Source: an uncultured SAR116 cluster alpha proteobacterium (GTDB lineage Bacteria > Pseudomonadota > Alphaproteobacteria > Puniceispirillales > Marisalimonadaceae). From it: DNA of 64,000 bases. The stretch lies in assembly GCA_902537945.1 (NCBI GenBank), contig CACBDG010000004.1:1-64000 (forward strand), read 5' to 3'. The position numbers and the translations under genes were made by a program. Each line of letters starts with the position of its first letter. The stretch's first letter is position 1. The notes under the pieces were generated by a model, which was not told where the DNA came from, did not search any database, and saw only the letters and a program-made list of their open reading frames with translations. Positions 1-64,000 of the stretch are shown piece after piece.

Positions 1-510
1 ATTGCTGCCATTCAAATTGGTAAAATAATGGGTGCAAAAGTAATTGCTGTCGCTTCAAATGCTGAAAAACAAAACATAGCAAAAGAGAATGGAGCAGATC
101 TTGCAATTGGATATGATAATTTAAAAGAAAATTTAAAAGAAATTTCAAATGGTAATGGAATTGATGTTATTTTTGATCCCGTTGGTGGAGATACTTTTGA
201 CACAATTGCAAGGACAATGGCCAGAAAAGGTAGATTATTAGTGATCGGATTTGCTTCCGGATCAATACCAAAATTAGCTGTAAACTTAGCCTTAGTAAAA
301 GAGTTCAGTGTAGTAGGTGTTTTTTGGGGTGCATTTACTAGAGCTGAACCAGACGAGTATAAGTTAAATATGATTGAATTATATGATTGGTATCAAAAAG
401 GACTTTTAAAACCTCTAATAGAAGAAAGTCATCCTCTATCTCAAGCAGCTTCAGTCCTAGAAAAAATTCTTGATAGAGGTTCAAAAGGAAAAATTACTTT
501 AAATCCATGA
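1..510 (+). CDS. NAD(P)H:quinone oxidoreductase, zinc-type MDR family (C-terminal part)
   Basis: The reading frame is open from base 1, so the gene begins upstream of the window and only about 169 residues are seen. These cover the Rossmann half and C-terminal lobe of a medium-chain dehydrogenase/reductase. The start 'AAIQIGKIMGAKVIAVAS' is the second half of the nucleotide-binding fold, and 'GIDVIFDPVGGD' plus 'GRLLVIGFASG' are typical of quinone oxidoreductase (QOR) proteins. The family reduces quinones or enoyl substrates with NADPH. The exact substrate cannot be read. It converges on znuB with a 3-base gap, so no terminator fits between them. The track ATG at 28 is internal to the family fold and is not the start. 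Confidence 0.9.
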   Translation: MAAIQIGKIMGAKVIAVASNAEKQNIAKENGADLAIGYDNLKENLKEISNGNGIDVIFDPVGGDTFDTIARTMARKGRLLVIGFASGSIPKLAVNLALVKEFSVVGVFWGAFTRAEPDEYKLNMIELYDWYQKGLLKPLIEESHPLSQAASVLEKILDRGSKGKITLNP

Positions 511-513
511 TTT

Positions 514-1359
514 TTACTCTTTTTTTAAAAATATACCAAACATATGTGAGAAGAAAAATAATATTGAACCAACTACTACAATGGATGGACCAGAGGGCAA
601 ATCCATTTCTACAGATAAATAAATCCCAAATATTACAGAAAAAATTCCAATTACAGTTGAAACAATAACCATCGCTTCAGGTGAGTTTACCAACCTTCTT
701 GCTGTTGCTGCAGGTATTATCAACATTGCTGTAATTAACAATAATCCTATAATTTGAAGAGATAAAGCAACAACAATAGTCATAATTGTTGTTAAAAGCA
801 CATTGACATATAATGGGTTTATTCCTTCAGATTTTGCTAAATCTTCATCAAGGGTAACTAAAACTAATGATGACCAATTGGATAAAATTAATATAATTGC
901 TATTACTACCCCAATATACATTCCCAATATATCTGCTGAACTGACCGTAAGTATATCACCAAATAAAAAAGCATGTAGGTCAATTTTAATTTTATTAAAA
1001 GAAATAACTATAATTCCAATTGCTAACGCAAAATGAGCTATCACACCTAGAAGAGTATCTGATGACAGAGATTTACTTTGTTGTAACCACAAAAATAAAA
1101 TGCCAAAAATTAAACAAACAAAAACAACACCAAAGTTAATGCCAATTCCTAACAAAATTCCAATGCCAGCACCTAGTAAGGAGCTATGAGCAATAGATTC
1201 ACCATAATATGACAATCTTCTCCAAACAACAAAACATCCAACAAGACCAGAGACTAATGCTACTGCAATACCAGCTATTATACCCCTAATTATAAACGGA
1301 TCAGTAATGATTTTCTCCAAGTGAATTGTTATTGTTTTTAGAATTTTCTTTGTTGGCAT
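514..1359 (-). CDS. znuB: Zinc ABC transporter permease ZnuB
   Basis: This 281-residue protein is an ABC-3 family integral membrane subunit. It forms the inner-membrane channel for zinc delivered by ZnuA and powered by ZnuC. After a short cytosolic lead, 'DPFIIRGIIAGIAVALVSGLVGCFVVWRR' and 'SYYGESIAHSSLLGAGIG' match the conserved ZnuB N-terminus, followed by about seven more hydrophobic segments. The ATG at 1359 lies 59 bases inside the znuC 3' end. A TTG about 13 codons later would still overlap, so the two genes are translationally linked. Family assignment is secure. The metal is inferred from the ZnuA His-rich loop and the Zur-like site, since Mn/Fe paralogues share the fold. Confidence 0.93.
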   Translation of the reverse strand: MPTKKILKTITIHLEKIITDPFIIRGIIAGIAVALVSGLVGCFVVWRRLSYYGESIAHSSLLGAGIGILLGIGINFGVVFVCLIFGILFLWLQQSKSLSSDTLLGVIAHFALAIGIIVISFNKIKIDLHAFLFGDILTVSSADILGMYIGVVIAIILILSNWSSLVLVTLDEDLAKSEGINPLYVNVLLTTIMTIVVALSLQIIGLLLITAMLIIPAATARRLVNSPEAMVIVSTVIGIFSVIFGIYLSVEMDLPSGPSIVVVGSILFFFSHMFGIFLKKE

Positions 1360-2047
1360 GTTGATATACTGCCATAACTTCGGCCATATCTTTTCCGAAC
1401 ATTGTTAAAAATTCAGGATCATTTGCTATTTGTTGTGGTTGACCACAACAGCATATATGATTTGAGAGACATATAACTTGTTTTGTTGACACCATTACTA
1501 AATGCAAATCATGAGATACCATTAATATGCTTAACTCTCTTTTTGAATAAATTTTTTGTAAAAGTTTATAAAAATGCATTTGACCAGAAATGTCTAAATT
1601 TTGAGCTGGCTCATCCAATATCAATACATCAGGGTTGTTTAATAAACTTCTTGCAAGAAGAACTCTTTGCATTTCACCACTAGATAAAATCGTTAATTGC
1701 TTATCTAAAATGTTTTCAATTTGAGTTTCTAAAATTACTTTTTGTAAAGAAATTTTATCAAATTTTTTCTTTAAGGTAATGAATTTCTGTACTTTTATTG
1801 GAATAGTTTTGATTATATCTAAGTTTTGAGGCATGTAACCTAACTTAAGATTAGGTTTTCTTTTTATAATTCCTGAATTTGGTTGATAGAATCCCATTAT
1901 ACATTTTAAAAGCATAGACTTTCCTGCACCATTAGGGCCTATTATGGTAATGAAATCATTTTTGTTAATTTGAATGCTAACGTCTTTCAAAATTGTTTTT
2001 CCAGATTTTGAAACGTTAACGTCAGTGGCTGAGATTAATGAATTCAT
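1301..2047 (-). CDS. znuC: Zinc ABC transporter ATP-binding protein ZnuC
   Basis: This is a cytoplasmic ATPase of 248 residues that energises zinc uptake with ZnuB. Walker A 'GPNGAGKS' is near residues 37-44, the ABC signature 'LSSGEMQR' is in the middle, and Walker B 'VLILDEP' is followed by the D-loop 'NLD'. The H-loop His is in 'MVSHDLH'. The C-terminal 'CCCGQPQQI' stretch is typical of ZnuC. It is the first gene of a leftward znuCB operon that diverges from znuA across about 160 bases, the usual znu arrangement in proteobacteria. The Zur-like palindrome in that gap could control both directions. Confidence 0.94.
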   Translation of the reverse strand: MNSLISATDVNVSKSGKTILKDVSIQINKNDFITIIGPNGAGKSMLLKCIMGFYQPNSGIIKRKPNLKLGYMPQNLDIIKTIPIKVQKFITLKKKFDKISLQKVILETQIENILDKQLTILSSGEMQRVLLARSLLNNPDVLILDEPAQNLDISGQMHFYKLLQKIYSKRELSILMVSHDLHLVMVSTKQVICLSNHICCCGQPQQIANDPEFLTMFGKDMAEVMAVYQHANKENSKNNNNSLGENHY

Positions 2048-2155
2048 TCACAACTTTCAAAAATTAAAATAGTTAATTGAATATGCATTTTAATAAATTA
2101 AACAATCTATACAATATTATTCTTGACACTAATAGTTTAGATTAATAAAAAGTAG

Positions 2156-2177
2156 ATGTTATGTTATATCATTACAT
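2156..2177. promoter_or_regulatory. Candidate Zur (zinc uptake regulator) operator
   Basis: The 22 bases ATGTTATGTTATATCATTACAT form an imperfect palindrome in which 18 of 22 positions are self-complementary. It resembles the proteobacterial Zur consensus built on ATGTTATA-TATAACAT. It sits 29 bases before the znuA ATG, downstream of a TTGACA -35-like hexamer at 2123-2128 and a weak AT-rich -10 about 17 bases later. Binding there would block transcription of znuA and perhaps the divergent znuCB. Regulator identity is inferred from similarity and gene context; no zur gene is in the window. Confidence 0.6.
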
Positions 2178-2206
2178 TAATGCAACATTTTTTTTAGAGG
2201 TTCAGT

Positions 2207-3337
2207 ATGGCTAAACTATTAATAATATTAACAACAATTTTATTTGTACAATTCAAGGCCATTGCCTCTGAAACCAAAGGAGTAATAACAACCATACAAC
2301 CTATAAACTCTCTTGTAAGTGCAGTCATTGGAAATACTGGAAAAACTATTTCATTAATACCTGCTGAAATATCACCTCATGAATTTAAGCTTAAGCCATC
2401 AGACATTAAAAAAATGCAAGATGGCAATATCATATTTTACATATCAAGCCATCTTGAGAGTAATGTTGTAAAAGTTTTCGACAATCTTCCCAAAAATATA
2501 AAAATCATTAACCTTATGGAAGAAACTGGAATCAAACATCTTACTATAAGAGATAATGAAGCATGGGAAAGACATGATCACCACCATGGTCATGGTGAAC
2601 ATGATGATCATGATAAACACGACAAAAAGCATGACGACCATGATAAGCATGGTAAAAAACATGATGATCACGGTCATGATAAACACGACAAAAAGCATGA
2701 CGACCATGACAAGCATAGTAAAAAACATGATGATCACGATCATGATAAACACGACAAAAAACATGACGACCATGACCATGATAAACATGCAAAAAAACAC
2801 GATGATCATGATGACCACGAAATGAAGGATGATGTTCACATTTGGTTAAGTCCTGAAAATGCCGTCAAAATTATAAATAAAGTTAATAAAGAGTTGAGTT
2901 TGTATTATCCCCAAAATGCAAAAATCTATGATGAAAACTCAAAGATAATGATCGACAAGATTAAAAAGTTAAAGATGGAACTTGATAAGGAATTAGCTCC
3001 TATAAAAGACAAACCGTATGTTGTATTTCATGATGCATATCAGTATTTTGAGAAGGCATTTGGACTTAACGCGGTTGGATCTGTAGCATTAGAAGGTGAT
3101 ATTGCTTCATCACCAAAACAAGTTTCATACATCAAAGAAAAAATTGTTAAACTAAAAGCTTCATGTGTCTTTCAGGAACCTCAATTTGATAGTAAATTAG
3201 TTAAAATTGTAGTTGAAGGTACAAATGCACAAATAGGAACCCTTGATCCTCTGGGTGTTGGCATCAAAGATGAAAAAGATTTTTATTTACAATTATTAAG
3301 AAACATGGCTAAAAGTCTTAAGGATTGCTTAGGATAA
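2207..3337 (+). CDS. znuA: Zinc-binding periplasmic protein ZnuA with very long His/Asp loop
   Basis: This 376-residue cluster A-I (formerly A-9) solute-binding protein captures zinc for ZnuBC. An N-terminal signal peptide (about residues 1-21, ending 'KAIASE') exports it. Metal ligands are expected at the His of 'ISPHEFKLKPSD', the His of 'DVHIWLSPENA' and the His of 'VVFHDAYQYFEKAFGL'. Between the first two lies a charged loop of about 85 residues made of HDKHDKKHDDHD-like repeats, much longer than in E. coli ZnuA; such loops are thought to act as zinc traps or sensors. It is first in a rightward operon with an ABC ATPase (9-base gap), a permease and a DUF3299 protein. An AGAGG ribosome site precedes the ATG. 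Confidence 0.95.
   Translation: MAKLLIILTTILFVQFKAIASETKGVITTIQPINSLVSAVIGNTGKTISLIPAEISPHEFKLKPSDIKKMQDGNIIFYISSHLESNVVKVFDNLPKNIKIINLMEETGIKHLTIRDNEAWERHDHHHGHGEHDDHDKHDKKHDDHDKHGKKHDDHGHDKHDKKHDDHDKHSKKHDDHDHDKHDKKHDDHDHDKHAKKHDDHDDHEMKDDVHIWLSPENAVKIINKVNKELSLYYPQNAKIYDENSKIMIDKIKKLKMELDKELAPIKDKPYVVFHDAYQYFEKAFGLNAVGSVALEGDIASSPKQVSYIKEKIVKLKASCVFQEPQFDSKLVKIVVEGTNAQIGTLDPLGVGIKDEKDFYLQLLRNMAKSLKDCLG
2571..2821 (+). repeat. In-frame tandem repeat encoding His/Asp/Lys-rich metal-binding loop of ZnuA
   Basis: About 250 bases consist of degenerate repeats of CATGATGATCAC and CATGATAAACACGAC-type units, giving HDHHHGHGEHDDHDKHDKKH and similar peptides. Larger units of roughly 60 bases recur several times with small differences. 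They keep the ZnuA frame open. Because the repeat has so few stop codons, three spurious ORFs also appear across it in other frames. Copy number could change by slippage. Confidence 0.9.
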
Positions 3338-3346
3338 TAGTTATTA

Positions 3347-3988
3347 ATGCTAACATGTGAAAATATTTCGTTTGATATTGACGGACAAAAATTATTTTCA
3401 AACATAAATTTAAATCTAAAATCTCAGAAGGACCTTTTGATAACTGGTCCTTCTGGAGTTGGTAAGACAACCTTACTTAGCATTTTATGTGGAATACAAA
3501 AACCAATAACTGGGAAAGTAATCTATAACAAAATTGACCTTTATAGTTTGACTGAAAGTAATGTAGATGAATTTAGAGGTAAAAATCTTGGTGTTGTTTT
3601 TCAAAATTTTAACTTAATAAATGCTTTCACTGTTAAACAAAATCTAGAAATAGCTGCAAACGCTATTGGAAAGAGTAGTTCAAATCTATATTTCGAACTT
3701 CTTGATAGAGTTGGATTAGCAGACAAGTCACATATTAAAGTTACAAATTTAAGCATTGGTGAAAAACAAAGACTTGCGGTGGCGCGTGCATTTGTCGGAG
3801 ATCCAAAATGGGTTTTTTGTGATGAACCAACTTCATCATTAGACGATAAAAATGCTGATATTATTGCTAATTTGATAAAAGATGAAAGCTTGCGTTGTAA
3901 AGCTTCACTGGTGCTTATAACACATGATAGTCGTATACAATCCTTAATAAAATTCTCTAAAATTTTAAAATTAGGAGATGAGTTATAA
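3347..3988 (+). CDS. ABC transporter ATP-binding protein, LolD/MacB type, in zinc operon
   Basis: This 213-residue ATPase has Walker A 'GPSGVGKTT' near residue 34, signature 'LSIGEKQRLAVARA', Walker B 'WVFCDEPTSSLD' and H-loop 'LITHD'. It belongs to the LolD/MacB/FtsE branch, which pairs with FtsX-like permeases and usually drives mechanical work in the envelope, not channel-type transport. It starts 9 bases after znuA and precedes a matching permease and a DUF3299 protein. An equivalent set (PA4064-PA4066) was reported, as I recall, as zinc-responsive in Pseudomonas aeruginosa. A role in periplasmic zinc handling is inferred from that and from sharing the znuA promoter. Confidence 0.9.
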   Translation: MLTCENISFDIDGQKLFSNINLNLKSQKDLLITGPSGVGKTTLLSILCGIQKPITGKVIYNKIDLYSLTESNVDEFRGKNLGVVFQNFNLINAFTVKQNLEIAANAIGKSSSNLYFELLDRVGLADKSHIKVTNLSIGEKQRLAVARAFVGDPKWVFCDEPTSSLDDKNADIIANLIKDESLRCKASLVLITHDSRIQSLIKFSKILKLGDEL

Positions 3989-4008
3989 ATATTTTTTATA
4001 TATCTATT

Positions 4009-5157
4009 TTGTATCTAAAATCTAAACCTTTAAACTTTTTGCTAAGTGTGTTTCTAATGATTGTAGGAATTACAATCATAACTGTATCTATACTGGTAAA
4101 TCAAGTTACCAAAGAAACTTTCAGTAAAAATAATCCAGGTTTTGATGCTGTAGTTGGTGCAAAAGGAAGCCCCCTTCAATTGATATTATCTTCTATTCAT
4201 CATATTGATATTCCTACTGGAAATATAAGCTATCAAAACGCTAGAAAAATTATTAAACACCCAGCCATTAAAAGTGCAACACCAATTTCATTGGGCGATA
4301 ATTTCCAAAATTTTAGAATAGTTGGAACTAACAAAAGTTTTTTAAAGTTATATAAAGCAAATCTAATCTCAGGTACCACCTGGTCACAACCAATGCAAGC
4401 TGTAATTGGTTATAATGTATCTAAAATCACAAAATTAAAAATTAACAAGTTTTTTGTTGGTTCACACGGCTTAATTGACACAGGGGATGTTCATGCAGAA
4501 CAACCTTATAAAGTTGTCGGTGTTTTAAAAAAAACCGGAACTATATTAGACAATTTAATTTTAACAAGTTTAGATAGTGTCTGGAACTTACATTCTGTTA
4601 CAAATAAAGATAAATTAGAGATTACTTCATTGTTATTAAAATACAAAAATAAGACTTCATCTTTCTCTTTTCCACGTTTAATTAACAAAGGTACAAACAT
4701 GCAAGCTGCGAGTCCTAGTTTTGAAATTTCAAAACTACTTAAGCTTACTGGTAATGCTCATAGAATTGTTGATTACTTGAGTATACTAATAATAATATTA
4801 TCTTTCTTGGGAATCTTGTTCACTTTATTAAATAACATAAATGAACGGAAATATGACTTAGCAGTTTTAAGAACACTTGGATTTTCAAGATGGAAATTAT
4901 TTTCCATTATTTTATCAGAAGGAATGATTATTTCTATTTTAGGTAGCACTATTGGTCTAATATTTGGATATATAGTATATGAAAGCATGTACTATTTTTC
5001 TATTGTAGCTAGAAGCTTAGAACTGGGGCAGCTAAATTTTTTAAATGACTTATTTTTAATTTGGATAATCGTAAACATAATTGCCTTTATAACTTGCCTA
5101 GTTCCATGTATAAAAGTTTATAAGCAGAATATAAGATCTACTTTATTAAATAGTTAA
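4009..5157 (+). CDS. FtsX-like ABC transporter permease (MacB/LolC type) in zinc operon
   Basis: This inner-membrane protein has one N-terminal transmembrane helix ('FLLSVFLMIVGITIITVSILV'), a periplasmic domain of about 220 residues and three C-terminal helices. That is the FtsX/MacB topology, with the conserved cytosolic 'ERKYDLAVLRTLGFSRWKLF' coupling segment. It partners the ATPase just upstream. The only standard start, TTG at 4009, has no ribosome site. AGGAG at 3973-3977 lies 7 bases before an in-frame ATA at 3985, which would give 'MNIFYISILYLKSKPLNFLLS', a more natural N-terminus for the family. Function in zinc acquisition is inferred from the operon. Confidence 0.88.
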   Translation: MYLKSKPLNFLLSVFLMIVGITIITVSILVNQVTKETFSKNNPGFDAVVGAKGSPLQLILSSIHHIDIPTGNISYQNARKIIKHPAIKSATPISLGDNFQNFRIVGTNKSFLKLYKANLISGTTWSQPMQAVIGYNVSKITKLKINKFFVGSHGLIDTGDVHAEQPYKVVGVLKKTGTILDNLILTSLDSVWNLHSVTNKDKLEITSLLLKYKNKTSSFSFPRLINKGTNMQAASPSFEISKLLKLTGNAHRIVDYLSILIIILSFLGILFTLLNNINERKYDLAVLRTLGFSRWKLFSIILSEGMIISILGSTIGLIFGYIVYESMYYFSIVARSLELGQLNFLNDLFLIWIIVNIIAFITCLVPCIKVYKQNIRSTLLNS

Positions 5158-5200
5158 TATTTATATATTTATGACGTAGATTTTATTGAAGGAGAAATTT

Positions 5201-5719
5201 TTGAATTTGAGATTTCTATTTATAATTGTTTTTACTTTTTTTTATAATAAAGCATTTGGGTTTGAAAAATTTAACCTTAATGATATTGACCCTTATGAAA
5301 ATATTATTGTAGAGGATATGTTTGAACCATTAAAAGTCACTGGAGATGCTTTGCCATGGCAATTATTTGGTAAGACTAAGGAAGTAGAAGATTGTACCAT
5401 TGATAAAGATGGTTTTGATTACTGTCTTATCAAGCCAATTTATGACGATAAAATTAAAAAGTATAATGGGGAAACTGTAACTATAATGGGATATATGTTT
5501 CCTTTAGAAGAATCTGAAAAACAAAGAAAGTTTTTAATAGGGCCGTACCCTTTAAGTTGTCCTTTTCACTACCACGTTGGGCCTTCTCAAGTGATTGAGA
5601 TAAAATCAGATAATCCAGTTGATTTTTCATTTGATCCAATAACTATTAAGGGCAAACTCAAGATAAAATTCAACGAGGAGACTGGTTCATTCTTTTACCT
5701 AGAAACTATTAAGTCTTGA
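5201..5719 (+). CDS. DUF3299 periplasmic protein, last gene of zinc operon
   Basis: The protein has a signal peptide ('MNLRFLFIIVFTFFYNKAFG') and a compact DUF3299 domain ending in 'GYMFPLEE', 'KFLIGPYPLSCPFHYHVGPSQVIEI', with a Cys and two His that could hold a metal. I moved the start from the track TTG at 5186 to TTG at 5201, because the ribosome site AAGGAG at 5189-5194 lies inside the longer version and 6 bases before 5201. The resulting 172-residue protein begins directly with its signal sequence. DUF3299 proteins often accompany MacB-like ABC pairs in zinc-regulated loci. Molecular function is unknown; periplasmic metal handling is likely. Confidence 0.85.
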   Translation: MNLRFLFIIVFTFFYNKAFGFEKFNLNDIDPYENIIVEDMFEPLKVTGDALPWQLFGKTKEVEDCTIDKDGFDYCLIKPIYDDKIKKYNGETVTIMGYMFPLEESEKQRKFLIGPYPLSCPFHYHVGPSQVIEIKSDNPVDFSFDPITIKGKLKIKFNEETGSFFYLETIKS

Positions 5720-5720
5720 T

Positions 5721-6911
5721 TTATAAAGTATCAGAAACGCCCCATATATTCGTTACCTGACTTGATAAAACTCCACCATTGCCATGAGCAACAGATAATT
5801 TAGCATTATCAATCCAACCACCATTTAGTCGTTGACCAACATCATCTCCTGAAGCATTTCTTAACTGCCTTAAAGCTTCTAAAGTTACAAAAAGACCGTA
5901 CATTCCAGGATGGACACAGGATAATCCACCACCATTAGTGTTTACCTTTAAGTTTCCAGCAGGTCCTATATTATTATTTTTTACAAGTTCTTTAGCTTCT
6001 CCTTTTTTACAAAAGCCTAGGTCCTCTAGGAACAAAAGAGTATTTATTGTAAATGCATCATATAATTGAATAGTACTCATATCATTCGGTTTATAACCAG
6101 ACATGCTAAATGCTCTTTTTCCACTTTCAATAGCTGATGTTTTTACCAAATCAGGCATTTCAGAAATCATACGATGGTGATGTTCCATTGCTGCACCAAG
6201 AAGATAAATAGGAGTGTTTTTGGTATCTTTGGCCCTATCTGATCTAGTCATTACAACAGCTGCACCTCCGTCTGTTACAAGACAACAATCTAATTTTCCG
6301 AGAGGATCAACAATAGGCCTTGCAGACAAAACATCATTTACCGTTAATGGACCATCTTGATGAGTATAAGCCCTAGGATTTAATAAAGCCCAATCTCTTG
6401 CTGAAACTGCCACATTAGCAAGATCTTCTCGAGTTGCACCAAACTCATTCATGTAACGTTTAGCTGATAAGGCATACGCAGTTACAGGCATTCTTGGCTG
6501 ATATTGAGCCTCATACGGCATAGCCTCGGAGATTGTTTTAAACCCACCTGCACTTTTTTGATTAGAACCGTACGCAACAACAGCTACATTGATCAAACCT
6601 GCATCAAGAGCCATTGCAGCGGTTAGAATGTGAGATAAAAAACTTGACCCACCTATTTGCGACCCATCTGCAAATTTTGGTTTTACACCCAAATACTCAG
6701 ATAATGACATTGCAGCCATAGAATGAAAAGCAGTTGCAGCAAAAACTCCATCAACTTCTTTTAATTTTATTCCTGCATCGTCTAAAGCATCATGAACAGC
6801 GCTTGCCATTATTTCCATAGCACTCCAACCAGATGCTAAACCACATCCACTCTCTGCTAAACCTACAACAGCAGTTTTACCTCTTAATCTATTTATGTCA
6901 TTTTGATCCAT
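5721..6911 (-). CDS. SCP-x/Ltp2-type thiolase-like protein, apparently without nucleophilic Cys
   Basis: This 396-residue protein has the thiolase fold: 'KTAVVGLAESG' at the N-terminus, 'DDAGIKLKEVDGVFAA', and C-terminal 'NTNGGGLSCVHPGMYGLFVTLEALRQLRN'. True thiolases carry an acyl-accepting Cys about 90 residues in; here that stretch reads 'DGSQIGGSSFLSHI', with no Cys. Thiolase homologues of the Ltp2 type that lack this Cys act as retro-aldolases on CoA thioesters and need a DUF35 partner. The next gene upstream is a DUF35 protein, so an aldolase or lyase role is plausible, but substrate is unknown. It ends one base from the DUF3299 stop and is third in a leftward operon with the acyl-CoA synthetase. 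Confidence 0.85.
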   Translation of the reverse strand: MDQNDINRLRGKTAVVGLAESGCGLASGWSAMEIMASAVHDALDDAGIKLKEVDGVFAATAFHSMAAMSLSEYLGVKPKFADGSQIGGSSFLSHILTAAMALDAGLINVAVVAYGSNQKSAGGFKTISEAMPYEAQYQPRMPVTAYALSAKRYMNEFGATREDLANVAVSARDWALLNPRAYTHQDGPLTVNDVLSARPIVDPLGKLDCCLVTDGGAAVVMTRSDRAKDTKNTPIYLLGAAMEHHHRMISEMPDLVKTSAIESGKRAFSMSGYKPNDMSTIQLYDAFTINTLLFLEDLGFCKKGEAKELVKNNNIGPAGNLKVNTNGGGLSCVHPGMYGLFVTLEALRQLRNASGDDVGQRLNGGWIDNAKLSVAHGNGGVLSSQVTNIWGVSDTL

Positions 6912-6922
6912 TAATTTTATCC

Positions 6923-7306
6923 TTATACAATATCAAAAATTACTGCTGGTTCTCCATTTAACGAAGAAATTCTAGCTTTAACCTTTTGACCAATTTCAAC
7001 TTTATCTGGATCTATACCCTCAACTCTTGCCATCATCCTTGGACCTTCTTCTAGTGTAATCAAGGATAAGTTAAAGTCTCCACCCTTTTCAGGTAATCTT
7101 CTATTACAAGAAGAACTATACACTTCTCCATTTCCAGAGGCTTCAACCCACTCAAGATCACGCTCACCACTTCCAGGAAATGCTACACGAGGATGAAAGA
7201 AAAATTTATTAAGACTTTTACATCTTTGAATCATAAATTTACCTTCTGATAAAAAATTCTTAAATTGCTGTTCTGGTCCTACTGTACCTGATAAGTTTTC
7301 TGCCAT
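6923..7306 (-). CDS. DUF35 OB-fold protein, partner of thiolase-like enzyme
   Basis: This 127-residue protein has the DUF35 layout: an N-terminal helix and rubredoxin-like zinc-ribbon region followed by an OB fold ('MMARVEGIDPDKVEIGQKVKARISSLNGEPAVIFDIV'). The zinc ribbon normally has four Cys. Here only Cys in 'QRCKSLNKFFFHPRVAFP' and 'SSSCNRRLPE' are obvious, so the metal site looks degenerate. DUF35 subunits bind SCP-x or Ltp2-like thiolases and help hold the CoA substrate. A strong GGAGG site precedes the ATG, and the gene lies 11 bases before the thiolase-like gene. The pairing is the best clue to function. Confidence 0.88.
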   Translation of the reverse strand: MAENLSGTVGPEQQFKNFLSEGKFMIQRCKSLNKFFFHPRVAFPGSGERDLEWVEASGNGEVYSSSCNRRLPEKGGDFNLSLITLEEGPRMMARVEGIDPDKVEIGQKVKARISSLNGEPAVIFDIV

Positions 7307-7319
7307 TTTATCCTCCGTT

Positions 7320-9404
7320 TTATTTTTTTATAATTAGCGCATCAAGGGCTATTACTTCAGCTTTACTTACTAAAATTGGATTCATTTCTACTTGATCAAC
7401 TTTATCTGAATTAGCTGCAATAAAATTTGATAAATTTATAATTGCATTTAACAATGAATTAATTTCGATAGGTGGCTTTCCCCTTGCGCCATAAAAAATA
7501 TCTTTGCTTTTTAATGATAAAATCATTTGCTCTGCCTTTTGTTTACTAACAGGAGCTTCTGCAAACACAATATCTTTCATTACTTCTGCATAAATTCCAC
7601 CAAGTCCAAACATTACAATTGGTCCAAAAACTGGATCAATTTTAGCGCCTAAAATACATTCAATATCACCATTTTTCATTGGTGAAATCATTATTCCATC
7701 TATATGCGCATTCGGTGCTTTATTTTTAACATTTTTGAAAATTTCTTGGTAAGATTTTTGTGCTAAATCTAAGTTATCTATGTTCAAAACCACACCACCA
7801 ATATCTGTCTTATGTTGAATATCCGAAGACACTATTTTCATGACATATTTATCTTTGCCTTCTTTAAAGTAAGAGGATAAGTCTTCAATATCTTTTATAA
7901 AAATTGGTTTTAATATTGGCAAACCAGCAGATAAAAGCACTTCACTACAGTCAATTTCGTTTAAATTCTTGTTTGGTATATCAACTTTGTAATTGTCTAA
8001 ATTAATTTGGTTACTCTTATGTTTTTCATTAAATTTTTCACCAAAAAACATAAGTGCGGACATTGCGACAATTGCCCTCGTAGGATCTTCAATGCAGGGA
8101 AATCCTTCTTTTTCATACATTTTTATATATTCTTCAGATGCTACCATACAGTTTATGAACAGTTTATCTTCATATCCCTTCATAGCTTGTTTTAACGCTG
8201 AAAGTAACGGTTTGGACAAAACAGGAGAACCCGCAACTGAAGTCCAAAAACCTATCAATGCATCGTAACCACCTTTGGAGAGCATTAAATCTGTGAATTT
8301 AGGTATTAATGTTAAATCATTAAAAAACTGGGCTGTTACATCAACAGGATTCATTGGAGACGCGAAGGGAACAAGTTCTTTTAATTCATCTTGTGCGTCT
8401 TTTGGCATTGGGCCTACAACTAGGTCTTCATCTTCAGCTGCATCTGCCATGATTACTCCACCACCCCCAGAAATAGTAACTAATCCTAAATTTTTTCCAG
8501 CTGGGAATATTCTGGGCATTGTTGAATACGCTACATCTAACATTTCTTCTGTGCTTCTTACTCTATATGCACCATGCGCTCTCAATACTTCGTCGTAAAC
8601 TTTGTCTTCACCTGCTAAAGAGGCTGTATGAGAATTAGCAGCTGCCGCTCCCACTTCAGATCTTCCTACCTTCATAAAAATTACCGGTTTTTTTTCAGAT
8701 CTTGCAGTGTCTAGCGCATCAGTAAACTGTTTACCGTCTTTAACACTTTCTGCATATGCCATGATTGTGTGTACATCTGGATCTTCTGCCATAAGCTTAA
8801 TGGTCTCTCCAACAGATAGATCAACCTCATTACCAGTTGTCATCCAATATCTAATTCCAAGTCCTCTTTGATGAGATACCATATAAATGTGGCTTCCATA
8901 AGCTCCTGATTGACTCGCAATAGAAATACCACCTGGTTTAGGAGTTGCTCTATCTATAGTGGAAGTAAATGTAGGATAGAAGTTTTTGGCTGAATTAAAT
9001 AGACCTAAACAATTTGGTCCAATAACTCTGAGACCACTCTCTTTGCTAATTTTTTTTATTTGATTTTGAAGAATCTCACCTTGACCTCCAATTTCTGCAA
9101 ACCCAGAGGAGAAAATTAATGCTGTTTTAGCCTTTTTAACTACTGCTTCTTGTAAAACTGATACGACAATATTGGAAGGCACTGCAACTAAAATAAAATC
9201 TAAATCATCTTTTACATCTAATAAACTTGGATACGCTTTTATACCTTGTACTGTGTCCCTATTAGGATTAATTGGGAAAATACCTCCAGAAAATTTTTGT
9301 TCTATCATATGAGCAAGTGGACGCCCTCCAATCCTCGCTTTGTTGTCTGAAGCGCCAACAATAGCAATAGACTTAGGAGACATAATTTCTTGCAATGTAA
9401 TCAT
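7320..9404 (-). CDS. Acyl-CoA synthetase (ADP/NDP-forming), fused alpha-beta type
   Basis: The order is CoA-binding Rossmann domain ('SIAIVGASDNKARIGGRPL'), two succinyl-CoA-ligase-like flavodoxin domains with the expected phospho-histidine in 'NSHTASLAG', and a C-terminal ATP-grasp domain ('KIVSSDIQHKTDIGGVVLNI' onward). This is the acetate-CoA ligase (ADP-forming) / acyl-CoA synthetase family, which interconverts acyl-CoA, ADP and phosphate with acid, CoA and ATP. I start at ATG 9404 and not 9437, because AAGAAGGTC lies just upstream of it and the family N-terminus 'MITLQEIMSPKSIAIVGAS' begins there; this gives 694 residues. It heads a leftward operon with the DUF35 and thiolase-like genes. 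The acyl substrate is not evident. Confidence 0.92.
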   Translation of the reverse strand: MITLQEIMSPKSIAIVGASDNKARIGGRPLAHMIEQKFSGGIFPINPNRDTVQGIKAYPSLLDVKDDLDFILVAVPSNIVVSVLQEAVVKKAKTALIFSSGFAEIGGQGEILQNQIKKISKESGLRVIGPNCLGLFNSAKNFYPTFTSTIDRATPKPGGISIASQSGAYGSHIYMVSHQRGLGIRYWMTTGNEVDLSVGETIKLMAEDPDVHTIMAYAESVKDGKQFTDALDTARSEKKPVIFMKVGRSEVGAAAANSHTASLAGEDKVYDEVLRAHGAYRVRSTEEMLDVAYSTMPRIFPAGKNLGLVTISGGGGVIMADAAEDEDLVVGPMPKDAQDELKELVPFASPMNPVDVTAQFFNDLTLIPKFTDLMLSKGGYDALIGFWTSVAGSPVLSKPLLSALKQAMKGYEDKLFINCMVASEEYIKMYEKEGFPCIEDPTRAIVAMSALMFFGEKFNEKHKSNQINLDNYKVDIPNKNLNEIDCSEVLLSAGLPILKPIFIKDIEDLSSYFKEGKDKYVMKIVSSDIQHKTDIGGVVLNIDNLDLAQKSYQEIFKNVKNKAPNAHIDGIMISPMKNGDIECILGAKIDPVFGPIVMFGLGGIYAEVMKDIVFAEAPVSKQKAEQMILSLKSKDIFYGARGKPPIEINSLLNAIINLSNFIAANSDKVDQVEMNPILVSKAEVIALDALIIKK

Positions 9405-9473
9405 ATTGACCTTCTTTAAACTTTTATACTTAAACATATTTACAAAATACAGAATAAATAATTTACTTCTTAA

Positions 9474-9499
9474 ATCAAACTTTATAATTTTAGTTTGAT
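9474..9499 (+). promoter_or_regulatory. Consensus -10 box inside an 8-base inverted repeat; possible leaderless start
   Basis: ATCAAACT (9474-9481) and AGTTTGAT (9492-9499) are perfect inverted arms flanking TATAAT at 9483-9488. A start site about 7 bases beyond the -10 would fall at 9495-9496, almost on the MFS start codon, and there is no Shine-Dalgarno sequence. A weak -35 (TTTACT) is the best I can see. The arrangement suggests a repressor site over a promoter driving a leaderless mRNA. The sequence elements are direct observations; the role is inferred. Confidence 0.45.
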
Positions 9500-10727
9500 G
9501 TTTATTTATAAGTTACCAAAAATTTTAATACTAACATGTTTTATTCAGATGATTTCTATGGTTGGGTTTGCTATTTGGCCAATATACTTAATAGACCTTC
9601 AAGCTGAGTGGGCGTTATCTAATAGTGAAGCTGGTTGGATTAGTGGTTCATTTTACATAGGTTATGTAATCGCCACTCCATTTTTAGTCAGTTTAACTGA
9701 TACTTTTGATTCAAGGAAACTTTATGCTATTTCATGTTTAATAGGATCAGCAGGACTATTCTTTTTTTCTATTTTTTCAACGAATGCAATTAATGCCTCA
9801 ATTTTCTGGTCACTTGTGGGAGTTGGGCTTGCAGGGACTTATATGCCAGGTTTACAAATACTAAATTCTAGACTAAATCAAATTTCTAGAGAAAAATACG
9901 TTGCTGTGTATACTTCATTTTTTGGACTAGGAACTGCTTTTTCTTTTTCTCTTTTTGGAATTTTAAAAAACTATAATGTTAGTTGGGAAAATGCTTTTCT
10001 TTTAGCTTCAGTTATACTCTTCTTATGTTCTTTTCCTCTTTTATATTTTTCTGGTGATGAAATCGAAGAGCGTCAGAAAAAGAAATATCAGGGAATCATC
10101 AAAGTTATTGTTCCTATTTTAAAAACTTTCAAAAATAAAAAAGCATCTCCTTTTATATTAGGATATGGAGGCCATACATACGAATTATTTGGATTTAGGA
10201 GTTGGACATTTCCTTGCATTGTCTTTCTTTCAAGTCACTTCAAAGTTTCTGTAAGTGACGCTTTCATTGCGAACAGTATTGCTTTAATGGGTTTTATAGG
10301 AATTTTTGCTTCAATATTCGGAGCAAAATATTGTATTGGCAAAGATAGAGCAAGAATAGTTTCCAATATGGGAGTTCTCTGTTTTTTTTGCTCGATATTT
10401 ACAGCAATCTCTTTTCTATTTAGCTTTTGGTTGGCTCTTTTTATGCTTTTTTTATATAATAGCTTAATAATTTTAGATTCTGGCTCATTAACAACAGGTA
10501 CAGTTGTAAATGGAGAACCTCATGACAGAGGTGTGAGACTGGCACTGCACTCAATGGTTGGTTTTTTGGGAGGAGCTATAGGTGGACCAGTTGTGGGTTT
10601 TGTTTTAGACAATTTTGGTGGACAGGCAAGTCATTTGGCTTGGTTCATGTCTTTTTTGTGCTTAGGTTTAGGTTCGCTTCTTTCAGCCTTGACATTTAGA
10701 TATTACTTTTTCAAATATAAGATATAG
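9498..10727 (+). CDS. MFS transporter
   Basis: This is a major facilitator superfamily protein of about 409 residues with twelve predicted membrane helices in two bundles. The N-terminal half holds 'AEWALSNSEAGWISGSFYIGYVIATPFLVSLTDTFDSRKLY', a typical helix 2 - loop 2-3 region with a DxxDxRK-like motif. The central loop is near residues 185-205 ('GDEIEERQKKKYQG'). The substrate is unknown; the neighbours suggest an organic acid or a related metabolite. ATG 9498 follows an in-frame TTG at 9495 and has no ribosome site. It diverges from the acyl-CoA synthetase operon and is followed 30 bases on by a reductase gene with its own GGAG site. Confidence 0.88.
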   Translation: MFIYKLPKILILTCFIQMISMVGFAIWPIYLIDLQAEWALSNSEAGWISGSFYIGYVIATPFLVSLTDTFDSRKLYAISCLIGSAGLFFFSIFSTNAINASIFWSLVGVGLAGTYMPGLQILNSRLNQISREKYVAVYTSFFGLGTAFSFSLFGILKNYNVSWENAFLLASVILFLCSFPLLYFSGDEIEERQKKKYQGIIKVIVPILKTFKNKKASPFILGYGGHTYELFGFRSWTFPCIVFLSSHFKVSVSDAFIANSIALMGFIGIFASIFGAKYCIGKDRARIVSNMGVLCFFCSIFTAISFLFSFWLALFMLFLYNSLIILDSGSLTTGTVVNGEPHDRGVRLALHSMVGFLGGAIGGPVVGFVLDNFGGQASHLAWFMSFLCLGLGSLLSALTFRYYFFKYKI

Positions 10728-10757
10728 TATAAACTTGTTACAACTGAGGAGATATGT

Positions 10758-11783
10758 ATGAATACTAAAATTTTACTTAATGAAAGACCTGTTGGAGAAC
10801 CAACATTAGGTAATTTTAGAACAGTTAAAGAAGACATTGTCTCTCCTGAAGATGGAGAAGTCCTTTTAAAAACAATTTATATGTCCTTAGATCCCTATAT
10901 GCGAGGCCGAATGAATGATGCTAAGAGTTACGCAAAACCAGTAGGTATAGGTGAAGTAATGGAGGCTGGCGCTTTAAGTCAAGTTGTGGAAAGTAAATCT
11001 AAATTATTTAAATCTGGTGATTTTGTAGAAGGCAGAACGGGCTGGCAAGACAATCCTACTGTAAATGAAAAAAAATTAAGATTAATTGATCCAAAAATGG
11101 CACCCCTATCAACTTCTATTGGTGTTTTGGGCATGCCAGGTACAACAGCTTACGTTGGTATGCATAATTTTGCCAAACCACAAAATGGAGAAACTTTAGT
11201 TGTTTCAGCAGCAAGTGGCGCGGTAGGAGCGACCGTTGGTCAAATTGGTAAAATTTATGGATGTAGAGTTGTAGGAGTTGCAGGTACCGAAGATAAATGT
11301 GAGTTTACTAAAACTGAACTTGGTTTTGATGAATGTGTAAATTATAAGGATCCAAATTTTAAAGAAAAACTAAAATCTGCTTGTCCTGATGGTGTGGATA
11401 TCTATTGGGAGAACGTAGGTGGTATTACTTTCGATACTGTTATGCCTCTCTTAAATGATTATGCCAGAATACCAGTTTGTGGCCTTATTAGTTTGTATAA
11501 TGCTACAAGTCTAAAAGGTGGAGAAAAAGATAGATTGCCCTTATTATTTAGGCAAATACTTACAAAAAGAATGATGATAAAAGGTTTTATTGTTTTTAAT
11601 CATTATGATCAAAGAGAAGAGTCAATCATAGCTCTTTCAAAATGGATAAATGAAGGCAAAATTAAATATAAAGAAGATTTTGTTGAGGGCTTAGAAAATG
11701 CTCCTAATGCTTTCATAGGATTATTAAATGGTAAAAATTTTGGAAAGTTAGTAGTTAAAGTTAATCCCGACCCAACCATGTAG
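10758..11783 (+). CDS. NADP-dependent oxidoreductase, CurA / leukotriene-B4-dehydrogenase type
   Basis: This 341-residue zinc-free MDR protein has 'TIYMSLDPYMRGRMND', 'GMPGTTAYVGM', 'VSAASGAVGATVGQIGKIYGCRVVGVAG' (NADP-binding loop) and 'GVDIYWENVGG', all hallmarks of the CurA / prostaglandin reductase / 2-alkenal reductase group. These enzymes reduce the double bond of alpha,beta-unsaturated ketones or aldehydes with NADPH. A GGAG site precedes the ATG. It faces the FadJ-like gene across a 17-base gap. The physiological substrate is unknown; detoxification of reactive carbonyls is the common role. Confidence 0.92.
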   Translation: MNTKILLNERPVGEPTLGNFRTVKEDIVSPEDGEVLLKTIYMSLDPYMRGRMNDAKSYAKPVGIGEVMEAGALSQVVESKSKLFKSGDFVEGRTGWQDNPTVNEKKLRLIDPKMAPLSTSIGVLGMPGTTAYVGMHNFAKPQNGETLVVSAASGAVGATVGQIGKIYGCRVVGVAGTEDKCEFTKTELGFDECVNYKDPNFKEKLKSACPDGVDIYWENVGGITFDTVMPLLNDYARIPVCGLISLYNATSLKGGEKDRLPLLFRQILTKRMMIKGFIVFNHYDQREESIIALSKWINEGKIKYKEDFVEGLENAPNAFIGLLNGKNFGKLVVKVNPDPTM

Positions 11784-11800
11784 TTATAAATAATTAAATT

Positions 11801-13897
11801 TCAATTTAAACTGTCAAAATTTTTGTTTTGTTTAACTAAATCTTCTAATAGCTTCGGAGGAGACCAAAATCTTGGGTCTTCTTCTGAATATTTTTGAATA
11901 TTTTTCAATATTTTGTCTAATCCAATCATATCTGCATATTTCATTGGACCTCCTCTCCATTTAGGAAATCCATAACCATTAGTAAAAACAACATCGATAT
12001 CTGAAGGCTTTAGTGCTATTTGTTCACTTAGAATTTTAGTTCCTTCATATACCATTGCAGCAATATATTTATCTAATATCTCCTTATCATCAAATTTTTT
12101 CGGAGTTATTCCGGCTCTTTTTCTTTCTTGTTCACAAATTACTTCTATTTCTGGATTAGGCGTAAGAAAATCTACATTTTCTCCATATAAATAATATCCT
12201 TTAGAAGTTTTTTGACCAAACCAACCTCTTTCACATACTCTATCAGGTATCTGCACATATCTATCATCTTTATGTCTGAATGGTGCTTTTCTTTTTCTTG
12301 TTGCCCAACCTATATCTCCACCAGCTAAATCAATTACCTGGAAAATTCCCATTGCACAGCCAAAATCTCTTATCACTTTATCAACATGAAATGGGCTTGC
12401 TCCATCCTCAACCATATGATACGTACCAACTAAATATTTTGAGAGAATTCTGTTACCTATAAAGCCATCACAAACTCCTGATCTTACTGGTACCTTTCTC
12501 ATTTTTTTTGCTAAGTTAAAGGCAGTAGAAACAGTATCTTTAGATGTTTTTTCTGCCACTACGACTTCTAAAAGTTTCATAATGTTAGCTGGAGAAAAGA
12601 AATGCAAACCAATAACCCTACTTGGATTATCTACAACTGAAGCAATTTCATTTACATTTAAATAACTAGTATTTGATGCTAAAATACAGTCTTGACTACA
12701 AATGTGATTTAATTTCACAAAGACTTCTTTTTTAACGTTCATGTTTTCAAATACAGCTTCTATTATCAAATCTCTATCTTTGAGCTCTGAGAAATTTGTT
12801 GTCGCAGAAAACATATCCATAGTTTTATTTTTTTGTTCAGATGTAATTCTATTTAATTTAACGCTTCTATCATAAGTTGAAGTAATTTTTGCCATGGCTT
12901 TTTGGATGGCTTCATCATTTTGTTCAATCATAATCACATTGAAACCTGCATTCATAGCAGCCATAGAAATTCCAGTACCCATTGTGCCACCACCAATTAT
13001 GCCAATTTTATTTAGTTCTAGTGGTTTGCCTTCTTTTAATTCTGGTATTTTTGTATTAGCTCTTTCAGCAAAAAAAGAATGTATTAAACCTTTTCTTTGG
13101 GGACTTTCAATACATTCTTCAAATAATTTTCTTTCATTTGAAATAGCTTCAGCAAAATCTAATTTAAGACCCTCTTCAACAGATCTAATAATTGCATAAG
13201 GTGAAAATAAATTTTTGTATTTTTTGGATGCAGTATCTTTAAATTTTAAAATAAGTTCACTTATTTTTTTTATATCACTAATTTTATTTTGTATTTGAGA
13301 AGTAGGTCTTGGTTTAAATCCATCTTTAATTAATTTTTTAGCATATTCAATACCGTTATCTATAGTATTATTGTTTTCAGCAATCTCATCAATGATGCCT
13401 AATGATAAAGCTTCTTTAGCTGGAACATGTTTGCCAGTAAGCATCATATCTAAAGCCATATCAACACCACATAATCTCGGAAGTCTTTGTGTTCCCCCAG
13501 CACCAGGAAGAATTCCAAGTAAAACTTCTGGCAATCCAACTTTAGTGTTAGGGGCTGCAATTCTGTAATGTGCTGATATTGCAACTTCTAAACCACCACC
13601 AAGTGGAGTTCCATGTAATGATGCAACAACTATTTTGTTAAGACTTTCAATTTTATCACAAATCTTTCCTAAAATTGGAGCATCTATTTTTTTACCAAAC
13701 TCTTTTATATCAGCGCCAGCAAGAAACGTTCTTTCTGGAGCTGTAATAACAATTGCTTTAATTTTTTCATTTAAAGACAAGTTATCGATAGCCTCTAATA
13801 GTCCAATCCTAACTGCAGCGCTTATTGCGTTAACTGGTGGATTAGAAATTTCTATAAGCGCTATTTCTTCTATAATTTTGTGTTTAACTACTGACAT
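11801..13897 (-). CDS. Bifunctional enoyl-CoA hydratase / 3-hydroxyacyl-CoA dehydrogenase (FadJ-like)
   Basis: The 698-residue multifunctional beta-oxidation protein has an N-terminal crotonase domain ('FLAGADIKEFG', 'HGTPLGGGLEVAISAHYRIA', 'GLPEVLLGILPGAGGTQRLPR'), a linker, an NAD-binding domain ('KIGIIGGGTMGTGISMAAMNAG', catalytic 'IGLHFFSPANIMKLLEVV') and two C-terminal helical domains ('PVRSGVCDGFIGNRIL'). It hydrates trans-2-enoyl-CoA and oxidises the resulting 3-hydroxyacyl-CoA. Its single-chain length suits the FadJ or peroxisomal type. It follows the nitronate monooxygenase-like gene by 8 bases, with an AGGGGA ribosome site, so they form one leftward operon. Confidence 0.94.
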   Translation of the reverse strand: MSVVKHKIIEEIALIEISNPPVNAISAAVRIGLLEAIDNLSLNEKIKAIVITAPERTFLAGADIKEFGKKIDAPILGKICDKIESLNKIVVASLHGTPLGGGLEVAISAHYRIAAPNTKVGLPEVLLGILPGAGGTQRLPRLCGVDMALDMMLTGKHVPAKEALSLGIIDEIAENNNTIDNGIEYAKKLIKDGFKPRPTSQIQNKISDIKKISELILKFKDTASKKYKNLFSPYAIIRSVEEGLKLDFAEAISNERKLFEECIESPQRKGLIHSFFAERANTKIPELKEGKPLELNKIGIIGGGTMGTGISMAAMNAGFNVIMIEQNDEAIQKAMAKITSTYDRSVKLNRITSEQKNKTMDMFSATTNFSELKDRDLIIEAVFENMNVKKEVFVKLNHICSQDCILASNTSYLNVNEIASVVDNPSRVIGLHFFSPANIMKLLEVVVAEKTSKDTVSTAFNLAKKMRKVPVRSGVCDGFIGNRILSKYLVGTYHMVEDGASPFHVDKVIRDFGCAMGIFQVIDLAGGDIGWATRKRKAPFRHKDDRYVQIPDRVCERGWFGQKTSKGYYLYGENVDFLTPNPEIEVICEQERKRAGITPKKFDDKEILDKYIAAMVYEGTKILSEQIALKPSDIDVVFTNGYGFPKWRGGPMKYADMIGLDKILKNIQKYSEEDPRFWSPPKLLEDLVKQNKNFDSLN

Positions 13898-13905
13898 CTT
13901 TTCCC

Positions 13906-14871
13906 CTAAATAAGTTTATTTTTTGCCTCAATATACTCGTTATTAATTCTCTTCACCAACTCACCTGCAGGCATAATACTTTTCACAGCAGAAATACCCT
14001 GACCAGAGCCCCAAATTTCTTTCCAACTTTTTGGTTTTGAAGTTCCAGAGCTAAAATTCATTTTACTCGAATCACTTACTTCAAGATTATCAGGATCAAG
14101 GCCCTGAGCTACGATAGAACCTTTTAAATAATTTCCATGCACTCCAGTAAACAAGTTTGTATAAACGATATCATCTGCAGATGACTCGGTAATCATTTCT
14201 TTATATCTTTGATCTGCATTAGCCTCATTAGTGGCAATGAATGCAGAGCCAATATACGCTAAGTCAGCACCCATTGCCTGAGCAGCGAGAACTGCTCCTC
14301 CATTAGCAATTGAACCTGATAGTAAAAGAGGTCCAGAAAACCATTCACGAATTTCTTGAATCAATGCAAATGGTGAAAGCGTACCAGCGTGGCCTCCTGC
14401 TCCTGCAGCCACTGCCACTAATCCATCAGCTCCTTTGTCGATTGCTTTTTTTGCAAAAAAATTATTAATAATATCATGCAAGACAATACCTTTAGCCTGG
14501 TGTGCAACTTCATTAACTTCAGGCCTTGCTCCTAGCGAAGTTATCCAAACAGGCGCCCCCCATTTTGCGCAAATATCAATATCTTTTTCTAACCTAAGAT
14601 TTGATTTATGAACTATGTGATTTACAGCATAGGGAGCGGCCGGGCTGTCAGGATTTTCTTGATTATACTTATCTAATTCTTCATTTATTTTTTTTAACCA
14701 TACCTCAAGCATATTAGGCTCACCCTCACCTTCTCTGGCATTTAAACAAGGAAAAGAACCAATTATGCCCGCTTTACATTGAGCTATAACTAAATCTGGA
14801 TTAGATATTATAAATAATGGAGATCCTATTACTGGTATTTTTAATTTATCTAAGGGTGAAATCAATGACAA
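13906..14871 (-). CDS. Nitronate monooxygenase family protein (FMN TIM barrel)
   Basis: The 321-residue FMN-dependent protein of the nitronate monooxygenase / 2-nitropropane dioxygenase family has 'LKIPVIGSPLFIISNPDLVIAQCKAGIIGSFP', 'ADGLVAVAAGAGGHAG' (FMN phosphate loop) and 'LLLSGSIANGGAVLAAQAMGADLAYIGSAFIAT'. Members oxidise nitronates such as propionate-3-nitronate, and others are enoyl reductases. Start is TTG at 14871 with a strong AAGGAG at 14878-14883. It is the first gene of an operon with the FadJ-like enzyme, which points to an acyl-CoA-linked role. A pair of overlapping inverted repeats lies just upstream in its leader. Confidence 0.88.
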   Translation of the reverse strand: MSLISPLDKLKIPVIGSPLFIISNPDLVIAQCKAGIIGSFPCLNAREGEGEPNMLEVWLKKINEELDKYNQENPDSPAAPYAVNHIVHKSNLRLEKDIDICAKWGAPVWITSLGARPEVNEVAHQAKGIVLHDIINNFFAKKAIDKGADGLVAVAAGAGGHAGTLSPFALIQEIREWFSGPLLLSGSIANGGAVLAAQAMGADLAYIGSAFIATNEANADQRYKEMITESSADDIVYTNLFTGVHGNYLKGSIVAQGLDPDNLEVSDSSKMNFSSGTSKPKSWKEIWGSGQGISAVKSIMPAGELVKRINNEYIEAKNKLI

Positions 14872-14892
14872 ACCTGTCTCCTTTTTAACATT

Positions 14893-14933
14893 ATTACTCT
14901 TGAGTAATCATTTAACACGCTAACAATGATTAC
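14893..14933. promoter_or_regulatory. Overlapping inverted repeats in divergent promoter region
   Basis: ATTACTC-TT-GAGTAAT (14893-14908) is a perfect inverted repeat. Sharing its right arm, GTAATCAT (14904-14911) pairs perfectly with ATGATTAC (14926-14933) across 14 bases. The two structures exclude each other. They lie between the nitronate monooxygenase-like gene and phyH, and in the former's 5' leader, about 10 bases before its ribosome site. An operator or an alternating leader structure is possible. A TATAAT at 14969-14974 is the likely -10 for the rightward gene. Confidence 0.4.
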
Positions 14934-15007
14934 ATCAATTATTTTAATTACATAATTATAAATTTTTATATAATGTTATTATATTAATTTTAATTTGGAG
15001 CGATTGA

Positions 15008-15808
15008 ATGTTTTTAAATGAAACTGATTTAGAAAAATTTGATAAAGATGGTTATTTATTCTTTCCTAAACTATTTAATTCTGATGAAGCCGCATTGTTA
15101 AAAGAAGAAGCTGACAAAGTATATTTAGAAAATAGAAAAGAAGTTTGGAAAGAAAGTACAGGAGTTGCTAGAACAGCTTTTGCTGCACACACTTATAACG
15201 AGGCTTTTAGAAGGTTAGCTGCTCATCCAAGGCTGATTGATCCAGTATCCCAAATATTAGATGGTGATGTTTATATGCATCAATTCAAATTAAATGCTAA
15301 GGCTGCGTTTGACGGAGCTGTGTGGCAATGGCATCAAGATTATGGAACTTGGAAAAGAGATGACGGAATGCCAGAACCAAGAGCTATGAATATTGCTGTA
15401 TTTCTTGATGATGTAACTGCAGCGAATGGACCATTACTTTTTATACCAGGAAGTCACAAAACAGGAGTAATTGACGCAGGTCACGATTTAGAGACAACAA
15501 GTTATCCACTATGGACATTAGATAATGAAAAAGTTTTAGAGTTAGCTGAAAGAGGTGGATGTGTAGCTCCTACAGGACCAGCCGGAAGTATGTTAATGTT
15601 TTCGTCCTTACTTGTTCATGCTAGTCCACCAAATATTTCTCCATTTGGGCGAAGTATTGTCTACCTATCTTTGTGTCACGTAGATAATCATATCCAAAAC
15701 TTTAATCGTGAAGAATGGATTGCTCATAGAGATTTTACACCTATTACAAAACTTGATGATAGTTGTCTTAATGAGTTAGTAAATATTGGTGTTACTGCAG
15801 CAGAATAA
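15008..15808 (+). CDS. Phytanoyl-CoA dioxygenase (PhyH) family protein
   Basis: This 266-residue Fe(II)/2-oxoglutarate dioxygenase has 'EKFDKDGYLFFPKLFNSDEAALLKEEA' (PhyH N-terminus), the metal His and Asp in 'WQWHQDYGTWKRDDGMPEPRAMNIAVFLDD', the distal His in 'LLVHASPPN', and the 2-oxoglutarate Arg in 'PFGRSIVYLS'. The family hydroxylates varied small molecules, including ectoine, quaternary amines and phosphonates, so the name says little about substrate. It opens a rightward operon with a phosphatase-like gene (29-base gap) and an SAF-domain oxidoreductase. A GGAG site lies 7 bases before the ATG. Confidence 0.92.
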   Translation: MFLNETDLEKFDKDGYLFFPKLFNSDEAALLKEEADKVYLENRKEVWKESTGVARTAFAAHTYNEAFRRLAAHPRLIDPVSQILDGDVYMHQFKLNAKAAFDGAVWQWHQDYGTWKRDDGMPEPRAMNIAVFLDDVTAANGPLLFIPGSHKTGVIDAGHDLETTSYPLWTLDNEKVLELAERGGCVAPTGPAGSMLMFSSLLVHASPPNISPFGRSIVYLSLCHVDNHIQNFNREEWIAHRDFTPITKLDDSCLNELVNIGVTAAE

Positions 15809-15837
15809 TAAATTTTTTTCTAACAAGGGATATTTTT

Positions 15838-16584
15838 TTGATTTCAATTGAGTCAGTGTCAAATTTTAGAGATGTGTCTATTAGCTCTAAAATGAAAAAA
15901 AATTTGTTATTTAGATGTGCTAAACTTAGTACATTAAATAAAAAAGATATTAAAATTTTAGAAAATTTAAATCCTTATGCCATAATTGATTTTCGTGATC
16001 CTAAAGAAGTGAAAATGGCACCAGATAATCTATCTTCTAAACTTTTAGAGAGATATATTAACCTTTCAATTTCAGCCAGCACTCTTAGTAGAATGGTTTC
16101 TAAAAAGCAAATTAATGGAGACAATATTAAATCTTATGAAGAAGTGATGGAAGAAAGTTACCGGATGTATATTAATGACCATAAAAAAGTTTGGGCAAAA
16201 TTTTTTGAAATTCTGCTTAGATCAAATAATCGTCCAATTATTTTTCATTGCTCAGCTGGCAAGGATAGAACTGGCATAGCTAGTTTTATGATACAGAGTA
16301 TTTTCAATAATCATATTGATAAGATTTTTGAAAATTATCTTATTTCAAATGATTTATTAACTATTAAAGCTGCCACAGCGGAACAAAAGACTAACTCTTC
16401 AAAACAGGACACTCAAGTTACAAAAAATATGTTGAGCACTTTAGGTAAGGTTCAGATATCTTATTTAAATGCGGCGATAGATGAAATAGAAAAAAAATAT
16501 AGTTCATTGGAAGATTATTTTATTTCACAGCTAGGACTTAAAAATAATGACATCCAGAAAATACTACAATTATTTGGGAATTAA
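15838..16584 (+). CDS. Tyrosine/dual-specificity phosphatase-like protein
   Basis: The 248-residue protein has the P-loop 'HCSAGKDRTG' (about residues 136-145), which is the CX5R active site of the protein tyrosine phosphatase superfamily, and an upstream 'AIIDFRDPKEV' segment as in bacterial Y-phosphatase-2 proteins (MptpB type, Pfam Y_phosphatase3). These remove phosphate from phosphotyrosine, phosphoserine or phosphoinositides. The start is TTG with AAGGGA upstream. It sits between PhyH and the SAF oxidoreductase in one operon, which suggests a metabolic substrate more than signalling, but that is a guess. Confidence 0.85.
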   Translation: MISIESVSNFRDVSISSKMKKNLLFRCAKLSTLNKKDIKILENLNPYAIIDFRDPKEVKMAPDNLSSKLLERYINLSISASTLSRMVSKKQINGDNIKSYEEVMEESYRMYINDHKKVWAKFFEILLRSNNRPIIFHCSAGKDRTGIASFMIQSIFNNHIDKIFENYLISNDLLTIKAATAEQKTNSSKQDTQVTKNMLSTLGKVQISYLNAAIDEIEKKYSSLEDYFISQLGLKNNDIQKILQLFGN

Positions 16585-16591
16585 TTAAGAT

Positions 16592-17908
16592 ATGTTTTTG
16601 CAAAATTTGATTTCACAAAGAATTGATAATAATAGACCCATTAAAGTTGCCCTAATTGGAGCTGGAAAGTTTGGCTCTATGTTTTTAAGTCAAGTACCAA
16701 CTACCCCTGGTTTAGAAGTTGTAATAATTGCTGATTTAATTCCAGATAATGCTAAAAAAGCTTGTAAAAATGTTGGTTGGAATGATGACCTTATTTCTAA
16801 TGCCGAATTTGTTGAATCAGGAATTAAAGCAATAACAAAACCCGAAGTAGAAGTCGTTGTTGAAGCGACTGGACATCCTTCAGCTGGACTTTTACATGCT
16901 CGAGAAGCATTTAGAAAAGGCAAACATATTGTAATGGTTAATGTTGAAGCAGATGTTTTAGCTGGTGCGTCCTTATCAAAAGAAGCTAAATCAGCTGGTG
17001 TTGTATATTCTATGGCTTATGGAGACCAGCCTGCTCTTACAGCTGAAATTGTTGACTGGGCTAGGTCTAGTGGCTTTTATGTAACTGCTGCTGGCAAAGG
17101 TACTAAATATCTTCCTGAATATCATAAATCAACCCCAGAAACAGTTTGGAATTATTATGGATTTACAGAAAAAGATGCAATTGAAGCTGGAATGAACCCT
17201 AAAATGTTTAACTCATTTCTTGATGGAACAAAATCAAGCCTTGAAATGGCAGCTATTGCTAACGCTTGCAACCTAAGAGTACCTTCTAATGGATTACTTT
17301 TTCCTCCTTGTGGAATGGATGATCTAGCAGAGGTTCTTAAACCAAAAAACAATGGTGGTGTTTTAGAACATGATGGACAAGTTGAGGTAGTATCATCTCT
17401 TGATAGAGATGGTAAAGATGTATTTAAAGATTTAAGATGGGGAGTTTACGCCGTGCTTAAGGCACCAAATGATTATGCAGCCTCATGTTTTAAACAATAT
17501 GGCATGAACACTGATACCACTGGACAATTTTCTGCTATGTACAAACCATTTCATTTAATTGGTATGGAACTTAATATTTCAATCTTTAGTGCAGCTTTAT
17601 TAAATCAATCCACTGGGCAAACACAAAATTTTTCAGGTGATGTAGTTGCCACATCAAAAAGATCACTCAAAAAAGGTGAAATTTTAGATGGAGAGGGTGG
17701 AGCTACTGTATGGGGCAAATTGATACCAGCAAGAGATTCTCTTTTAAATGAAACTCTGCCAATAGGTCTTGCTCATGGGATAAAACTTAATAAAGATATA
17801 AAAGAAGATCACTTTATAACTTGGAAAGATGTAGATTATAATCCAGATGATCCTACTATTTCATATAGAAGATCAATGGAAAAAAACTTTAGATCTTCAC
17901 TGGGCTAG
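16592..17908 (+). CDS. SAF-domain NAD(P)-dependent oxidoreductase (homoserine-dehydrogenase-like)
   Basis: The 438-residue protein has an N-terminal Rossmann domain ('KVALIGAGKFGSMFLSQV', then 'VEVVVEATGHPSAG'), a central domain rich in 'GKGTKYLPEYH' and 'SFLDGTKSSLEMAAIANA', and a C-terminal SAF domain ('VVATSKRSLKKGEILDGEGGATVWGKLIPA'). This architecture is known as predicted homoserine dehydrogenase with SAF domain; related proteins act in sugar and tetritol metabolism. It is third in the PhyH operon, 7 bases after the phosphatase-like gene. Its last 20 bases overlap the convergent lactonase-like gene. Substrate unknown. Confidence 0.87.
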   Translation: MFLQNLISQRIDNNRPIKVALIGAGKFGSMFLSQVPTTPGLEVVIIADLIPDNAKKACKNVGWNDDLISNAEFVESGIKAITKPEVEVVVEATGHPSAGLLHAREAFRKGKHIVMVNVEADVLAGASLSKEAKSAGVVYSMAYGDQPALTAEIVDWARSSGFYVTAAGKGTKYLPEYHKSTPETVWNYYGFTEKDAIEAGMNPKMFNSFLDGTKSSLEMAAIANACNLRVPSNGLLFPPCGMDDLAEVLKPKNNGGVLEHDGQVEVVSSLDRDGKDVFKDLRWGVYAVLKAPNDYAASCFKQYGMNTDTTGQFSAMYKPFHLIGMELNISIFSAALLNQSTGQTQNFSGDVVATSKRSLKKGEILDGEGGATVWGKLIPARDSLLNETLPIGLAHGIKLNKDIKEDHFITWKDVDYNPDDPTISYRRSMEKNFRSSLG

Positions 17909-18704
17909 TCGGTCCTTTATCTAATCTCCAAACAAAACCTGATGTTCCTTCTTTGGGAAAAAAGTTTTTAACTAAAGGATCATGTCCTGGGATTACCATA
18001 TCATTATTGGTTGCTAGACTTTTAATTAACTTAAAGCCATTAAGCATGTCTTCCAAATCAACAACAATAGGGAATGGTTTACCCATAAGAAAGTTTTCAT
18101 AGAAATGTGTGGCATCTGATGCCAAACATAAATAACCATTTTCTGTTTTTACTCTAACAGACTGCAAGCCTCTAGAATGACCTCCTATTAAATGAACAGT
18201 AACTCCAGCTTTGATTGATCCAAAACCATTATAAAAGACAACCCTGCCAGAGTATAAATTTTTAACCATCTCACATATATGTTCGCCCGTAAAAGGCATT
18301 TTAATAGTTTCATGACACATACAGGGACCAGTCGCGTATGCCATCTCAGTTTCTTGAAGATGAAATTTTGCATTCGGAAAATCGTTTAATCCTCCTGCAT
18401 GATCATAATGAAGATGAGTTATAATTACATCAGTAACATCACTGGCTTCAACGTTAATAGCTTTTAAAGCTTCAGACGGAGCTCTTTGTATAGGCCTATC
18501 TCTTCTTTTAGCTTCGTCGTAATCATATCCTGTGTCTACAACAATAATATCTTTATCTGATTTCAATACCCAAATAAAATAATCAATGGTGTGAGCTTGA
18601 TTAGAATGATCGTCAAAAATGAAGCTGTCACCACGAGTTCTATCTGCTCTTTCTGCATATTTTAAAGCATAAACTTGCCAATTTTTTTCTATTGCAGTAT
18701 CCAA
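17889..18704 (-). CDS. Metallo-beta-lactamase-fold hydrolase (AHL-lactonase family)
   Basis: The 271-residue protein carries the metal motif 'HLHYDHAGG', a downstream 'GGHSRGLQSVRV' His, 'ASDATHFYEN' Asp and 'VIPGHDP' His, completing a two-metal site as in N-acyl homoserine lactonase (AttM/AiiA) relatives. It could open lactones, including sugar lactones, a role that would suit its operon (aldolase, OtnI, aldo/keto reductase). Quorum quenching is not supported by anything nearby. Start is TTG at 18704, with AAGGAAATC upstream overlapping the previous stop. It is the last gene of the operon. Confidence 0.87.
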   Translation of the reverse strand: MDTAIEKNWQVYALKYAERADRTRGDSFIFDDHSNQAHTIDYFIWVLKSDKDIIVVDTGYDYDEAKRRDRPIQRAPSEALKAINVEASDVTDVIITHLHYDHAGGLNDFPNAKFHLQETEMAYATGPCMCHETIKMPFTGEHICEMVKNLYSGRVVFYNGFGSIKAGVTVHLIGGHSRGLQSVRVKTENGYLCLASDATHFYENFLMGKPFPIVVDLEDMLNGFKLIKSLATNNDMVIPGHDPLVKNFFPKEGTSGFVWRLDKGPTSPVKI

Positions 18705-18717
18705 GAGATTTCCTTAT

Positions 18718-19686
18718 TTAATTGTCACTGACTTCTTCTAATCTATCAGTTGCAGGAGCAGGAGTAGGACTGATATTAGATATTAATTTGTAAGTTTCAT
18801 TATCTAATGAAATATTAACTGAATCTATAGAAGGTTTTAATTGTTTTAGATTTCTAGCACTTATTATTGGGGCAGTTACTGCATCATTATTTAAAACCCA
18901 AGCAACTGCTAAAGAAATAGGATCATAATTTAACTCCTTAGCTAAATTTTTTAAAGAATGTGCTGCTTTATACATCCATTCTTGTCCATATCTAATTTTA
19001 TATTTTTCATTTTCATGCAGTCTTCCAGAAGTATTTTTACTTGATGTAATTGATGAATTATATTTGCCAGTAAGAAGCCCTCCTCCTAAAGGACTATAAC
19101 TGATAACACCAATATCTTCTGCTTTTGCCATAGGAAGAATTTCTACTTCGGCTTGTCTTTTTACAATATTATACATAGGTTGTAGGATATCTACTGATGG
19201 AAAATTGTGTTTTTGAGCAGTCAATTTAGCTTTCATAACCTGCCAAGCCGCAAAATTAGAAACACCTAATTGAAAAAACTTTTTTTCTTCTTTAAGTTTT
19301 TGAAGTGTTTCAAATGTTTCTTCTAAGGGCACATTATCGTCCCAATGATGTAAGAAAAAAATATCTACATAATCCTGATTTAATCTTTTAAGACTCTGCT
19401 CTAACTGTGATCTGATATTATCACCACTTGATCCTCCAACTGAGCCTGCTTTCGTAATTAGTATAATTTTTTCACGTTCTTCTCTAATTAAATTTCCAAG
19501 AATTATTTCAGATTTGCCTCCAGTATAAACAAATGCAGTATCAAAAAAATTAATTCCATTTTCACGACATGCCTCATACATTTCCTGGCTGTCACGTTCA
19601 TCTGCTCCATCTCCAAACTGCATTGTTCCAAAACACAATGATGAGTTTTCTATTTTATTCGGGCCATATTGTCTGATTATTTTCAT
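18718..19686 (-). CDS. Aldo/keto reductase
   Basis: The 322-residue TIM-barrel oxidoreductase has 'NGINFFDTAFVYTGGKSEIILG' with catalytic Asp and Tyr, 'IILITKAG' with the Lys, and 'VDIFFLHHWDDNVPLEETFETL' with the His. C-terminal 'ISARNLKQLKPSIDSV' is the NADP-binding segment. These enzymes interconvert aldehydes or aldoses and alcohols or lactones. ATG 19686 follows AGAGGA; the track TTG at 19689 is one codon earlier. It lies in a leftward operon after OtnC- and OtnI-like genes and before a lactonase-like gene, so oxidation of a sugar to a lactone is attractive but unproven. Confidence 0.9.
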   Translation of the reverse strand: MKIIRQYGPNKIENSSLCFGTMQFGDGADERDSQEMYEACRENGINFFDTAFVYTGGKSEIILGNLIREEREKIILITKAGSVGGSSGDNIRSQLEQSLKRLNQDYVDIFFLHHWDDNVPLEETFETLQKLKEEKKFFQLGVSNFAAWQVMKAKLTAQKHNFPSVDILQPMYNIVKRQAEVEILPMAKAEDIGVISYSPLGGGLLTGKYNSSITSSKNTSGRLHENEKYKIRYGQEWMYKAAHSLKNLAKELNYDPISLAVAWVLNNDAVTAPIISARNLKQLKPSIDSVNISLDNETYKLISNISPTPAPATDRLEEVSDN

Positions 19687-19709
19687 CAAAAAAAATCCTC
19701 TAAATATTT

Positions 19710-20477
19710 TTATTTAAAATTATCCATCCAGGCAATTCCTTCATCAGTCGTGGTTCTTGGCCTATATTCAGCTCCAACCATGCCCTTATAACCTAATTTA
19801 TATATTTCTGGAATAATGTAAGAAAAATCTAATTCGCCCTTATCAGGTTCACATCTACCTTTTACTGAGGCTATCTGAACATGACCAATGTAAGGTAAAT
19901 TATCTGCAAATCTATTAATGACATCACCTTGATTGATTTGAACGTGATAAAAATCAAACATAATTTTTATACTATCAGAGCCTACAAGCTCACAAATCTC
20001 CTTTGCCTGCTCAACTCTCGTCAAAAAATATCCTGGATTATCATTTAAATTTAATGGTTCAATGATCAAGCCAATGTTACTATCTTTTACTAATTCTTTT
20101 GCAAACTTTAAATTATCTATAAACGTCACGAGAGATTTTGTTGATAAATCTGTGACACCTGCCATTGCATGAATGTTTTTGGATTTAATTACCTTTGCAT
20201 ACTCGAATGCTTGTAGTAATGCATCTCTGGCTTCAGACACCCTTGAAGGGACAGCTAATAAACCATTATCACCTTTATCAACATCCCCTTTAATTGTATT
20301 AATACCTATAACAGGCAAATTAACTTCATCAAGAGCTTTTTTTATTTCTTTACAATCATATTGATAAGGAAACTGAAACTCTACTGCATCAAAACCATTT
20401 TCTTTTGCTTTATGAATAGCATCAATTTGAGACATTTCTGTCCATAAAAGACCTAAATTAGCTGAAAACTTATACAT
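19710..20477 (-). CDS. otnI: Hydroxypyruvate isomerase / 2-oxo-tetronate isomerase (OtnI-like)
   Basis: The 255-residue xylose-isomerase-like TIM barrel has 'MYKFSANLGLLWTEM', 'GFDAVEFQFPYQYD', 'GDNGLLAVPSRVSEAR' and 'IIEPLNLNDNPGYFL', the Glu being a catalytic residue; 'KIMFDFYHVQINQGDV' and 'GHVQIAS' follow. This is the Hyi/OtnI family. OtnI converts 2-dehydro-tetronate to 3-dehydro-tetronate in D-erythronate or L-threonate use. The OtnC homologue is immediately upstream (4-base gap), and DenD- and LtnD-like dehydrogenases occur elsewhere in the window, which favours the OtnI role over hydroxypyruvate isomerase. Confidence 0.85.
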   Translation of the reverse strand: MYKFSANLGLLWTEMSQIDAIHKAKENGFDAVEFQFPYQYDCKEIKKALDEVNLPVIGINTIKGDVDKGDNGLLAVPSRVSEARDALLQAFEYAKVIKSKNIHAMAGVTDLSTKSLVTFIDNLKFAKELVKDSNIGLIIEPLNLNDNPGYFLTRVEQAKEICELVGSDSIKIMFDFYHVQINQGDVINRFADNLPYIGHVQIASVKGRCEPDKGELDFSYIIPEIYKLGYKGMVGAEYRPRTTTDEGIAWMDNFK

Positions 20478-20481
20478 TACA

Positions 20482-21129
20482 TTAGTCCCATTCTATATTA
20501 AATTTAGTTACAATCTTTTCTATTTGTGAGGCTTTTAGCTCTATTGCATCTGTACCTCTTAAAATTAGAGCTAGTTTAGCAGTGGCCTCTAATTCTTCAA
20601 CAGCATTTACAGCAGATTCTAAATCTTTAGCTGAAACAACAGGACCGTGATTAGCAAGGAGGACAGCAGATCTCTTACCAGCCAGCCCTTTAATTGCATC
20701 ACCCATAGCTGGGTCTCCTGGCACAAAAAAAGGAAGTAATTTTACCTTTCCTAATAACCTAACGGAGTAAGGAGTATATGAGGGCAACACATTATCTTCA
20801 TTTATTTCAGGTATCATTGATAATGCTACTGAATAAGTTGAATGAAGATGCACAACTGCACCAGATTTCATACCTCTTGTTTCATAAAAAGCTTGGTGTA
20901 GTGGTAACTCTTTTGTTGGAGTAGTCGAACCAATAATTTCACCAGATTTAGTAACCTTGACTATTTGGTTTGGGTCAAGTCTACCAAAAGAAGATCCAGA
21001 AGGGGTAACCAAAATGTTATTATCATCCAAACGTACTGAAATATTTCCGGTTGAACCATGTGTTAAGCCTCTATCAAAAATAGAAGTAGCTAAAACACAT
21101 ATTTGCTCTCTTAATTTATTTTCATTCAT
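20482..21129 (-). CDS. otnC: Class II aldolase, 3-oxo-tetronate 4-phosphate decarboxylase-like (OtnC)
   Basis: The 215-residue class II aldolase/adducin protein has 'GLTHGSTGNISVRLDDNNILVTPSGSSFGRLDP', the metal His pair in 'VVHLHSTYSVALS', a third His in 'LLANHGPVVSAKDLESAV', and the catalytic acid in 'ELPLHQAFYE'. The close fit to OtnC and the adjacent OtnI gene suggest decarboxylation of 3-dehydro-tetronate 4-phosphate to dihydroxyacetone phosphate. The kinase that makes this substrate (OtnK, DUF1537) is not in the window. L-fuculose-phosphate aldolase is the main alternative. The gene lies 28 bases after the DUF2938 gene. Confidence 0.85.
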   Translation of the reverse strand: MNENKLREQICVLATSIFDRGLTHGSTGNISVRLDDNNILVTPSGSSFGRLDPNQIVKVTKSGEIIGSTTPTKELPLHQAFYETRGMKSGAVVHLHSTYSVALSMIPEINEDNVLPSYTPYSVRLLGKVKLLPFFVPGDPAMGDAIKGLAGKRSAVLLANHGPVVSAKDLESAVNAVEELEATAKLALILRGTDAIELKASQIEKIVTKFNIEWD

Positions 21130-21157
21130 TTTTTATACTCAATACGTATATTTTAAT

Positions 21158-21634
21158 TTAGTAACCAAATATCTGATAAAACCCACCGATAGGTGCACCT
21201 ATAGCAATATGACTTCCAACTGCTAAAGAACAAGCCATAAGTGGTGACGGTGTCTTTGTTCCTAATAAACCTTTACCTAAAGCTGGCATAAAAAAAAACC
21301 AAGGAACAATTACACTTATCAAACCAAAAATAATGCCATTCATAAGAGATGCACTACATATTTCATATTCTAATAAAATAAAAAAAAATACTGAATAAAT
21401 AATTGCAACGGAATAATGAACCATCCAGCCAATTATTAATTCATTTTTAATTGGATCTTCTTCATCGATAGTAGGATTATAAATTTTTCCTCTAAACATT
21501 ACTAATAAAAACCATCTTCCAACCACACCCCAATCAGAAGGATTTATGTCATATAATAATTTAAGTAGCCTCTGCCACATATCCATTGCAAGACAAGATA
21601 CAATTCCAATAATGACTATGTGAAATATTTCCAT
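21158..21634 (-). CDS. DUF2938 membrane protein
   Basis: The 158-residue protein has four predicted membrane helices and the DUF2938 signatures 'MDMWQRLLKLLYDI', 'DWGVVGRWFLLVM', 'IIGWMVHYSVAIIYSVFF', 'PALGKGLLGTKTPSP' and 'GSHIAIGAPIGGFYQ'. Function is unknown for the family. I start at ATG 21634, where GAGGAAGTTTG gives a good ribosome site; the track start is a TTG one codon earlier. It is the first gene of a leftward operon with the OtnC, OtnI, reductase and lactonase-like genes, and diverges from an SDR across a region with a palindrome. Confidence 0.88.
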   Translation of the reverse strand: MEIFHIVIIGIVSCLAMDMWQRLLKLLYDINPSDWGVVGRWFLLVMFRGKIYNPTIDEEDPIKNELIIGWMVHYSVAIIYSVFFFILLEYEICSASLMNGIIFGLISVIVPWFFFMPALGKGLLGTKTPSPLMACSLAVGSHIAIGAPIGGFYQIFGY

Positions 21635-21683
21635 CAAACTTCCTCTATTTTAAAAATTTTTCTAGCATTGGATAGTTGAACGA

Positions 21684-21707
21684 TATAAAACACTATAAGT
21701 GTTTATA
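21684..21707. promoter_or_regulatory. Palindromic operator candidate between DUF2938 operon and SDR gene
   Basis: AAACACT-ATA-AGTGTTT (21688-21704) is a perfect 7-base inverted repeat. TATA on both sides (with one extra A on the left) extends it to 10 paired bases. It lies between divergent genes, 50 bases left of the DUF2938 start and about 63 bases from the SDR start. Such a site would suit a dimeric repressor of the GntR, MarR or LacI kind. No such regulator is intact in the window. Confidence 0.4.
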
Positions 21708-21769
21708 TGAAATATATCTATTGTTAATATATTCTTATAATTCAACCAAATCAAATACAGGGGGTGTTT

Positions 21770-22504
21770 ATGGCTAATTTTAATGGACAAACTGCAGTTA
21801 TTACTGGTGGAGCTCAAGGGATTGGACTAGCAACTGCAAAAAGATTTATTAATGATGGCTGTGAAGTTATGATTTGGGATATTGATAAAAAGTTGGGTAT
21901 GGACGCTGCAAAAGAACTTAATTGCCATTTTTTAGAAGTTGATCAAACTGATAATAAAGTTGTAGAACAAGCTACGGCTGAAACTATTAACCAGCTAAAA
22001 AAAATTGACATATTAGTTTGTAGTGCAGGTATAGCAGGTCCGACCTTTTCAACATGGGATTATCCAGTTGAAGAGTGGTCAAAAGTTTTCAACGTAAATG
22101 TAAATGGTGTGTTTTATTGCAACAAATATGTTGTTAAGACTATGCGAGAAAACGGATATGGTAGAATTATTAATATAGCATCTATTGCCGGAAAAGAAGG
22201 TAACCCTAATGCTCCTGCTTACTCAGCATCAAAGGCTGCTGTTATTGGATTAACTAAATCTCTTGGAAAAGAAACGGCTGATCAAGATATTGCAGTTAAT
22301 TGTATTACTCCCGCAACGGCAAAAACAAGAATACTTGATCAAGTATCACAAGAATTTATTGATTATATGCTGTCTAAAATACCAAGAAAAAGATTCGTAA
22401 CCGTTGATGAGATTGCTTCTTTAATTACTTACTTAGGAAGTAGCGAGAATAGTTTTACTACAGCTGGTGTTTTTGATATTTCAGGAGGTAGAGCTACATA
22501 TTAA
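21770..22504 (+). CDS. Short-chain dehydrogenase, 2-keto-3-deoxy-rhamnonate/fuconate dehydrogenase-like
   Basis: The 244-residue SDR has 'AVITGGAQGIGLATAK' (cofactor loop), 'DILVCSAGIAG', catalytic Ser-Tyr-Lys in 'GRIINIASIAGKEGNPNAPAYSASKAAVIG', and the C-terminus 'FDISGGRATY'. That ending and 'GKEGNPNA' recall bacterial dehydrogenases of 2-keto-3-deoxy-L-rhamnonate or related sugar acids, from memory. ATG 21770 is chosen over the track start at 21764 because the G-rich ribosome site (AGGGGG) sits directly before it. A structured non-coding stretch follows its stop. Confidence 0.85.
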   Translation: MANFNGQTAVITGGAQGIGLATAKRFINDGCEVMIWDIDKKLGMDAAKELNCHFLEVDQTDNKVVEQATAETINQLKKIDILVCSAGIAGPTFSTWDYPVEEWSKVFNVNVNGVFYCNKYVVKTMRENGYGRIINIASIAGKEGNPNAPAYSASKAAVIGLTKSLGKETADQDIAVNCITPATAKTRILDQVSQEFIDYMLSKIPRKRFVTVDEIASLITYLGSSENSFTTAGVFDISGGRATY

Positions 22505-22505
22505 T

Positions 22506-22658
22506 GGTGAGGATTTTAAGGAGATCCTCTGCACCTATTAAACTAATCACTAGGGAGGAATGTATTAGTTTTGAGTACAATTAAACGGGGGAGTTTAATC
22601 AACACTTTGATTATGTGTCGAATCGTAGAATTAGTCATTATATGTTTCATTAATCAAA
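22506..22658. ncRNA. Candidate structured small RNA or 3' UTR element with serial hairpins (strand undecided)
   Basis: In the 230-base gap between convergent genes, four inverted repeats follow one another: GGTGAGGAT...ATCCTC-tg-CACC (22506-22535, loop TTTAAGGAG); AAACTAAT/ATTAGTTT (22540-22571, loop with AGGGAGGA); ATTAAAC/GTTTAAT (22580-22599, loop GGGGGA); TTTGATTA/TAATCAAA (22606-22658, 37-base loop). Read rightward, each of the first three loops carries GGA. Read leftward, the loops are CTCC / CCTCCC / TCCCCC, like the anti-Shine-Dalgarno loops of many alphaproteobacterial sRNAs. The stems are fully Watson-Crick, so strand cannot be told. TTGAGT (22571-22576) and TTTAAT (22594-22599), 17 bases apart, could be a rightward promoter. 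No U-tract terminator is seen. The rest of the gap (22659-22734) shows nothing clear. Confidence 0.5.
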
Positions 22659-22734
22659 AAACAAAGAATATATTTGCCAAAAATTTGAGCATAAAAAATT
22701 AGCCAAATTAGTAGGTGATTAATATTTGATCATT

Positions 22735-23337
22735 TTATATCTCTGAATTTAATTCCATTAAAGCGGAAAGGACAACAACTGCGAACAAAGCCAGGCCCAT
22801 TCCTCTATTTACCCAAATTTGTTTATTAACACCTAATGACCATTTCTTTAAACTTATTCCTAACCAAAGCCATAATAAATGTATTGGTATCCAAATAGAA
22901 TTAACAATAATAAATTTTACAATAATTTCAGTATTAAATGATGCCAGTCCAAGAGACAAAACTACAAACAAATGACCTTGCACAACATAAGCTTTAGGAT
23001 TAACAAATTGTAAAAAAATACCTTCATACAATCTAGGTGCTTTCAAATTCTGCTTAAAGCCAGTTTTGTTGTCAGACGTAGCTATTCGCCAAGATAGAAA
23101 AGATAAATAAGATAAAGAAAGAAGCAAGAAAGTAATTTCAACACCATCAATATCAAATAAAAATTGTTTGAAGCCTAAAACTACTAATAGTGCAACTCCA
23201 TTAGTTCCAAAAAATAAACCAATGAGATACATCATACCAACTTTCCAACCAAAGCCTGCACCAACACCAGCTAATGATAATACACCTGGGCCAGGAGTAA
23301 CCATCATTAAAAAACTAATAATTATATATGTAATCAT
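22735..23337 (-). CDS. LysE/RhtB family exporter
   Basis: The 200-residue membrane protein has about six hydrophobic segments. The N-terminal 'MVTPGPGVLSLAGVGAGFGWKVGMMYLIG' is the diagnostic LysE/RhtB motif, and 'LQFVNPKAYVVQGHLFVV' is the conserved middle segment. The family exports amino acids or small metabolites. Substrate cannot be told. It stands alone, leftward, with 83 bases to the next gene and with the structured region beyond its 3' end. Confidence 0.9.
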   Translation of the reverse strand: MITYIIISFLMMVTPGPGVLSLAGVGAGFGWKVGMMYLIGLFFGTNGVALLVVLGFKQFLFDIDGVEITFLLLSLSYLSFLSWRIATSDNKTGFKQNLKAPRLYEGIFLQFVNPKAYVVQGHLFVVLSLGLASFNTEIIVKFIIVNSIWIPIHLLWLWLGISLKKWSLGVNKQIWVNRGMGLALFAVVVLSALMELNSEI

Positions 23338-23420
23338 CTGAACTTGTAGAAGATTCTCTACACCTTGAACTTAATGAAAAATAACCTGTTAACCATACTA
23401 TGAATTATGTTAATGCAATA

Positions 23421-24833
23421 TTATAGGAAAAGTTTTCCTGGGTTCATTATTTTAAGAGGATCAAAAGCTTCTTTTACACTTTTCATAACATTTACAGCAT
23501 TACCTAACTCTTTAAGCATATATTTTCTTTTACCTTGGCCAACCCCATGTTCACCTGTGCATGTGCCATCCATTCTTATAGCTCTCTCAGATATTCTTAC
23601 TAAAAATTCATCTAACTTATCTAACTCAGTTTTGTTATTTTTATCAATTAAGAGTGCAACGTGAAAATTTCCATCTCCTGCGTGACTTACTATTGGACCT
23701 ATTAATTCATTTTGTTCCATATCCTCAATAGTTTCTGTAATACATTCCGATAATTTTGAAATAGGCACGCAGACATCCGTAGAATAAAGTTCTGCCTCTG
23801 GCCTTACAGCTCTACATGACCAATACGCATCATGCCTTGCTTTCCATAATTTATTTCTGTCCTCATTGTTAGAAGTCCATTCAAAATCTTTACCTCCAAA
23901 ATCAGATGATATCTCTCCAAATAATTCCGACTGTTCATCTACAGATGATTGACTTCCATGAAATTCTACCAATAATAATGGAGCTTCAGGAAGATTTGTT
24001 TTGGAATAATTATTAACAGCCTTTACCTGTGCTGTATCCATAAATTCTATTCTAGCAACCGGGATACCAGCTTGAATAGTCATTATAACCGCGTCAGTTG
24101 CATTTTTTACTGTTGGGAAACTTACTCTTCCGCCAGCTACAACTTCTGGAATACCATAGAGTTTGAGAGTAATTTCTGTCGTTATGCCCAAAGTCCCTTC
24201 AGAACCAACCATTAGCCTTGTTAAGTCATATCCAGCGGAACTTTTCCTTGCCTTATTTGCTGTTTTAATTATCTGACCGTCTGGAGTAACAACTTCCAAA
24301 GCTATGACATTGTCTTTCATTGTACCATAACGAACCGCATTTGTTCCTGAGGCTCGTGTAGCAGTCATTCCACCTATTGAGGCATTTGCCCCAGGATCAA
24401 TTGGAAAAAATAAACCTGTGTCTCTCAGGTATGTATTAAGCTGCTCTCTCGTTACACCTGGTTGAACAACAACTAGAAGGTCATCTTGATATACTTTCAA
24501 TATTTTGTTCATATTATTCATATCAATTGATATTCCACCAAAAGGTGCATTGAGATGCCCTTCGAAGGAAGAACCAACACCAAATGGTATAATTGGGCAC
24601 TTATATTCTTTACAAATATTTACAACTTTTTGAACATCCTCTTTTGTTTCAACAAATACAACACCATTTGGTAATTCAGATTCGTGTATTGTCATTGTAT
24701 GAGTGTGTTGTTCTAAAATACTCTGACTATCTGAAAATTGCTGTCCAAATTCTTCTTTTAACTTTTTTACACATAACTTGATACTTACAGGATCATAATT
24801 ATCTGAAGACCAAATTGAAGTATTACCATCCAT
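23421..24833 (-). CDS. FAD-linked D-2-hydroxyacid dehydrogenase, GlcD/DLD type (paralogue 1)
   Basis: The 470-residue protein has an FAD-binding PCMH domain ('PNGVVFVETKEDVQKVVNICKEYKCPIIPFGVGSSFEGH', 'VVVQPGVTREQLN', 'GANASIGGMTATRASGTNAVRYGTMKDNV', 'GSEGTLGI') and a C-terminal FAD-oxidase domain ('GDGNFHVALLID', 'CTGEHGVGQGKRKYM', 'MNPGKLF'). These oxidise D-lactate, glycolate or other D-2-hydroxyacids, passing electrons to the respiratory chain. It is about three-quarters identical by eye to the gene just upstream. Differences cluster near the active site ('YWSCRAVRPEAELYST' and 'SHAGDGNFHVALL'), which suggests a changed substrate. Confidence 0.92.
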   Translation of the reverse strand: MDGNTSIWSSDNYDPVSIKLCVKKLKEEFGQQFSDSQSILEQHTHTMTIHESELPNGVVFVETKEDVQKVVNICKEYKCPIIPFGVGSSFEGHLNAPFGGISIDMNNMNKILKVYQDDLLVVVQPGVTREQLNTYLRDTGLFFPIDPGANASIGGMTATRASGTNAVRYGTMKDNVIALEVVTPDGQIIKTANKARKSSAGYDLTRLMVGSEGTLGITTEITLKLYGIPEVVAGGRVSFPTVKNATDAVIMTIQAGIPVARIEFMDTAQVKAVNNYSKTNLPEAPLLLVEFHGSQSSVDEQSELFGEISSDFGGKDFEWTSNNEDRNKLWKARHDAYWSCRAVRPEAELYSTDVCVPISKLSECITETIEDMEQNELIGPIVSHAGDGNFHVALLIDKNNKTELDKLDEFLVRISERAIRMDGTCTGEHGVGQGKRKYMLKELGNAVNVMKSVKEAFDPLKIMNPGKLFL

Positions 24834-24865
24834 ATTTAATGCCTCTAAAATATTCGATTTTATTT

Positions 24866-26281
24866 CTACAAAATTTTTCCAGGATTCATAATACCTTTGG
24901 GGTCTAATTCTTCCTTAATTAATTTCATAAAATTTACCGCAGAACCTAACTCCTCAATTAAATACTGTTTTTTACCTTGCCCTACTCCATGTTCACCTGT
25001 ACATGTGCCATCCATACTAATTGCTCTATGAGCTAATCTTTCTAAGAAACCGTTCGCAACATCAATTTCATTCTGGTCTTTGGGATCAATCATAAGTTGA
25101 ACATGAAAATTGCCGTCTCCAACATGACCAACAATAGGACCAAATAATTTATTTTGCTCCATATCTTCAATGGTTTCTGTAATGCATTCCGAGAGTCTTG
25201 AAATAGGTACACACACGTCTGTTGCAATGTAATCAGCCTCTGGTCTACATGCTTTTACAGCATAATAAACATCATGCCTAGCTTTCCATAATTTATTTCT
25301 TTCTTTAATATTAGCGTTCCACTCAAAATTATTCCCTCCAAAATCTTTAGAAATCTCGTTAAATAATTCTGACTGCTCTTTAACAGAAGATTTGCTTCCA
25401 TGAAACTCTAAAAGCAACAAAGGTGATTCTGGTAAACTCAATTTAGAATAATTATTAACTGCTTTAACTTGTGCAATGTCTAATAGTTCAATTCTAGCTA
25501 CTGGTATACCAGCTTGTATCGTCATGATAACTGCATCAGTTGCATCTTTAACAGAAGGGAACGTGCACCTGCCAGCTCCAATTTCCTCAGGTATGCCATA
25601 AAGTTTAAGAGTAATTTCAGTAATTACACCCAAAGTTCCTTCAGAACCAACAATTAATCTTGTTAAATCATATCCAGCTGAACTTTTTCTTGCTCTACTG
25701 GCAGTTTTTATTATCTCACCATTTGGCATAACAACTTCAAGAGATAAAACATTGTCTTTCATTGTACCATAACGAACTGCATTTGTTCCAGAGGCTCTAG
25801 TAGACGTCATTCCACCAATTGAAGCATTCGCGCCAGGATCAATAGGAAAAAATAAACCTGTATCTCTTAGATATGTATTAAGTTGTTCTCTTGTTACACC
25901 AGGTTGTACTACAACAGTAGAATCTTCAGGGTGAACTTCTATAATATTATTGAGATTGTTCATATCTATTGAAATCCCACCAAAATTGGCATTTAGGTGC
26001 CCCTCCAGAGAAGAACCTGCACCAAAGGGGATAATTGGGCAACCATGTTCGTGACAAATTTTTACAGTTTTTTGAACATCTTCTTTACTATATGCAAAAA
26101 CAACACCATCAGGCAATTCGGGTGTATGAACTGTAGTTGTGCTAGTATGTTGTTCACGAACTGATTTAGATATTGAAAATTGTTGACCAAATTCTTTTTT
26201 CAATGCCTCTATAGCTTTTTCAACATTATAATCAAATTTATTATAAAATGAGTTGTTCTTTATATCTAAGATTGTCACCAA
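24866..26281 (-). CDS. FAD-linked D-2-hydroxyacid dehydrogenase, GlcD/DLD type (paralogue 2)
   Basis: The 471-residue paralogue of the next gene has the same two domains: 'IIPFGAGSSLEGH', 'GANASIGGMTSTRASGTNAVRYGTMKDNV' and 'GHVGDGNFHVQLMID', ending 'GIMNPGKIL'. 'GHVGDGNFH' and 'VYYAVKACRPEADYIATDVCVP' match the more common DLD form better than the other copy, so this may be the ancestral function (D-lactate-type oxidation). Start is TTG 26281 or GTG 26278, with GAGG upstream. The 33-base gap to the second copy implies co-transcription. Two close copies side by side mark a tandem duplication. Confidence 0.92.
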   Translation of the reverse strand: MVTILDIKNNSFYNKFDYNVEKAIEALKKEFGQQFSISKSVREQHTSTTTVHTPELPDGVVFAYSKEDVQKTVKICHEHGCPIIPFGAGSSLEGHLNANFGGISIDMNNLNNIIEVHPEDSTVVVQPGVTREQLNTYLRDTGLFFPIDPGANASIGGMTSTRASGTNAVRYGTMKDNVLSLEVVMPNGEIIKTASRARKSSAGYDLTRLIVGSEGTLGVITEITLKLYGIPEEIGAGRCTFPSVKDATDAVIMTIQAGIPVARIELLDIAQVKAVNNYSKLSLPESPLLLLEFHGSKSSVKEQSELFNEISKDFGGNNFEWNANIKERNKLWKARHDVYYAVKACRPEADYIATDVCVPISRLSECITETIEDMEQNKLFGPIVGHVGDGNFHVQLMIDPKDQNEIDVANGFLERLAHRAISMDGTCTGEHGVGQGKKQYLIEELGSAVNFMKLIKEELDPKGIMNPGKIL

Positions 26282-26403
26282 TAAACCTCATATTTTCTTA
26301 AGTTACTCTACAATATATATATTTTAAAATAAAGATTGAGTAAATTATTACATTTTAATAATTATAGTAACCATAAAATTTATATCTTAAGGATTCTTAT
26401 GAA

Positions 26404-27339
26404 ATGCAGAAAAAAGCTATTTTTTTAGGGGAATGCATGATTGAGCTAAACGGTGATATATCCTCTTTAGGAAATTCAAATTCACTGATGGAGGTTAATT
26501 TTGGAGGTGATACTTATAATTCTGCAGTTTATTTTTCACGATTAACAAATAAGGAAACCAATACTTTTTACTGCACAGCTCTTTCAAAAGATAGTTTTTC
26601 TAAGAAAATGATGGAGAGATTCAAAATTGAAAAACTTAATTGTGATCTTATTAGGACAGATGGAAAAAATCCGCCAGGATTATATTCTATTGAAATCAAT
26701 GAAAAAGGAGAACGAAGCTTTTCCTATTGGAGAGATCAATCACCATCTAAAAATATTTTTTTAGGATTAAAAGGAAAGCATCTCTTAGATAATATAAGCA
26801 ACTCAAATATTTTTTATTACTCCGGTATTTCTGCTGGCATACTTGATGAAAATCAAAAACAAAAACTAATTAAGGTTGGAGCTACAGCTGATGTTTGTGC
26901 TTTTGATTTTAATTTTAGACATCAACTACATTATGACAAAAATAGATCGCAATCACTATTTATAGAAATTAATAATTATGTAAATATTAATTTTGTCTCT
27001 TATGATGATGTTAAAGATCTATTTAAGATTAAAAAACCAAATGAAATCTTTAATATATTTAGTAATAATAAAAACCTGATTTTATTGAGATATAAAAATT
27101 CAATCATATTTAAAAACCTTGATCAAGATATAAAAACCATTACTGTTCCGCATGGTGAGGTTGTAGATACAACTGCTGCAGGAGACGCTTTCAACGGCTC
27201 ATTCTTGGCATTGATGAACAATGGTAAAAATACTAGTATTGAAGAAATTATATTAAAATCTCATGCTGTCACCAGAGAAGTCATTAAATATAAAGGGGCG
27301 ATTATCAAAAAAAATCAGATGCCTAAATTAAGTATATAA
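26404..27339 (+). CDS. kdgK: 2-keto-3-deoxygluconate kinase (PfkB family)
   Basis: The 311-residue sugar kinase has 'FLGECMIELNG' at the N-terminus, 'NFGGDTYNSAVYFSRL', 'GLYSIEINEKGERSFSYWRDQSP' (a KdgK hallmark) and the PfkB anion-hole motif 'DTTAAGDAFNGSFLALM' with the catalytic Asp. It phosphorylates 2-keto-3-deoxygluconate to KDPG, which the KDPG aldolase gene in this window can split. It is followed 13 bases later by a 2-hydroxyacid dehydrogenase. 'AAGGATTCTT' is the likely ribosome site. No sign of truncation. Confidence 0.92.
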   Translation: MQKKAIFLGECMIELNGDISSLGNSNSLMEVNFGGDTYNSAVYFSRLTNKETNTFYCTALSKDSFSKKMMERFKIEKLNCDLIRTDGKNPPGLYSIEINEKGERSFSYWRDQSPSKNIFLGLKGKHLLDNISNSNIFYYSGISAGILDENQKQKLIKVGATADVCAFDFNFRHQLHYDKNRSQSLFIEINNYVNINFVSYDDVKDLFKIKKPNEIFNIFSNNKNLILLRYKNSIIFKNLDQDIKTITVPHGEVVDTTAAGDAFNGSFLALMNNGKNTSIEEIILKSHAVTREVIKYKGAIIKKNQMPKLSI

Positions 27340-27352
27340 AGGGATATTTTGA

Positions 27353-28288
27353 ATGAAAAAAAACTTACTAATAATGACCGAAATGCCAGAATATTTTGTT
27401 TCACTTGCTGATCAAAACTTTAACACACATAAGTTATGGAAACAAAAAGATGAAGATAATTATTTATTTGAAGTTAGAGAAGATATTGACGCAATAGCAG
27501 TCATGGGAGGTTATAAAATTACCCCTGATTTAATGAAAAGTATGACTAATCTAAAAATTATAGCGTGTTATGGTGTAGGGTATGATGCTATTGATGTTAA
27601 TTTTGCTAAAAGTTTAGCAATAAAAGTCACCAATACACCAGAAGTTCTTAATGATGAAGTAGCTGATACAGCTATCGCATTAATGCTATGTGTTTACAAA
27701 AAAATCGTTGAAGCTGACAGTTTTGCAAGAAACAACAAATGGATTGAGGGTGATTTTCCACTAACTAAAAAGTTTACAGGAACCAAGCTAGGAATAGTTG
27801 GAATGGGAAGAATTGGTAAAGCTATAGCTAAAAGGGCAGAAGCGTTTAATTGTGAAATTTCGTATCATTCAAGAAATAAAAAAGATGTTAAGTATACATT
27901 CTACAGCGATTTGAACGAATTAGCAAAAGAAGTTGATACACTTTGCATAATTACACCTGGTGGAAAAGAAACAGAAAAGTTAATTAATAAAGATGTTCTA
28001 AATAATCTTGGAGAAAATGGCGTACTTATCAATGTAGCTAGGGGTTCGGTTATCGATCAAGATGAATTAATACATTGTCTAGAAAATAATTTGATATTGG
28101 CTGCCGGATTAGACGTTTATACAAACGAACCAAATATCCCTGAAAAATTAATGAAACTGAAAAATACAGTTTTGTTACCTCATATTGCGTCTGGCACAGT
28201 TGAGACAAGAAATGCAATGGGTCAGCTTGTATTTGATAACATTATAAATTACTTCGAAGGAAAATCTCTAATTTCAGAAGTAAATTAG
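27353..28288 (+). CDS. D-isomer-specific 2-hydroxyacid dehydrogenase (GhrB/hydroxypyruvate reductase-like)
   Basis: The 311-residue NAD(P)-dependent enzyme has 'IIACYGVGYDAIDVNFAKSLAIKVTNTPEVLNDEVADTAIALMLC', the dinucleotide loop 'TGTKLGIVGMGRIGKAIAKRAEAF', and the catalytic trio Arg in 'INVARGSVID', Glu in 'TNEPNIPE' and His in 'LLPHIASGT'. The family reduces glyoxylate, hydroxypyruvate or 2-ketogluconate. It lies 13 bases after kdgK, so reduction of a keto-aldonate is reasonable. It converges on the LtnD-like gene with an 8-base gap. Confidence 0.9.
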   Translation: MKKNLLIMTEMPEYFVSLADQNFNTHKLWKQKDEDNYLFEVREDIDAIAVMGGYKITPDLMKSMTNLKIIACYGVGYDAIDVNFAKSLAIKVTNTPEVLNDEVADTAIALMLCVYKKIVEADSFARNNKWIEGDFPLTKKFTGTKLGIVGMGRIGKAIAKRAEAFNCEISYHSRNKKDVKYTFYSDLNELAKEVDTLCIITPGGKETEKLINKDVLNNLGENGVLINVARGSVIDQDELIHCLENNLILAAGLDVYTNEPNIPEKLMKLKNTVLLPHIASGTVETRNAMGQLVFDNIINYFEGKSLISEVN

Positions 28289-28296
28289 GGAGGTGT

Positions 28297-29190
28297 TTAA
28301 TACTTAGTTAATTCGATTCCTGCATTACGAGCATAAATTTTAGCTACAGCAGCATCATCTTCGTGCCCCAAACCAATACCAGCAGCTGCAAGAAATTGTT
28401 GCATTGCTGTTGCAGTTAAAGGTGCAGAAAAATTTGATTTTTTTGCTATATCCAGAACAATCCCTAAATCTTTTGGCCATATATTTATCGATGATTTTGG
28501 TGAATAATCATCATTTATAATATGTGGAGCTCTATTCTCAAGCATCCAGGATGTTCCGGCACATTCAGAGATAACCTCTAAAAATTTCTTAGGGTCTATG
28601 CCTTGAGTTATTCCAAATGTTATTGCTTCTGCCATTGCTGAAATATGAATACCTGCGAGCATTTGATTAACTGCCTTCATTGCAGACCCAGCTCCAACAG
28701 ATTGGCCAAATTTAAAAACCTTTTCAGAGGTTGAATCCAAGAGTGGCTTGGCTTTTTGCAGAGCTTTTTGACTTCCAGAAATCATATAAGACAATTTGCC
28801 TTCTAATGATTTTTTTGATCCACCAGAGATAGGTGCATCTAGATATAAAAGTCCTTCTTTGGCACACTTGTTATCCATTTCTTTTGCAAAATCTGGAGAA
28901 ACAGTAGTGCATACCATTATCAATGTGTTATTTTTTAATTTATTGGAAATTCCCTCCTTACCAAAAATAATCTCTCGAGTTTGCTTTTCATTTAAGACAA
29001 CTATTACTACTGCTTCTAATTGGTCGTATGGAACCTTACCTTCAAAACCTCCATCTTGAAAAAATTTTTTTTGTTGGTCTGGGTTTTTATCTTGACCATA
29101 AACTTTATACCCTGCGCGCAAGAGCGATTTTGCTATCCCATAACCCATTGAGCCTAGACCAATTACTAGAATATTTTTATTTTGTGTCAT
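28297..29190 (-). CDS. ltnD: L-threonate dehydrogenase-like (beta-hydroxyacid dehydrogenase family)
   Basis: The 297-residue NAD-dependent enzyme has 'ILVIGLGSMGYGIAKSLLRAGYKVYGQDKN', 'LLYLDAPISGGSKKSLEGKLSYMISG', catalytic Lys in 'GAGSAMKAVNQMLAGIHISAMAEA', then 'ECAGTSWMLENRAPHIINDDYSPKSSINIWPKDLGIVLD'. The last segment is characteristic of LtnD, which oxidises L-threonate to 2-dehydro-L-erythronate. Its presence alongside OtnI, OtnC and DenD homologues supports tetronate use. It follows the IlvD/Edd-type dehydratase by 4 bases in a leftward operon, far from otnIC. Confidence 0.86.
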   Translation of the reverse strand: MTQNKNILVIGLGSMGYGIAKSLLRAGYKVYGQDKNPDQQKKFFQDGGFEGKVPYDQLEAVVIVVLNEKQTREIIFGKEGISNKLKNNTLIMVCTTVSPDFAKEMDNKCAKEGLLYLDAPISGGSKKSLEGKLSYMISGSQKALQKAKPLLDSTSEKVFKFGQSVGAGSAMKAVNQMLAGIHISAMAEAITFGITQGIDPKKFLEVISECAGTSWMLENRAPHIINDDYSPKSSINIWPKDLGIVLDIAKKSNFSAPLTATAMQQFLAAAGIGLGHEDDAAVAKIYARNAGIELTKY

Positions 29191-29194
29191 TATT

Positions 29195-30976
29195 TTAATG
29201 ATTATCCCTTGGTAATTTTTTTCTTACCTTCTGAAATTTGACAGCATTCTCTAGTACAGCTCCGTCAGAAAGTTCACCTACTAAATTTCTTTGAATTTCT
29301 TGCCAAGGAGTTTGACTTTCAGGATAAGGCGGAACACCATCTTTTTTCCTAAGCTTAATCTCTTCATCACTTACAAGCATGTTAGCTGTATAATTATTCA
29401 AATCAATTACGACAGTGTCACCTGTCCTCAACCAAGCTAATCCGCCTCCAGTCGCACTCTCAGGTGAAGCATTAAGTATTGATGGACTTCCTGAGGTTCC
29501 TGATTGTCTTCCATCACCTATGCATGGTAATTCTGTTATTCCTTGCTTAATTAATTCATCTGATGGTTGCATATTAACGACTTCAGCTGATCCAGGCCAG
29601 CCAACAGGTCCTGCTCCTCTAATAACTAATATAGAATTTTCATCCATATTTAAACTTTTGTCATTAAGCCTGTCATGATAATCTTCAGATCCTTCAAAGA
29701 CAATAACTCTACCTTCTAGAACACCTTCTTTTCCTGGGCGTGATAAAAATTTATCTTTGAATTCTTTTGAAATAACTGAGGTTTTCATTATTGCAGAGTC
29801 AAATAGATTACCTTTAAGTACTATAAAGCCTGCTTTTTGTTTCATAGGTTTTTTAAAAGGGGTAATGACTTTTTCGTCCTTAATCTTGATTCCTTTCAAA
29901 TTTTCAGACATTTTTTTTCCTGTGACCGTCATTACATCCCCATGAAGCTTTGAATTTTCAAGGAGCTCTGACATTATAGCAGCTGTCCCGCCTGCTCTGT
30001 GATAGCTTTCACATAGGTACTCGCCTGCCGGTTGTATATTAGCCATCAAAGGAATGTCATAACCAACATTTTGCCATGCAGCAGTTTCTAATTCTACACC
30101 AACATGCCTTGCTATTGCAGTAATATGCCATTGAGCGTTAGTTGATCCACCAATAGCAGAATTTACAATTATTGCATTCTCAAAAGACTCTCTAGTCATA
30201 ATCATAGAAGGAGTTAAATCATCCTTAACCATATCTACAATTCTTAAACCTGTCTTATATGCCATTTGCCCTCTTTCTCTGTAAGGTGCTGGAATATTAG
30301 CATTTCCAGTTAAGCTCATTCCAAGAGCTTCAGCTAATGAATTCATTGTTGATGCAGTTCCCATAGTGTTACAATGACCGTCAGAAGGAGCTGAGCTAGT
30401 AACAATATCAATGAATTGTTCATAATCTATTCTGCCAGCTGCTAACTCAACTCTACTGTCCCAAACAGCTGTTCCCGAACCAGCAAGCTTTCCATTATGC
30501 CATCCATCCAACATTGGACCTCCGTTTAGTACAATAGCTGGCAGATCTACAGTAGCAGCTGCCATTAAACAAGCTGGGGTTGTTTTGTCACAACCAGTCA
30601 TTAGGACAACACCATCAATAGGATAACCATGAAGAATTTCAACTAATCCTAAATATGCTAAATTTCTGTCAACAGCAGCGGTAGGTCTCTTTAATGTTTC
30701 TTGAATGGGATGAACAGGAAACTCAAAAGCAATACCACCTGCTGTTCTAATTCCTTCTCTTACTCTTTCTGCCAGTTTAAGATGAACCCTATTACATGGG
30801 GATATATCCGATCCAGTTTGTGCTATTCCAATAATTGGTTTTCCAGATCTTAATTCGTCTGGTGTCAGCCCAAAATTCATAGATCTCTCTAAATACAATG
30901 CCGTCATGCCAGGGTTAGTTGGATTATCAAACCACTGTTGACTTCTGTATTTTGGATTAAAATTTTTATCTGACAT
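29195..30976 (-). CDS. IlvD/Edd family sugar-acid dehydratase
   Basis: The 593-residue Fe-S dehydratase has the Cys ligands '[18 protein letters not shown]', '[16 protein letters not shown]' and '[23 protein letters not shown]', and C-terminal '[32 protein letters not shown]'. '[23 protein letters not shown]' is typical of the aldonate branch (D-xylonate, L-arabonate, D-fuconate dehydratases), not of IlvD itself. I start at ATG 30976 because GGGAG lies before it and the track start at 31009 adds an unrelated 11 residues. It is first in an operon with the LtnD-like gene. The product would be a 2-keto-3-deoxy acid. Confidence 0.88.
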
Positions 30977-31151
30977 GATTTTCTCCCAAGTAAAATTTAA
31001 AAATAACAAATAGAGTTTATAAATTATTTTAAAAATAGTATGAATAGAACTTAATATATTTTAAGATCAATTTAACAATCATACTTGATTTAAAAAAAAT
31101 CAAAAGATAATTTCAGTTTTTTTGCTTTTTATTAGTTGGGAGATAATAAAA

Positions 31152-32675
31152 ATGAATAATGTTGAAAACTTAACAGTTAAACTTAATGAAAATGACAATG
31201 TTGCTACAGCATTAAGAGAAATAAATGCTGGTGAAATAACTCAAGATCTTGCGAGTAAAAACATTATTCCTAAAGGTCATAAAATAGCCTTAAGAAAAAT
31301 AGTAAAAGGTGAGAAAATAATTAAGTATGACCAATTGATAGGTATTGCTAGCAAAGATATTTTACCAGGTGAACATGTACATGTTGAAAATACAAATTTT
31401 CAATCAACAGATCATGATTATGAGTTTTCAACATCTGTTAAATTACCCAACATGATTGAACCTGAAAAAAGAGCTACTTTCAAAGGATATAAAAGACAAA
31501 ACGGAAAGGTTGGAACAAGAAATTATATTGGCATACTTACTTCTGTAAATTGTTCTGCAACAGCTGCAAAAAATATTGCAGAAGCGTTTAATGAAGAAAA
31601 ATTATCTAAGTTCCCAAATGTTGACGGAGTAGTTTCATTTACTCATGGCACAGGGTGTGGAATGGCAGATTCAGGAGACGGTTTTGACGCTCTTCAAAGA
31701 GTCCTTTTAGGGTATATTCAACATCCAAATTTAGCTGGTATATTACTAATTGGATTAGGATGTGAGGCAAATCAAATCAAGTTTTTAATGGATGCTTTCA
31801 ACTTAAACGAAAATCCATTTTTTAAAACTATGACCTTACAAGACATGGGAGGTCTTAGAAAAACAATTAAAGCTGGGATAAAATGCATTGATGATATGCT
31901 ACCTGAAGTTAATTCCATTGAGCGATCTGATCAATCTGTAGAACATTTAAGTGTTGCTCTTCAATGTGGTGGATCCGATGCATGGTCTGGTATAACCTCA
32001 AACCCTTCACTTGGTCATGCTGCAGATTTAATTGTAAAAAATGGTGGCACTGCAATTTTGGCAGAAACACCAGAAATTTATGGTGCAGAACACATGCTAA
32101 CAAGAAGAGCCATTTCTCCTGAAGTAGGCAAAAAACTTGTTGATAGAATTCTATGGTGGGAAGATTATGTAACAAGAAATAAGGGAAGTTTAAATAATAA
32201 CCCTTCCCCAGGTAACAAAGCAGGTGGATTAACTACAATATTAGAAAAATCTCTAGGTGCTGCTGCTAAAGGTGGAACCACACCTTTAAATGATGTTCTC
32301 CTATATGCGCAGCAAGCAGAGAAAAAAGGTTTTTTATTTATGGATAGCCCTGGATATGATCCAGCATCAGTAACGGGTCAAATTGCTTGTGGTTGTAATG
32401 TCGTAACTTTTACTACCGGAAGAGGTTCATGTTTTGGATGTAAACCCTCACCTTCAATTAAAATAGCGACCAATACTGAAATGTATAATAATATGGTTGA
32501 GGATATGGATGTAAATGCTGGAAAAGTGATTACAGACAATAAAAGCATTGAAGATGTTGGACAAGAAATATTTGATTTGATTGTACGTGTGGCATCTGGT
32601 GAAAAATCTAAATCTGAAATTCAAGGTCTTGGTGACTTGGAGTTTGTTCCTTGGCAAATTGGAGCAACTATGTAA
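31152..32675 (+). CDS. UxaA family altronate/fuconate-type dehydratase
   Basis: The 507-residue protein joins an N-terminal SAF domain (about residues 5-85) to the UxaA catalytic domain: 'GYKRQNGKVGTRNYIGILTSVNCSATAAKNIAEAF', 'VVSFTHGTGCGMADSGDGFDALQRVLLGYIQHPN', 'ALQCGGSDAWSGITSNPSLGHAADLIVKNGGTAILAETPEIYGAEHML' and 'GRGSCFGCKPSPSIKIATNTEMYNNM'. Cys residues may bind iron. UxaA dehydrates D-altronate, but in the Campylobacter jejuni fucose locus a UxaA pair serves as the sugar-acid dehydratase. Here SDR and FAH-hydrolase genes follow, which fits a fuconate or rhamnonate-type acid better than altronate. Start moved to ATG 31152, where GGGAG precedes. Confidence 0.88.
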   Translation: MNNVENLTVKLNENDNVATALREINAGEITQDLASKNIIPKGHKIALRKIVKGEKIIKYDQLIGIASKDILPGEHVHVENTNFQSTDHDYEFSTSVKLPNMIEPEKRATFKGYKRQNGKVGTRNYIGILTSVNCSATAAKNIAEAFNEEKLSKFPNVDGVVSFTHGTGCGMADSGDGFDALQRVLLGYIQHPNLAGILLIGLGCEANQIKFLMDAFNLNENPFFKTMTLQDMGGLRKTIKAGIKCIDDMLPEVNSIERSDQSVEHLSVALQCGGSDAWSGITSNPSLGHAADLIVKNGGTAILAETPEIYGAEHMLTRRAISPEVGKKLVDRILWWEDYVTRNKGSLNNNPSPGNKAGGLTTILEKSLGAAAKGGTTPLNDVLLYAQQAEKKGFLFMDSPGYDPASVTGQIACGCNVVTFTTGRGSCFGCKPSPSIKIATNTEMYNNMVEDMDVNAGKVITDNKSIEDVGQEIFDLIVRVASGEKSKSEIQGLGDLEFVPWQIGATM

Positions 32676-32684
32676 GGAGTTATT

Positions 32685-33419
32685 ATGATTAATCTAAAAG
32701 ATAAGACCGCACTTTTAACTGCTTCTGGCCAGGGCATTGGTAAAGCAACTGCTGAAGCTTTCGCAGAAGCAGGAGCATATGTAATTGCCACAGACATTAA
32801 TCACGAAAGTTTGTCTTTGTTAAAGGATGTAGTTAACGAAACTTATATTCTTGATGTAACAGATTATAATGAAATAAAAAAATTAGTTAGCTCGATAAAA
32901 GCTCCAGATATTCTTTTTAACTGTGCAGGTATAGTTCATAATGGAACAATTTTAGAATCTACAGATGATGATTGGGATTCAGCGTTCAACCTAAATAGTA
33001 AATCTATGTATCATATGATAAAGGAGATACTTCCTGTTATGATTAATAAAGGTGGTGGATCAATAATTAATATTGCATCAGTATCATCTTCAACAAAAGG
33101 AATACCAAATAGATTTATATATTCAGCGTCTAAAGCTGCAGTATTGGGAATAACTAAATCGATAGCAGCTGATTATATCAACCATGGGATTAGATGTAAT
33201 GCCATTTGTCCAGGAACAATTCAAAGTCCATCATTAGAGCAAAGACTTTTAGATATGGGAGATTATGAATTAGCCAAGAAACAATTTGTTGCAAGGCAAC
33301 CAATGGGAAGATTTGGTGAGGCAGAAGAAGTCGCTAATCTTGCAGTTTATCTGGCTAGTGATGCATCAGCTTTTACTACAGGTCAATTCCATATAATTGA
33401 TGGTGGAATATGTATGTAA
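32685..33419 (+). CDS. Short-chain dehydrogenase, 2-keto-3-deoxy-L-fuconate dehydrogenase-like
   Basis: The 244-residue SDR has 'TALLTASGQGIGKATAEAFAEAGAYVIATDIN', 'DILFNCAGIVHNGTILESTDDDWD', catalytic 'NIASVSSSTKGIPNRFIYSASKAAVLG', and 'CPGTIQSPSLEQRL', ending 'IIDGGICM'. The sequence resembles the BDH2/DHRS6 and 2-keto-3-deoxy-L-fuconate dehydrogenase group, which share a start 'L.DK..L.TA..QGIG'. It lies between a UxaA-type dehydratase (9-base gap) and a FAH hydrolase (50-base gap). In that order a 2-keto-3-deoxy acid would be oxidised to a 2,4-diketo acid. 3-hydroxybutyrate dehydrogenase is the main alternative. Confidence 0.88.
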   Translation: MINLKDKTALLTASGQGIGKATAEAFAEAGAYVIATDINHESLSLLKDVVNETYILDVTDYNEIKKLVSSIKAPDILFNCAGIVHNGTILESTDDDWDSAFNLNSKSMYHMIKEILPVMINKGGGSIINIASVSSSTKGIPNRFIYSASKAAVLGITKSIAADYINHGIRCNAICPGTIQSPSLEQRLLDMGDYELAKKQFVARQPMGRFGEAEEVANLAVYLASDASAFTTGQFHIIDGGICM

Positions 33420-33469
33420 TAAATCAATAATAAAATTTTTAATTATTTTAATTAAAGAAAGGAAGTAAA

Positions 33470-34312
33470 ATGAAATTATTACGCTACGGAGAAATTGGAA
33501 AAGAAAAGCCTGGTATTCTTAGCCAGGATGGTAAAATAAGAGATTTATCTAATCATATTACGGATATCAATGGTGACAATATTAGTGAAGAGGGCTTGAA
33601 TAAAATTTCTATGATTGATGTTTCATCTTTACCAATTATTCCTGAAAATACAAGATTGGGAGCATGTGTTGGTAATATTGGAAAATTTCTTTGTATTGGA
33701 TTAAATTATTCAGATCACGCTGCAGAAACTGGAATGCCTGTACCAAGTGAACCAATATTATTTTCAAAGGCAACATCTGCTGTAGTAGGTCCAAATGATA
33801 ATGTTGAAATACCAAGAAATTCTAATGAAACTGACTGGGAAGTTGAACTTGGCATCATAATTGGAAAAAAAGCTAAATATATTAATGAAGAAGATGCAGA
33901 GGAACATATCGCTGGATATTGCGTAGTTAATGATGTTTCAGAAAGAGAATTTCAACTAAAAAAAGAAGGACAGTGGACTAAAGGGAAATCTTGTGACACT
34001 TTTGGGCCAACTGGACCATATTTAGTTACTAAAGATGAAGTGTCTGACGTTCAGAACCTAAAAATGTATCTAGATGTTAATGGTAAAAGAATGCAAGATG
34101 GTTCTACAAAAACCATGATATTCTCTGCAAAATACATTGTATATTATTTATCACAATTTATGAGTTTAAATCCTGGCGATATTATTGCTACGGGTACTCC
34201 ACCTGGAGTTGGTGGTGGAATGAAACCACCTGTTTTTTTAAAGGCGGGCGATAAAATGAAGTTGGGTATAGAAGGTTTGGGTGAACAAAATCAAACATGT
34301 TTCCAAGGTTAA
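33470..34312 (+). CDS. Fumarylacetoacetate hydrolase family protein, 2,4-diketo-3-deoxy-L-fuconate hydrolase-like
   Basis: The 280-residue FAH protein has 'FLCIGLNYSDHAAETGMPVPSEPILFSKATSAVVGPND', metal ligands in 'TDWEVELGIIIGKKAKYI', 'VVNDVSEREFQLKKEGQWTKGKSCDTFGPTGPYLVTKDEV', and 'GDIIATGTPPGVGGGMKPPVFLKAGDKMKLGIEGLGEQ'. This subgroup includes hydrolases that cleave 2,4-diketo-3-deoxy-L-fuconate or -rhamnonate into pyruvate and L-lactate, and proteins annotated as ureidoglycolate lyase. The UxaA-SDR-FAH order favours the diketo-acid role. A GAAAGGAAG ribosome site precedes the ATG. Confidence 0.9.
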   Translation: MKLLRYGEIGKEKPGILSQDGKIRDLSNHITDINGDNISEEGLNKISMIDVSSLPIIPENTRLGACVGNIGKFLCIGLNYSDHAAETGMPVPSEPILFSKATSAVVGPNDNVEIPRNSNETDWEVELGIIIGKKAKYINEEDAEEHIAGYCVVNDVSEREFQLKKEGQWTKGKSCDTFGPTGPYLVTKDEVSDVQNLKMYLDVNGKRMQDGSTKTMIFSAKYIVYYLSQFMSLNPGDIIATGTPPGVGGGMKPPVFLKAGDKMKLGIEGLGEQNQTCFQG

Positions 34313-34319
34313 TTGGATT

Positions 34320-34349
34320 TTAAGTTAGAACTTTTCGTATAAAACTTAA
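34320..34349. terminator. Possible bidirectional terminator hairpin
   Basis: TTAAGTT (34320-34326) pairs with AACTTAA (34343-34349) across 16 bases between two convergent genes. The stem is AT-rich and weak; TTAATTTT follows on the right strand. Position is right for a shared terminator, but in a genome this AT-rich chance is hard to exclude. Confidence 0.25.
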
Positions 34350-34910
34350 TTAATTTTGAACCTTAACTATGCAGGGAGTTTCAGTTTTTTGATTAATGTC
34401 AAAAATTGACCTTCCTGTATGATTGAGGTGTTTTCCATATGTATGTATAGAAAGAGCTATCTCACGACCATTATTCCATACACTATGTATGTCTTCAGGC
34501 AAACAACAAGTAGCATCTCCTGCGTATATAGTCTCTTCATTTGTTTTTACTAAATCCGCAAAACCGTCTGTAGTTCCATCATCTATTCTTTTGTAAGTAG
34601 TTTCATGTTCTTGTCCTTGAATACCAGCAACAACAGCCCATGTTTTGTGATTATGTGGCGCAAGTCCCTCTCCAGGAGCCCACGCAATTGCAAAAACAGC
34701 TAAACTATGATCTTTTTCTTCGTGCAGTAAATGCAATCCAAATCCTTGTTCTTTATCTACATTAAAATATTCTGGCTTAACCCAACTTTTGTTTGCTGCT
34801 ATTTTTTTTGATAATGGTTTTATTCTATCGATTATCTTTCCCTCGTCAGTCTCTTCTTTTACAACTAAACGAATATCAGTTACATAATCCTCAATTGAAT
34901 ATTCAGTCAT
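34350..34910 (-). CDS. Cupin, cysteine dioxygenase / 3-mercaptopropionate dioxygenase-like
   Basis: The 186-residue double-stranded beta-helix protein has first cupin motif 'PGEGLAPHNHKTWAVVAGIQGQEHETTYKR' and second 'GDATCCLPEDIHSVWNNG', then 'LSIHTYGKHL'. The three His expected to bind iron are in 'HNH' and 'DIHSVWN'. The spacing and 'SIHTYG' resemble cysteine/thiol dioxygenases, which oxidise a thiol to a sulfinate, though the specific thiol is unclear. I start at ATG 34910, where GGGGGAAGC provides a ribosome site. It stands as a single gene facing the FAH hydrolase. Confidence 0.8.
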   Translation of the reverse strand: MTEYSIEDYVTDIRLVVKEETDEGKIIDRIKPLSKKIAANKSWVKPEYFNVDKEQGFGLHLLHEEKDHSLAVFAIAWAPGEGLAPHNHKTWAVVAGIQGQEHETTYKRIDDGTTDGFADLVKTNEETIYAGDATCCLPEDIHSVWNNGREIALSIHTYGKHLNHTGRSIFDINQKTETPCIVKVQN

Positions 34911-35023
34911 TGCTTCCCCCAAGTTTTTAAAAAAACATAAAACTAATTCTTAAGCATAATGATAGACAAATCGAAATATTTTACAAAAAATTTATTTATT
35001 ATTGATTAAGAACAAACAGGAAA

Positions 35024-35644
35024 TTATTTTGACAAACTACTTGCTAATAAAGCTCTTTTAGTAATTTTTTTGTAATCTCTGCTTCCAGGTGGAATTATCC
35101 AACTACCGCCTACACATATTACATTCTTTTGACTAAGCCATTCATGAGCATTATTTTGGTTAATACCACCTGTTGGGCAAAACAAAATTTCAGGAAATGG
35201 CCCACTTAAAGATTTAAGATATTCAAGACCACCTGCGGCTTGTGCTGGAAAAAATTTGAAAAATTTATAATCTAAATTCATTAAATTCATAATATCACTA
35301 GAATTTGAAACTCCCGGCAGGAATGGAAATTTTTTTTCTAGGGCATGTGTTGCAAGGGAAATTGTAGAGCCAGGACTAACAGCAAATTTCGCTCCAGCAT
35401 CTTTTACGGAATTTAAATCTTCATTGCTTAAAACTGTACCTGCTCCAATTTTCAAAGAAGGAAATTTTTTAGACACAATCTCTATTGCTTTTAGGGCACA
35501 ATCCGTTCTTAAAGTGATTTCAACTACCTTAAGATTTCCGTTTATTAGAGCCTCAAATAAATATTCAACATTATCAATATTGTTGATTGTCAATACAGGC
35601 AGAACAGGAGACATTGAAAGAGTAGATTTAATATAATTATGCAT
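35024..35644 (-). CDS. eda: KDPG/KHG aldolase
   Basis: The roughly 206-residue class I aldolase has 'SPVLPVLTINN', 'GNLKVVEITLRTDCALKAIE' (with the catalytic Glu), 'FPSLKIGAGTVLSNEDLNSVKDAGAKFAVSPGST', Schiff-base Lys in 'FKFFPAQAAGGLEYLKSLSGPFP' and 'FCPTGGINQNNAHEWL'. It splits 2-keto-3-deoxy-6-phosphogluconate to pyruvate and glyceraldehyde 3-phosphate. It completes an Entner-Doudoroff set with zwf, pgl and edd elsewhere in the window. The start is uncertain: TTG 35647, ATG 35644 or ATG 35614, none with a clear ribosome site. Confidence 0.93.
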   Translation of the reverse strand: MHNYIKSTLSMSPVLPVLTINNIDNVEYLFEALINGNLKVVEITLRTDCALKAIEIVSKKFPSLKIGAGTVLSNEDLNSVKDAGAKFAVSPGSTISLATHALEKKFPFLPGVSNSSDIMNLMNLDYKFFKFFPAQAAGGLEYLKSLSGPFPEILFCPTGGINQNNAHEWLSQKNVICVGGSWIIPPGSRDYKKITKRALLASSLSK

Positions 35645-35738
35645 CAATTTATCAAATATTTATTTTTTATTTTTGCTTTCTATTTTAATATGTTGTTATT
35701 CAAAATTCTTCAATCAATAAATTAATAAAGAGGGTTTT

Positions 35739-36710
35739 ATGAAAATATTAATAATGGGTGGTGCTGGGATGATTGGGCAAAAACTGCTTAATCTCTTATT
35801 AAAAAAAGAAAAATTAAATAATCAAAAAATCAGTGAAATCACATTGTTTGATATCATAGAAGCCCCCTATCCTAATAATACTAATATTCCAATACAATCA
35901 AAGTCAGGTGATATTTCAGATATAGATGTCAGTAAAAATCTTATTTTATCTAAGCCAGATATAATTTTTCATTTGGCTGCTATAGTTTCAGGACAAGCTG
36001 AACAGGAATTTGATTTAGGTTGGGATATAAATGCAAAAGGAAGCTGGGGTTTATTTGAAGCAATAAGACATCAAGGAGAAAATTATTGCCCAAGATTAGT
36101 TTTTACAAGCTCAATAGCAGTTTTTGGCGCCCCATTCCCAGATAAGATACCCGATGATTTTTTTACAACTCCTCTAACATCTTATGGAGCCCAAAAAGCT
36201 ATATCTGAGTTATTGTTAGCAGATTACTCAAGAAAGAAAATGATTGATGGTGTATCAATAAGATTACCAACTATTTGTGTAAGACCTGGCAAACCTAATC
36301 TTGCAGCTTCAGGTTTCTTTTCTGGAATTATACGTGAGCCTTTAAATGGTCAAGAAGCAATTCTCCCCGTTAATCCTAATGTTAGACATTGGCATGCAAC
36401 ACCAAGAGCTGCTGCAGGTTTTCTAGTTCATGCTACAGAAATTGATACATCAAAATTAAATGATAGAATAACATTAAACATGCCTGGTTTATCTGTAACC
36501 GTTCAAGAACAAATAGACGCATTAGAGAGAGTTGCTGGCAGTGATGTTGTAAAACTTATTAAACATCAACCTGACCCAACAATACAAAAAATAGTAAGTG
36601 GATGGGCAAGAAATTTTGATACAAAAAGATCCATTGAACTGGGTTTCAAAGCAGAAACAAATTTTGATGAAATTATCAAAACTTATATTGAAGACGATTT
36701 AAAAAAATAA
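35739..36710 (+). CDS. denD: D-erythronate dehydrogenase-like (NAD-dependent epimerase/dehydratase family)
   Basis: The 323-residue extended SDR has 'MKILIMGGAGMIGQKLLNLLL', 'IIFHLAAIVSGQAEQEFDLGWDINAKGSWGLFEAIR', 'VFTSSIAVFGAPFPDKIPDD', active Tyr-Lys in 'SYGAQKAISELLLADYSRK', and 'IRLPTICVRPGKPNLAASGFFSGIIREPLNGQEAILPVNPNVRHWHATPRAA'. The 'AAIVSGQAE.DFDLG' and 'SGIIREPLNG' segments match DenD, which oxidises D-erythronate to 2-dehydro-D-erythronate. OtnI and OtnC homologues in the window give it downstream partners. It diverges from eda and precedes the oxoprolinase gene by 27 bases. Confidence 0.87.
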   Translation: MKILIMGGAGMIGQKLLNLLLKKEKLNNQKISEITLFDIIEAPYPNNTNIPIQSKSGDISDIDVSKNLILSKPDIIFHLAAIVSGQAEQEFDLGWDINAKGSWGLFEAIRHQGENYCPRLVFTSSIAVFGAPFPDKIPDDFFTTPLTSYGAQKAISELLLADYSRKKMIDGVSIRLPTICVRPGKPNLAASGFFSGIIREPLNGQEAILPVNPNVRHWHATPRAAAGFLVHATEIDTSKLNDRITLNMPGLSVTVQEQIDALERVAGSDVVKLIKHQPDPTIQKIVSGWARNFDTKRSIELGFKAETNFDEIIKTYIEDDLKK

Positions 36711-36737
36711 TCTTATTTATATAAATAATACTGGTAA

Positions 36738-39700
36738 ATGAATATGTGGCAATTTTGGATAGATAGAGGTGGTACATTCACCGATATAGTAGCAAAAAAA
36801 CCTGATGGACAAATAATAATTGATAAGCTTTTATCTGAGAACTCTGACGCTTACAAAGATGCTGCAGTTGAAGGTATAAGAAGAATTCTTGAGCTCAAAA
36901 AAGATGACAAAATTCCTACAGATATTATTTCTTCAGTAAAAATGGGTACAACCGTTGCAACTAATGCCCTACTTGAAAGAAAAGGTGACAGAACTCTTCT
37001 ACTTATTACAAAAGGCTTTGGAGACTTATTAAGAATTGGTTATCAAAATAGACCTCTTTTGTTTGATCTAAATATTAAATTACCAGAATTGTTATACGAA
37101 AGAGTAGTAGAAGTATCAGAAAGATTAAATCAGAAAGGTGAAGTAGTTACTAAATTAAATGAGGAAGAAGTACGTAATTCACTAATCAAAGCAAAATCAG
37201 ATGGTATAAATAGTGTAGCTATTGCTTTTATGCATTCATATATAAATCCCGATCATGAAAATAAAATTGAACAAATTGCAAAAGAAGAAAATTTTAATCA
37301 AATTTCAGTAAGTCATAAAGTATCTCCACTAATTAAATTAGTTGGTAGAGGTGATACCACCGTAGTTGATGCTTATTTATCTCCAATTCTGAGACGGTAC
37401 GTAAATCAAGTTTCACAAGAACTTAAAGACACTAAATCTACTCAATTAATGTTTATGCAATCCAATGGAGGCCTCACAGACGCCAATCTTTTCCAAGGTA
37501 AAGATGCTTTATTATCTGGCCCAGCTGGAGGGGTTGTGAGTATGACACAAACCGGAAAGCAAGCGGGATTTAATAAATTAATTGGATTTGATATGGGCGG
37601 AACCTCCACAGATGTATGCCATTTTGCTGGTGAGTTTGAAAGATCGTTTGAAACTGAATTAGCAGGTGTAAGAATTAGAGCTCCTATGATGCAGATTAAC
37701 ACTGTGGCAGCAGGTGGTGGCTCAATTCTTTCTTATAAAGATGGTAGATTTCAAGTTGGTCCAGAGAGCGCTGGAGCAATTCCTGGTCCAGCATCATATG
37801 GTAGAGGTGGACCTTTAACTGTAACTGATTGCAATGTCTTATTAGGTAAATTAAATCCAGATTTTTTCCCAAAAGTTTTTGGGAAAACTGGTGATCAACC
37901 TTTAAATTTTGAAATTGTAAAGAAAAAGTTTTTGGAATTTTCAGATATAATTTCCAAAGAAAAAAATGAACCTATGATGGATATTTTTAAAATGGCTGAA
38001 GGTTTTTTAAAAATAGCTGTCGAAAATATGGCTAATGCAATTAAAAAAATATCAATTCAAAAAGGTTATGATGTAACAAATTATATGTTGAATTGCTTTG
38101 GAGGTGCAGGCGGGCAACATGCATGTAATGTTGCTGATTCTCTTGGCATTTCAAATGTTATGATACATCCATATGCTGGGGTTTTATCTGCTTACGGAAT
38201 GGGCCTTGCTGAAATTAGAAGTATTAGGGAAGGTCATTTTGAAAAAAATATCACAAATATTTTAGACGCTGATAACTTAATTGAAATCTTATCTTTACAA
38301 GCAAAAAAAGATCTAAATGATCAAGATATCTCTGATGCTTCAATTATTCTCTTAAAAAATGCTTTTTTGCATTATAAAGGTTCACATCAAAATTTAGAAA
38401 TCAAATTTGATACACCTGATAATATGAGAAAATCTTTTGAACAAGAACATAAAAAACGCTTTGGTTTTTTTGTTGAAGATAGAGAAATATTTATTGAAAT
38501 GCTAACTGTTGAAGCAGTAGGTAAAAAAACAGAAAACTATGATTTTTTAAATCCTAACACATCAACTACAAAGGCAAATCCCATTGCATTCAAAAAAATG
38601 TATGTAAATGGCTCAGAAATTAATACACCAATCTATAAAAGGGATGAATTAATAATTGGCCAGAATATTTCAGGTCCAGCTATTATTGTAGAAGCAACAG
38701 GTACTAACATAATTGATGATGGTTGGTCTGGAACTTTAGACAAGCATTATAATTTGATTTTATCTAGAGTAGAAGAAAAGAAACTTCAAAAAGGAATAGG
38801 AACATCCGTAGATGTTGTAATGCTTGAAGTATTTAACAATCTTTTTATGAATATTGCAGAACAAATGGGTGCAACGTTAGCAAACACTGCTTATTCAGTG
38901 AATATAAAAGAAAGATTAGATTTTTCATGTGCTCTTTTTAATAATGAAGGATCTTTAGTTGCTAATGCCCCTCATGTTCCAGTTCATTTAGGATCTATGT
39001 CAGAGGCAATAAAAACAGTAGTTAGGTTAAACAAAGATAATATTTATCCAGAGGATGTTTTTGTACTCAACGCCCCATTTAATGGTGGAACACATCTTCC
39101 AGATGTAACGGTGATAACTCCAGTTTTTGATAAAAATGGAAAAGAAATTATATTTTTTGTTGCCTCTCGTGGTCATCATGCCGACATAGGAGGTAAAACA
39201 CCAGGTTCTGGTCCACCAGACTCAAAGCATATTGAAGAAGAAGGTGTATTGATTGATAATTTTAAGTTGTTTGACAAAGGTATATTTCGTGAGCAAGAAA
39301 TGAGAAAAATCTTATCATCAGGTAAGTATCCATGTCGAAATATTGAGCATAATATGGCAGATCTTGCAGCTCAAGTTGCAGCAAACAAAACAGGTATTCA
39401 TGAAATTAATTCAATGATTGACCAATTTGGCATTGAAACTGTGCATGCCTACATGAACCATGTACAAGATAATGCAGAAGAAAGTATACGTAATGCCATA
39501 GTTAATTTAAAACCAGGTGAATATGAGTATGAGCTTGATAATGGTGAGTTCATAAGAGTTAATGTTAAAATTGATAAAAAAAATCGTGAGGCTATAATTG
39601 ATTTTACAGGCACAGCTCCCAAAAATCCTTTCAATTATAATGCCCCAATGGCAGTATGTTATGCTGTAATTTTATATGTATTTAGAACATTAGTTGGAAA

Positions 39701-40337
39701 TAATATTCCACTTAATGAAGGATGTTTTAAACCAATCAAAATCATTATACCAAATAATTCAATGATAAATGCAAAGTACCCATCTGCAGTGATAGCCGGC
39801 AATACAGAAGTAAGTCAATTGACATGCAACGCATTATTTGGAGCACTAGGAGTGATTGCTGGTAGTCAAGCAACCATGAATAATTTTATCTGGGGAAATG
39901 ACACAATACAAAATTATGAAACCATTTGTGGAGGAACTGGTGCTGGTCCTAACTTTCATGGAACGTCAGCTATTCAAACTCATATGACTAATACTAGAAG
40001 CACTGATCCTGAGGTATTAGAAACTCGTTTTCCAGTAAGACTTGAAGAATTTTCAATAAGAAAAAATTCTGGTGGAAAAGGTAAATTTAATGGAGGAGAT
40101 GGAGTAACCAGAAAACTTAGATTTTTAGAGCCAATGATAGTAACAACATTATGTTCACATAGGAGAGTGAAACCATTTGGTTTGAATGGAGGTAGTCCAG
40201 GGGATTGCGGTAAAGAATGGCTTGAAAGAACTGACGGTAGTATTTTAAAATTGAATGGTAACGATAGTTGTGAAGTTGAACCGAATGACTTATTTGTAAT
40301 GCAAACACCTGGTGGTGGTGGTTTTGGTGAAAAATAA
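36738..40337 (+). CDS. 5-oxoprolinase (ATP-hydrolysing), fused HyuA-HyuB
   Basis: The 1199-residue protein joins a hydantoinase-A half ('[29 protein letters not shown]', '[15 protein letters not shown]', '[14 protein letters not shown]', '[16 protein letters not shown]') to a hydantoinase-B half from about residue 690 ('[28 protein letters not shown]', '[25 protein letters not shown]', '[37 protein letters not shown]'). That fused length and the 'RGGTFTD' start match eukaryote-like 5-oxoprolinase (OPLAH), which converts 5-oxo-L-proline to glutamate using ATP. Split hydantoinases are about half as long each. It shares a likely operon with denD, an odd pairing. Confidence 0.92.
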
Positions 40338-40347
40338 TTTATAAATA

Positions 40348-40857
40348 CTAAAAACTTTTATTCGCGTGAATAATACCATTTTGAATATGTTCTTCTAATA
40401 CCATTTGTGCCTTTTTAAAATTTCTTTCAAGACTATAATCCAATAGTTTTTTATGTTCCTTAACCGAACCACTCCCTCTAAAAGTTAATACCAATAATTG
40501 ATATCTCAAATATTTATCAAAAATTAATTTGTGAAGTTCAATTAAGTTCTTTGAATTACAATTTCTTACTAATGTTTGATGAAATTCACTATCATATCTT
40601 TTCCAATTGCTTCTTTCTTCAGTTTTGTTTTTTAATAATTTATTTTCATAAAGTTTTAATTTATGGTGTGCTGCAAGTAAAGATCCTTCCCAATCGGGAT
40701 TTGAGTTTTCTAAGGAATATTTTAATGCGTGACTTTCAATTAAAATTCTTAGATTTGCTATTTCTTTTAAATCAGACTCAGAAACTGGTGAAACATAAAA
40801 TCCCTTTTGTTCTTCATAAACAACAAAGCCATCACTAGACAATCTACTTAAAATTTC
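40348..40857 (-). pseudogene. GntR-family (FCD) regulator lacking its helix-turn-helix
   Basis: The readable part, 'FLEILSRLSSDGFVVYEEQKGFYVSPVSESDLKEIANLRILIESHAL...HIQNGII', is the end of a GntR winged helix followed by a complete FCD ligand-binding domain. The N-terminal 50-60 residues with the recognition helix are missing. Upstream the frame meets a stop at 40864-40866, and sequence of an unrelated gene begins at 40859. A TTG at 40842 would give a 164-residue FCD-only product with no ribosome site. It converges on the 5-oxoprolinase gene. I treat it as a remnant; a DNA-free decoy function is possible but unsupported. Confidence 0.8.
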
Positions 40858-40858
40858 T

Positions 40859-41101
40859 AAAAATTATTATGATGATATTGAAGCAAGATTTGGTTTGGAT
40901 TATGAATTTTGTAAAGAGCTTGAAGGGCTCAACATTTTATATGATGAAGATGATAGTGGATCTTTTCTACAAATTTATAGTCCAGTATTTAATGATAATT
41001 TTTTCTTTGAGTTTGTGCAGAGAATAAATGATTATAAAGGATATGGTGCAATTAACGCTTTATTTAGAATTGCAGCACAAAAATATGCAAATAATAATTA
41101 A
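40859..41101 (+). pseudogene. C-terminal fragment of HPPD-like / dehydroshikimate dehydratase protein
   Basis: The frame 'KNYYDDIEARFGLDYEFCKELEGLNILYDEDDSGSFLQIYSPVFNDNFFFEFVQRINDYKGYGAINALFRIAAQ' matches the extreme C-terminus of bifunctional sugar-phosphate-isomerase / 4-hydroxyphenylpyruvate-dioxygenase-like proteins (QuiC type), including the last metal Glu in 'FFEFVQR'. These are normally about 600 residues, so nearly 90% is gone. No start codon or ribosome site belongs to it. The frame remains open to the left only into the inverted GntR remnant. Its stop TAA overlaps the convergent cyclase stop in TTAA. Confidence 0.82.
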
Positions 41102-42840
41102 ATTTTTTTAATGAAACTTAATAACTTACTCTTAATAACCTCATCTTGAATATGGAATCTATCTACAGCTTGGTCCCAATCAGTTTTTTCAAACTCACTT
41201 TTTAAAACTTTATATTCTTTACTCATTTCTAAATCTTGTTTTAATTGCGACCTTGAATATAGTATTAAAGCAATAGATCTTGGGTCCATCACACTTATAT
41301 CAAAACTTAATTCAACTACTTTATTATAATCCTCTGCAAAAAAATAACCAAGAACTAAGTCTTTTACTCTGTTATCAGATGACGACTGACCTTGAGGAAT
41401 TGGGTCAAGCTCATATGCTTTATTAAGTAATTCTAAACCTTTATCAACCTTTCCTGTTCTTACTAAAACTTCACCATATCCAGATAGCACTCTTGGATCG
41501 TTTGGAACCATATTAAATGCTTTTTTTCCATGATCTTCCGCTAAAACATAATCATGATTACTTAAATAAACTGCAGATAACATTCTATGACATTCAAAAT
41601 CATTCTCATTTAATTCTAGAGCTTTATCTATATTTTGTTTAGCTTCTGCAAAAATTTCTTCAGGATTCTGATCTGAAAAACCCCTAAACATTGCTTGGCC
41701 CAGAGTACAACATTTCCAAGCATATGCCTGAGCATTATTAGCATCTGCTTCAATGGCCTTGTCGAAGTTTTTTAATGCCTCCTGACATGCTTCTTTTGTA
41801 AATTTATGATGATTTTCTTTCCCTCTTAATAAATATTCATATGAACTTATATTCTCAGTAGGCTTTCTTTTTGATCTTTGCAACGAACTAATTTCAATCT
41901 CTCCTAGTAGAGCGATTGAAATTTTTCTAACTATTTCGTCCTGTAAATCAAAAATATCTTCAAGAACCCTGTCATATTTGTTACTCCAGATAATACTATC
42001 ATCTTTCGCATCACTTAATTCGATAATTATTCTTACTCTTTTACCAGAAGCACGGATGCCTCCTGTCACAATAAAATCTAAATCGAATTTCTTTGAAAAT
42101 TCTTTTATGTCTTGATTTTTATCTTTGAAATTAACGGTTGTTTGTCTTGAAAGGATTTCGAATTCACGCATCATAGAAAATTCTGTAATTAAATCCTCAA
42201 CAATGCCATCTACCAAGAAACCACTATCCTCATCTTTACTGGTATTCACAAAAGGTAAAATTGCAAATTTTGGTTTTTTATTAAGATTTTTATTTGAGAT
42301 ATTTTTTATTTTATTTTTTCCATCACCAAGTAAAGAAAAAACTTCGAAATTATTTGAAATATTTTTCAACTCAATTTTACCTAGAGGATGAATAGTCTCT
42401 TCAATTTTATTATAAATTTGCTGCCTTACTACATCTGAAATTAAAATTTCTCCAACTGGTGATTGACTCTCAAGACGAGCAGCTATATTTACACCATTTC
42501 CATAAATGTTATCACCTTCAATTATGATATCGTCTAAATGGATCCCTACTCTCCAAGATAATTTAGGATTTTTATCCTCTTTTAAATTCCTATCTCTAAT
42601 AGATTTTTGAAATTCAACACCTGCTTTTGTGGCTCCCACTGGACTATCAAATTCAGCTATTATTGAGTCACCAGCAGTATGGAAAATTCTACCAGAAAAT
42701 TTATTTATTATTGGATCAATGATATCTCTACATTCTTTTAAACTGTTTAGTGTTTTTTCTTCTTGGGATTCCATATGCTTACTGAAATCAACACAGTCAG
42801 TTGCTAATATAGTTGCTAATCTTCTTTTAACTTCAGACAT
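41098..42840 (-). CDS. Class III adenylate/guanylate cyclase with TolB-like and TPR regions
   Basis: The 580-residue protein has a cyclase catalytic domain at residues about 5-170 ('LATILATDCVDFSKHM' with the first metal Asp, 'TAGDSIIAEFDSP' with the second, and 'YGNGVNIAARLESQ' with transition-state Asn and Arg). A TolB-N-like segment follows ('FAILPFVNTSKDEDSGFLVDGIVEDLITEFSM...DFIVTGGIRASGKRVRIIIELSD'), then three or more TPR-like repeats ('EACQEALKNFDKAIEADANNAQAYAWKC', 'AKQNIDKALELNENDFECHRML', 'KGLELLNKAYELDP'). It should make cAMP or cGMP in the cytoplasm. This architecture is common in Rhizobiales and relatives. No effector gene is next to it. Confidence 0.9.
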   Translation of the reverse strand: MSEVKRRLATILATDCVDFSKHMESQEEKTLNSLKECRDIIDPIINKFSGRIFHTAGDSIIAEFDSPVGATKAGVEFQKSIRDRNLKEDKNPKLSWRVGIHLDDIIIEGDNIYGNGVNIAARLESQSPVGEILISDVVRQQIYNKIEETIHPLGKIELKNISNNFEVFSLLGDGKNKIKNISNKNLNKKPKFAILPFVNTSKDEDSGFLVDGIVEDLITEFSMMREFEILSRQTTVNFKDKNQDIKEFSKKFDLDFIVTGGIRASGKRVRIIIELSDAKDDSIIWSNKYDRVLEDIFDLQDEIVRKISIALLGEIEISSLQRSKRKPTENISSYEYLLRGKENHHKFTKEACQEALKNFDKAIEADANNAQAYAWKCCTLGQAMFRGFSDQNPEEIFAEAKQNIDKALELNENDFECHRMLSAVYLSNHDYVLAEDHGKKAFNMVPNDPRVLSGYGEVLVRTGKVDKGLELLNKAYELDPIPQGQSSSDNRVKDLVLGYFFAEDYNKVVELSFDISVMDPRSIALILYSRSQLKQDLEMSKEYKVLKSEFEKTDWDQAVDRFHIQDEVIKSKLLSFIKKI

Positions 42841-42944
42841 AAAACTCTACTAAATTATAATTTAATCTCATTTCGTGAATCATAATTAATATGACATTTA
42901 ATTACTATGTTACGATTTTTTTTTAACAATTGAAGTAAAACATT

Positions 42945-43145
42945 ATGAGTAATGATAATAAAATTTATAGTCCATTAATCTGCTTAAAAACTGGATCAAA
43001 TGCAAAAATAATTAGTTTTTTTGATAAAGATGAAGTTCCTCATGTTAAAATAAGTATGGAAATAGAATTCGAAGACACGAAATTTCACGTACTAAAAACA
43101 ATTCCAATAGACGATTTTGAAGATCAATTTAGTTATAATAACTAA
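42945..43145 (+). CDS. Small hypothetical protein, 66 residues
   Basis: I do not recognise this protein: 'MSNDNKIYSPLICLKTGSNAKIISFFDKDEVPHVKISMEIEFEDTKFHVLKTIPIDDFEDQFSYNN'. It is acidic, with alternating hydrophobic and charged residues suggesting a small beta-rich soluble domain. No signal or membrane segment is visible. The ATG is preceded by GAAGT, a weak ribosome site. It lies alone between divergent cyclase and convergent gcdH genes and fills the gap well, ending 9 bases before the gcdH stop. Its reading frame is not the shadow of another gene, which supports it as real. Confidence 0.55.
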   Translation: MSNDNKIYSPLICLKTGSNAKIISFFDKDEVPHVKISMEIEFEDTKFHVLKTIPIDDFEDQFSYNN

Positions 43146-43154
43146 TACCTGTAT

Positions 43155-44396
43155 TTAAAAAAACGCTTGAATACCGGTTTGCGCTCGACCAAGGATTAAT
43201 GCGTGAACATCATGAGTACCTTCATAGGTGTTAACAGTTTCCAAATTCATCAAATGTCGCATTACCTGATATTCAGCATGAATACCGTTTCCACCGTGCA
43301 TATCTCTTGAAAGTCTTGCAATTTCAAGAGCTTTTCCACAATTATTTCGCTTAATGAGTGAAATGGCTTCAGGTGCTAAATTACCTTGATCAAATAACCT
43401 ACCAACTTGAAGTGCAGCACCTAAACCCAATGTAATTTCAGTTTGCATATCAGCTAGTTTTTTTTGAATTAACTGCGTGGCAGCCAATGGTTTACCAAAT
43501 TGTTTTCTATCTAATGTGTATTGACGAGCTCTATGCCAACAGTCCTCAGCAGCTCCCATCACTCCCCAAGCTATACCATATCTTGCTCTATTTAAACAAC
43601 CAAATGGTCCTTTTAAACCAGTTATATTTGGTAATAGATTTTCATCTGGAACAAAAACATTGTCCATAACTATCTCTCCAGTTATAGACGCTCTTAATGA
43701 TAATTTCCCTTTTATTTTTGGTGCACTTAAGCCATTCATGCCTTTTTCAAGTATAAATCCTTTAATGGCATCACCATGTTCTTTAGACTTAGACCAAACA
43801 ACAAAAACATCAGCTATTGGAGAATTAGAAATCCACATTTTTGAACCAGTTAAAGAATACCCACCCTTAACTTTTGTTGCTGTAGTTTTCATAGAGCTGG
43901 GATCTGATCCAGCATCAGGTTCAGTCAATCCAAAACAACCAATAAGATCACCTGAAGCCAAACCAGGTAAATACTTTTGTCTTTGTTCTTCGCTACCGTA
44001 AGAGTAAATTGGATGCATCACTAAAGAAGATTGAACAGACATCATTGATCTATAACCTGAGTCAACTCTTTCTACCTCTTTAGCTACTAATCCATAGGAT
44101 ACGTATGAAGCACCAGCACAACCATACTTTTCTGGAATAGTAATTCCCAACAAACCAAGTTCACCCATTTCCTTAAAGATTTTTTTATCAGTTTTTTCTT
44201 CTAAAAATGCTTCCTCTACTCTTGGTAAAAGTTTGGCTTGAGCGTATTCGTGAGCAGTTGATTTAATTAGAGCTTCTTCTTCAGAAATCAAAGAATCTAA
44301 TAAAAGAGGATCTTCCCAATTGAAATTGGGTTTAACCTTTGACTTTAATTTTAGATCAACTACATTTTTTTGATCTATATCAATACTTGTATCCAT
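43155..44396 (-). CDS. gcdH: Glutaryl-CoA dehydrogenase
   Basis: The 413-residue acyl-CoA dehydrogenase has '[17 protein letters not shown]' at the N-terminus, '[52 protein letters not shown]', '[53 protein letters not shown]' and the C-terminal '[25 protein letters not shown]', with catalytic Glu in 'YEGTHD'. The last segment is the signature of glutaryl-CoA dehydrogenase, which oxidises and decarboxylates glutaryl-CoA to crotonyl-CoA in lysine and tryptophan breakdown. The FadJ-like enzyme could carry crotonyl-CoA on. It stands as a single leftward gene. Confidence 0.94.
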
Positions 44397-44458
44397 GTCA
44401 TATCCTTAATTTTTTTGCATATTACTCAAATAATTTTTTAAAAACAATACTTATTAGT

Positions 44459-45061
44459 TCAATTTAGACTTAATAAATGTCTTTCAACAAAATCTAACCT
44501 ATCTTGTCCCCAATAAATTTGATCATTTATAATATATGTTGGAGCTCCGAAAACATTTTTTTTAATCGCTAGTTGAGTATATTCTTCAAAAATTTTTTTA
44601 CATTCTTCACTTTTAGCAAACGAAATAATTTTTTTTGAATTTAAATTCATAAGGTTTAATATGTTTATAAGCACATCTTCATTGTCTACATCTTGATTTC
44701 TTACCCACAAACTATTCATAATATTATCGGCAAGCTCAAAATAATTTTCTACTTTTTGAATTTTTCCAGCTATAATTATTAATGACGGAAGAACAGATTT
44801 TGATGGGAAAAATTTTGGTTTTGGATTTAATTTTATATTTAAAAATTTAGACCATCTATTCAATTCTTGTAATCTCAAATTTTGTCTTTGAGGTGGTCTT
44901 TTTGAAACAGGAAGACCTCCTGAAATTGGGAAAATCTCACCATAGTTTACTGGATACATATTTAAATTAACATTGAATTTTTTTATTAATTCCCCTAAAC
45001 GACCATGTCCAAGAAATGTCCAAGGACTTCCATGACTCATAAAATAATCAATTGAAATCAT
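44459..45061 (-). CDS. 2-hydroxychromene-2-carboxylate isomerase-like (DsbA family)
   Basis: The 200-residue DsbA-fold protein has 'SIDYFMSHGSPWTFLGHGRLGELIKKFNVNLNMYPVNYGEIFPISGGLPVSKRPPQRQNLRLQELNRWSKFLNIKLNPKPKFFPSK' and 'FGAPTYIINDQIYWGQDRLDFVERHL'. It lacks the CXXC of disulfide oxidoreductases and has the Ser of 'SPWTF' where HCCA isomerases place their glutathione-activating Ser. That family isomerises 2-hydroxychromene-2-carboxylate with glutathione, but many members act on unknown compounds. Its ATG overlaps the cupin stop as TAATG, so translation is coupled. Confidence 0.85.
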   Translation of the reverse strand: MISIDYFMSHGSPWTFLGHGRLGELIKKFNVNLNMYPVNYGEIFPISGGLPVSKRPPQRQNLRLQELNRWSKFLNIKLNPKPKFFPSKSVLPSLIIIAGKIQKVENYFELADNIMNSLWVRNQDVDNEDVLINILNLMNLNSKKIISFAKSEECKKIFEEYTQLAIKKNVFGAPTYIINDQIYWGQDRLDFVERHLLSLN

Positions 45062-45429
45062 TATGAACCGAATCCAGAACCAGCAGATTTGTAATTTTCT
45101 CTAGGAGGGCTAAAAACATCAAGGATTTTTGCTCCTCCTGGACCAGCTATAATACCATGTTCAACCCCGCCAGGCGTCTGCCAAAAGTCACCCTTTTTAA
45201 TTTCTATTTCTTCGCCACCTTGAATTCTAATTCCAGAACCTTCAATCAAAAATCCCCATTGCTCTTCTGGATGTGAGTGAATTTTACCTTTAGCATTTGG
45301 CTCAATGTCAACCAGAGATAGCATAGCTTGTTCACCACAAAAAATTCTTGTAGAAACTCCTTCTGCAAGTTTTCTTTTTACTCCTGAATCTAAGTCATTT
45401 ATGTTATTAAAATATTTTTTTTGCGACAT
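45061..45429 (-). CDS. Small cupin-domain protein
   Basis: The 122-residue single cupin has motif 1 'PNAKGKIHSHPEEQWGFLIEGSGI' and motif 2 'KKGDFWQTPGGVEHGIIAGPGGAKILDVFSPPRENYK', with His and Glu ligands in 'HSHPEEQWG' and 'EHG'. Function cannot be read from the sequence; such cupins are often isomerases, lyases or binding proteins. Start moved to ATG 45429, since GTGGAG lies 8-9 bases before it. It is the middle gene of a TauD-cupin-isomerase operon. Confidence 0.85.
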   Translation of the reverse strand: MSQKKYFNNINDLDSGVKRKLAEGVSTRIFCGEQAMLSLVDIEPNAKGKIHSHPEEQWGFLIEGSGIRIQGGEEIEIKKGDFWQTPGGVEHGIIAGPGGAKILDVFSPPRENYKSAGSGFGS

Positions 45430-45450
45430 CTTTTTCTCCACTTTTTTTTC

Positions 45451-46314
45451 TTATGACGGTTTGTCTCCTGCAAAAGTAATTCTGTGCATTAATCGTCTTT
45501 GTCCATGGTAATCATTTATAGGATTATGCATTGTACATCTATTATCCCAAATTGCTACAGACCCTGGTTTCCATTGAAATCTACAAGTAAATTCTGATTT
45601 GATTTGATGCTTGTATAAGTACTCTAATATTGGTATACTTTCTTCCTCCGTCATGCCAACAAAATTGGTCGTATGAGCTTCATTAACATATAATGATTTT
45701 CTTTTAGTTTCTGGGTGTGTTCTTACTACTGGATGAATAGCTTTTAATTCATCTCCTTTTAGACCAACTGATGCATGTTTCATAATATCCGATCTGGTTT
45801 TAGCAACACGTGATTTGCCTGAAATATTTACTGCTTCAAGAGTATCTAAAAAATTTTTCATACCCTCAGATAAACTTTCATAAGCCATATATTGATTGGA
45901 CCACTCTGTATCTCCGCCATAATCAGGTGTTTCAATACCATACAGCATTGTTCCCATAGGAGGTTCTTCTTGATAGGTAGTATCACTATGCCAAATTCCA
46001 CCAAAATTGTTTGTGTCAGTTTCCTTTTTCAAAATTGGTGTTATCTCAGGAAAATTTTCTAAACTTTTTACAAAAGGATAAACTATTGGCTTTCCAATTC
46101 TTTCTGCGAATGCTTTTTGAGTGTCTGGACTGAACTTTTGGTCTCTAAAAAATATCACTTGATAAGCTAACAGTGCATCATAAATTTCAGATATAATTTC
46201 ATCAGGCAGATTTTCAGATAAATCAATATTATCTATCTGAGCTCCAAGCGCACCTGCAATAGGATTTACTTTAATTGTCTTAAAATTAATATTCTGATTA
46301 TTATTAATTTTCAT
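45451..46314 (-). CDS. TauD/TfdA family dioxygenase
   Basis: The 287-residue Fe(II)/2-oxoglutarate dioxygenase has 'ALLAYQVIFFRDQKFSPDTQKAFAERIGKP', the HxD motif 'GGIWHSDTTYQEEPPMGTMLYG', 'GGDTEWSNQYMAYESLSEGMKNFL', and distal His and Arg in 'AIWDNRCTMHNPINDYHGQRRLMHRITFAGDKP'. The family includes taurine dioxygenase and 2,4-D dioxygenase. Taurine is one candidate, given a possible sulfonate module at 59-63 kb, but no transporter supports it here. It heads a leftward operon with the cupin and isomerase genes; AAGGAG lies upstream of the ATG. Confidence 0.92.
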   Translation of the reverse strand: MKINNNQNINFKTIKVNPIAGALGAQIDNIDLSENLPDEIISEIYDALLAYQVIFFRDQKFSPDTQKAFAERIGKPIVYPFVKSLENFPEITPILKKETDTNNFGGIWHSDTTYQEEPPMGTMLYGIETPDYGGDTEWSNQYMAYESLSEGMKNFLDTLEAVNISGKSRVAKTRSDIMKHASVGLKGDELKAIHPVVRTHPETKRKSLYVNEAHTTNFVGMTEEESIPILEYLYKHQIKSEFTCRFQWKPGSVAIWDNRCTMHNPINDYHGQRRLMHRITFAGDKPS

Positions 46315-46445
46315 AATTTATTTAGGCTCCTTAAGGTAGAACTAGGAAAACATTCAAATTTTATTTGCACTTATTAAGTTAGTGTTAAATAATTTAAATT
46401 ATAAATAAAAAATAAATTATTTTCAATTTCTACAGAGAAATTTAG

Positions 46446-47489
46446 ATGAAAAAAATCAAATCACCTCACCTTGATGTGAGACCAAACTGGTTAAATAAAT
46501 TAAAAGAACAACCTTTACTTCCTGATCTGAATATTATTGATCCACATCATCATCTTTGGGATGTTGGATTTGGAAAATATTATGTAGAAGAATTGTTGGA
46601 GGACATTGAGACTTCAGGTCATAATATAAAGGCAACTGTTTATATTATGAGTTCATCTAACACAAAGATATATTTACAAGATGGACTTGAAGAATTCAGA
46701 ACTCTCAGTGAAATTGAATTTGCTACAAATGAAGGCAAAAGAGCTGATCTAATACCGGATAATAAAGTTAAGGTAAATGCATCTATAGTTGGATCTCTTG
46801 ATCTAACTTTTGGAAATAAATTGAAACCAGTTATACAAAAAGGTTTAGAAATTAGTGAAGGTCGACTAAAAGGCATAAGAATGCTTTTAGCAGCACATCC
46901 AGACCCTAGAATTAAATCTGGTGCTGTAAATTCTGATTTATCCCTAATGTCACATCCAAAATTTGTTGAAGGTGCAAGATGCTTGCAAGACACAGGACTT
47001 TCACTTGATTTTTGGATATATCACACACAACTAAGTGAAATGGAAAAAATAGCCAGGACACTACCAGAACTTAACATTATTCTTAATCATATTGGAGGAC
47101 CTATTCATCTTGGTGAATATGAGGGAAAGCAAGCCTTAACTCATAGAGAGTGGCGTACGGCTATGATGAGATTATCAAGATTACCAAACATCAAAGTAAA
47201 ATTAGGTGGATTAGGTATGGAAGTTAATGGTGCAAAATTCCATTTAAATCAAAATCCACCAAACTCTTCTCAATTAGCTGATATATGGAAGTCATGGATT
47301 TATGAAACAATTGATATGTTTGGCGTTGAAAGGTGTATGTTTGAAAGTAACTTTCCAGTTGATAAAGGCTCTTGCAGTTATGGTTCGTTATGGAATGCGT
47401 TCAAAATAATTTCAGTAAACATGTCAGATAATGAAAAAAATAAATTGTTTTATGAAAATGCTGCAAAAACATATAAGATAAAATTATGA
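46446..47489 (+). CDS. Amidohydrolase 2 family (COG3618, fuconolactonase-like)
   Basis: The 347-residue TIM-barrel hydrolase has the metal motif 'NIIDPHHHLWDVGFGKYYVEELLEDI', 'VGSLDLTFGNKLKPVIQKGLE', 'LKGIRMLLAAHPDPRIKSG', 'LNIILNHIGGPIHLGEYEG', 'NIKVKLGGLGM' and 'RCMFESNFPVDKGSCSYGSLWNAF'. COG3618 includes L-fuconolactone and L-rhamnonolactone hydrolases, and 2-pyrone-4,6-dicarboxylate lactonase relatives. It could supply the acid for the UxaA-SDR-FAH pathway 14 kb away, though that is inference. It is followed 22 bases later by an LLM flavoprotein. Confidence 0.9.
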   Translation: MKKIKSPHLDVRPNWLNKLKEQPLLPDLNIIDPHHHLWDVGFGKYYVEELLEDIETSGHNIKATVYIMSSSNTKIYLQDGLEEFRTLSEIEFATNEGKRADLIPDNKVKVNASIVGSLDLTFGNKLKPVIQKGLEISEGRLKGIRMLLAAHPDPRIKSGAVNSDLSLMSHPKFVEGARCLQDTGLSLDFWIYHTQLSEMEKIARTLPELNIILNHIGGPIHLGEYEGKQALTHREWRTAMMRLSRLPNIKVKLGGLGMEVNGAKFHLNQNPPNSSQLADIWKSWIYETIDMFGVERCMFESNFPVDKGSCSYGSLWNAFKIISVNMSDNEKNKLFYENAAKTYKIKL

Positions 47490-47511
47490 TAATTAATTTT
47501 AGGCAAATTTT

Positions 47512-48546
47512 ATGAAAGTTTCAATTCTTGAACAATCGGTTTCAGTTGAAGGAAAGCCACAGTCAGTAACAATAAAAGATAGCATAAATTTAGCAAAAAA
47601 AGCCGAAAAACTTGGTTACAAAAGATTTTGGGTTTCAGAACACCATAACCATCCTACAATTATTGGGACTGCACCTGAAATATTGATGGCAGCCATAGCA
47701 TGTAACACATCTTCAATAAGGATTGGAAGCGCAGGCATAATGTTACCTCATTATTCACCACTTAAAGTTGCAGAACAATTTAGAGTTTTAGAAGCAATAG
47801 CCCCTAACAGAATTGATTTAGGTTTGGGAAGAGCACCAGGTTCTGATGGAAGAACTGCATTAGCATTAAATCCAAACAGCAGGAGTGATAGTGAACATTT
47901 TCCAAGTCATGTAAGGGATCTAATAGCATGGGTTTCAAACGAAAAGTTAATCGAAGGTCATCCATTTAGACATTTAATCGCTCAGCCTATTTCAGATACT
48001 ATTCCAGAAATTTGGATGCTTGGAACATCTAATTACGGTGCTCAGTTAGCAGCTTACTTGGGTATTCCATATTGTTTTGCACATTTCATTACAGATGGAC
48101 AAGGACTGAAAGAAGCTTTGGAAATTTATAGATCTGAATTTCGTCCGTCAAAAAAATTCTCTAACCCTTTAATTAATGTATGTATGTGGGCCTTAACTGC
48201 AAATACAAATGAAGAGGCAAAATATTTATTTGCATCTAGAGCTGCATGGAAGATTGGAAGAAATTATGGTCAACTTGGATCTATTACTGATCCTGATAAT
48301 GCCTTGAGTATTATCAATGATAATGGTTGGACTGAACAATATCAAAATATGTATCAAAACTCATTGGTGGGTGACGCAAATATAACAAAGGATAAAATTT
48401 CTAAACTAGTAGAAGAAAATAATATTGATGAGATTGCTATTTTAACTTGGTGTCACAACGAAAATCATCGTATTAAATCTTACGAAATTTTTGCAAATGC
48501 TTTTGAATTATCTGAAAAAAAAGAGTCTGAAAAATCTGTCGTATAA
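47512..48546 (+). CDS. LLM-class flavin-dependent oxidoreductase (luciferase-like)
   Basis: The 344-residue bacterial-luciferase-like monooxygenase has 'GYKRFWVSEHHNHPTIIGTAPEILMAAIACNTSSIRIGSAGIMLPHYSPLKVAEQFRVLEAIAPNRIDLGLGRAPGSDGRTALAL', the typical YhbW/MsnO8 subgroup pattern, and 'PEIWMLGTSNYGAQLAAYLGIPYCFAHFI'. These use FMNH2 or F420 to oxidise diverse substrates. The substrate is unknown. It lies downstream of the amidohydrolase in the same direction. Confidence 0.92.
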   Translation: MKVSILEQSVSVEGKPQSVTIKDSINLAKKAEKLGYKRFWVSEHHNHPTIIGTAPEILMAAIACNTSSIRIGSAGIMLPHYSPLKVAEQFRVLEAIAPNRIDLGLGRAPGSDGRTALALNPNSRSDSEHFPSHVRDLIAWVSNEKLIEGHPFRHLIAQPISDTIPEIWMLGTSNYGAQLAAYLGIPYCFAHFITDGQGLKEALEIYRSEFRPSKKFSNPLINVCMWALTANTNEEAKYLFASRAAWKIGRNYGQLGSITDPDNALSIINDNGWTEQYQNMYQNSLVGDANITKDKISKLVEENNIDEIAILTWCHNENHRIKSYEIFANAFELSEKKESEKSVV

Positions 48547-48599
48547 ATTGAATTTAGAAAAAAAACTCTTATATAAATAACAAAATCGTGGAGTAAAAA

Positions 48600-49202
48600 T
48601 TGTTTTCTATTAGTGAACCTGTATACAAATTAAAAGTTTTTTTTATATTTATATTTATATTATTCCTAAGTGCTTGTAGTAAAATTGATATGAAACAATT
48701 TGAAAATAATACTCCTAAACTAGATTTATTTTCTTTTTTTGAAGGTAAAACTATAGCTTATGGCATTTTTGAAGATAGATTTGGGAATTTAAAAAGACAG
48801 TTTAGAGTTAACATTACTGGGAAGATAGAGAATAATACCTTAACTCTTGACGAAGATTTTTTATATGATGATGGTGAACAAGCAAATCGTATTTGGAAAA
48901 TTAAAAAAATCACTGATAAAAATAAAGTCATATATCAAGGACAAGCTGATGATATTGAAGGTGAAGCCTCTGGATCTATTTCGGGTAATACACTTAATTG
49001 GTCTTATGATATTTATCTAAATATCAAAGGTTCAAATATTAAAGTTCACTTTAACGATTGGATCTATAAACAAAGTGAAGATTTAGCAATTAATAGAGCT
49101 TACGTAAGTAAATTGGGTATTAATATTGGATCAGTTACATTAGTTTTTTTAAGAGGTAAAACTGCAACTCAAATAGGACCCTTAAATCTCAAAAACTGGT
49201 AA
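48600..49202 (+). CDS. DUF3833 lipoprotein
   Basis: The 200-residue protein has a long hydrophobic signal ('LKVFFIFIFILFLSAC') ending in a lipobox LSAC, so it should be lipid-anchored. The mature part, 'LDLFSFFEGKTIAYGIFEDRFGNLKRQFRVNITGKIENNTLTLDEDFLYDDGEQANRIWKI...GEASGSISGNTLNWSYDIYL', is the DUF3833 beta-barrel-like domain. Start is TTG at 48600 with GTGGAG upstream. It is followed directly by a chalcone-isomerase-like gene, its usual neighbour in other proteobacteria, where these genes cluster with fatty-acid modification enzymes. No function is established. Confidence 0.88.
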   Translation: MFSISEPVYKLKVFFIFIFILFLSACSKIDMKQFENNTPKLDLFSFFEGKTIAYGIFEDRFGNLKRQFRVNITGKIENNTLTLDEDFLYDDGEQANRIWKIKKITDKNKVIYQGQADDIEGEASGSISGNTLNWSYDIYLNIKGSNIKVHFNDWIYKQSEDLAINRAYVSKLGINIGSVTLVFLRGKTATQIGPLNLKNW

Positions 49203-49208
49203 TATTTG

Positions 49209-49766
49209 ATGTTTAATAAATTTTGTTTAATTTTCACACTAATTATTCTTTCATATTCTAACTTAGTATACTCAAATCCCAAAAACACAATTGGGGAAGA
49301 TCAAAAAACTATAAATATATTGAATAATTATTTTTCAAAACAAACTATTGTAGGAAAAGCTAATTTTCAATTTCTTTTTTGGAATATGTATGATGCAAAA
49401 CTTGTAAGTGAAAGTGGCAGCTATCCCTCAGATAAGTTTGCTTTAATTTTAAAATATAATAAAAATTTTTCCAAAAAAAGTGTTGTTGACGAAACCATCA
49501 ATCAACTAAAAAAGCAAAAAACATTCAATGAAAAAGAATTAAAAGAAATTAATGCTTTATTAAATAAAGCATTCAGAGAGATAAAGAAAAATAATAAATT
49601 CATAGGTATCAAAAATAACGATGAAGCAATATTTTATTTCCAAAATGAAAAAGTATTAGAAACTGACAACTCTGAGTTTATAAAGATTTTTTTTGATATT
49701 TGGTTAAGAGAAAATAGTCAAAACCCAAAATTCACTCAAGAATTGTTGGGAAAAACTAGAGGATAG
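49209..49766 (+). CDS. Chalcone isomerase-like periplasmic protein
   Basis: The 185-residue exported protein has a signal peptide ('FCLIFTLIILSYSNLVYS') and a chalcone-isomerase-like fold: 'VGKANFQFLFWNMYDAKLVSESGSYPSDKFALILKYNKNFSKKSVVDETINQLKKQ' and 'FFDIWLRENSQNPKFTQELLGKTRG'. In plants the fold binds fatty acids or isomerises chalcones; bacterial members are not enzymatically defined. It pairs with DUF3833 upstream (6-base gap) and yciB downstream. ATG 49209 follows the track TTG by one codon. Confidence 0.87.
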   Translation: MFNKFCLIFTLIILSYSNLVYSNPKNTIGEDQKTINILNNYFSKQTIVGKANFQFLFWNMYDAKLVSESGSYPSDKFALILKYNKNFSKKSVVDETINQLKKQKTFNEKELKEINALLNKAFREIKKNNKFIGIKNNDEAIFYFQNEKVLETDNSEFIKIFFDIWLRENSQNPKFTQELLGKTRG

Positions 49767-49770
49767 TTAC

Positions 49771-50310
49771 GTGCGATTAAGTGCATTTTTTTTTGAAATT
49801 GTACCTTTATCAGGTTTTTTTTTAGGAGCGCAATATTACACTTTAATTGTTGCTGCTATCATATCACTAATTCTTGGTCTTATGGTTATGCTAGTGTTCT
49901 ATGTCATAGAAAAACGCATATCCAAATTTCAAATATTTGGAATTTGCATGTCTGCTCTTTTTACTTTTTTTGCATATTCTTTTAATGACGATGAGTTTGT
50001 AAAAATTCAACCAACAATTTTTAATGGCTTTTTTAGTGCTGTTTTACTTTTTGGCATATTTTATAAGAAGGCAATGATGAAACAATTTTTTGGATCTCAA
50101 TTTTCTCTTAATGATGAAACCTGGTATAAACTTAGTTTGAGATGGGGTTTGTTTTTTTTATTTCTTACAATTATAAATGAAATATCTTGGAGGTTTCTTG
50201 AAACTGAGGATTGGGTTTTTATCAAAGTTTTTGTATTATCGCCTTTAGTTGGAATTTTTATGTTGTGCCAGTTGCCAATTACATTAAAAGGAAGAATTAA
50301 AACCAAATAA
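49771..50310 (+). CDS. yciB: Inner membrane septation protein YciB/IspZ
   Basis: The 179-residue protein has five predicted membrane helices. The pattern 'YTLIVAAIISLILGLMVMLVFYVIEKR', 'PTIFNGFFSAVLLFGIFYKKAMMKQFFG', 'WYKLSLRWGLFFLFLTIINEISWRFLETEDWVFIKVFVLSPLVGIFMLCQLP' matches YciB / intracellular septation protein A, linked to envelope integrity and cell division. The start is GTG at 49771, 4 bases after the chalcone-isomerase-like stop, so the genes are likely co-translated. No ribosome site is obvious. Confidence 0.88.
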   Translation: MRLSAFFFEIVPLSGFFLGAQYYTLIVAAIISLILGLMVMLVFYVIEKRISKFQIFGICMSALFTFFAYSFNDDEFVKIQPTIFNGFFSAVLLFGIFYKKAMMKQFFGSQFSLNDETWYKLSLRWGLFFLFLTIINEISWRFLETEDWVFIKVFVLSPLVGIFMLCQLPITLKGRIKTK

Positions 50311-50344
50311 AGCAAATTAAAAACAAGTATCATGGAGGCATTAA

Positions 50345-51499
50345 ATGAAAATAAAGATAATTGATGTTAAAGTCCATGTTATTAAATCATCATTAGAAAT
50401 ACCTTTTGCATTTTCTCAAGGATGGGTAAATGTAAGGTCTGCGACACTTGTAGAAATACAAACAAACTCTGGTTTAGTTGGCTGGGGGGAAGCATTTTGT
50501 CAAGGATTAGAACCACCCGAAATCTCAGCAGCTGTAATTGAAAATGCTCTAAAGCCTATTTTATTAGATCAGTCCCCATTAAATATAGAAGTCCTGTGGC
50601 ACAAAATGTACAATTCTACAAGAGATTATGGAAGAAAAGGATCTGTAGTATCTGGCATAAGTGCAGTGGATATAGCATTATGGGATATTGCAGGCAAATA
50701 TTACGACCAACCCGTATATCAATTATTAGGAGGTGCATTTAGAAAAAAAATTAAACCTTATGCAACTGGTTTTTACAGAATAAAAGGTAAAGGTGAAGCA
50801 AGCAGATTAGCAGAAGAAGCTTTATCTCACTACGAAAATGGTTTTGATCATATGAAGGTTAAACTTGGTTTTGGAATAGACGACGACCTGAAGTGTATGG
50901 AAAGCATCGGTCATGCTCTGAAAAATAAAAATGTTACTCTTATGATTGATACTAATCACGCTTATGGAAGATCTGAGGCACTGACATTAGGAAAAAACTT
51001 ACAGAGTTATAAATTACGCTGGTATGAAGAACCAGTTGTTCCTGAGGATATTAAAGGTTATGCAGAATTGAGATCTAAGTTAGACATTCCTATTGCAGGA
51101 GGTGAGAATGAGCATACTCTATTTGGATTTAAATCACTTTTCGAAAATAATGCAATTGACATTGCACAACCTGATATTGGGTCATGTGGCGGTATTACAG
51201 GAGCAAAACATATTATTAATTTAGCACATAGTTTTGGTGTAGAGGTTAATCCTCATGTATGGGGTTCAGCAATTGCTCAAGCTGCATCTATTCAAGTTAT
51301 TGCCTCAATTCCAGCAACCCATTTCTCAATTTTTGCTAGAGAGCCTATTTTAGAATATGATCAATCAAGTCATCCCTTTAGAAGAGAATTACTTTCAGAA
51401 CCCTTTGAGCTTGTGAGTGGCATGATAAATATTCCAGATAATAAAGGTTTAGGAATTGAGGTTAATCTAGAAACTATTAAAAAATTCAAAACTAATTGA
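50345..51499 (+). CDS. Enolase-superfamily enzyme, D-galactarolactone cycloisomerase-like
   Basis: The 384-residue mandelate racemase / muconate lactonising enzyme has the catalytic Lys in 'GFDHMKVKLGFGIDDDLKCM', metal Asp in 'LMIDTNHAYGRSEALTLG', Glu in 'RWYEEPVVPED' and 'IAGGENEHTLFGFK', and His base in 'VEVNPHVWGSAIAQAA'. 'YATGFYR', 'MIDTNHAY' and the ending 'EPILEYDQSSHPFRRELLSEPFELVSGMINIPDNKGLGIEVN' closely resemble Agrobacterium Gci, which acts in galacturonate breakdown by galactarate lactone. The preceding region has a GGAGG site. The alpha/beta hydrolase and exporter that follow form an operon with it. Confidence 0.88.
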   Translation: MKIKIIDVKVHVIKSSLEIPFAFSQGWVNVRSATLVEIQTNSGLVGWGEAFCQGLEPPEISAAVIENALKPILLDQSPLNIEVLWHKMYNSTRDYGRKGSVVSGISAVDIALWDIAGKYYDQPVYQLLGGAFRKKIKPYATGFYRIKGKGEASRLAEEALSHYENGFDHMKVKLGFGIDDDLKCMESIGHALKNKNVTLMIDTNHAYGRSEALTLGKNLQSYKLRWYEEPVVPEDIKGYAELRSKLDIPIAGGENEHTLFGFKSLFENNAIDIAQPDIGSCGGITGAKHIINLAHSFGVEVNPHVWGSAIAQAASIQVIASIPATHFSIFAREPILEYDQSSHPFRRELLSEPFELVSGMINIPDNKGLGIEVNLETIKKFKTN

Positions 51500-52620
51500 A
51501 ACAAATCATGATTGAACTTTTAGACCCAATAATCAAATCACATAATGTAGAAATCTCAAATGGTCTCAATGTTCATTATTTAGAGGCAAATTCAAACAAA
51601 TCTCAAAAACCAACGGCTCTTCTTCTGCATGGGTTTCCCGAATTAAGTTTTAGTTGGAGAAAAATTATACCTTTTTTAGCTGCTGAAGGTTTTAGGGTTA
51701 TTGCACCTGATATGAGGGGATATGGCCAAACCTTAGGTGGGGGAAAAGAATTTCATGCCGACATATCTGAATATCGATTATTAAACTTAAGCACAGATAT
51801 AATAAGTCTTATGAGTTCTTTAAATCTTGATAAAATTGATTTATTGGTTGGACATGATGCAGGTTCATCAGTTGCTGCAGTGTCAGCTATAATCAGACCA
51901 GACATCTTTAAATCTTTAGTTATGATGAGTGCTCCATACGCTGGAACTCCAAATATAAATAGTAGTTTGACATATGAAGATCCTATTCACAAAGAATTAA
52001 AAAAATTAGACCCTCCTAGAAAACACTACCAATGGTATTATTCTACAATTGAAGCCAACAAAGATATGCACTTAGAAAAAAAAGAACTACATAAATTTTT
52101 AAGAGCTTACTATCATATGAAAAGTGCAAACTGGAAAAAGAACATTCCTTACAATTTGAATTCTTGGAATGCGGAAAACTTAGCTAAAATGCCAGAGTAT
52201 TACATTATGCACCTTAACGATGATATGGTCCAAAGTGTAATGCCGCACTATCCACAGTCAAATTGTTATGAAAATTGGTTAAATGATCAAGAATTAGAAG
52301 TTTACACCAACAGCTTTTTAAAAAATAGTTTTCAACCTGCATTAAACTGGTATAGGTGCATGACCTCAAATGTTCTTAATAGTGATTTAAGAATTTTTTC
52401 TGGCAAAAAGATTGAAGTTCCATCTTGTTTTATTGCAGGTGAAAAAGATTGGGGTATTTACCAAAAACCTGGAGCATTAGAAATAATGGAAAATAATTTG
52501 TGTTTGCATTATAAGGGCAGACATATTATCCAGAATGCTGGACATTGGGTTCAACAAGAAAATCATGTCGATGTAGCAAAAACTTTAATAGATTTTTTTA
52601 AAAATAATAATTTATTTTAG
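51496..52620 (+). CDS. Alpha/beta hydrolase, epoxide hydrolase / haloalkane dehalogenase-like
   Basis: The 374-residue hydrolase has the oxyanion motif 'ALLLHGFPELSFSWRKIIPFL', 'VIAPDMRGYGQTLGGG', the nucleophile elbow 'LVGHDAGSSVAAVSA' with Asp (not Ser), a cap domain, 'IAGEKDWGIYQ' and catalytic His in 'NAGHWVQQENHVDVAKTLIDFF'. An Asp nucleophile marks epoxide hydrolases, haloalkane dehalogenases and fluoroacetate dehalogenases. The TTG at 51496 overlaps the previous stop as TTGA; ATG 51508 is an equal alternative, and neither has a ribosome site. Translational coupling to the cycloisomerase is likely. Confidence 0.88.
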   Translation: MKQIMIELLDPIIKSHNVEISNGLNVHYLEANSNKSQKPTALLLHGFPELSFSWRKIIPFLAAEGFRVIAPDMRGYGQTLGGGKEFHADISEYRLLNLSTDIISLMSSLNLDKIDLLVGHDAGSSVAAVSAIIRPDIFKSLVMMSAPYAGTPNINSSLTYEDPIHKELKKLDPPRKHYQWYYSTIEANKDMHLEKKELHKFLRAYYHMKSANWKKNIPYNLNSWNAENLAKMPEYYIMHLNDDMVQSVMPHYPQSNCYENWLNDQELEVYTNSFLKNSFQPALNWYRCMTSNVLNSDLRIFSGKKIEVPSCFIAGEKDWGIYQKPGALEIMENNLCLHYKGRHIIQNAGHWVQQENHVDVAKTLIDFFKNNNLF

Positions 52621-52628
52621 GAACTATT

Positions 52629-53522
52629 TTGAACTTCTCTTTATCTGGAAATCTTTTTAAGGGAATTGGAATAGCCACTATTGGTGCATTAGTTTTATCT
52701 CCAGACACCTTGTTTATGAGATGGTCTGGAATGGACGCATGGTCAATGCTGACGTGGCGAGGCTTTGAAATGGGATTAATGCTTATCTTATTTTCTAGCT
52801 GTTTTGGAATTTATAGAAAAAATTTTAAAAAAGTTTTTTCAAGAGTTGGTATCTGGATAATGTTATCTCAGATATTAAGCTCTATATTTTTCACGTATGG
52901 TGTTGCTGAAACTTCAGTATCTTTAATTTTATTTTGTCTAGCAACCTCTCCAATATTTGCCTCTATATTTTCAATTTTTATTCTTAAAGAAAAAACAACA
53001 TCTTCGACATGGATAACTGCATTTTTTGCATTGATCGGAGTTGGGATTTCTGTGGCAAATGGTGAAAATGTATTAAACGCTCCTCAAGGTAGTGTTTTAA
53101 TTGGTACAATATGTGGCATTAGTGCTTCAGCTACATTAGGCTTGAGTTTAGTTTTTTTAAGAAGCAAACCAGAGATACCAGCTATGACAGTTACTGGAAT
53201 AAGTTCATTTGGTTATGGTATTATTGGATTATTTATTGTTTCGCCAGATCTTCTTTTTAAAGGTGATATAATTGCAATTTCTTTATCTGGATTAATAATC
53301 CTTCCAATATCTTTTGCATGCTTAACTTTTGCAACTAGGTACACTCAAGCTTCAAATATCGGACTTTTAATGCTTTTAGAAACTTCTCTGGGTCCATTTT
53401 GGGTATGGCTTGGCACAAATGAAACTCCAAATATCTATATGATAGTTGGTGGAGTCATAGTTATTTTTAGTCTTGCTTGGTATATTTTAGTAGATCAAAT
53501 AAAAATTTCTTTTTCAAAATAA
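52629..53522 (+). CDS. EamA/DMT family transporter
   Basis: The 297-residue protein has ten predicted membrane helices in two EamA repeats: 'IGALVLSPDTLFMRWSGMDAWSMLTWRGFEMGLMLI', 'VAETSVSLILFCLATSPIFASIFSIFILKEKTTSSTWITAFFALIGVGI', then 'FATRYTQASNIGLLMLLETSLGPFWVWLGTNETPNIYMIVGGVIVIFSLAWYIL'. The drug/metabolite transporter superfamily mostly exports small metabolites. Start is TTG with AGGAACT upstream, 8 bases after the hydrolase gene. It converges on the HIT gene. Confidence 0.9.
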   Translation: MNFSLSGNLFKGIGIATIGALVLSPDTLFMRWSGMDAWSMLTWRGFEMGLMLILFSSCFGIYRKNFKKVFSRVGIWIMLSQILSSIFFTYGVAETSVSLILFCLATSPIFASIFSIFILKEKTTSSTWITAFFALIGVGISVANGENVLNAPQGSVLIGTICGISASATLGLSLVFLRSKPEIPAMTVTGISSFGYGIIGLFIVSPDLLFKGDIIAISLSGLIILPISFACLTFATRYTQASNIGLLMLLETSLGPFWVWLGTNETPNIYMIVGGVIVIFSLAWYILVDQIKISFSK

Positions 53523-53548
53523 ATTGATTTATATAAAATTTGGAAAAA

Positions 53549-53950
53549 TTATTTTGAAAATTGGAGTATTAACTTATATCTATTTGATTTAGATTTTTCA
53601 TCAAGTTTGTTTTTAAAATTGTATCCCCAAACAGGACCAGGCCAAGCTGGGTCACTTTTTTTTCTTAAAACCAAATGTAAATGAAGCTGAGATACTACAT
53701 TTCCTAACATACCAATATTTGTCTTATAGTATCTTCCTTTAGATTTAAGATAGTCACCTAGTTCTATTGCAAAATTTAATAAATAATTTCTATCTTTTAT
53801 CTCTAATTCATATAACTCTGTTAAGTTTGATTTTTTTGGAATTAGGATCACCCAAAAAACTTCACTTATGTCCATTAATCTTATTTGAAAATCATTATTT
53901 TCCTTAACTAGAAAACTATCCTGTTCTATTCTATTGTCTAATTTAAACAT
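53549..53950 (-). CDS. HIT-domain protein
   Basis: The 133-residue protein has 'FQIRLMDISEVFWVILIPKKSNLTELYELEIKDRNYLLNFAIELGDYLK' and the His triad 'VSQLHLHLVLRKKSDPAWPGPVWG'. The motif HxHxxx here reads HLHLVL, with the third His of the usual HxHxHxx replaced by Val-Leu; the 'SDPAWPGPVWG' tail is standard for this proteobacterial branch. HIT proteins hydrolyse or transfer nucleotides on phosphoramidate and dinucleotide substrates. It is a single gene. Confidence 0.87.
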   Translation of the reverse strand: MFKLDNRIEQDSFLVKENNDFQIRLMDISEVFWVILIPKKSNLTELYELEIKDRNYLLNFAIELGDYLKSKGRYYKTNIGMLGNVVSQLHLHLVLRKKSDPAWPGPVWGYNFKNKLDEKSKSNRYKLILQFSK

Positions 53951-54033
53951 TTCTATTTCCTAATAAATTGATTAATTTTTATATTATTACGATTTATTAA
54001 GTTAATAAAGATTTCAAATTAAGGGAAAATCCA

Positions 54034-55272
54034 ATGGTTAAAGAAACAAATATTTCAATTAATGAGAATAGGTTATGGGATAGTTTGATGGAAATGGCAA
54101 AAATTGGTCCCGGCATAGCAGGAGGAAATAATAGACAAACTGTTACTTTCGAAGATGGTGAAGCTAGAAAACTTTTACAGAAATGGACTTTGGAAGCAGG
54201 AATGTCAATGAAAGTTGATGAACTTGGTTCAATGTTTTTTAAAAGAGACGGAACAGATAAAAATGCTCTTCCTGTAGTAATAGGCAGCCACTTAGACACT
54301 CAACCAACAGGTGGAAAGTATGATGGTGTTCTAGGTGTTTTAGCTGGCCTAGAAGTTATCAGAACACTTAATGATTTAAATATACAAACAAAAAGACCTA
54401 TTTTAGTCGTTAATTGGACTAATGAAGAAGGATCACGTTTTCCTCCTGCGATGATGGCTTCAGCTGGATATGCAGGTATTTATGATGTTAAGACTTTACT
54501 TGCAGCAACTGATTATGAAGGAAATATTTTTGGAGAAGAACTTGAAAAAATTGGATGGAAAGGATCTGAACCAGTTGGTAAAGAAAAATTTCATTGTTAT
54601 TATGAACTTCACATTGAACAGGGTCCAATACTTGAAAGTGAAAATATTGATATTGGGGTAGTTACTCATGGTCAAGGATTAAAATGGTTAGAAGTAAAAC
54701 TTACCGGAGTTGAACAACATACTGGCACAACTCCAATGAACATAAGGAAAGATACGGCATTAGCATTATCAGAAATTGTTTTGAACGTTAATAAAGTAGC
54801 AAATAAAAACCAACCTAATGCACTTGGTAGTGTAGGGCACATTGAAGTCTCACCTAATTCAAGAAACGTGATTGCTGGTCAAACAATATTTACAATAGAC
54901 ATAAGATCTCCTGAAATAAAAAAACTTAATGATATGGAAAAAGAAATAAAGTCATCTGCAAAGAAAATTTGTAAAAAATATAAAGTAAATCTTCAAATGG
55001 AACAAATTGGTGGGTTTGATCCCGTAGCCTTTGACAAACTTTGTCTTGAAAACATTAGAGATAGTGCCAAAAAATTTGGATATTCTTACAAAGATATTGT
55101 TTCAGGTGCCGGCCATGATGCATGTTGGATTAATACTGTCGTACCGTCAGCTATGATAATGTGTCCCTGCATAGATGGCTTAAGTCATAATGAAGCTGAG
55201 GAGATAAAACCTGAATGGGCATACTCAAGTACAAACGTTTTACTTCATTCTGCTATTGCATCTGCTTCGTAA
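54034..55272 (+). CDS. M20-type Zn-dependent amidohydrolase (N-carbamoyl-amino-acid hydrolase / allantoate amidohydrolase-like)
   Basis: The 412-residue metallopeptidase-fold enzyme has 'IGSHLDTQPTGGKYDGVLGVLAGLEVIRTL' (metal His and Asp), 'VVNWTNEEGSRFPPAMMASAGYAG' (Glu pair), 'CYYELHIEQGPILESENIDIGVVTHGQGLKWLEVKLTGVEQHTGTTPMNIRKD' and 'SGAGHDACWINTVVPSAMIMCPCIDGLSHNEAEE'. This group hydrolyses carbamoyl or amidino amides: beta-ureidopropionate, N-carbamoyl-L-amino acids or allantoate. No purine or pyrimidine genes nearby separate these options. AAGGGA precedes the ATG. It converges on edd. Confidence 0.92.
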   Translation: MVKETNISINENRLWDSLMEMAKIGPGIAGGNNRQTVTFEDGEARKLLQKWTLEAGMSMKVDELGSMFFKRDGTDKNALPVVIGSHLDTQPTGGKYDGVLGVLAGLEVIRTLNDLNIQTKRPILVVNWTNEEGSRFPPAMMASAGYAGIYDVKTLLAATDYEGNIFGEELEKIGWKGSEPVGKEKFHCYYELHIEQGPILESENIDIGVVTHGQGLKWLEVKLTGVEQHTGTTPMNIRKDTALALSEIVLNVNKVANKNQPNALGSVGHIEVSPNSRNVIAGQTIFTIDIRSPEIKKLNDMEKEIKSSAKKICKKYKVNLQMEQIGGFDPVAFDKLCLENIRDSAKKFGYSYKDIVSGAGHDACWINTVVPSAMIMCPCIDGLSHNEAEEIKPEWAYSSTNVLLHSAIASAS

Positions 55273-55281
55273 AATTCAAAA

Positions 55282-57099
55282 TCAATCATTAATTAAATTT
55301 AAGCCTGCCCCATTTTCTGCTCCAGTAGCATTAGTTCTTAACAAAGAAAAGAGATTTCTACCAAAATTTAAATGTGTATTCTTTTCTGAAGTTATCATTT
55401 GTCTTTTTGAAATATCTTCGTTAACATTAATTTTTCCATTACTTGCATCAATTTCTATTTCATCTCCATCTTGAATTTTAGCTATTATACCACCATCTAT
55501 TGCTTCAGGTGTAATATGGATTGCAGACGGAACTTTTCCTGAAGCACCAGACATTCTGCCATCAGTAATCAGAGCCACTTTAAAACCCATATCTTGTATA
55601 TTAGAAAGAATAGGTGTTAGTGCGTGTAATTCAGGCATACCGTTAGCTTTTGGTCCTTGAAATTTTACTACAACTATTACATCCCGGTTTAGAATACCTT
55701 TATTATAGGCTATTTTAACGTCTTCTTGATTATCAAATACCATAGCAGGTGCAGTAATATTATGATGCTCAGGTTTTACAGCAGATATTTTAATAACTCC
55801 TTTACCTAGATTACCTTTCAATATTTTTAATCCACCATTTTTTTGATGTGGATCTTTAACAGTTTTCAAAATGTTATCATCATATGATTTTGATTTTTCT
55901 TTATTCCAAACTAATTTAGCACCTTTTAAAGTTGCCTCTGAAATATAATCAAATAAACTTTCGCCCCAAATTGTTTTAGCAGATCCATCCAATAAACCTT
56001 CATCTAATAGCTCTCCAATTATGAAACTCATACCTCCAGCTGCATGAAATTGATTTATATCTGCACTACCATTTGGATATACCTTTGCCAATAAGGGGGT
56101 AATTTCTGATAAATCTTCAAAATCTTCCCACAACAACTTTATTCCTGCAGCTGCGGCCATAGCTGGAAGATGCAACGTATGATTAGTTGATCCGCCAGTT
56201 GCAAGCAAACCAATTATAGCATTTACAAAGCTTCTCTCATCTATAATTTTTCCAATGGGTCTTATATCTTGGCCCTTTCTTGAAATAAGAATTGCTTGTT
56301 GTGTTGCAGCAACATTGTATGCGTTTCTTAAATCACTATGAGGATGAATAAAAGCAGCACCAGGTAAATGCAAACCCATGATTTCCATTAACATCTGATT
56401 GGAGTTAGCTGTCCCATAAAAAGTACAAGTGCCCTCTCCATGATATGCTGAAGTTTCTGCTTTTAGTAATTCTGCTCTAGATACCTCACCTTTAGCAAAA
56501 GCTTTTCTAACTTTAGCTTTTTCTTCATTAGTTATTCCAGATGACATTGGTCCAGCTGGAATGAAAATAATTGGCAAATGTCCAAAAGAAAGAGCTCCAA
56601 TAAAAAGTCCAGGTACAATTTTATCACAAACACCTAAACATAATGCTGCATCATAAACCCCATGACTTAGTGAAACTGCTGTTGACATTGCAATTACGTC
56701 TCTCGACATAAGAGATAGTTCCATCGCAGGTCTTCCCTGGGTAATTCCATCACACATTGCAGGAACTCCACCTGCCATTTGGGCTGTTGCACCTAATTGA
56801 TTTGCAGCAGCTTTAATTATTTTTGGAAAATTTTCTAACGGTTTATGAGCAGAAAGCATATCATTATAAGCTGATACAATGCCAATATTTGGTTTAGTAT
56901 TTAGTAAAATAGTGTCTTTTTCTGTTGAAGGTGAGCCAGCTACCACATGCGCCATGTTAGAACATGCAATTGAACCCCTATCGTTATCATTATCATCTTC
57001 CATAGCAACGACATTATCCAAATATCGTTTTCTATAATATTTACTTCTATCTATTATTCTGTTGGTCACTTCAATGATTTTACTATTTAATTTAGTCAT
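55282..57099 (-). CDS. edd: Phosphogluconate dehydratase
   Basis: The 605-residue Fe-S dehydratase has '[26 protein letters not shown]', Cys ligands in '[55 protein letters not shown]' and '[23 protein letters not shown]', and C-terminal '[26 protein letters not shown]'. Length and '[11 protein letters not shown]' identify Edd within the IlvD/Edd family. It dehydrates 6-phosphogluconate to KDPG. It is third in the zwf-pgl-edd operon and its start overlaps pgl by 8 bases. Confidence 0.96.
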
Positions 57100-57712
57100 C
57101 TACTTTCTCTATAAAAAAATCTCTATTTCTATTTTTAATTAAATGATGAATTGGTAATTTCTTTTCTTTTTGAGCTTTCTCAAAAATATTTTGCTTAGCT
57201 TTTCCTTTAACTAATAAAATTATATTTAAACTTTCCATTATCAAAGATAAATTCATGGTAATTCTTGGTATAAAGGGATTACCTTGAGGTGGTGTTATTA
57301 AAATTTTTGGACTTGCATTTAGATCAAAAGCTTCATTTTGGTTTATCATATCAGGAAACAAAGAAGCAAAATGTCCATCTTCACCCATACCAAGTAGAGT
57401 TACATCAAAAGGTTTTTTGAATTTTGTATTTGATAAAAAGTTTTCTGTAAGAGGAAAGAAATTAATATTTTTAGCTTTATTTTTTATGAAATGATTATGT
57501 AATAATTTTTGGTTACTGTCTCTATGATCAGGGTCAACTAATCTATCATCTACTAATGTTAGAAAAACTTTCGACCAGGATATATCAATATTTGATAATT
57601 CTTCATAAATACTAATTGGGCTAGTACCACCACATACGACCAAACTGCCAGAACCCATATTCTTTATAGAAGAATTTAATCTATCAGAAATTAATTTAAC
57701 AATACTCATCAT
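57092..57712 (-). CDS. pgl: 6-phosphogluconolactonase
   Basis: The 206-residue glucosamine-6-phosphate-isomerase-fold protein has 'LVVCGGTSPISIYEELSNIDISWSKVFLTLVDDRLVDPDHRDSNQKLLHNHF', 'PFDVTLLGMGEDGHFASLFP' and 'RITMNLSLIMESLNIILLVKGKAK'. 'DDRLV..D..DSN' and 'GMGEDGH' are the Pgl (DevB) active-site motifs. It hydrolyses 6-phosphogluconolactone. Two in-frame ATGs at 57712 and 57709 are possible; the first overlaps the zwf stop as TAATG. Position between zwf and edd confirms the role. Confidence 0.94.
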   Translation of the reverse strand: MMSIVKLISDRLNSSIKNMGSGSLVVCGGTSPISIYEELSNIDISWSKVFLTLVDDRLVDPDHRDSNQKLLHNHFIKNKAKNINFFPLTENFLSNTKFKKPFDVTLLGMGEDGHFASLFPDMINQNEAFDLNASPKILITPPQGNPFIPRITMNLSLIMESLNIILLVKGKAKQNIFEKAQKEKKLPIHHLIKNRNRDFFIEKVDD

Positions 57713-59148
57713 TATTCATCTTTTGGATCAAGCCATTGATGCCCTTCCAAAACCAAAATTTTATCCTCTGGTCCCATAGTACCAGTTCTATAGAGTTGAG
57801 TTTCTTGATTTTTTGCTATTTCTACAATTGGATCAATAAAATCCCAAGCAGCCAGCACTTCATCAGATCTCATAAAAAGTGTTTGATTACCTCTAACAAC
57901 ATCCATTAAAAGCCTCTCGTAAGCATCGGGTAGTCTATCAGCAAAAGTGTCACCAAAGGACAAATTGAGTTCTGAAGGGAAAAAGCGCATGCCACCTGGG
58001 CCAGGTGCTTTTGAAGTTAATTTTAGTTTAAGGCCTTCTTCGGGCTGTACTCTTATTATAAGTCTATTGGGTTCGTCATGAGCATCTGTTGTAAATTTAG
58101 AAAAAATATCATGTGGTTTATTTTTAAAGGTAATAATTATTTCACTTGCTCTAGTAGATAATTTTTTACCAGTTCTGATGTAAAATGGAACTCCAGCCCA
58201 TCTCCAATTATTTATTACAACTTTTAAAGATACAAAAGTTTCTGTATTTGAGTTTTCTCCTAATTCATCTGAAAAACTTCTATATTGGCCTGTCTGAATT
58301 TCTTCTTCTGTAATTGGTTTGAGAGCTTTTAAAACTCTTAATTTCTCGTCTCTAAGTTGGTCTGCTTCATAAAATGAAGGCGGTTCCATAGCTATCAAAC
58401 ATACAAGTTGTAAGAGATGATTTTGTAACATATCTCTTATTGCACCATATTCATTATAATAAGAAATTCTATCTTCAACACCAACTGTCTCAGAAACTGT
58501 AATTTGAACATTGTCTACATTTTTATTGTTCCATTGATTTTCGAAAAATGTATTAGCAAACCTTAAAGCCATCAAATTTTGAACTGTTTCTTTACCTAAA
58601 TAATGATCTATTCTATAGATTTGACTTTCTTTAAAAACACTTGATATTTCATTGTTAATTTGTATGGCTGTTGATTTATTTTTGCCAATTGGTTTTTCAA
58701 TTACAAGCCTACTTTGAGGAACATTTAAACCAGAGTCCCTAATGAACCTACAACTATTACCAAATAAGCTAGACGCTATTGCTAAGTAAAATATTATGGG
58801 TCTATTTGGGTCAAATTTTTCTTTTAAAATTTTAACTAATTCAAGATGACCATTACCAGAAACAACATCTAGCTCAACAAATTTTATAATATTTAGAAAA
58901 TAATCCCAGATTTTTTCATTATCAATAACTTTTTTTATAGCTTCATCACATTTAAATTTTAATCCCGAAAAAAAATCATCCTTGGATTTTATTTCTTTAT
59001 CGCACAAAATTATATTTGAGTTTTCATCAATCTGCTTATCTAAAAATCTCCAAAATAAAGCTGGTAATATTTTATTTTTAGAGAGATTTCCTGTCCCACC
59101 AACGATTATGAATTCACTTGGAACGATGTTAGATTTATCTGATGCCAT
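57712..59148 (-). CDS. zwf: Glucose-6-phosphate dehydrogenase
   Basis: The 478-residue enzyme has 'FIIVGGTGNLSKNKILPALFWRFLDKQ' (NADP loop), the active-site 'YRIDHYLGKETVQNLMALRFANTFFENQWN', 'EKPIGKNKSTAIQIN' and 'WAGVPFYIRTGKKLSTRASEIIITFK'. It oxidises glucose 6-phosphate to the lactone and starts the zwf-pgl-edd operon. The first glycine-rich loop reads GGTGNLS, a common variant of GASGDLA. It diverges from the YihU-like gene across 126 AT-rich bases, in which I see only a 9-base AT inverted repeat (59218-59247). Confidence 0.96.
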   Translation of the reverse strand: MASDKSNIVPSEFIIVGGTGNLSKNKILPALFWRFLDKQIDENSNIILCDKEIKSKDDFFSGLKFKCDEAIKKVIDNEKIWDYFLNIIKFVELDVVSGNGHLELVKILKEKFDPNRPIIFYLAIASSLFGNSCRFIRDSGLNVPQSRLVIEKPIGKNKSTAIQINNEISSVFKESQIYRIDHYLGKETVQNLMALRFANTFFENQWNNKNVDNVQITVSETVGVEDRISYYNEYGAIRDMLQNHLLQLVCLIAMEPPSFYEADQLRDEKLRVLKALKPITEEEIQTGQYRSFSDELGENSNTETFVSLKVVINNWRWAGVPFYIRTGKKLSTRASEIIITFKNKPHDIFSKFTTDAHDEPNRLIIRVQPEEGLKLKLTSKAPGPGGMRFFPSELNLSFGDTFADRLPDAYERLLMDVVRGNQTLFMRSDEVLAAWDFIDPIVEIAKNQETQLYRTGTMGPEDKILVLEGHQWLDPKDE

Positions 59149-59274
59149 AATACAACTTTTATTTACTCTAAAATAATTAATAAATACCTTAAATATTATA
59201 AATAATTGTAAATTAATATTATTTAAGTTTAATGTTGATTAAATAATTAGCAATAAGTTAGGGAGAAGTATTTT

Positions 59275-60183
59275 ATGAGTGAACCGATAGCGTTTATTGG
59301 TCTTGGCGCAATGGGAGGACCAATGGCTCTAAATATTATAAAAAAGGGAACGAATTTATCTGTTTATGACATAGAAAAAGAAAAGATGCAGCCCCACATC
59401 AAGTCAGGAGCTGTTCCAGGAAATAGTATTAAAGATACTGTTGAGGATGCAGAAATTATTGTAACAATGTTGCCATCTACAGAAAATGTTAAATCCGTAA
59501 TAACCGACCCTGATGGTGTTTTATCATACATAAAGCCTGGATCGATTATATTAGATATGAGTACAATTGCACCAACAGGTACAGATGAAATATATGAAAT
59601 ATGCAAACAAAAAGATATTGATTTTATAGATGCTCCAGTTGGCAGGTTAGTAAGTCACGCAATCTCTGGTGATTCTCTTTTTATGGTAGGATGTGATAAC
59701 GAGGGAGCTTTTAAAAAAATTGAACCATTACTTAATGCAATGGGAACCACTATTATAAGATGTGGGAAAGTTGGGTCAGGAATAAGAGCAAAAGTTGTAA
59801 ATAATTTTCAAATACTAAGTATTGCTCAAATAACTGCTGAAGCCCTTACACTTGCTCAAAAAATTGGTTTAGATTTAAATACATTTAAAGAAGTGAATGC
59901 TGGAACAACTGCTAATAATGGACAGTTCCATATTAATTTTTTATCAAAAGTACTTAAAAATGATATTGAACCAGGGTTTACAATTGATCTTGCTCACAAA
60001 GACATGGGGTTAGCAATTGAGACGGCAAATAGTTTTAGAGTTGGTTTACCAGTTGGTTCATCTGTACAAGCAGTTTATGGTCAAGCAAGATCTGGTAAAT
60101 TTGCTAAAAAAGATTTTAGCGCGTTACTAGATTATGCTTGTGAACTTGCTGAAGTTAATCCACCAAGAATTAAAAAAAGTTAA
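59275..60183 (+). CDS. Beta-hydroxyacid dehydrogenase, YihU (sulfolactaldehyde reductase)-like
   Basis: The 302-residue enzyme has 'IAFIGLGAMGGPMALNIIKKG', 'IDFIDAPVGRLVSHAISGDSLFMVGCD', catalytic Lys in 'GSGIRAKVVNNFQILSIAQITAEAL' and 'PGFTIDLAHKDMGLAIETANSFRVGLPVGSSVQAVYGQARSG'. Most relatives have 'DAPVSGG'; 'DAPVGR' and 'FTIDLAHKDMG' follow E. coli YihU, which reduces 3-sulfolactaldehyde. From memory, a Ser that helps bind sulfonate in YihU is Ile here, so a different substrate remains possible. It faces the comDE-like operon. GGGAGAAG is its ribosome site. Confidence 0.85.
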   Translation: MSEPIAFIGLGAMGGPMALNIIKKGTNLSVYDIEKEKMQPHIKSGAVPGNSIKDTVEDAEIIVTMLPSTENVKSVITDPDGVLSYIKPGSIILDMSTIAPTGTDEIYEICKQKDIDFIDAPVGRLVSHAISGDSLFMVGCDNEGAFKKIEPLLNAMGTTIIRCGKVGSGIRAKVVNNFQILSIAQITAEALTLAQKIGLDLNTFKEVNAGTTANNGQFHINFLSKVLKNDIEPGFTIDLAHKDMGLAIETANSFRVGLPVGSSVQAVYGQARSGKFAKKDFSALLDYACELAEVNPPRIKKS

Positions 60184-60200
60184 TTGTCTGTCTTTTAAAT

Positions 60201-60974
60201 CTATACTACAGGACACAAACCACCATCTAAATTTATAGCAGTTCCTGTAATATATGAACTTCTTTTAGAAGATAGAAATGCAACTAGGTTGGCGTAGTCA
60301 ATTTCCTCACCAACCATACCCATAGGAACTTTTTTTGATAGTTCATTATAAAAGTCCTCAATACTTCCTGATCCAGCTCTACGTTCCCATTGAGCACTTT
60401 TAATTAGTCCAATACATATTGTGTTAACTCTTATTTGATCTTTTGCATATTGATTAGCAAGAGATTTTGTCAAGTTTATACCAGCAGCTCTAGTTACAGT
60501 TGTTGGTAAAGACCCTGCGTTAGGGGCTTTACCTCCACCAATTGTAGCATTAATTATAATCCCTCCATTATTTGACTTCATATATGGGATTGTTAAACGA
60601 CACATTCTTATAGTAGACATTAGTTTTAAATTTATATCATCTTCCCAGTTTTTATCAGTTACATCCTCAAAGAGTGTAGCTGCAGATGCTCCAGCATTAT
60701 TAACTAATACGTCAATTTTCTTGTACCTAGCTATAGTTTCCTCAACTAGTTTTTTACAATCGTCTGCTATGCTTACGTCTGATTTAATTGGCAAAACCTC
60801 ATTGCCTGTTTTTTCTGTAATTATTTTGGCTTTTTCGTGTAAATAATCCCCTCTTCTTCCACAAATAACGACTTGTGCTCCCTCAGATGATAATAATTCA
60901 GCTGATGCGTAACCTAAACCATCACTACCACCAGTGATCAAAATTACTTTATCCTTTAGACCTAAATCATACAT
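60201..60974 (-). CDS. Short-chain dehydrogenase/reductase
   Basis: The 257-residue SDR has 'VILITGGSDGLGYASAELLSSEGAQVVICGRR', 'KIDVLVNNAGASAATLFEDVTDKNWEDDINL' and C-terminal 'SSYITGTAINLDGGLCPV'. In the usual YxxxK site the sequence reads 'NATIGGGKAPNAGSLPTTVTRAAGINLTK': Thr stands where Tyr is expected and Arg where Lys is, so catalysis is doubtful or altered. I start at ATG 60974 because GGAG lies 7 bases before it and inside the longer track version. It is the last gene of the operon with comDE-like and Gfo/Idh/MocA genes. Confidence 0.85.
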   Translation of the reverse strand: MYDLGLKDKVILITGGSDGLGYASAELLSSEGAQVVICGRRGDYLHEKAKIITEKTGNEVLPIKSDVSIADDCKKLVEETIARYKKIDVLVNNAGASAATLFEDVTDKNWEDDINLKLMSTIRMCRLTIPYMKSNNGGIIINATIGGGKAPNAGSLPTTVTRAAGINLTKSLANQYAKDQIRVNTICIGLIKSAQWERRAGSGSIEDFYNELSKKVPMGMVGEEIDYANLVAFLSSKRSSYITGTAINLDGGLCPVV

Positions 60975-60989
60975 GTATGTCTCCAAATT

Positions 60990-62039
60990 TTATGATTGTA
61001 TTTTTATTATACTATTTAATTTAGCTGACTCAAGAATTGCAAGTGCCACCTTAAGTGTTCTTTTTGCATCTAAAGCATTTGTAATGGGGTCAACTTTTTT
61101 ATTAATCACGTCAATGAAATGGTTAATCTGAGAGATATAGGGATCAACTTCTTCAAAACTATAATTAATACTTTCCAATTCGTTCTTCCAATTATCTCCT
61201 TCATTTTTGTAACTCCAGAGTTTAAGGTTTGGAAATTCTAATGAGCCTTTTGTGCCAACTATTCTAAGATTATTTTCTTTTAGATGAGGTAAATGTATAT
61301 TTTCGCCAGTTCCAGTCTCCCAAGACCAAGGAGAGGTACCACTATCACTAATCAAAAAATTACCTATTAAGCCTCGTTCAAACTTAAAATTTGTACAAAT
61401 AATATCTTCTTTTTCAAAATTATTTATATTATTTGACGAGAATGCTGAAACTTCCGTGATTTCTCCAAATATAAATCTTAGATAATCTATATCATGAATA
61501 AGATTAGTTATCACAGGACCAGCGCTAACTTTTTTTCTCCATCCTGGTAAAAAATAATCTTGATCTTTTCGAAGCGCCCAAATTCCAGAGAGTCCAATAA
61601 CTTTTCCAATTTTTTTTTTTCTAATAATTTCTTTTGTTTTTAATATTATTGGATTAAATCGTCTTTGATGACCAACTAAAACTGAACAATTATTTAGTTG
61701 TGCAATATTCTCAATTTGCTCAGCTTCATGTGATGTGGCTGAAATAGGTTTTTCAATCAAAACATCTAATCCTAAATTCAGTGCTGATATTGCATTTTCA
61801 TGGTGCATAATAGTAGGTGTAGAAATAATCACACCATCAACTTTAGTAGATTTTTTTAATTCATTAAGATCATCAAATAATGATATTTTATTATCATAAC
61901 AAAATGATCTTGCTTCTTCAGTATAATCAACTATCCCACATAGGTTTAAATTTTCTATTGTATTGATAGCCATTAAATGGCGTTTACCAATATTTCCTAT
62001 GCCCATAATGGCAAGATTAGTCATTTGATTATTTTGCAT
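60990..62039 (-). CDS. Gfo/Idh/MocA family oxidoreductase
   Basis: The 349-residue NAD(P)-dependent enzyme has 'NLAIMGIGNIGKRHLMAINTIENLNLCGIVDYTEEA', 'VDGVIISTPTIMHHENAISALNLGLDVLIEKPISATSHEAEQIENIA' with catalytic Lys in EKP, and 'GPVITNLIHDIDYLRFIFGEITEVSAFSS' with the expected His-Asp. The C-terminal 'LRIVGTKGSLEFPNLKLW' is the usual beta-sheet domain. The family oxidises sugars, inositols and sugar acids. Its ATG overlaps the comE-like stop as TAATG. The substrate is unknown, but coupling to a 2-oxo acid decarboxylase is unusual. Confidence 0.9.
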   Translation of the reverse strand: MQNNQMTNLAIMGIGNIGKRHLMAINTIENLNLCGIVDYTEEARSFCYDNKISLFDDLNELKKSTKVDGVIISTPTIMHHENAISALNLGLDVLIEKPISATSHEAEQIENIAQLNNCSVLVGHQRRFNPIILKTKEIIRKKKIGKVIGLSGIWALRKDQDYFLPGWRKKVSAGPVITNLIHDIDYLRFIFGEITEVSAFSSNNINNFEKEDIICTNFKFERGLIGNFLISDSGTSPWSWETGTGENIHLPHLKENNLRIVGTKGSLEFPNLKLWSYKNEGDNWKNELESINYSFEEVDPYISQINHFIDVINKKVDPITNALDAKRTLKVALAILESAKLNSIIKIQS

Positions 62040-62608
62040 TATGATTTAAGAGTGCTCATAAATCTATTTATTGAAACCGATCCATCAAATGAATATGGGA
62101 AAACCAAAGGTGTTGCCTTTGCTTTACATTTTGCTACAACAAGTGAAGGACCTTCTTCTTCATAAATTGTTTTTATTATCCTATCGTAATCTTTTTCACT
62201 ATTTATTGTATAAGAGTTAGCAATTCCAGATCCTTTAGCTACAATTTCAAGATCTGTTTTTCCAGCGGTTGCGGTAGGTTGACTTCCTGTTTCAACATAA
62301 GATTCATTATCCATAACCATAATAGTAAGGTTAGTAACTGGATGATTTGCTACTGTAGCAATTGAGCCAAGGCTCATTAACGCATCTCCATCTCCAGTGA
62401 ACAAGAGAATTCGTAGATCCGGTTGAGACATAGCTAAACCTAGTGAAAAAGGTATTGCCTGCCCCATTGCTCCAATAAAACCAAAATTCGCTTTATCATC
62501 GCCACCAGACATTACATCCCATGTTGAAGTTCCAAGGCCACTTACAACTCTAAGGTTTGTTTGTCTGTTTTTTAAAATTTTTTGAACAAAAGGTCTTCTT
62601 TCAATCAT
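62039..62608 (-). CDS. Sulfopyruvate decarboxylase-like beta subunit (TPP-binding)
   Basis: The 189-residue chain is the pyrophosphate-binding half of a thiamine enzyme: 'VVSGLGTSTWDVMSGGDDKANFGFIGAMGQAIPFSLGLAMSQPDLRILLFTGDGDALMSLGSIATVANHPVTNLTIMVMDNESY'. GDG and the later DN hold Mg-TPP. Length and split organisation fit ComE of sulfopyruvate decarboxylase; phosphonopyruvate decarboxylase is a homologous single-chain alternative. It follows the alpha subunit gene by 5 bases. A YihU-like gene close by supports sulfonate metabolism, though sulfolactate dehydrogenase and Xsc are not in view. Confidence 0.85.
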   Translation of the reverse strand: MIERRPFVQKILKNRQTNLRVVSGLGTSTWDVMSGGDDKANFGFIGAMGQAIPFSLGLAMSQPDLRILLFTGDGDALMSLGSIATVANHPVTNLTIMVMDNESYVETGSQPTATAGKTDLEIVAKGSGIANSYTINSEKDYDRIIKTIYEEEGPSLVVAKCKAKATPLVFPYSFDGSVSINRFMSTLKS

Positions 62609-62613
62609 AATAT

Positions 62614-63141
62614 TTATCCATTTTTAAATTGTTTTGCACCAATCATTTTTTGAGACAACAAAACTGCTGCAGAACGATTGGTATTAAAAGCAAATCTTGC
62701 TGCAGCATCTACTGTTGAACCGACTTCTTCTTTATAATCAGCTCTAAAAACTTTAACGTCCATTGCTTCCAAAACTTTTGGGGTTCCTAAACCCATGGGA
62801 ACTTGCCATGGAACAAATTCTCCCCATTCACCTCTCATAGAAACTAAAGTTAAGAACGGGATTCTACAAATATTTGGTAAAGCAAGAGCATTTATACAAT
62901 TTCCTACACCACTTGACTGCATTAGTAATGCACTTTTTCTACCTCCAGCAAATGCACCACAAGATAAACCAACTCCATCTTGTTCAGTTGTAAGCGTTAC
63001 AACATCAATTTCATTATCTTTTTCACAGAGATTAATGAGAGGTGTATGTCCAGCATCAGGAACATGGGAAACCATTGTAATATCTAATTCTTTGAAAACT
63101 TTGTAAATATCATTACGCCAGTCTTTAATCGCAACCTCCAA
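62614..63141 (-). CDS. Sulfopyruvate decarboxylase-like alpha subunit (TPP PYR domain)
   Basis: The chain of about 171-175 residues is the pyrimidine-binding half: 'ITMVSHVPDAGHTPLINLCEKDNEIDVVTLTTEQDGVGLSCGAFAGGRKSALLMQSSGVGNCINALALPNICRIPFLTLVSMRGEWGEFVPWQVPMG'. The Glu in 'TTEQDG' activates thiamine. It resembles ComD. The track start (TTG 63141) is inside the GGAGG ribosome site at 63135-63139. That site points to an in-frame ATT at 63129, five bases downstream, giving 'MKDWRNDIYKVFKEL'. It is first in a leftward four-gene operon. Confidence 0.85.
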   Translation of the reverse strand: MEVAIKDWRNDIYKVFKELDITMVSHVPDAGHTPLINLCEKDNEIDVVTLTTEQDGVGLSCGAFAGGRKSALLMQSSGVGNCINALALPNICRIPFLTLVSMRGEWGEFVPWQVPMGLGTPKVLEAMDVKVFRADYKEEVGSTVDAAARFAFNTNRSAAVLLSQKMIGAKQFKNG

Positions 63142-63204
63142 ATTTTAATCCGTTTTTTTGTAATGAGAATAATGTTAAATTGTAATTAAAAAAATTCAAG
63201 TTTA

Positions 63205-63216
63205 TACATTAATGTA
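63205..63216. promoter_or_regulatory. Perfect 12-base palindrome in divergent promoter region
   Basis: TACATTAATGTA lies between the comD-like gene and the divergent SDR, about 65 bases from the first and 80 from the second. It is a plausible operator half-turn pair. The AT content means a chance origin is possible; no regulator is nearby in the window. Confidence 0.3.
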
Positions 63217-63298
63217 GTAAGTAAAATAATGTAACTATTTTTTCGTAGAATTTTTAGAAATCGTTTTAAAAGATTTGCTTATATGGGAATAATTTTAA

Positions 63299-64000
63299 AT
63301 GACAGTGAATAAAGGAAAAGTTGCTATAGTCACTGGAGCTGCCAAAAATATTGGAAGAGCAACTTGTGATAGTCTTTCGAAGTTAGGCTTTAATGTTTTA
63401 GTCCACGCAAACTCTGACAAAGAGGGTGCTATGGAAACACTAGAAATTGTTAAAAAAAATGGAGTAAGTGCTGATATTTTCATTGGTGACTTAACGAAAG
63501 AAGATACATCAGATCATCTTGTTGATGCTGGATCAAAATTAGGTAATATTTCAATTTTAGTAAATAATGCATCACAAAGGGAGTTTAATAAATTTGATGA
63601 TATGTCATTTGATCAATGGAGATTTGTATTGTCTATTAATCTAGATACATTATTTCATACTTGTAAAGCAGTAATCCCAGAAATGAAAAAAAATAATTGG
63701 GGAAGAATTGTTAATCTTGGAGGATTGTCAGCACATATAAGTGCAATAGGAAGAGCTCATGTCATAACTTCAAAGTCAGCGGTAGTTGGTTTTTCTAGAG
63801 CTTTGGCAATGGAATATGCTGAGGCGGGTATTACTGTTAACACAGTTGTGCCAGGATTGATTGATACCATTAGAGGTGCTTCTGCAGGAAGAAGTCTTGT
63901 CCATCCATCTCATTTAAATCCTCCTATTGGAAGAAAAGGTTATCCTGTTGAAGTAGCTACTATGATTTCTAATTTATGTGGTCCTAATTCTGATTTTATA
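63299..64000 (+). CDS. Short-chain dehydrogenase/reductase (runs off window)
   Basis: This frame is absent from the ORF track because it has no stop before the window ends. ATG 63299 opens 234 codons: 'GKVAIVTGAAKNIGRATCDSLSKLGFNVLVHANS', 'ISILVNNASQREFNKFDDMSFDQWRFVLSINLDTLFHTCKAVIPEMKK', catalytic Ser but 'NLGGLSAHISAIGRAHVITSKSAVVGFSRAL' with His-Val where Tyr is usual, so the YxxxK motif reads HVITSK. 'VNTVVPGLIDTIRGASAG' follows. It is an SDR of the FabG-like type; the missing Tyr deserves attention. It diverges from the comDE-like operon, and few residues remain beyond the window. Confidence 0.88.
   Translation, partial: MTVNKGKVAIVTGAAKNIGRATCDSLSKLGFNVLVHANSDKEGAMETLEIVKKNGVSADIFIGDLTKEDTSDHLVDAGSKLGNISILVNNASQREFNKFDDMSFDQWRFVLSINLDTLFHTCKAVIPEMKKNNWGRIVNLGGLSAHISAIGRAHVITSKSAVVGFSRALAMEYAEAGITVNTVVPGLIDTIRGASAGRSLVHPSHLNPPIGRKGYPVEVATMISNLCGPNSDFI

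Follow-up and report, generated by a model that had tools for sequence, protein, structure and literature searches.

Between two convergent genes of the window (the whole 64,000-nt stretch of DNA that was analysed, from an uncultured ocean bacterium of the SAR116 group and with a GC content of 32%) lies a series of inverted repeats, and the question is whether they belong to an RNA, on which strand it would be encoded, and what it would do. The sequence-only reading had described four serial hairpins that fill this gap. On re-reading of the window, the loop sequences given there were confirmed, and three perfect-stem hairpins (HP-a, HP-b and HP-c) were found to be conserved in relatives. The fourth repeat shares bases with the third stem, is missing in relatives, and probably arose by chance. 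The repeats were also found to occupy only the first ~100 bp of the ~230 bp gap rather than the whole of it. The genes and the repeats, as read on the plus strand where they are hairpins, are as follows.

21764..22504, plus strand: neighbouring SDR oxidoreductase gene, convergent with the LysE-like gene
22509-22529, plus strand: HP-a, perfect stem GAGGAT/ATCCTC, loop TTTAAGGAG
22540-22571, plus strand: HP-b, perfect stem AAACTAAT/ATTAGTTT, loop containing CTAGGGAGGAAT
22580-22599, plus strand: HP-c, perfect stem ATTAAAC/GTTTAAT, loop GGGGGA
22596..22613: fourth hairpin of the sequence-only reading, TAATCAA/TTGATTA, overlapping HP-c and outside the feature
22735..23337, minus strand: neighbouring LysE-like exporter gene, below Pfam's cut-off, upstream on the strand of the proposed RNA

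Farther along, two tandem, mutually similar genes on the minus strand (23421-26281) resemble, by eye, FAD-binding GlcD-type oxidases.

In a DNA search of 61 genomes, 28 members of the genus (AAA536-G10 type SAR116, 40 genomes), among them the window's own genome, carried the element at this junction. A covariance model was built from these 28 loci. It matched strongly in 32 of the 136 genomes of the order; 30 of these are among the 40 of the genus, and two belong to a sister genus. A weak match in one more genus genome, G034 (E 0.03, lacking the HP-a loop), was excluded from the counts. One copy was present per genome, except in a single draft with two on different contigs, and no paralogue was detected, each genome giving a single significant match and the next match in the window having an E of 2.9. 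When public genomes were scanned for an exact pattern, most of the matching records belonged to alphaproteobacteria labelled SAR116 cluster or SCGC AAA536. Among the 28 relatives, mean pairwise identity was 0.85 over the RNA, compared with 0.60 for the spacer next to it. It reached 0.92-0.97 for the loops and for HP-a, placing the loops among the most conserved parts and above the stems. A protein-coding reading was rejected, with stops breaking all six frames and loops differing by 1-nt indels between species.

The stems showed compensatory change. In the alignment of 32 sequences, which was fitted to the covariance model and hence leans towards it, 94% of cells were paired, and 32 cells, spread over 12 of the 27 pairs, had changed on both sides, far more than in any shuffle or slid control. 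An unfitted MAFFT alignment gave eight pairs and 15 cells with changes on both sides, which exceeded every shuffle. Covariation in homologous gaps, the absence of which had been named beforehand as a refutation, is thus present. Changes on both sides affected five of the eight pairs of HP-c and seven of the ten pairs of HP-b, and in the sister genus the HP-b stem was rebuilt as GACAAUAAU/AUUAUUGUC around a CU-rich loop. For HP-a, which does not vary, covariation is uninformative. Over 22506-22535 its inner stem is invariant and its loop nearly so in the 32 sequences, while the other stems covary; pairing by itself would not demand such invariance. An additional helix around HP-b (UGUAC/GGUGCA) fitted some species only and was omitted from the structure.

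G-U pairs in homologues had been suggested as an indicator of the transcribed strand. Read on the minus strand, the alignment contained 23 G-U cells against 6 A-C cells, numbers that a plus-strand reading would swap, and the RNA was therefore assigned to the minus strand. The G-U cells were spread over 11 pairs and 17 sequences, which are related and hence not independent. The minus strand of 22480-22680 also beat its shuffles in folding (z -2.75, two of 200 shuffles as good), whereas the plus strand of the same 201 nt was no better than shuffles (z +0.32). The folding of the minus strand and the excess of RNA identity over that of the spacer bear out the earlier statement that the stems are unlikely to be chance. 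The conserved structure, the strand and the loop sequences are supported, and our confidence in structure and strand is high. With covariance model R1, the minus-strand match spans 22503-22607 and scores 114.8 bits; the features on this strand are as follows.

22610..22638, minus strand: promoter-like pair ATGACT-17-CATAAT, about 7 nt upstream of the putative RNA start
22506..22603, minus strand: proposed small RNA of about 98 nt, its putative 5' end placed from the promoter-like pair
22580..22599, minus strand: HP-c, first on the RNA, stem AUUAAAC/GUUUAAU, loop UCCCCC
22540..22571, minus strand: HP-b, second on the RNA, stem AAACUAAU/AUUAGUUU, loop with AUUCCUCCCUAG
22506..22535, minus strand: HP-a, third on the RNA, GGU(GCA)GAGGAU-CUCCUUAAA-AUCCUCACC, near-invariant at 32 loci

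From 5' to 3' the order is therefore promoter-like pair, HP-c, HP-b and HP-a, and the loops carry the anti-Shine-Dalgarno (anti-SD) words UCCCCC, UUCCUCCC and CUCCUUAAA, all three complementary to Shine-Dalgarno sequences. We estimate a probability of roughly 70% that the minus strand at ~22603-22506 encodes a trans-acting regulatory RNA of ~100 nt that covers ribosome-binding sites, with a TRAP solute-binding protein as the best candidate target. Such an RNA would fold into three hairpins whose loops expose CU-rich anti-SD sequences; pairing of the loops with ribosome-binding sites would keep a small number of mRNAs from being translated, and a perfect 13-nt duplex formed by loop b would repress the DctP-type TRAP solute-binding protein. 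We infer transcription, the RNA ends, translational repression and the targets; we hold the anti-SD mechanism with moderate confidence and the list of targets with low to moderate confidence. The anti-SD small RNA on the minus strand that the sequence-only reading had offered as one option is backed by covariation, the asymmetry between G-U and A-C cells, strand-specific folding and the promoter-like pair.

The -35-like element (ATGACT or ACGACT) was retained at the 18 closest loci (L001-L018), and the -10-like element (TATAAA, CATAAT and similar) was poor at L013, L014, L017 and L018; the pair is recognisable in close species and not clear in other clades. No U-run followed any stem on either strand, and no intrinsic terminator was found in 21000-24000. 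On the minus strand, the lack of a U-rich terminator 3' of HP-a counts against the proposed small RNA. A second conserved AT-rich block (22667-22693; minus strand TATGCTCAAATTTTTGGCAAATATATTC) is located between the LysE-like gene and the RNA and may be another promoter or the 3' end of the LysE-like gene.

Three other explanations of the locus were weighed. The hairpins could be a 3'-UTR element of the LysE-like mRNA, either a small RNA processed from the 3' UTR or a structure by which the mRNA is protected or terminated. They follow the LysE-like stop codon on the same strand at a distance of 135 nt, with no terminator in between and with a conserved gene-proximal part of the spacer; however, the promoter-like pair intervenes in close species, the U-run is absent, and a simple end structure would have no need of invariant CU-rich loops. 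We regard this origin as unlikely, though it deserves more weight than the two that follow. The hairpins might instead form the 3' end of the SDR transcript or a two-way terminator of the convergent genes, with no action in trans. The hairpins begin two bases past the SDR stop codon, and among the genus genomes tested the RNA was present only where a close SDR gene exists: in the ten genus genomes lacking a strong RNA match, nine had no close copy of the SDR gene and one had a 55% relative. Outside the genus, however, the SDR orthologues of G061 and G076 are followed by a different sequence and not by the RNA. It follows that the RNA travels with the locus and that the SDR gene can stand alone. 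Loops better conserved than stems, a G-U asymmetry that points to the minus strand and the absence of a T-run after the stems further make an SDR end structure improbable. The pair of weak terminators, which the sequence-only reading had kept as a fallback, is likewise unlikely, as neither strand has a U-run after a stem.

A plus-strand RNA whose GGA loops sequester a CsrA/RsmA-type protein had been the other suggestion. The plus-strand loops do bear GGA, the serial GGA-loop hairpins resemble those of CsrB/RsmZ sponges when read on this strand, and the short RNA region by itself folds with similar energy on both strands. Nevertheless, the changes within the stems give more G-U than A-C pairs when the minus strand is read, and the 201-nt plus strand does not fold better than its shuffles. 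In addition, neither CsrA (PF02599) nor Hfq (PF17209) was found in the 40 genus genomes, five of which are at least 90% complete and some 99-100%; CsrA was also absent from the window's genome, and the same search detects Hfq in Caulobacter. A Csr-type sponge is therefore very improbable, and this part of the earlier reading was abandoned.

The small regulatory RNA on the minus strand was compared with known families. Rfam gave nothing relevant, either at the gathering cut-off or at E <= 10; the conserved small RNA is absent from Rfam 15 and is most likely an anti-SD regulator acting in trans. The closest known design is the ar14 family, that is, NfeR1 of Sinorhizobium meliloti (Rfam RF02344; also SmelA075, cuckoo RNAs), whose members of about 115-123 nt consist of three consecutive hairpins with variable stems and an anti-SD sequence in every loop and are Hfq-independent (PMC10746234, PMC8844928, PMC3927594). 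NfeR1 pairs at the ribosome site and represses periplasmic binding proteins of transporters (PMC10746234, PMC8844928, PMC3927594). The SAR116 RNA likewise has three serial hairpins, each with a CU-rich anti-SD sequence in its loop, and its predicted 13-nt pairing is to the site of a TRAP solute-binding protein. That a search of the 40 genus genomes found no Hfq gene would fit Hfq-independent action. By analogy it may work similarly, as three Hfq-free anti-SD hairpins aimed at a binding protein, and the regulatory sign, repression, rests on the mechanistic precedent of NfeR1/ar14 (PMC10746234). However, ar14 loops all share an identical CCUCCUCCC motif (PMC10746234, PMC3927594), whereas those of the SAR116 RNA are three different sequences, none of them CCUCCUCCC, and the RF02344 covariance model had no match at E <= 10 in the genome or in the region. 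The SAR116 RNA was therefore not placed in ar14. It differs further in being single copy, against several ar14 copies in S. meliloti (PMC7143759), in having an HP-a invariant in stem and loop, and in lacking a terminator U-run. CU-rich anti-SD motifs also occur in AbcR1/AbcR2 (ar15), which carry two of them, unpaired, bind Hfq, and have predicted targets enriched in transporter mRNAs (PMC7143759); unlike AbcR, the SAR116 RNA had no Rfam match, and no Hfq gene was found in its genus.

Candidate targets were sought against 400 kb of the window's genome with 380 called genes. The best match involves the following features.

22549..22561, minus strand: RNA stretch AUUCCUCCCUAGU, 13 nt, perfect complement of the ribosome-binding site of the TRAP solute-binding protein
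L178:2526-3581, minus strand: DctP-type TRAP solute-binding-protein gene, start codon at 3581, ribosome site ACUAGGGAGGAAU
L178:1262-9478: TRAP locus with genes for the solute-binding protein, DctQ, epimerase-type proteins, a divergent DapA-family lyase and others

The pairing of loop b with the solute-binding-protein site is ungapped over 13 nt (-23.3 kcal/mol) and ranked 1 of 380 genes, the runners-up reaching 8 nt by length and -17.1 kcal/mol by energy. A separate genus-wide search for AGGGAGGAA-N3-9-ATG mostly marked one gene per genome, that of the TRAP solute-binding protein. Within the same RNA clade, 14 species could be tested; 12 of them keep the full 13-nt pairing, and the other two pair over 12 and 10 nt. 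The protein, whose PDB relatives include a keto-acid binder, shows 99-100% identity between many of these species, and its ribosome site is nearly invariant. With control loops that kept the UUCCUCCC core between random flanks, 13 nt was reached in 23 of 2000 trials on the 380 genes, that is, a chance probability of about 0.01 for this sample and weaker support genome-wide. The target site is identical in genus genomes without the RNA (G005, G009, G014, G015, G016, G032 and G068), and no loop-target covariation was found, loop b variants of other clades pairing over just 5-8 nt. Because of these three points the TRAP solute-binding protein, the best candidate, is a likely rather than a proven target.

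Weaker complementarity links the other loops to the same locus. DctQ, with a GGGGGA site, ranked 5 of 380 for loop c, and the DapA-family gene pairs with loop a over 11-12 nt in eight genomes and over just 6 in the window's own; these matches hint that several members of the locus may be hit. The TRAP locus was enriched in good matches (p 0.007, or 0.023 when the solute-binding protein is left out), a test made after the match was seen and suggestive only. A tentative extension is a three-address RNA, in which each loop would hold its own anti-SD word for its own ribosome site in one uptake and catabolism locus, Hfq-free: loop b for the solute-binding protein, loop c for the GGGGGA site of DctQ, and loop a for the UUUAAGGAGA site of the DapA-family lyase. 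The start of the SDR gene (21764-21790) has a GGGGG-type ribosome site; of the 18 closest loci, 11 show CAGGGGGTGTTTATG and 15 show GGGGG. This site ranked 2 of 380 for loop c, and the SDR gene is a possible local target of that loop. Other recurrent matches were too unspecific to claim, namely those of loop a to a 377-aa protein, a 78-aa protein and a protein that we take to be L25-like, and those of loop c, where there is no open frame.

In the full-text collection of papers searched, small RNAs of SAR116 bacteria were not reported. If the minus-strand reading is true, the RNA would represent a new family of anti-SD RNAs, with a TRAP transporter as its probable target, in a genus whose genomes yielded no Hfq. 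It would show an ar14-like design arising also in a lineage without ar14's defining loop motif, and would make post-transcriptional control of nutrient uptake testable in ocean surface bacteria.
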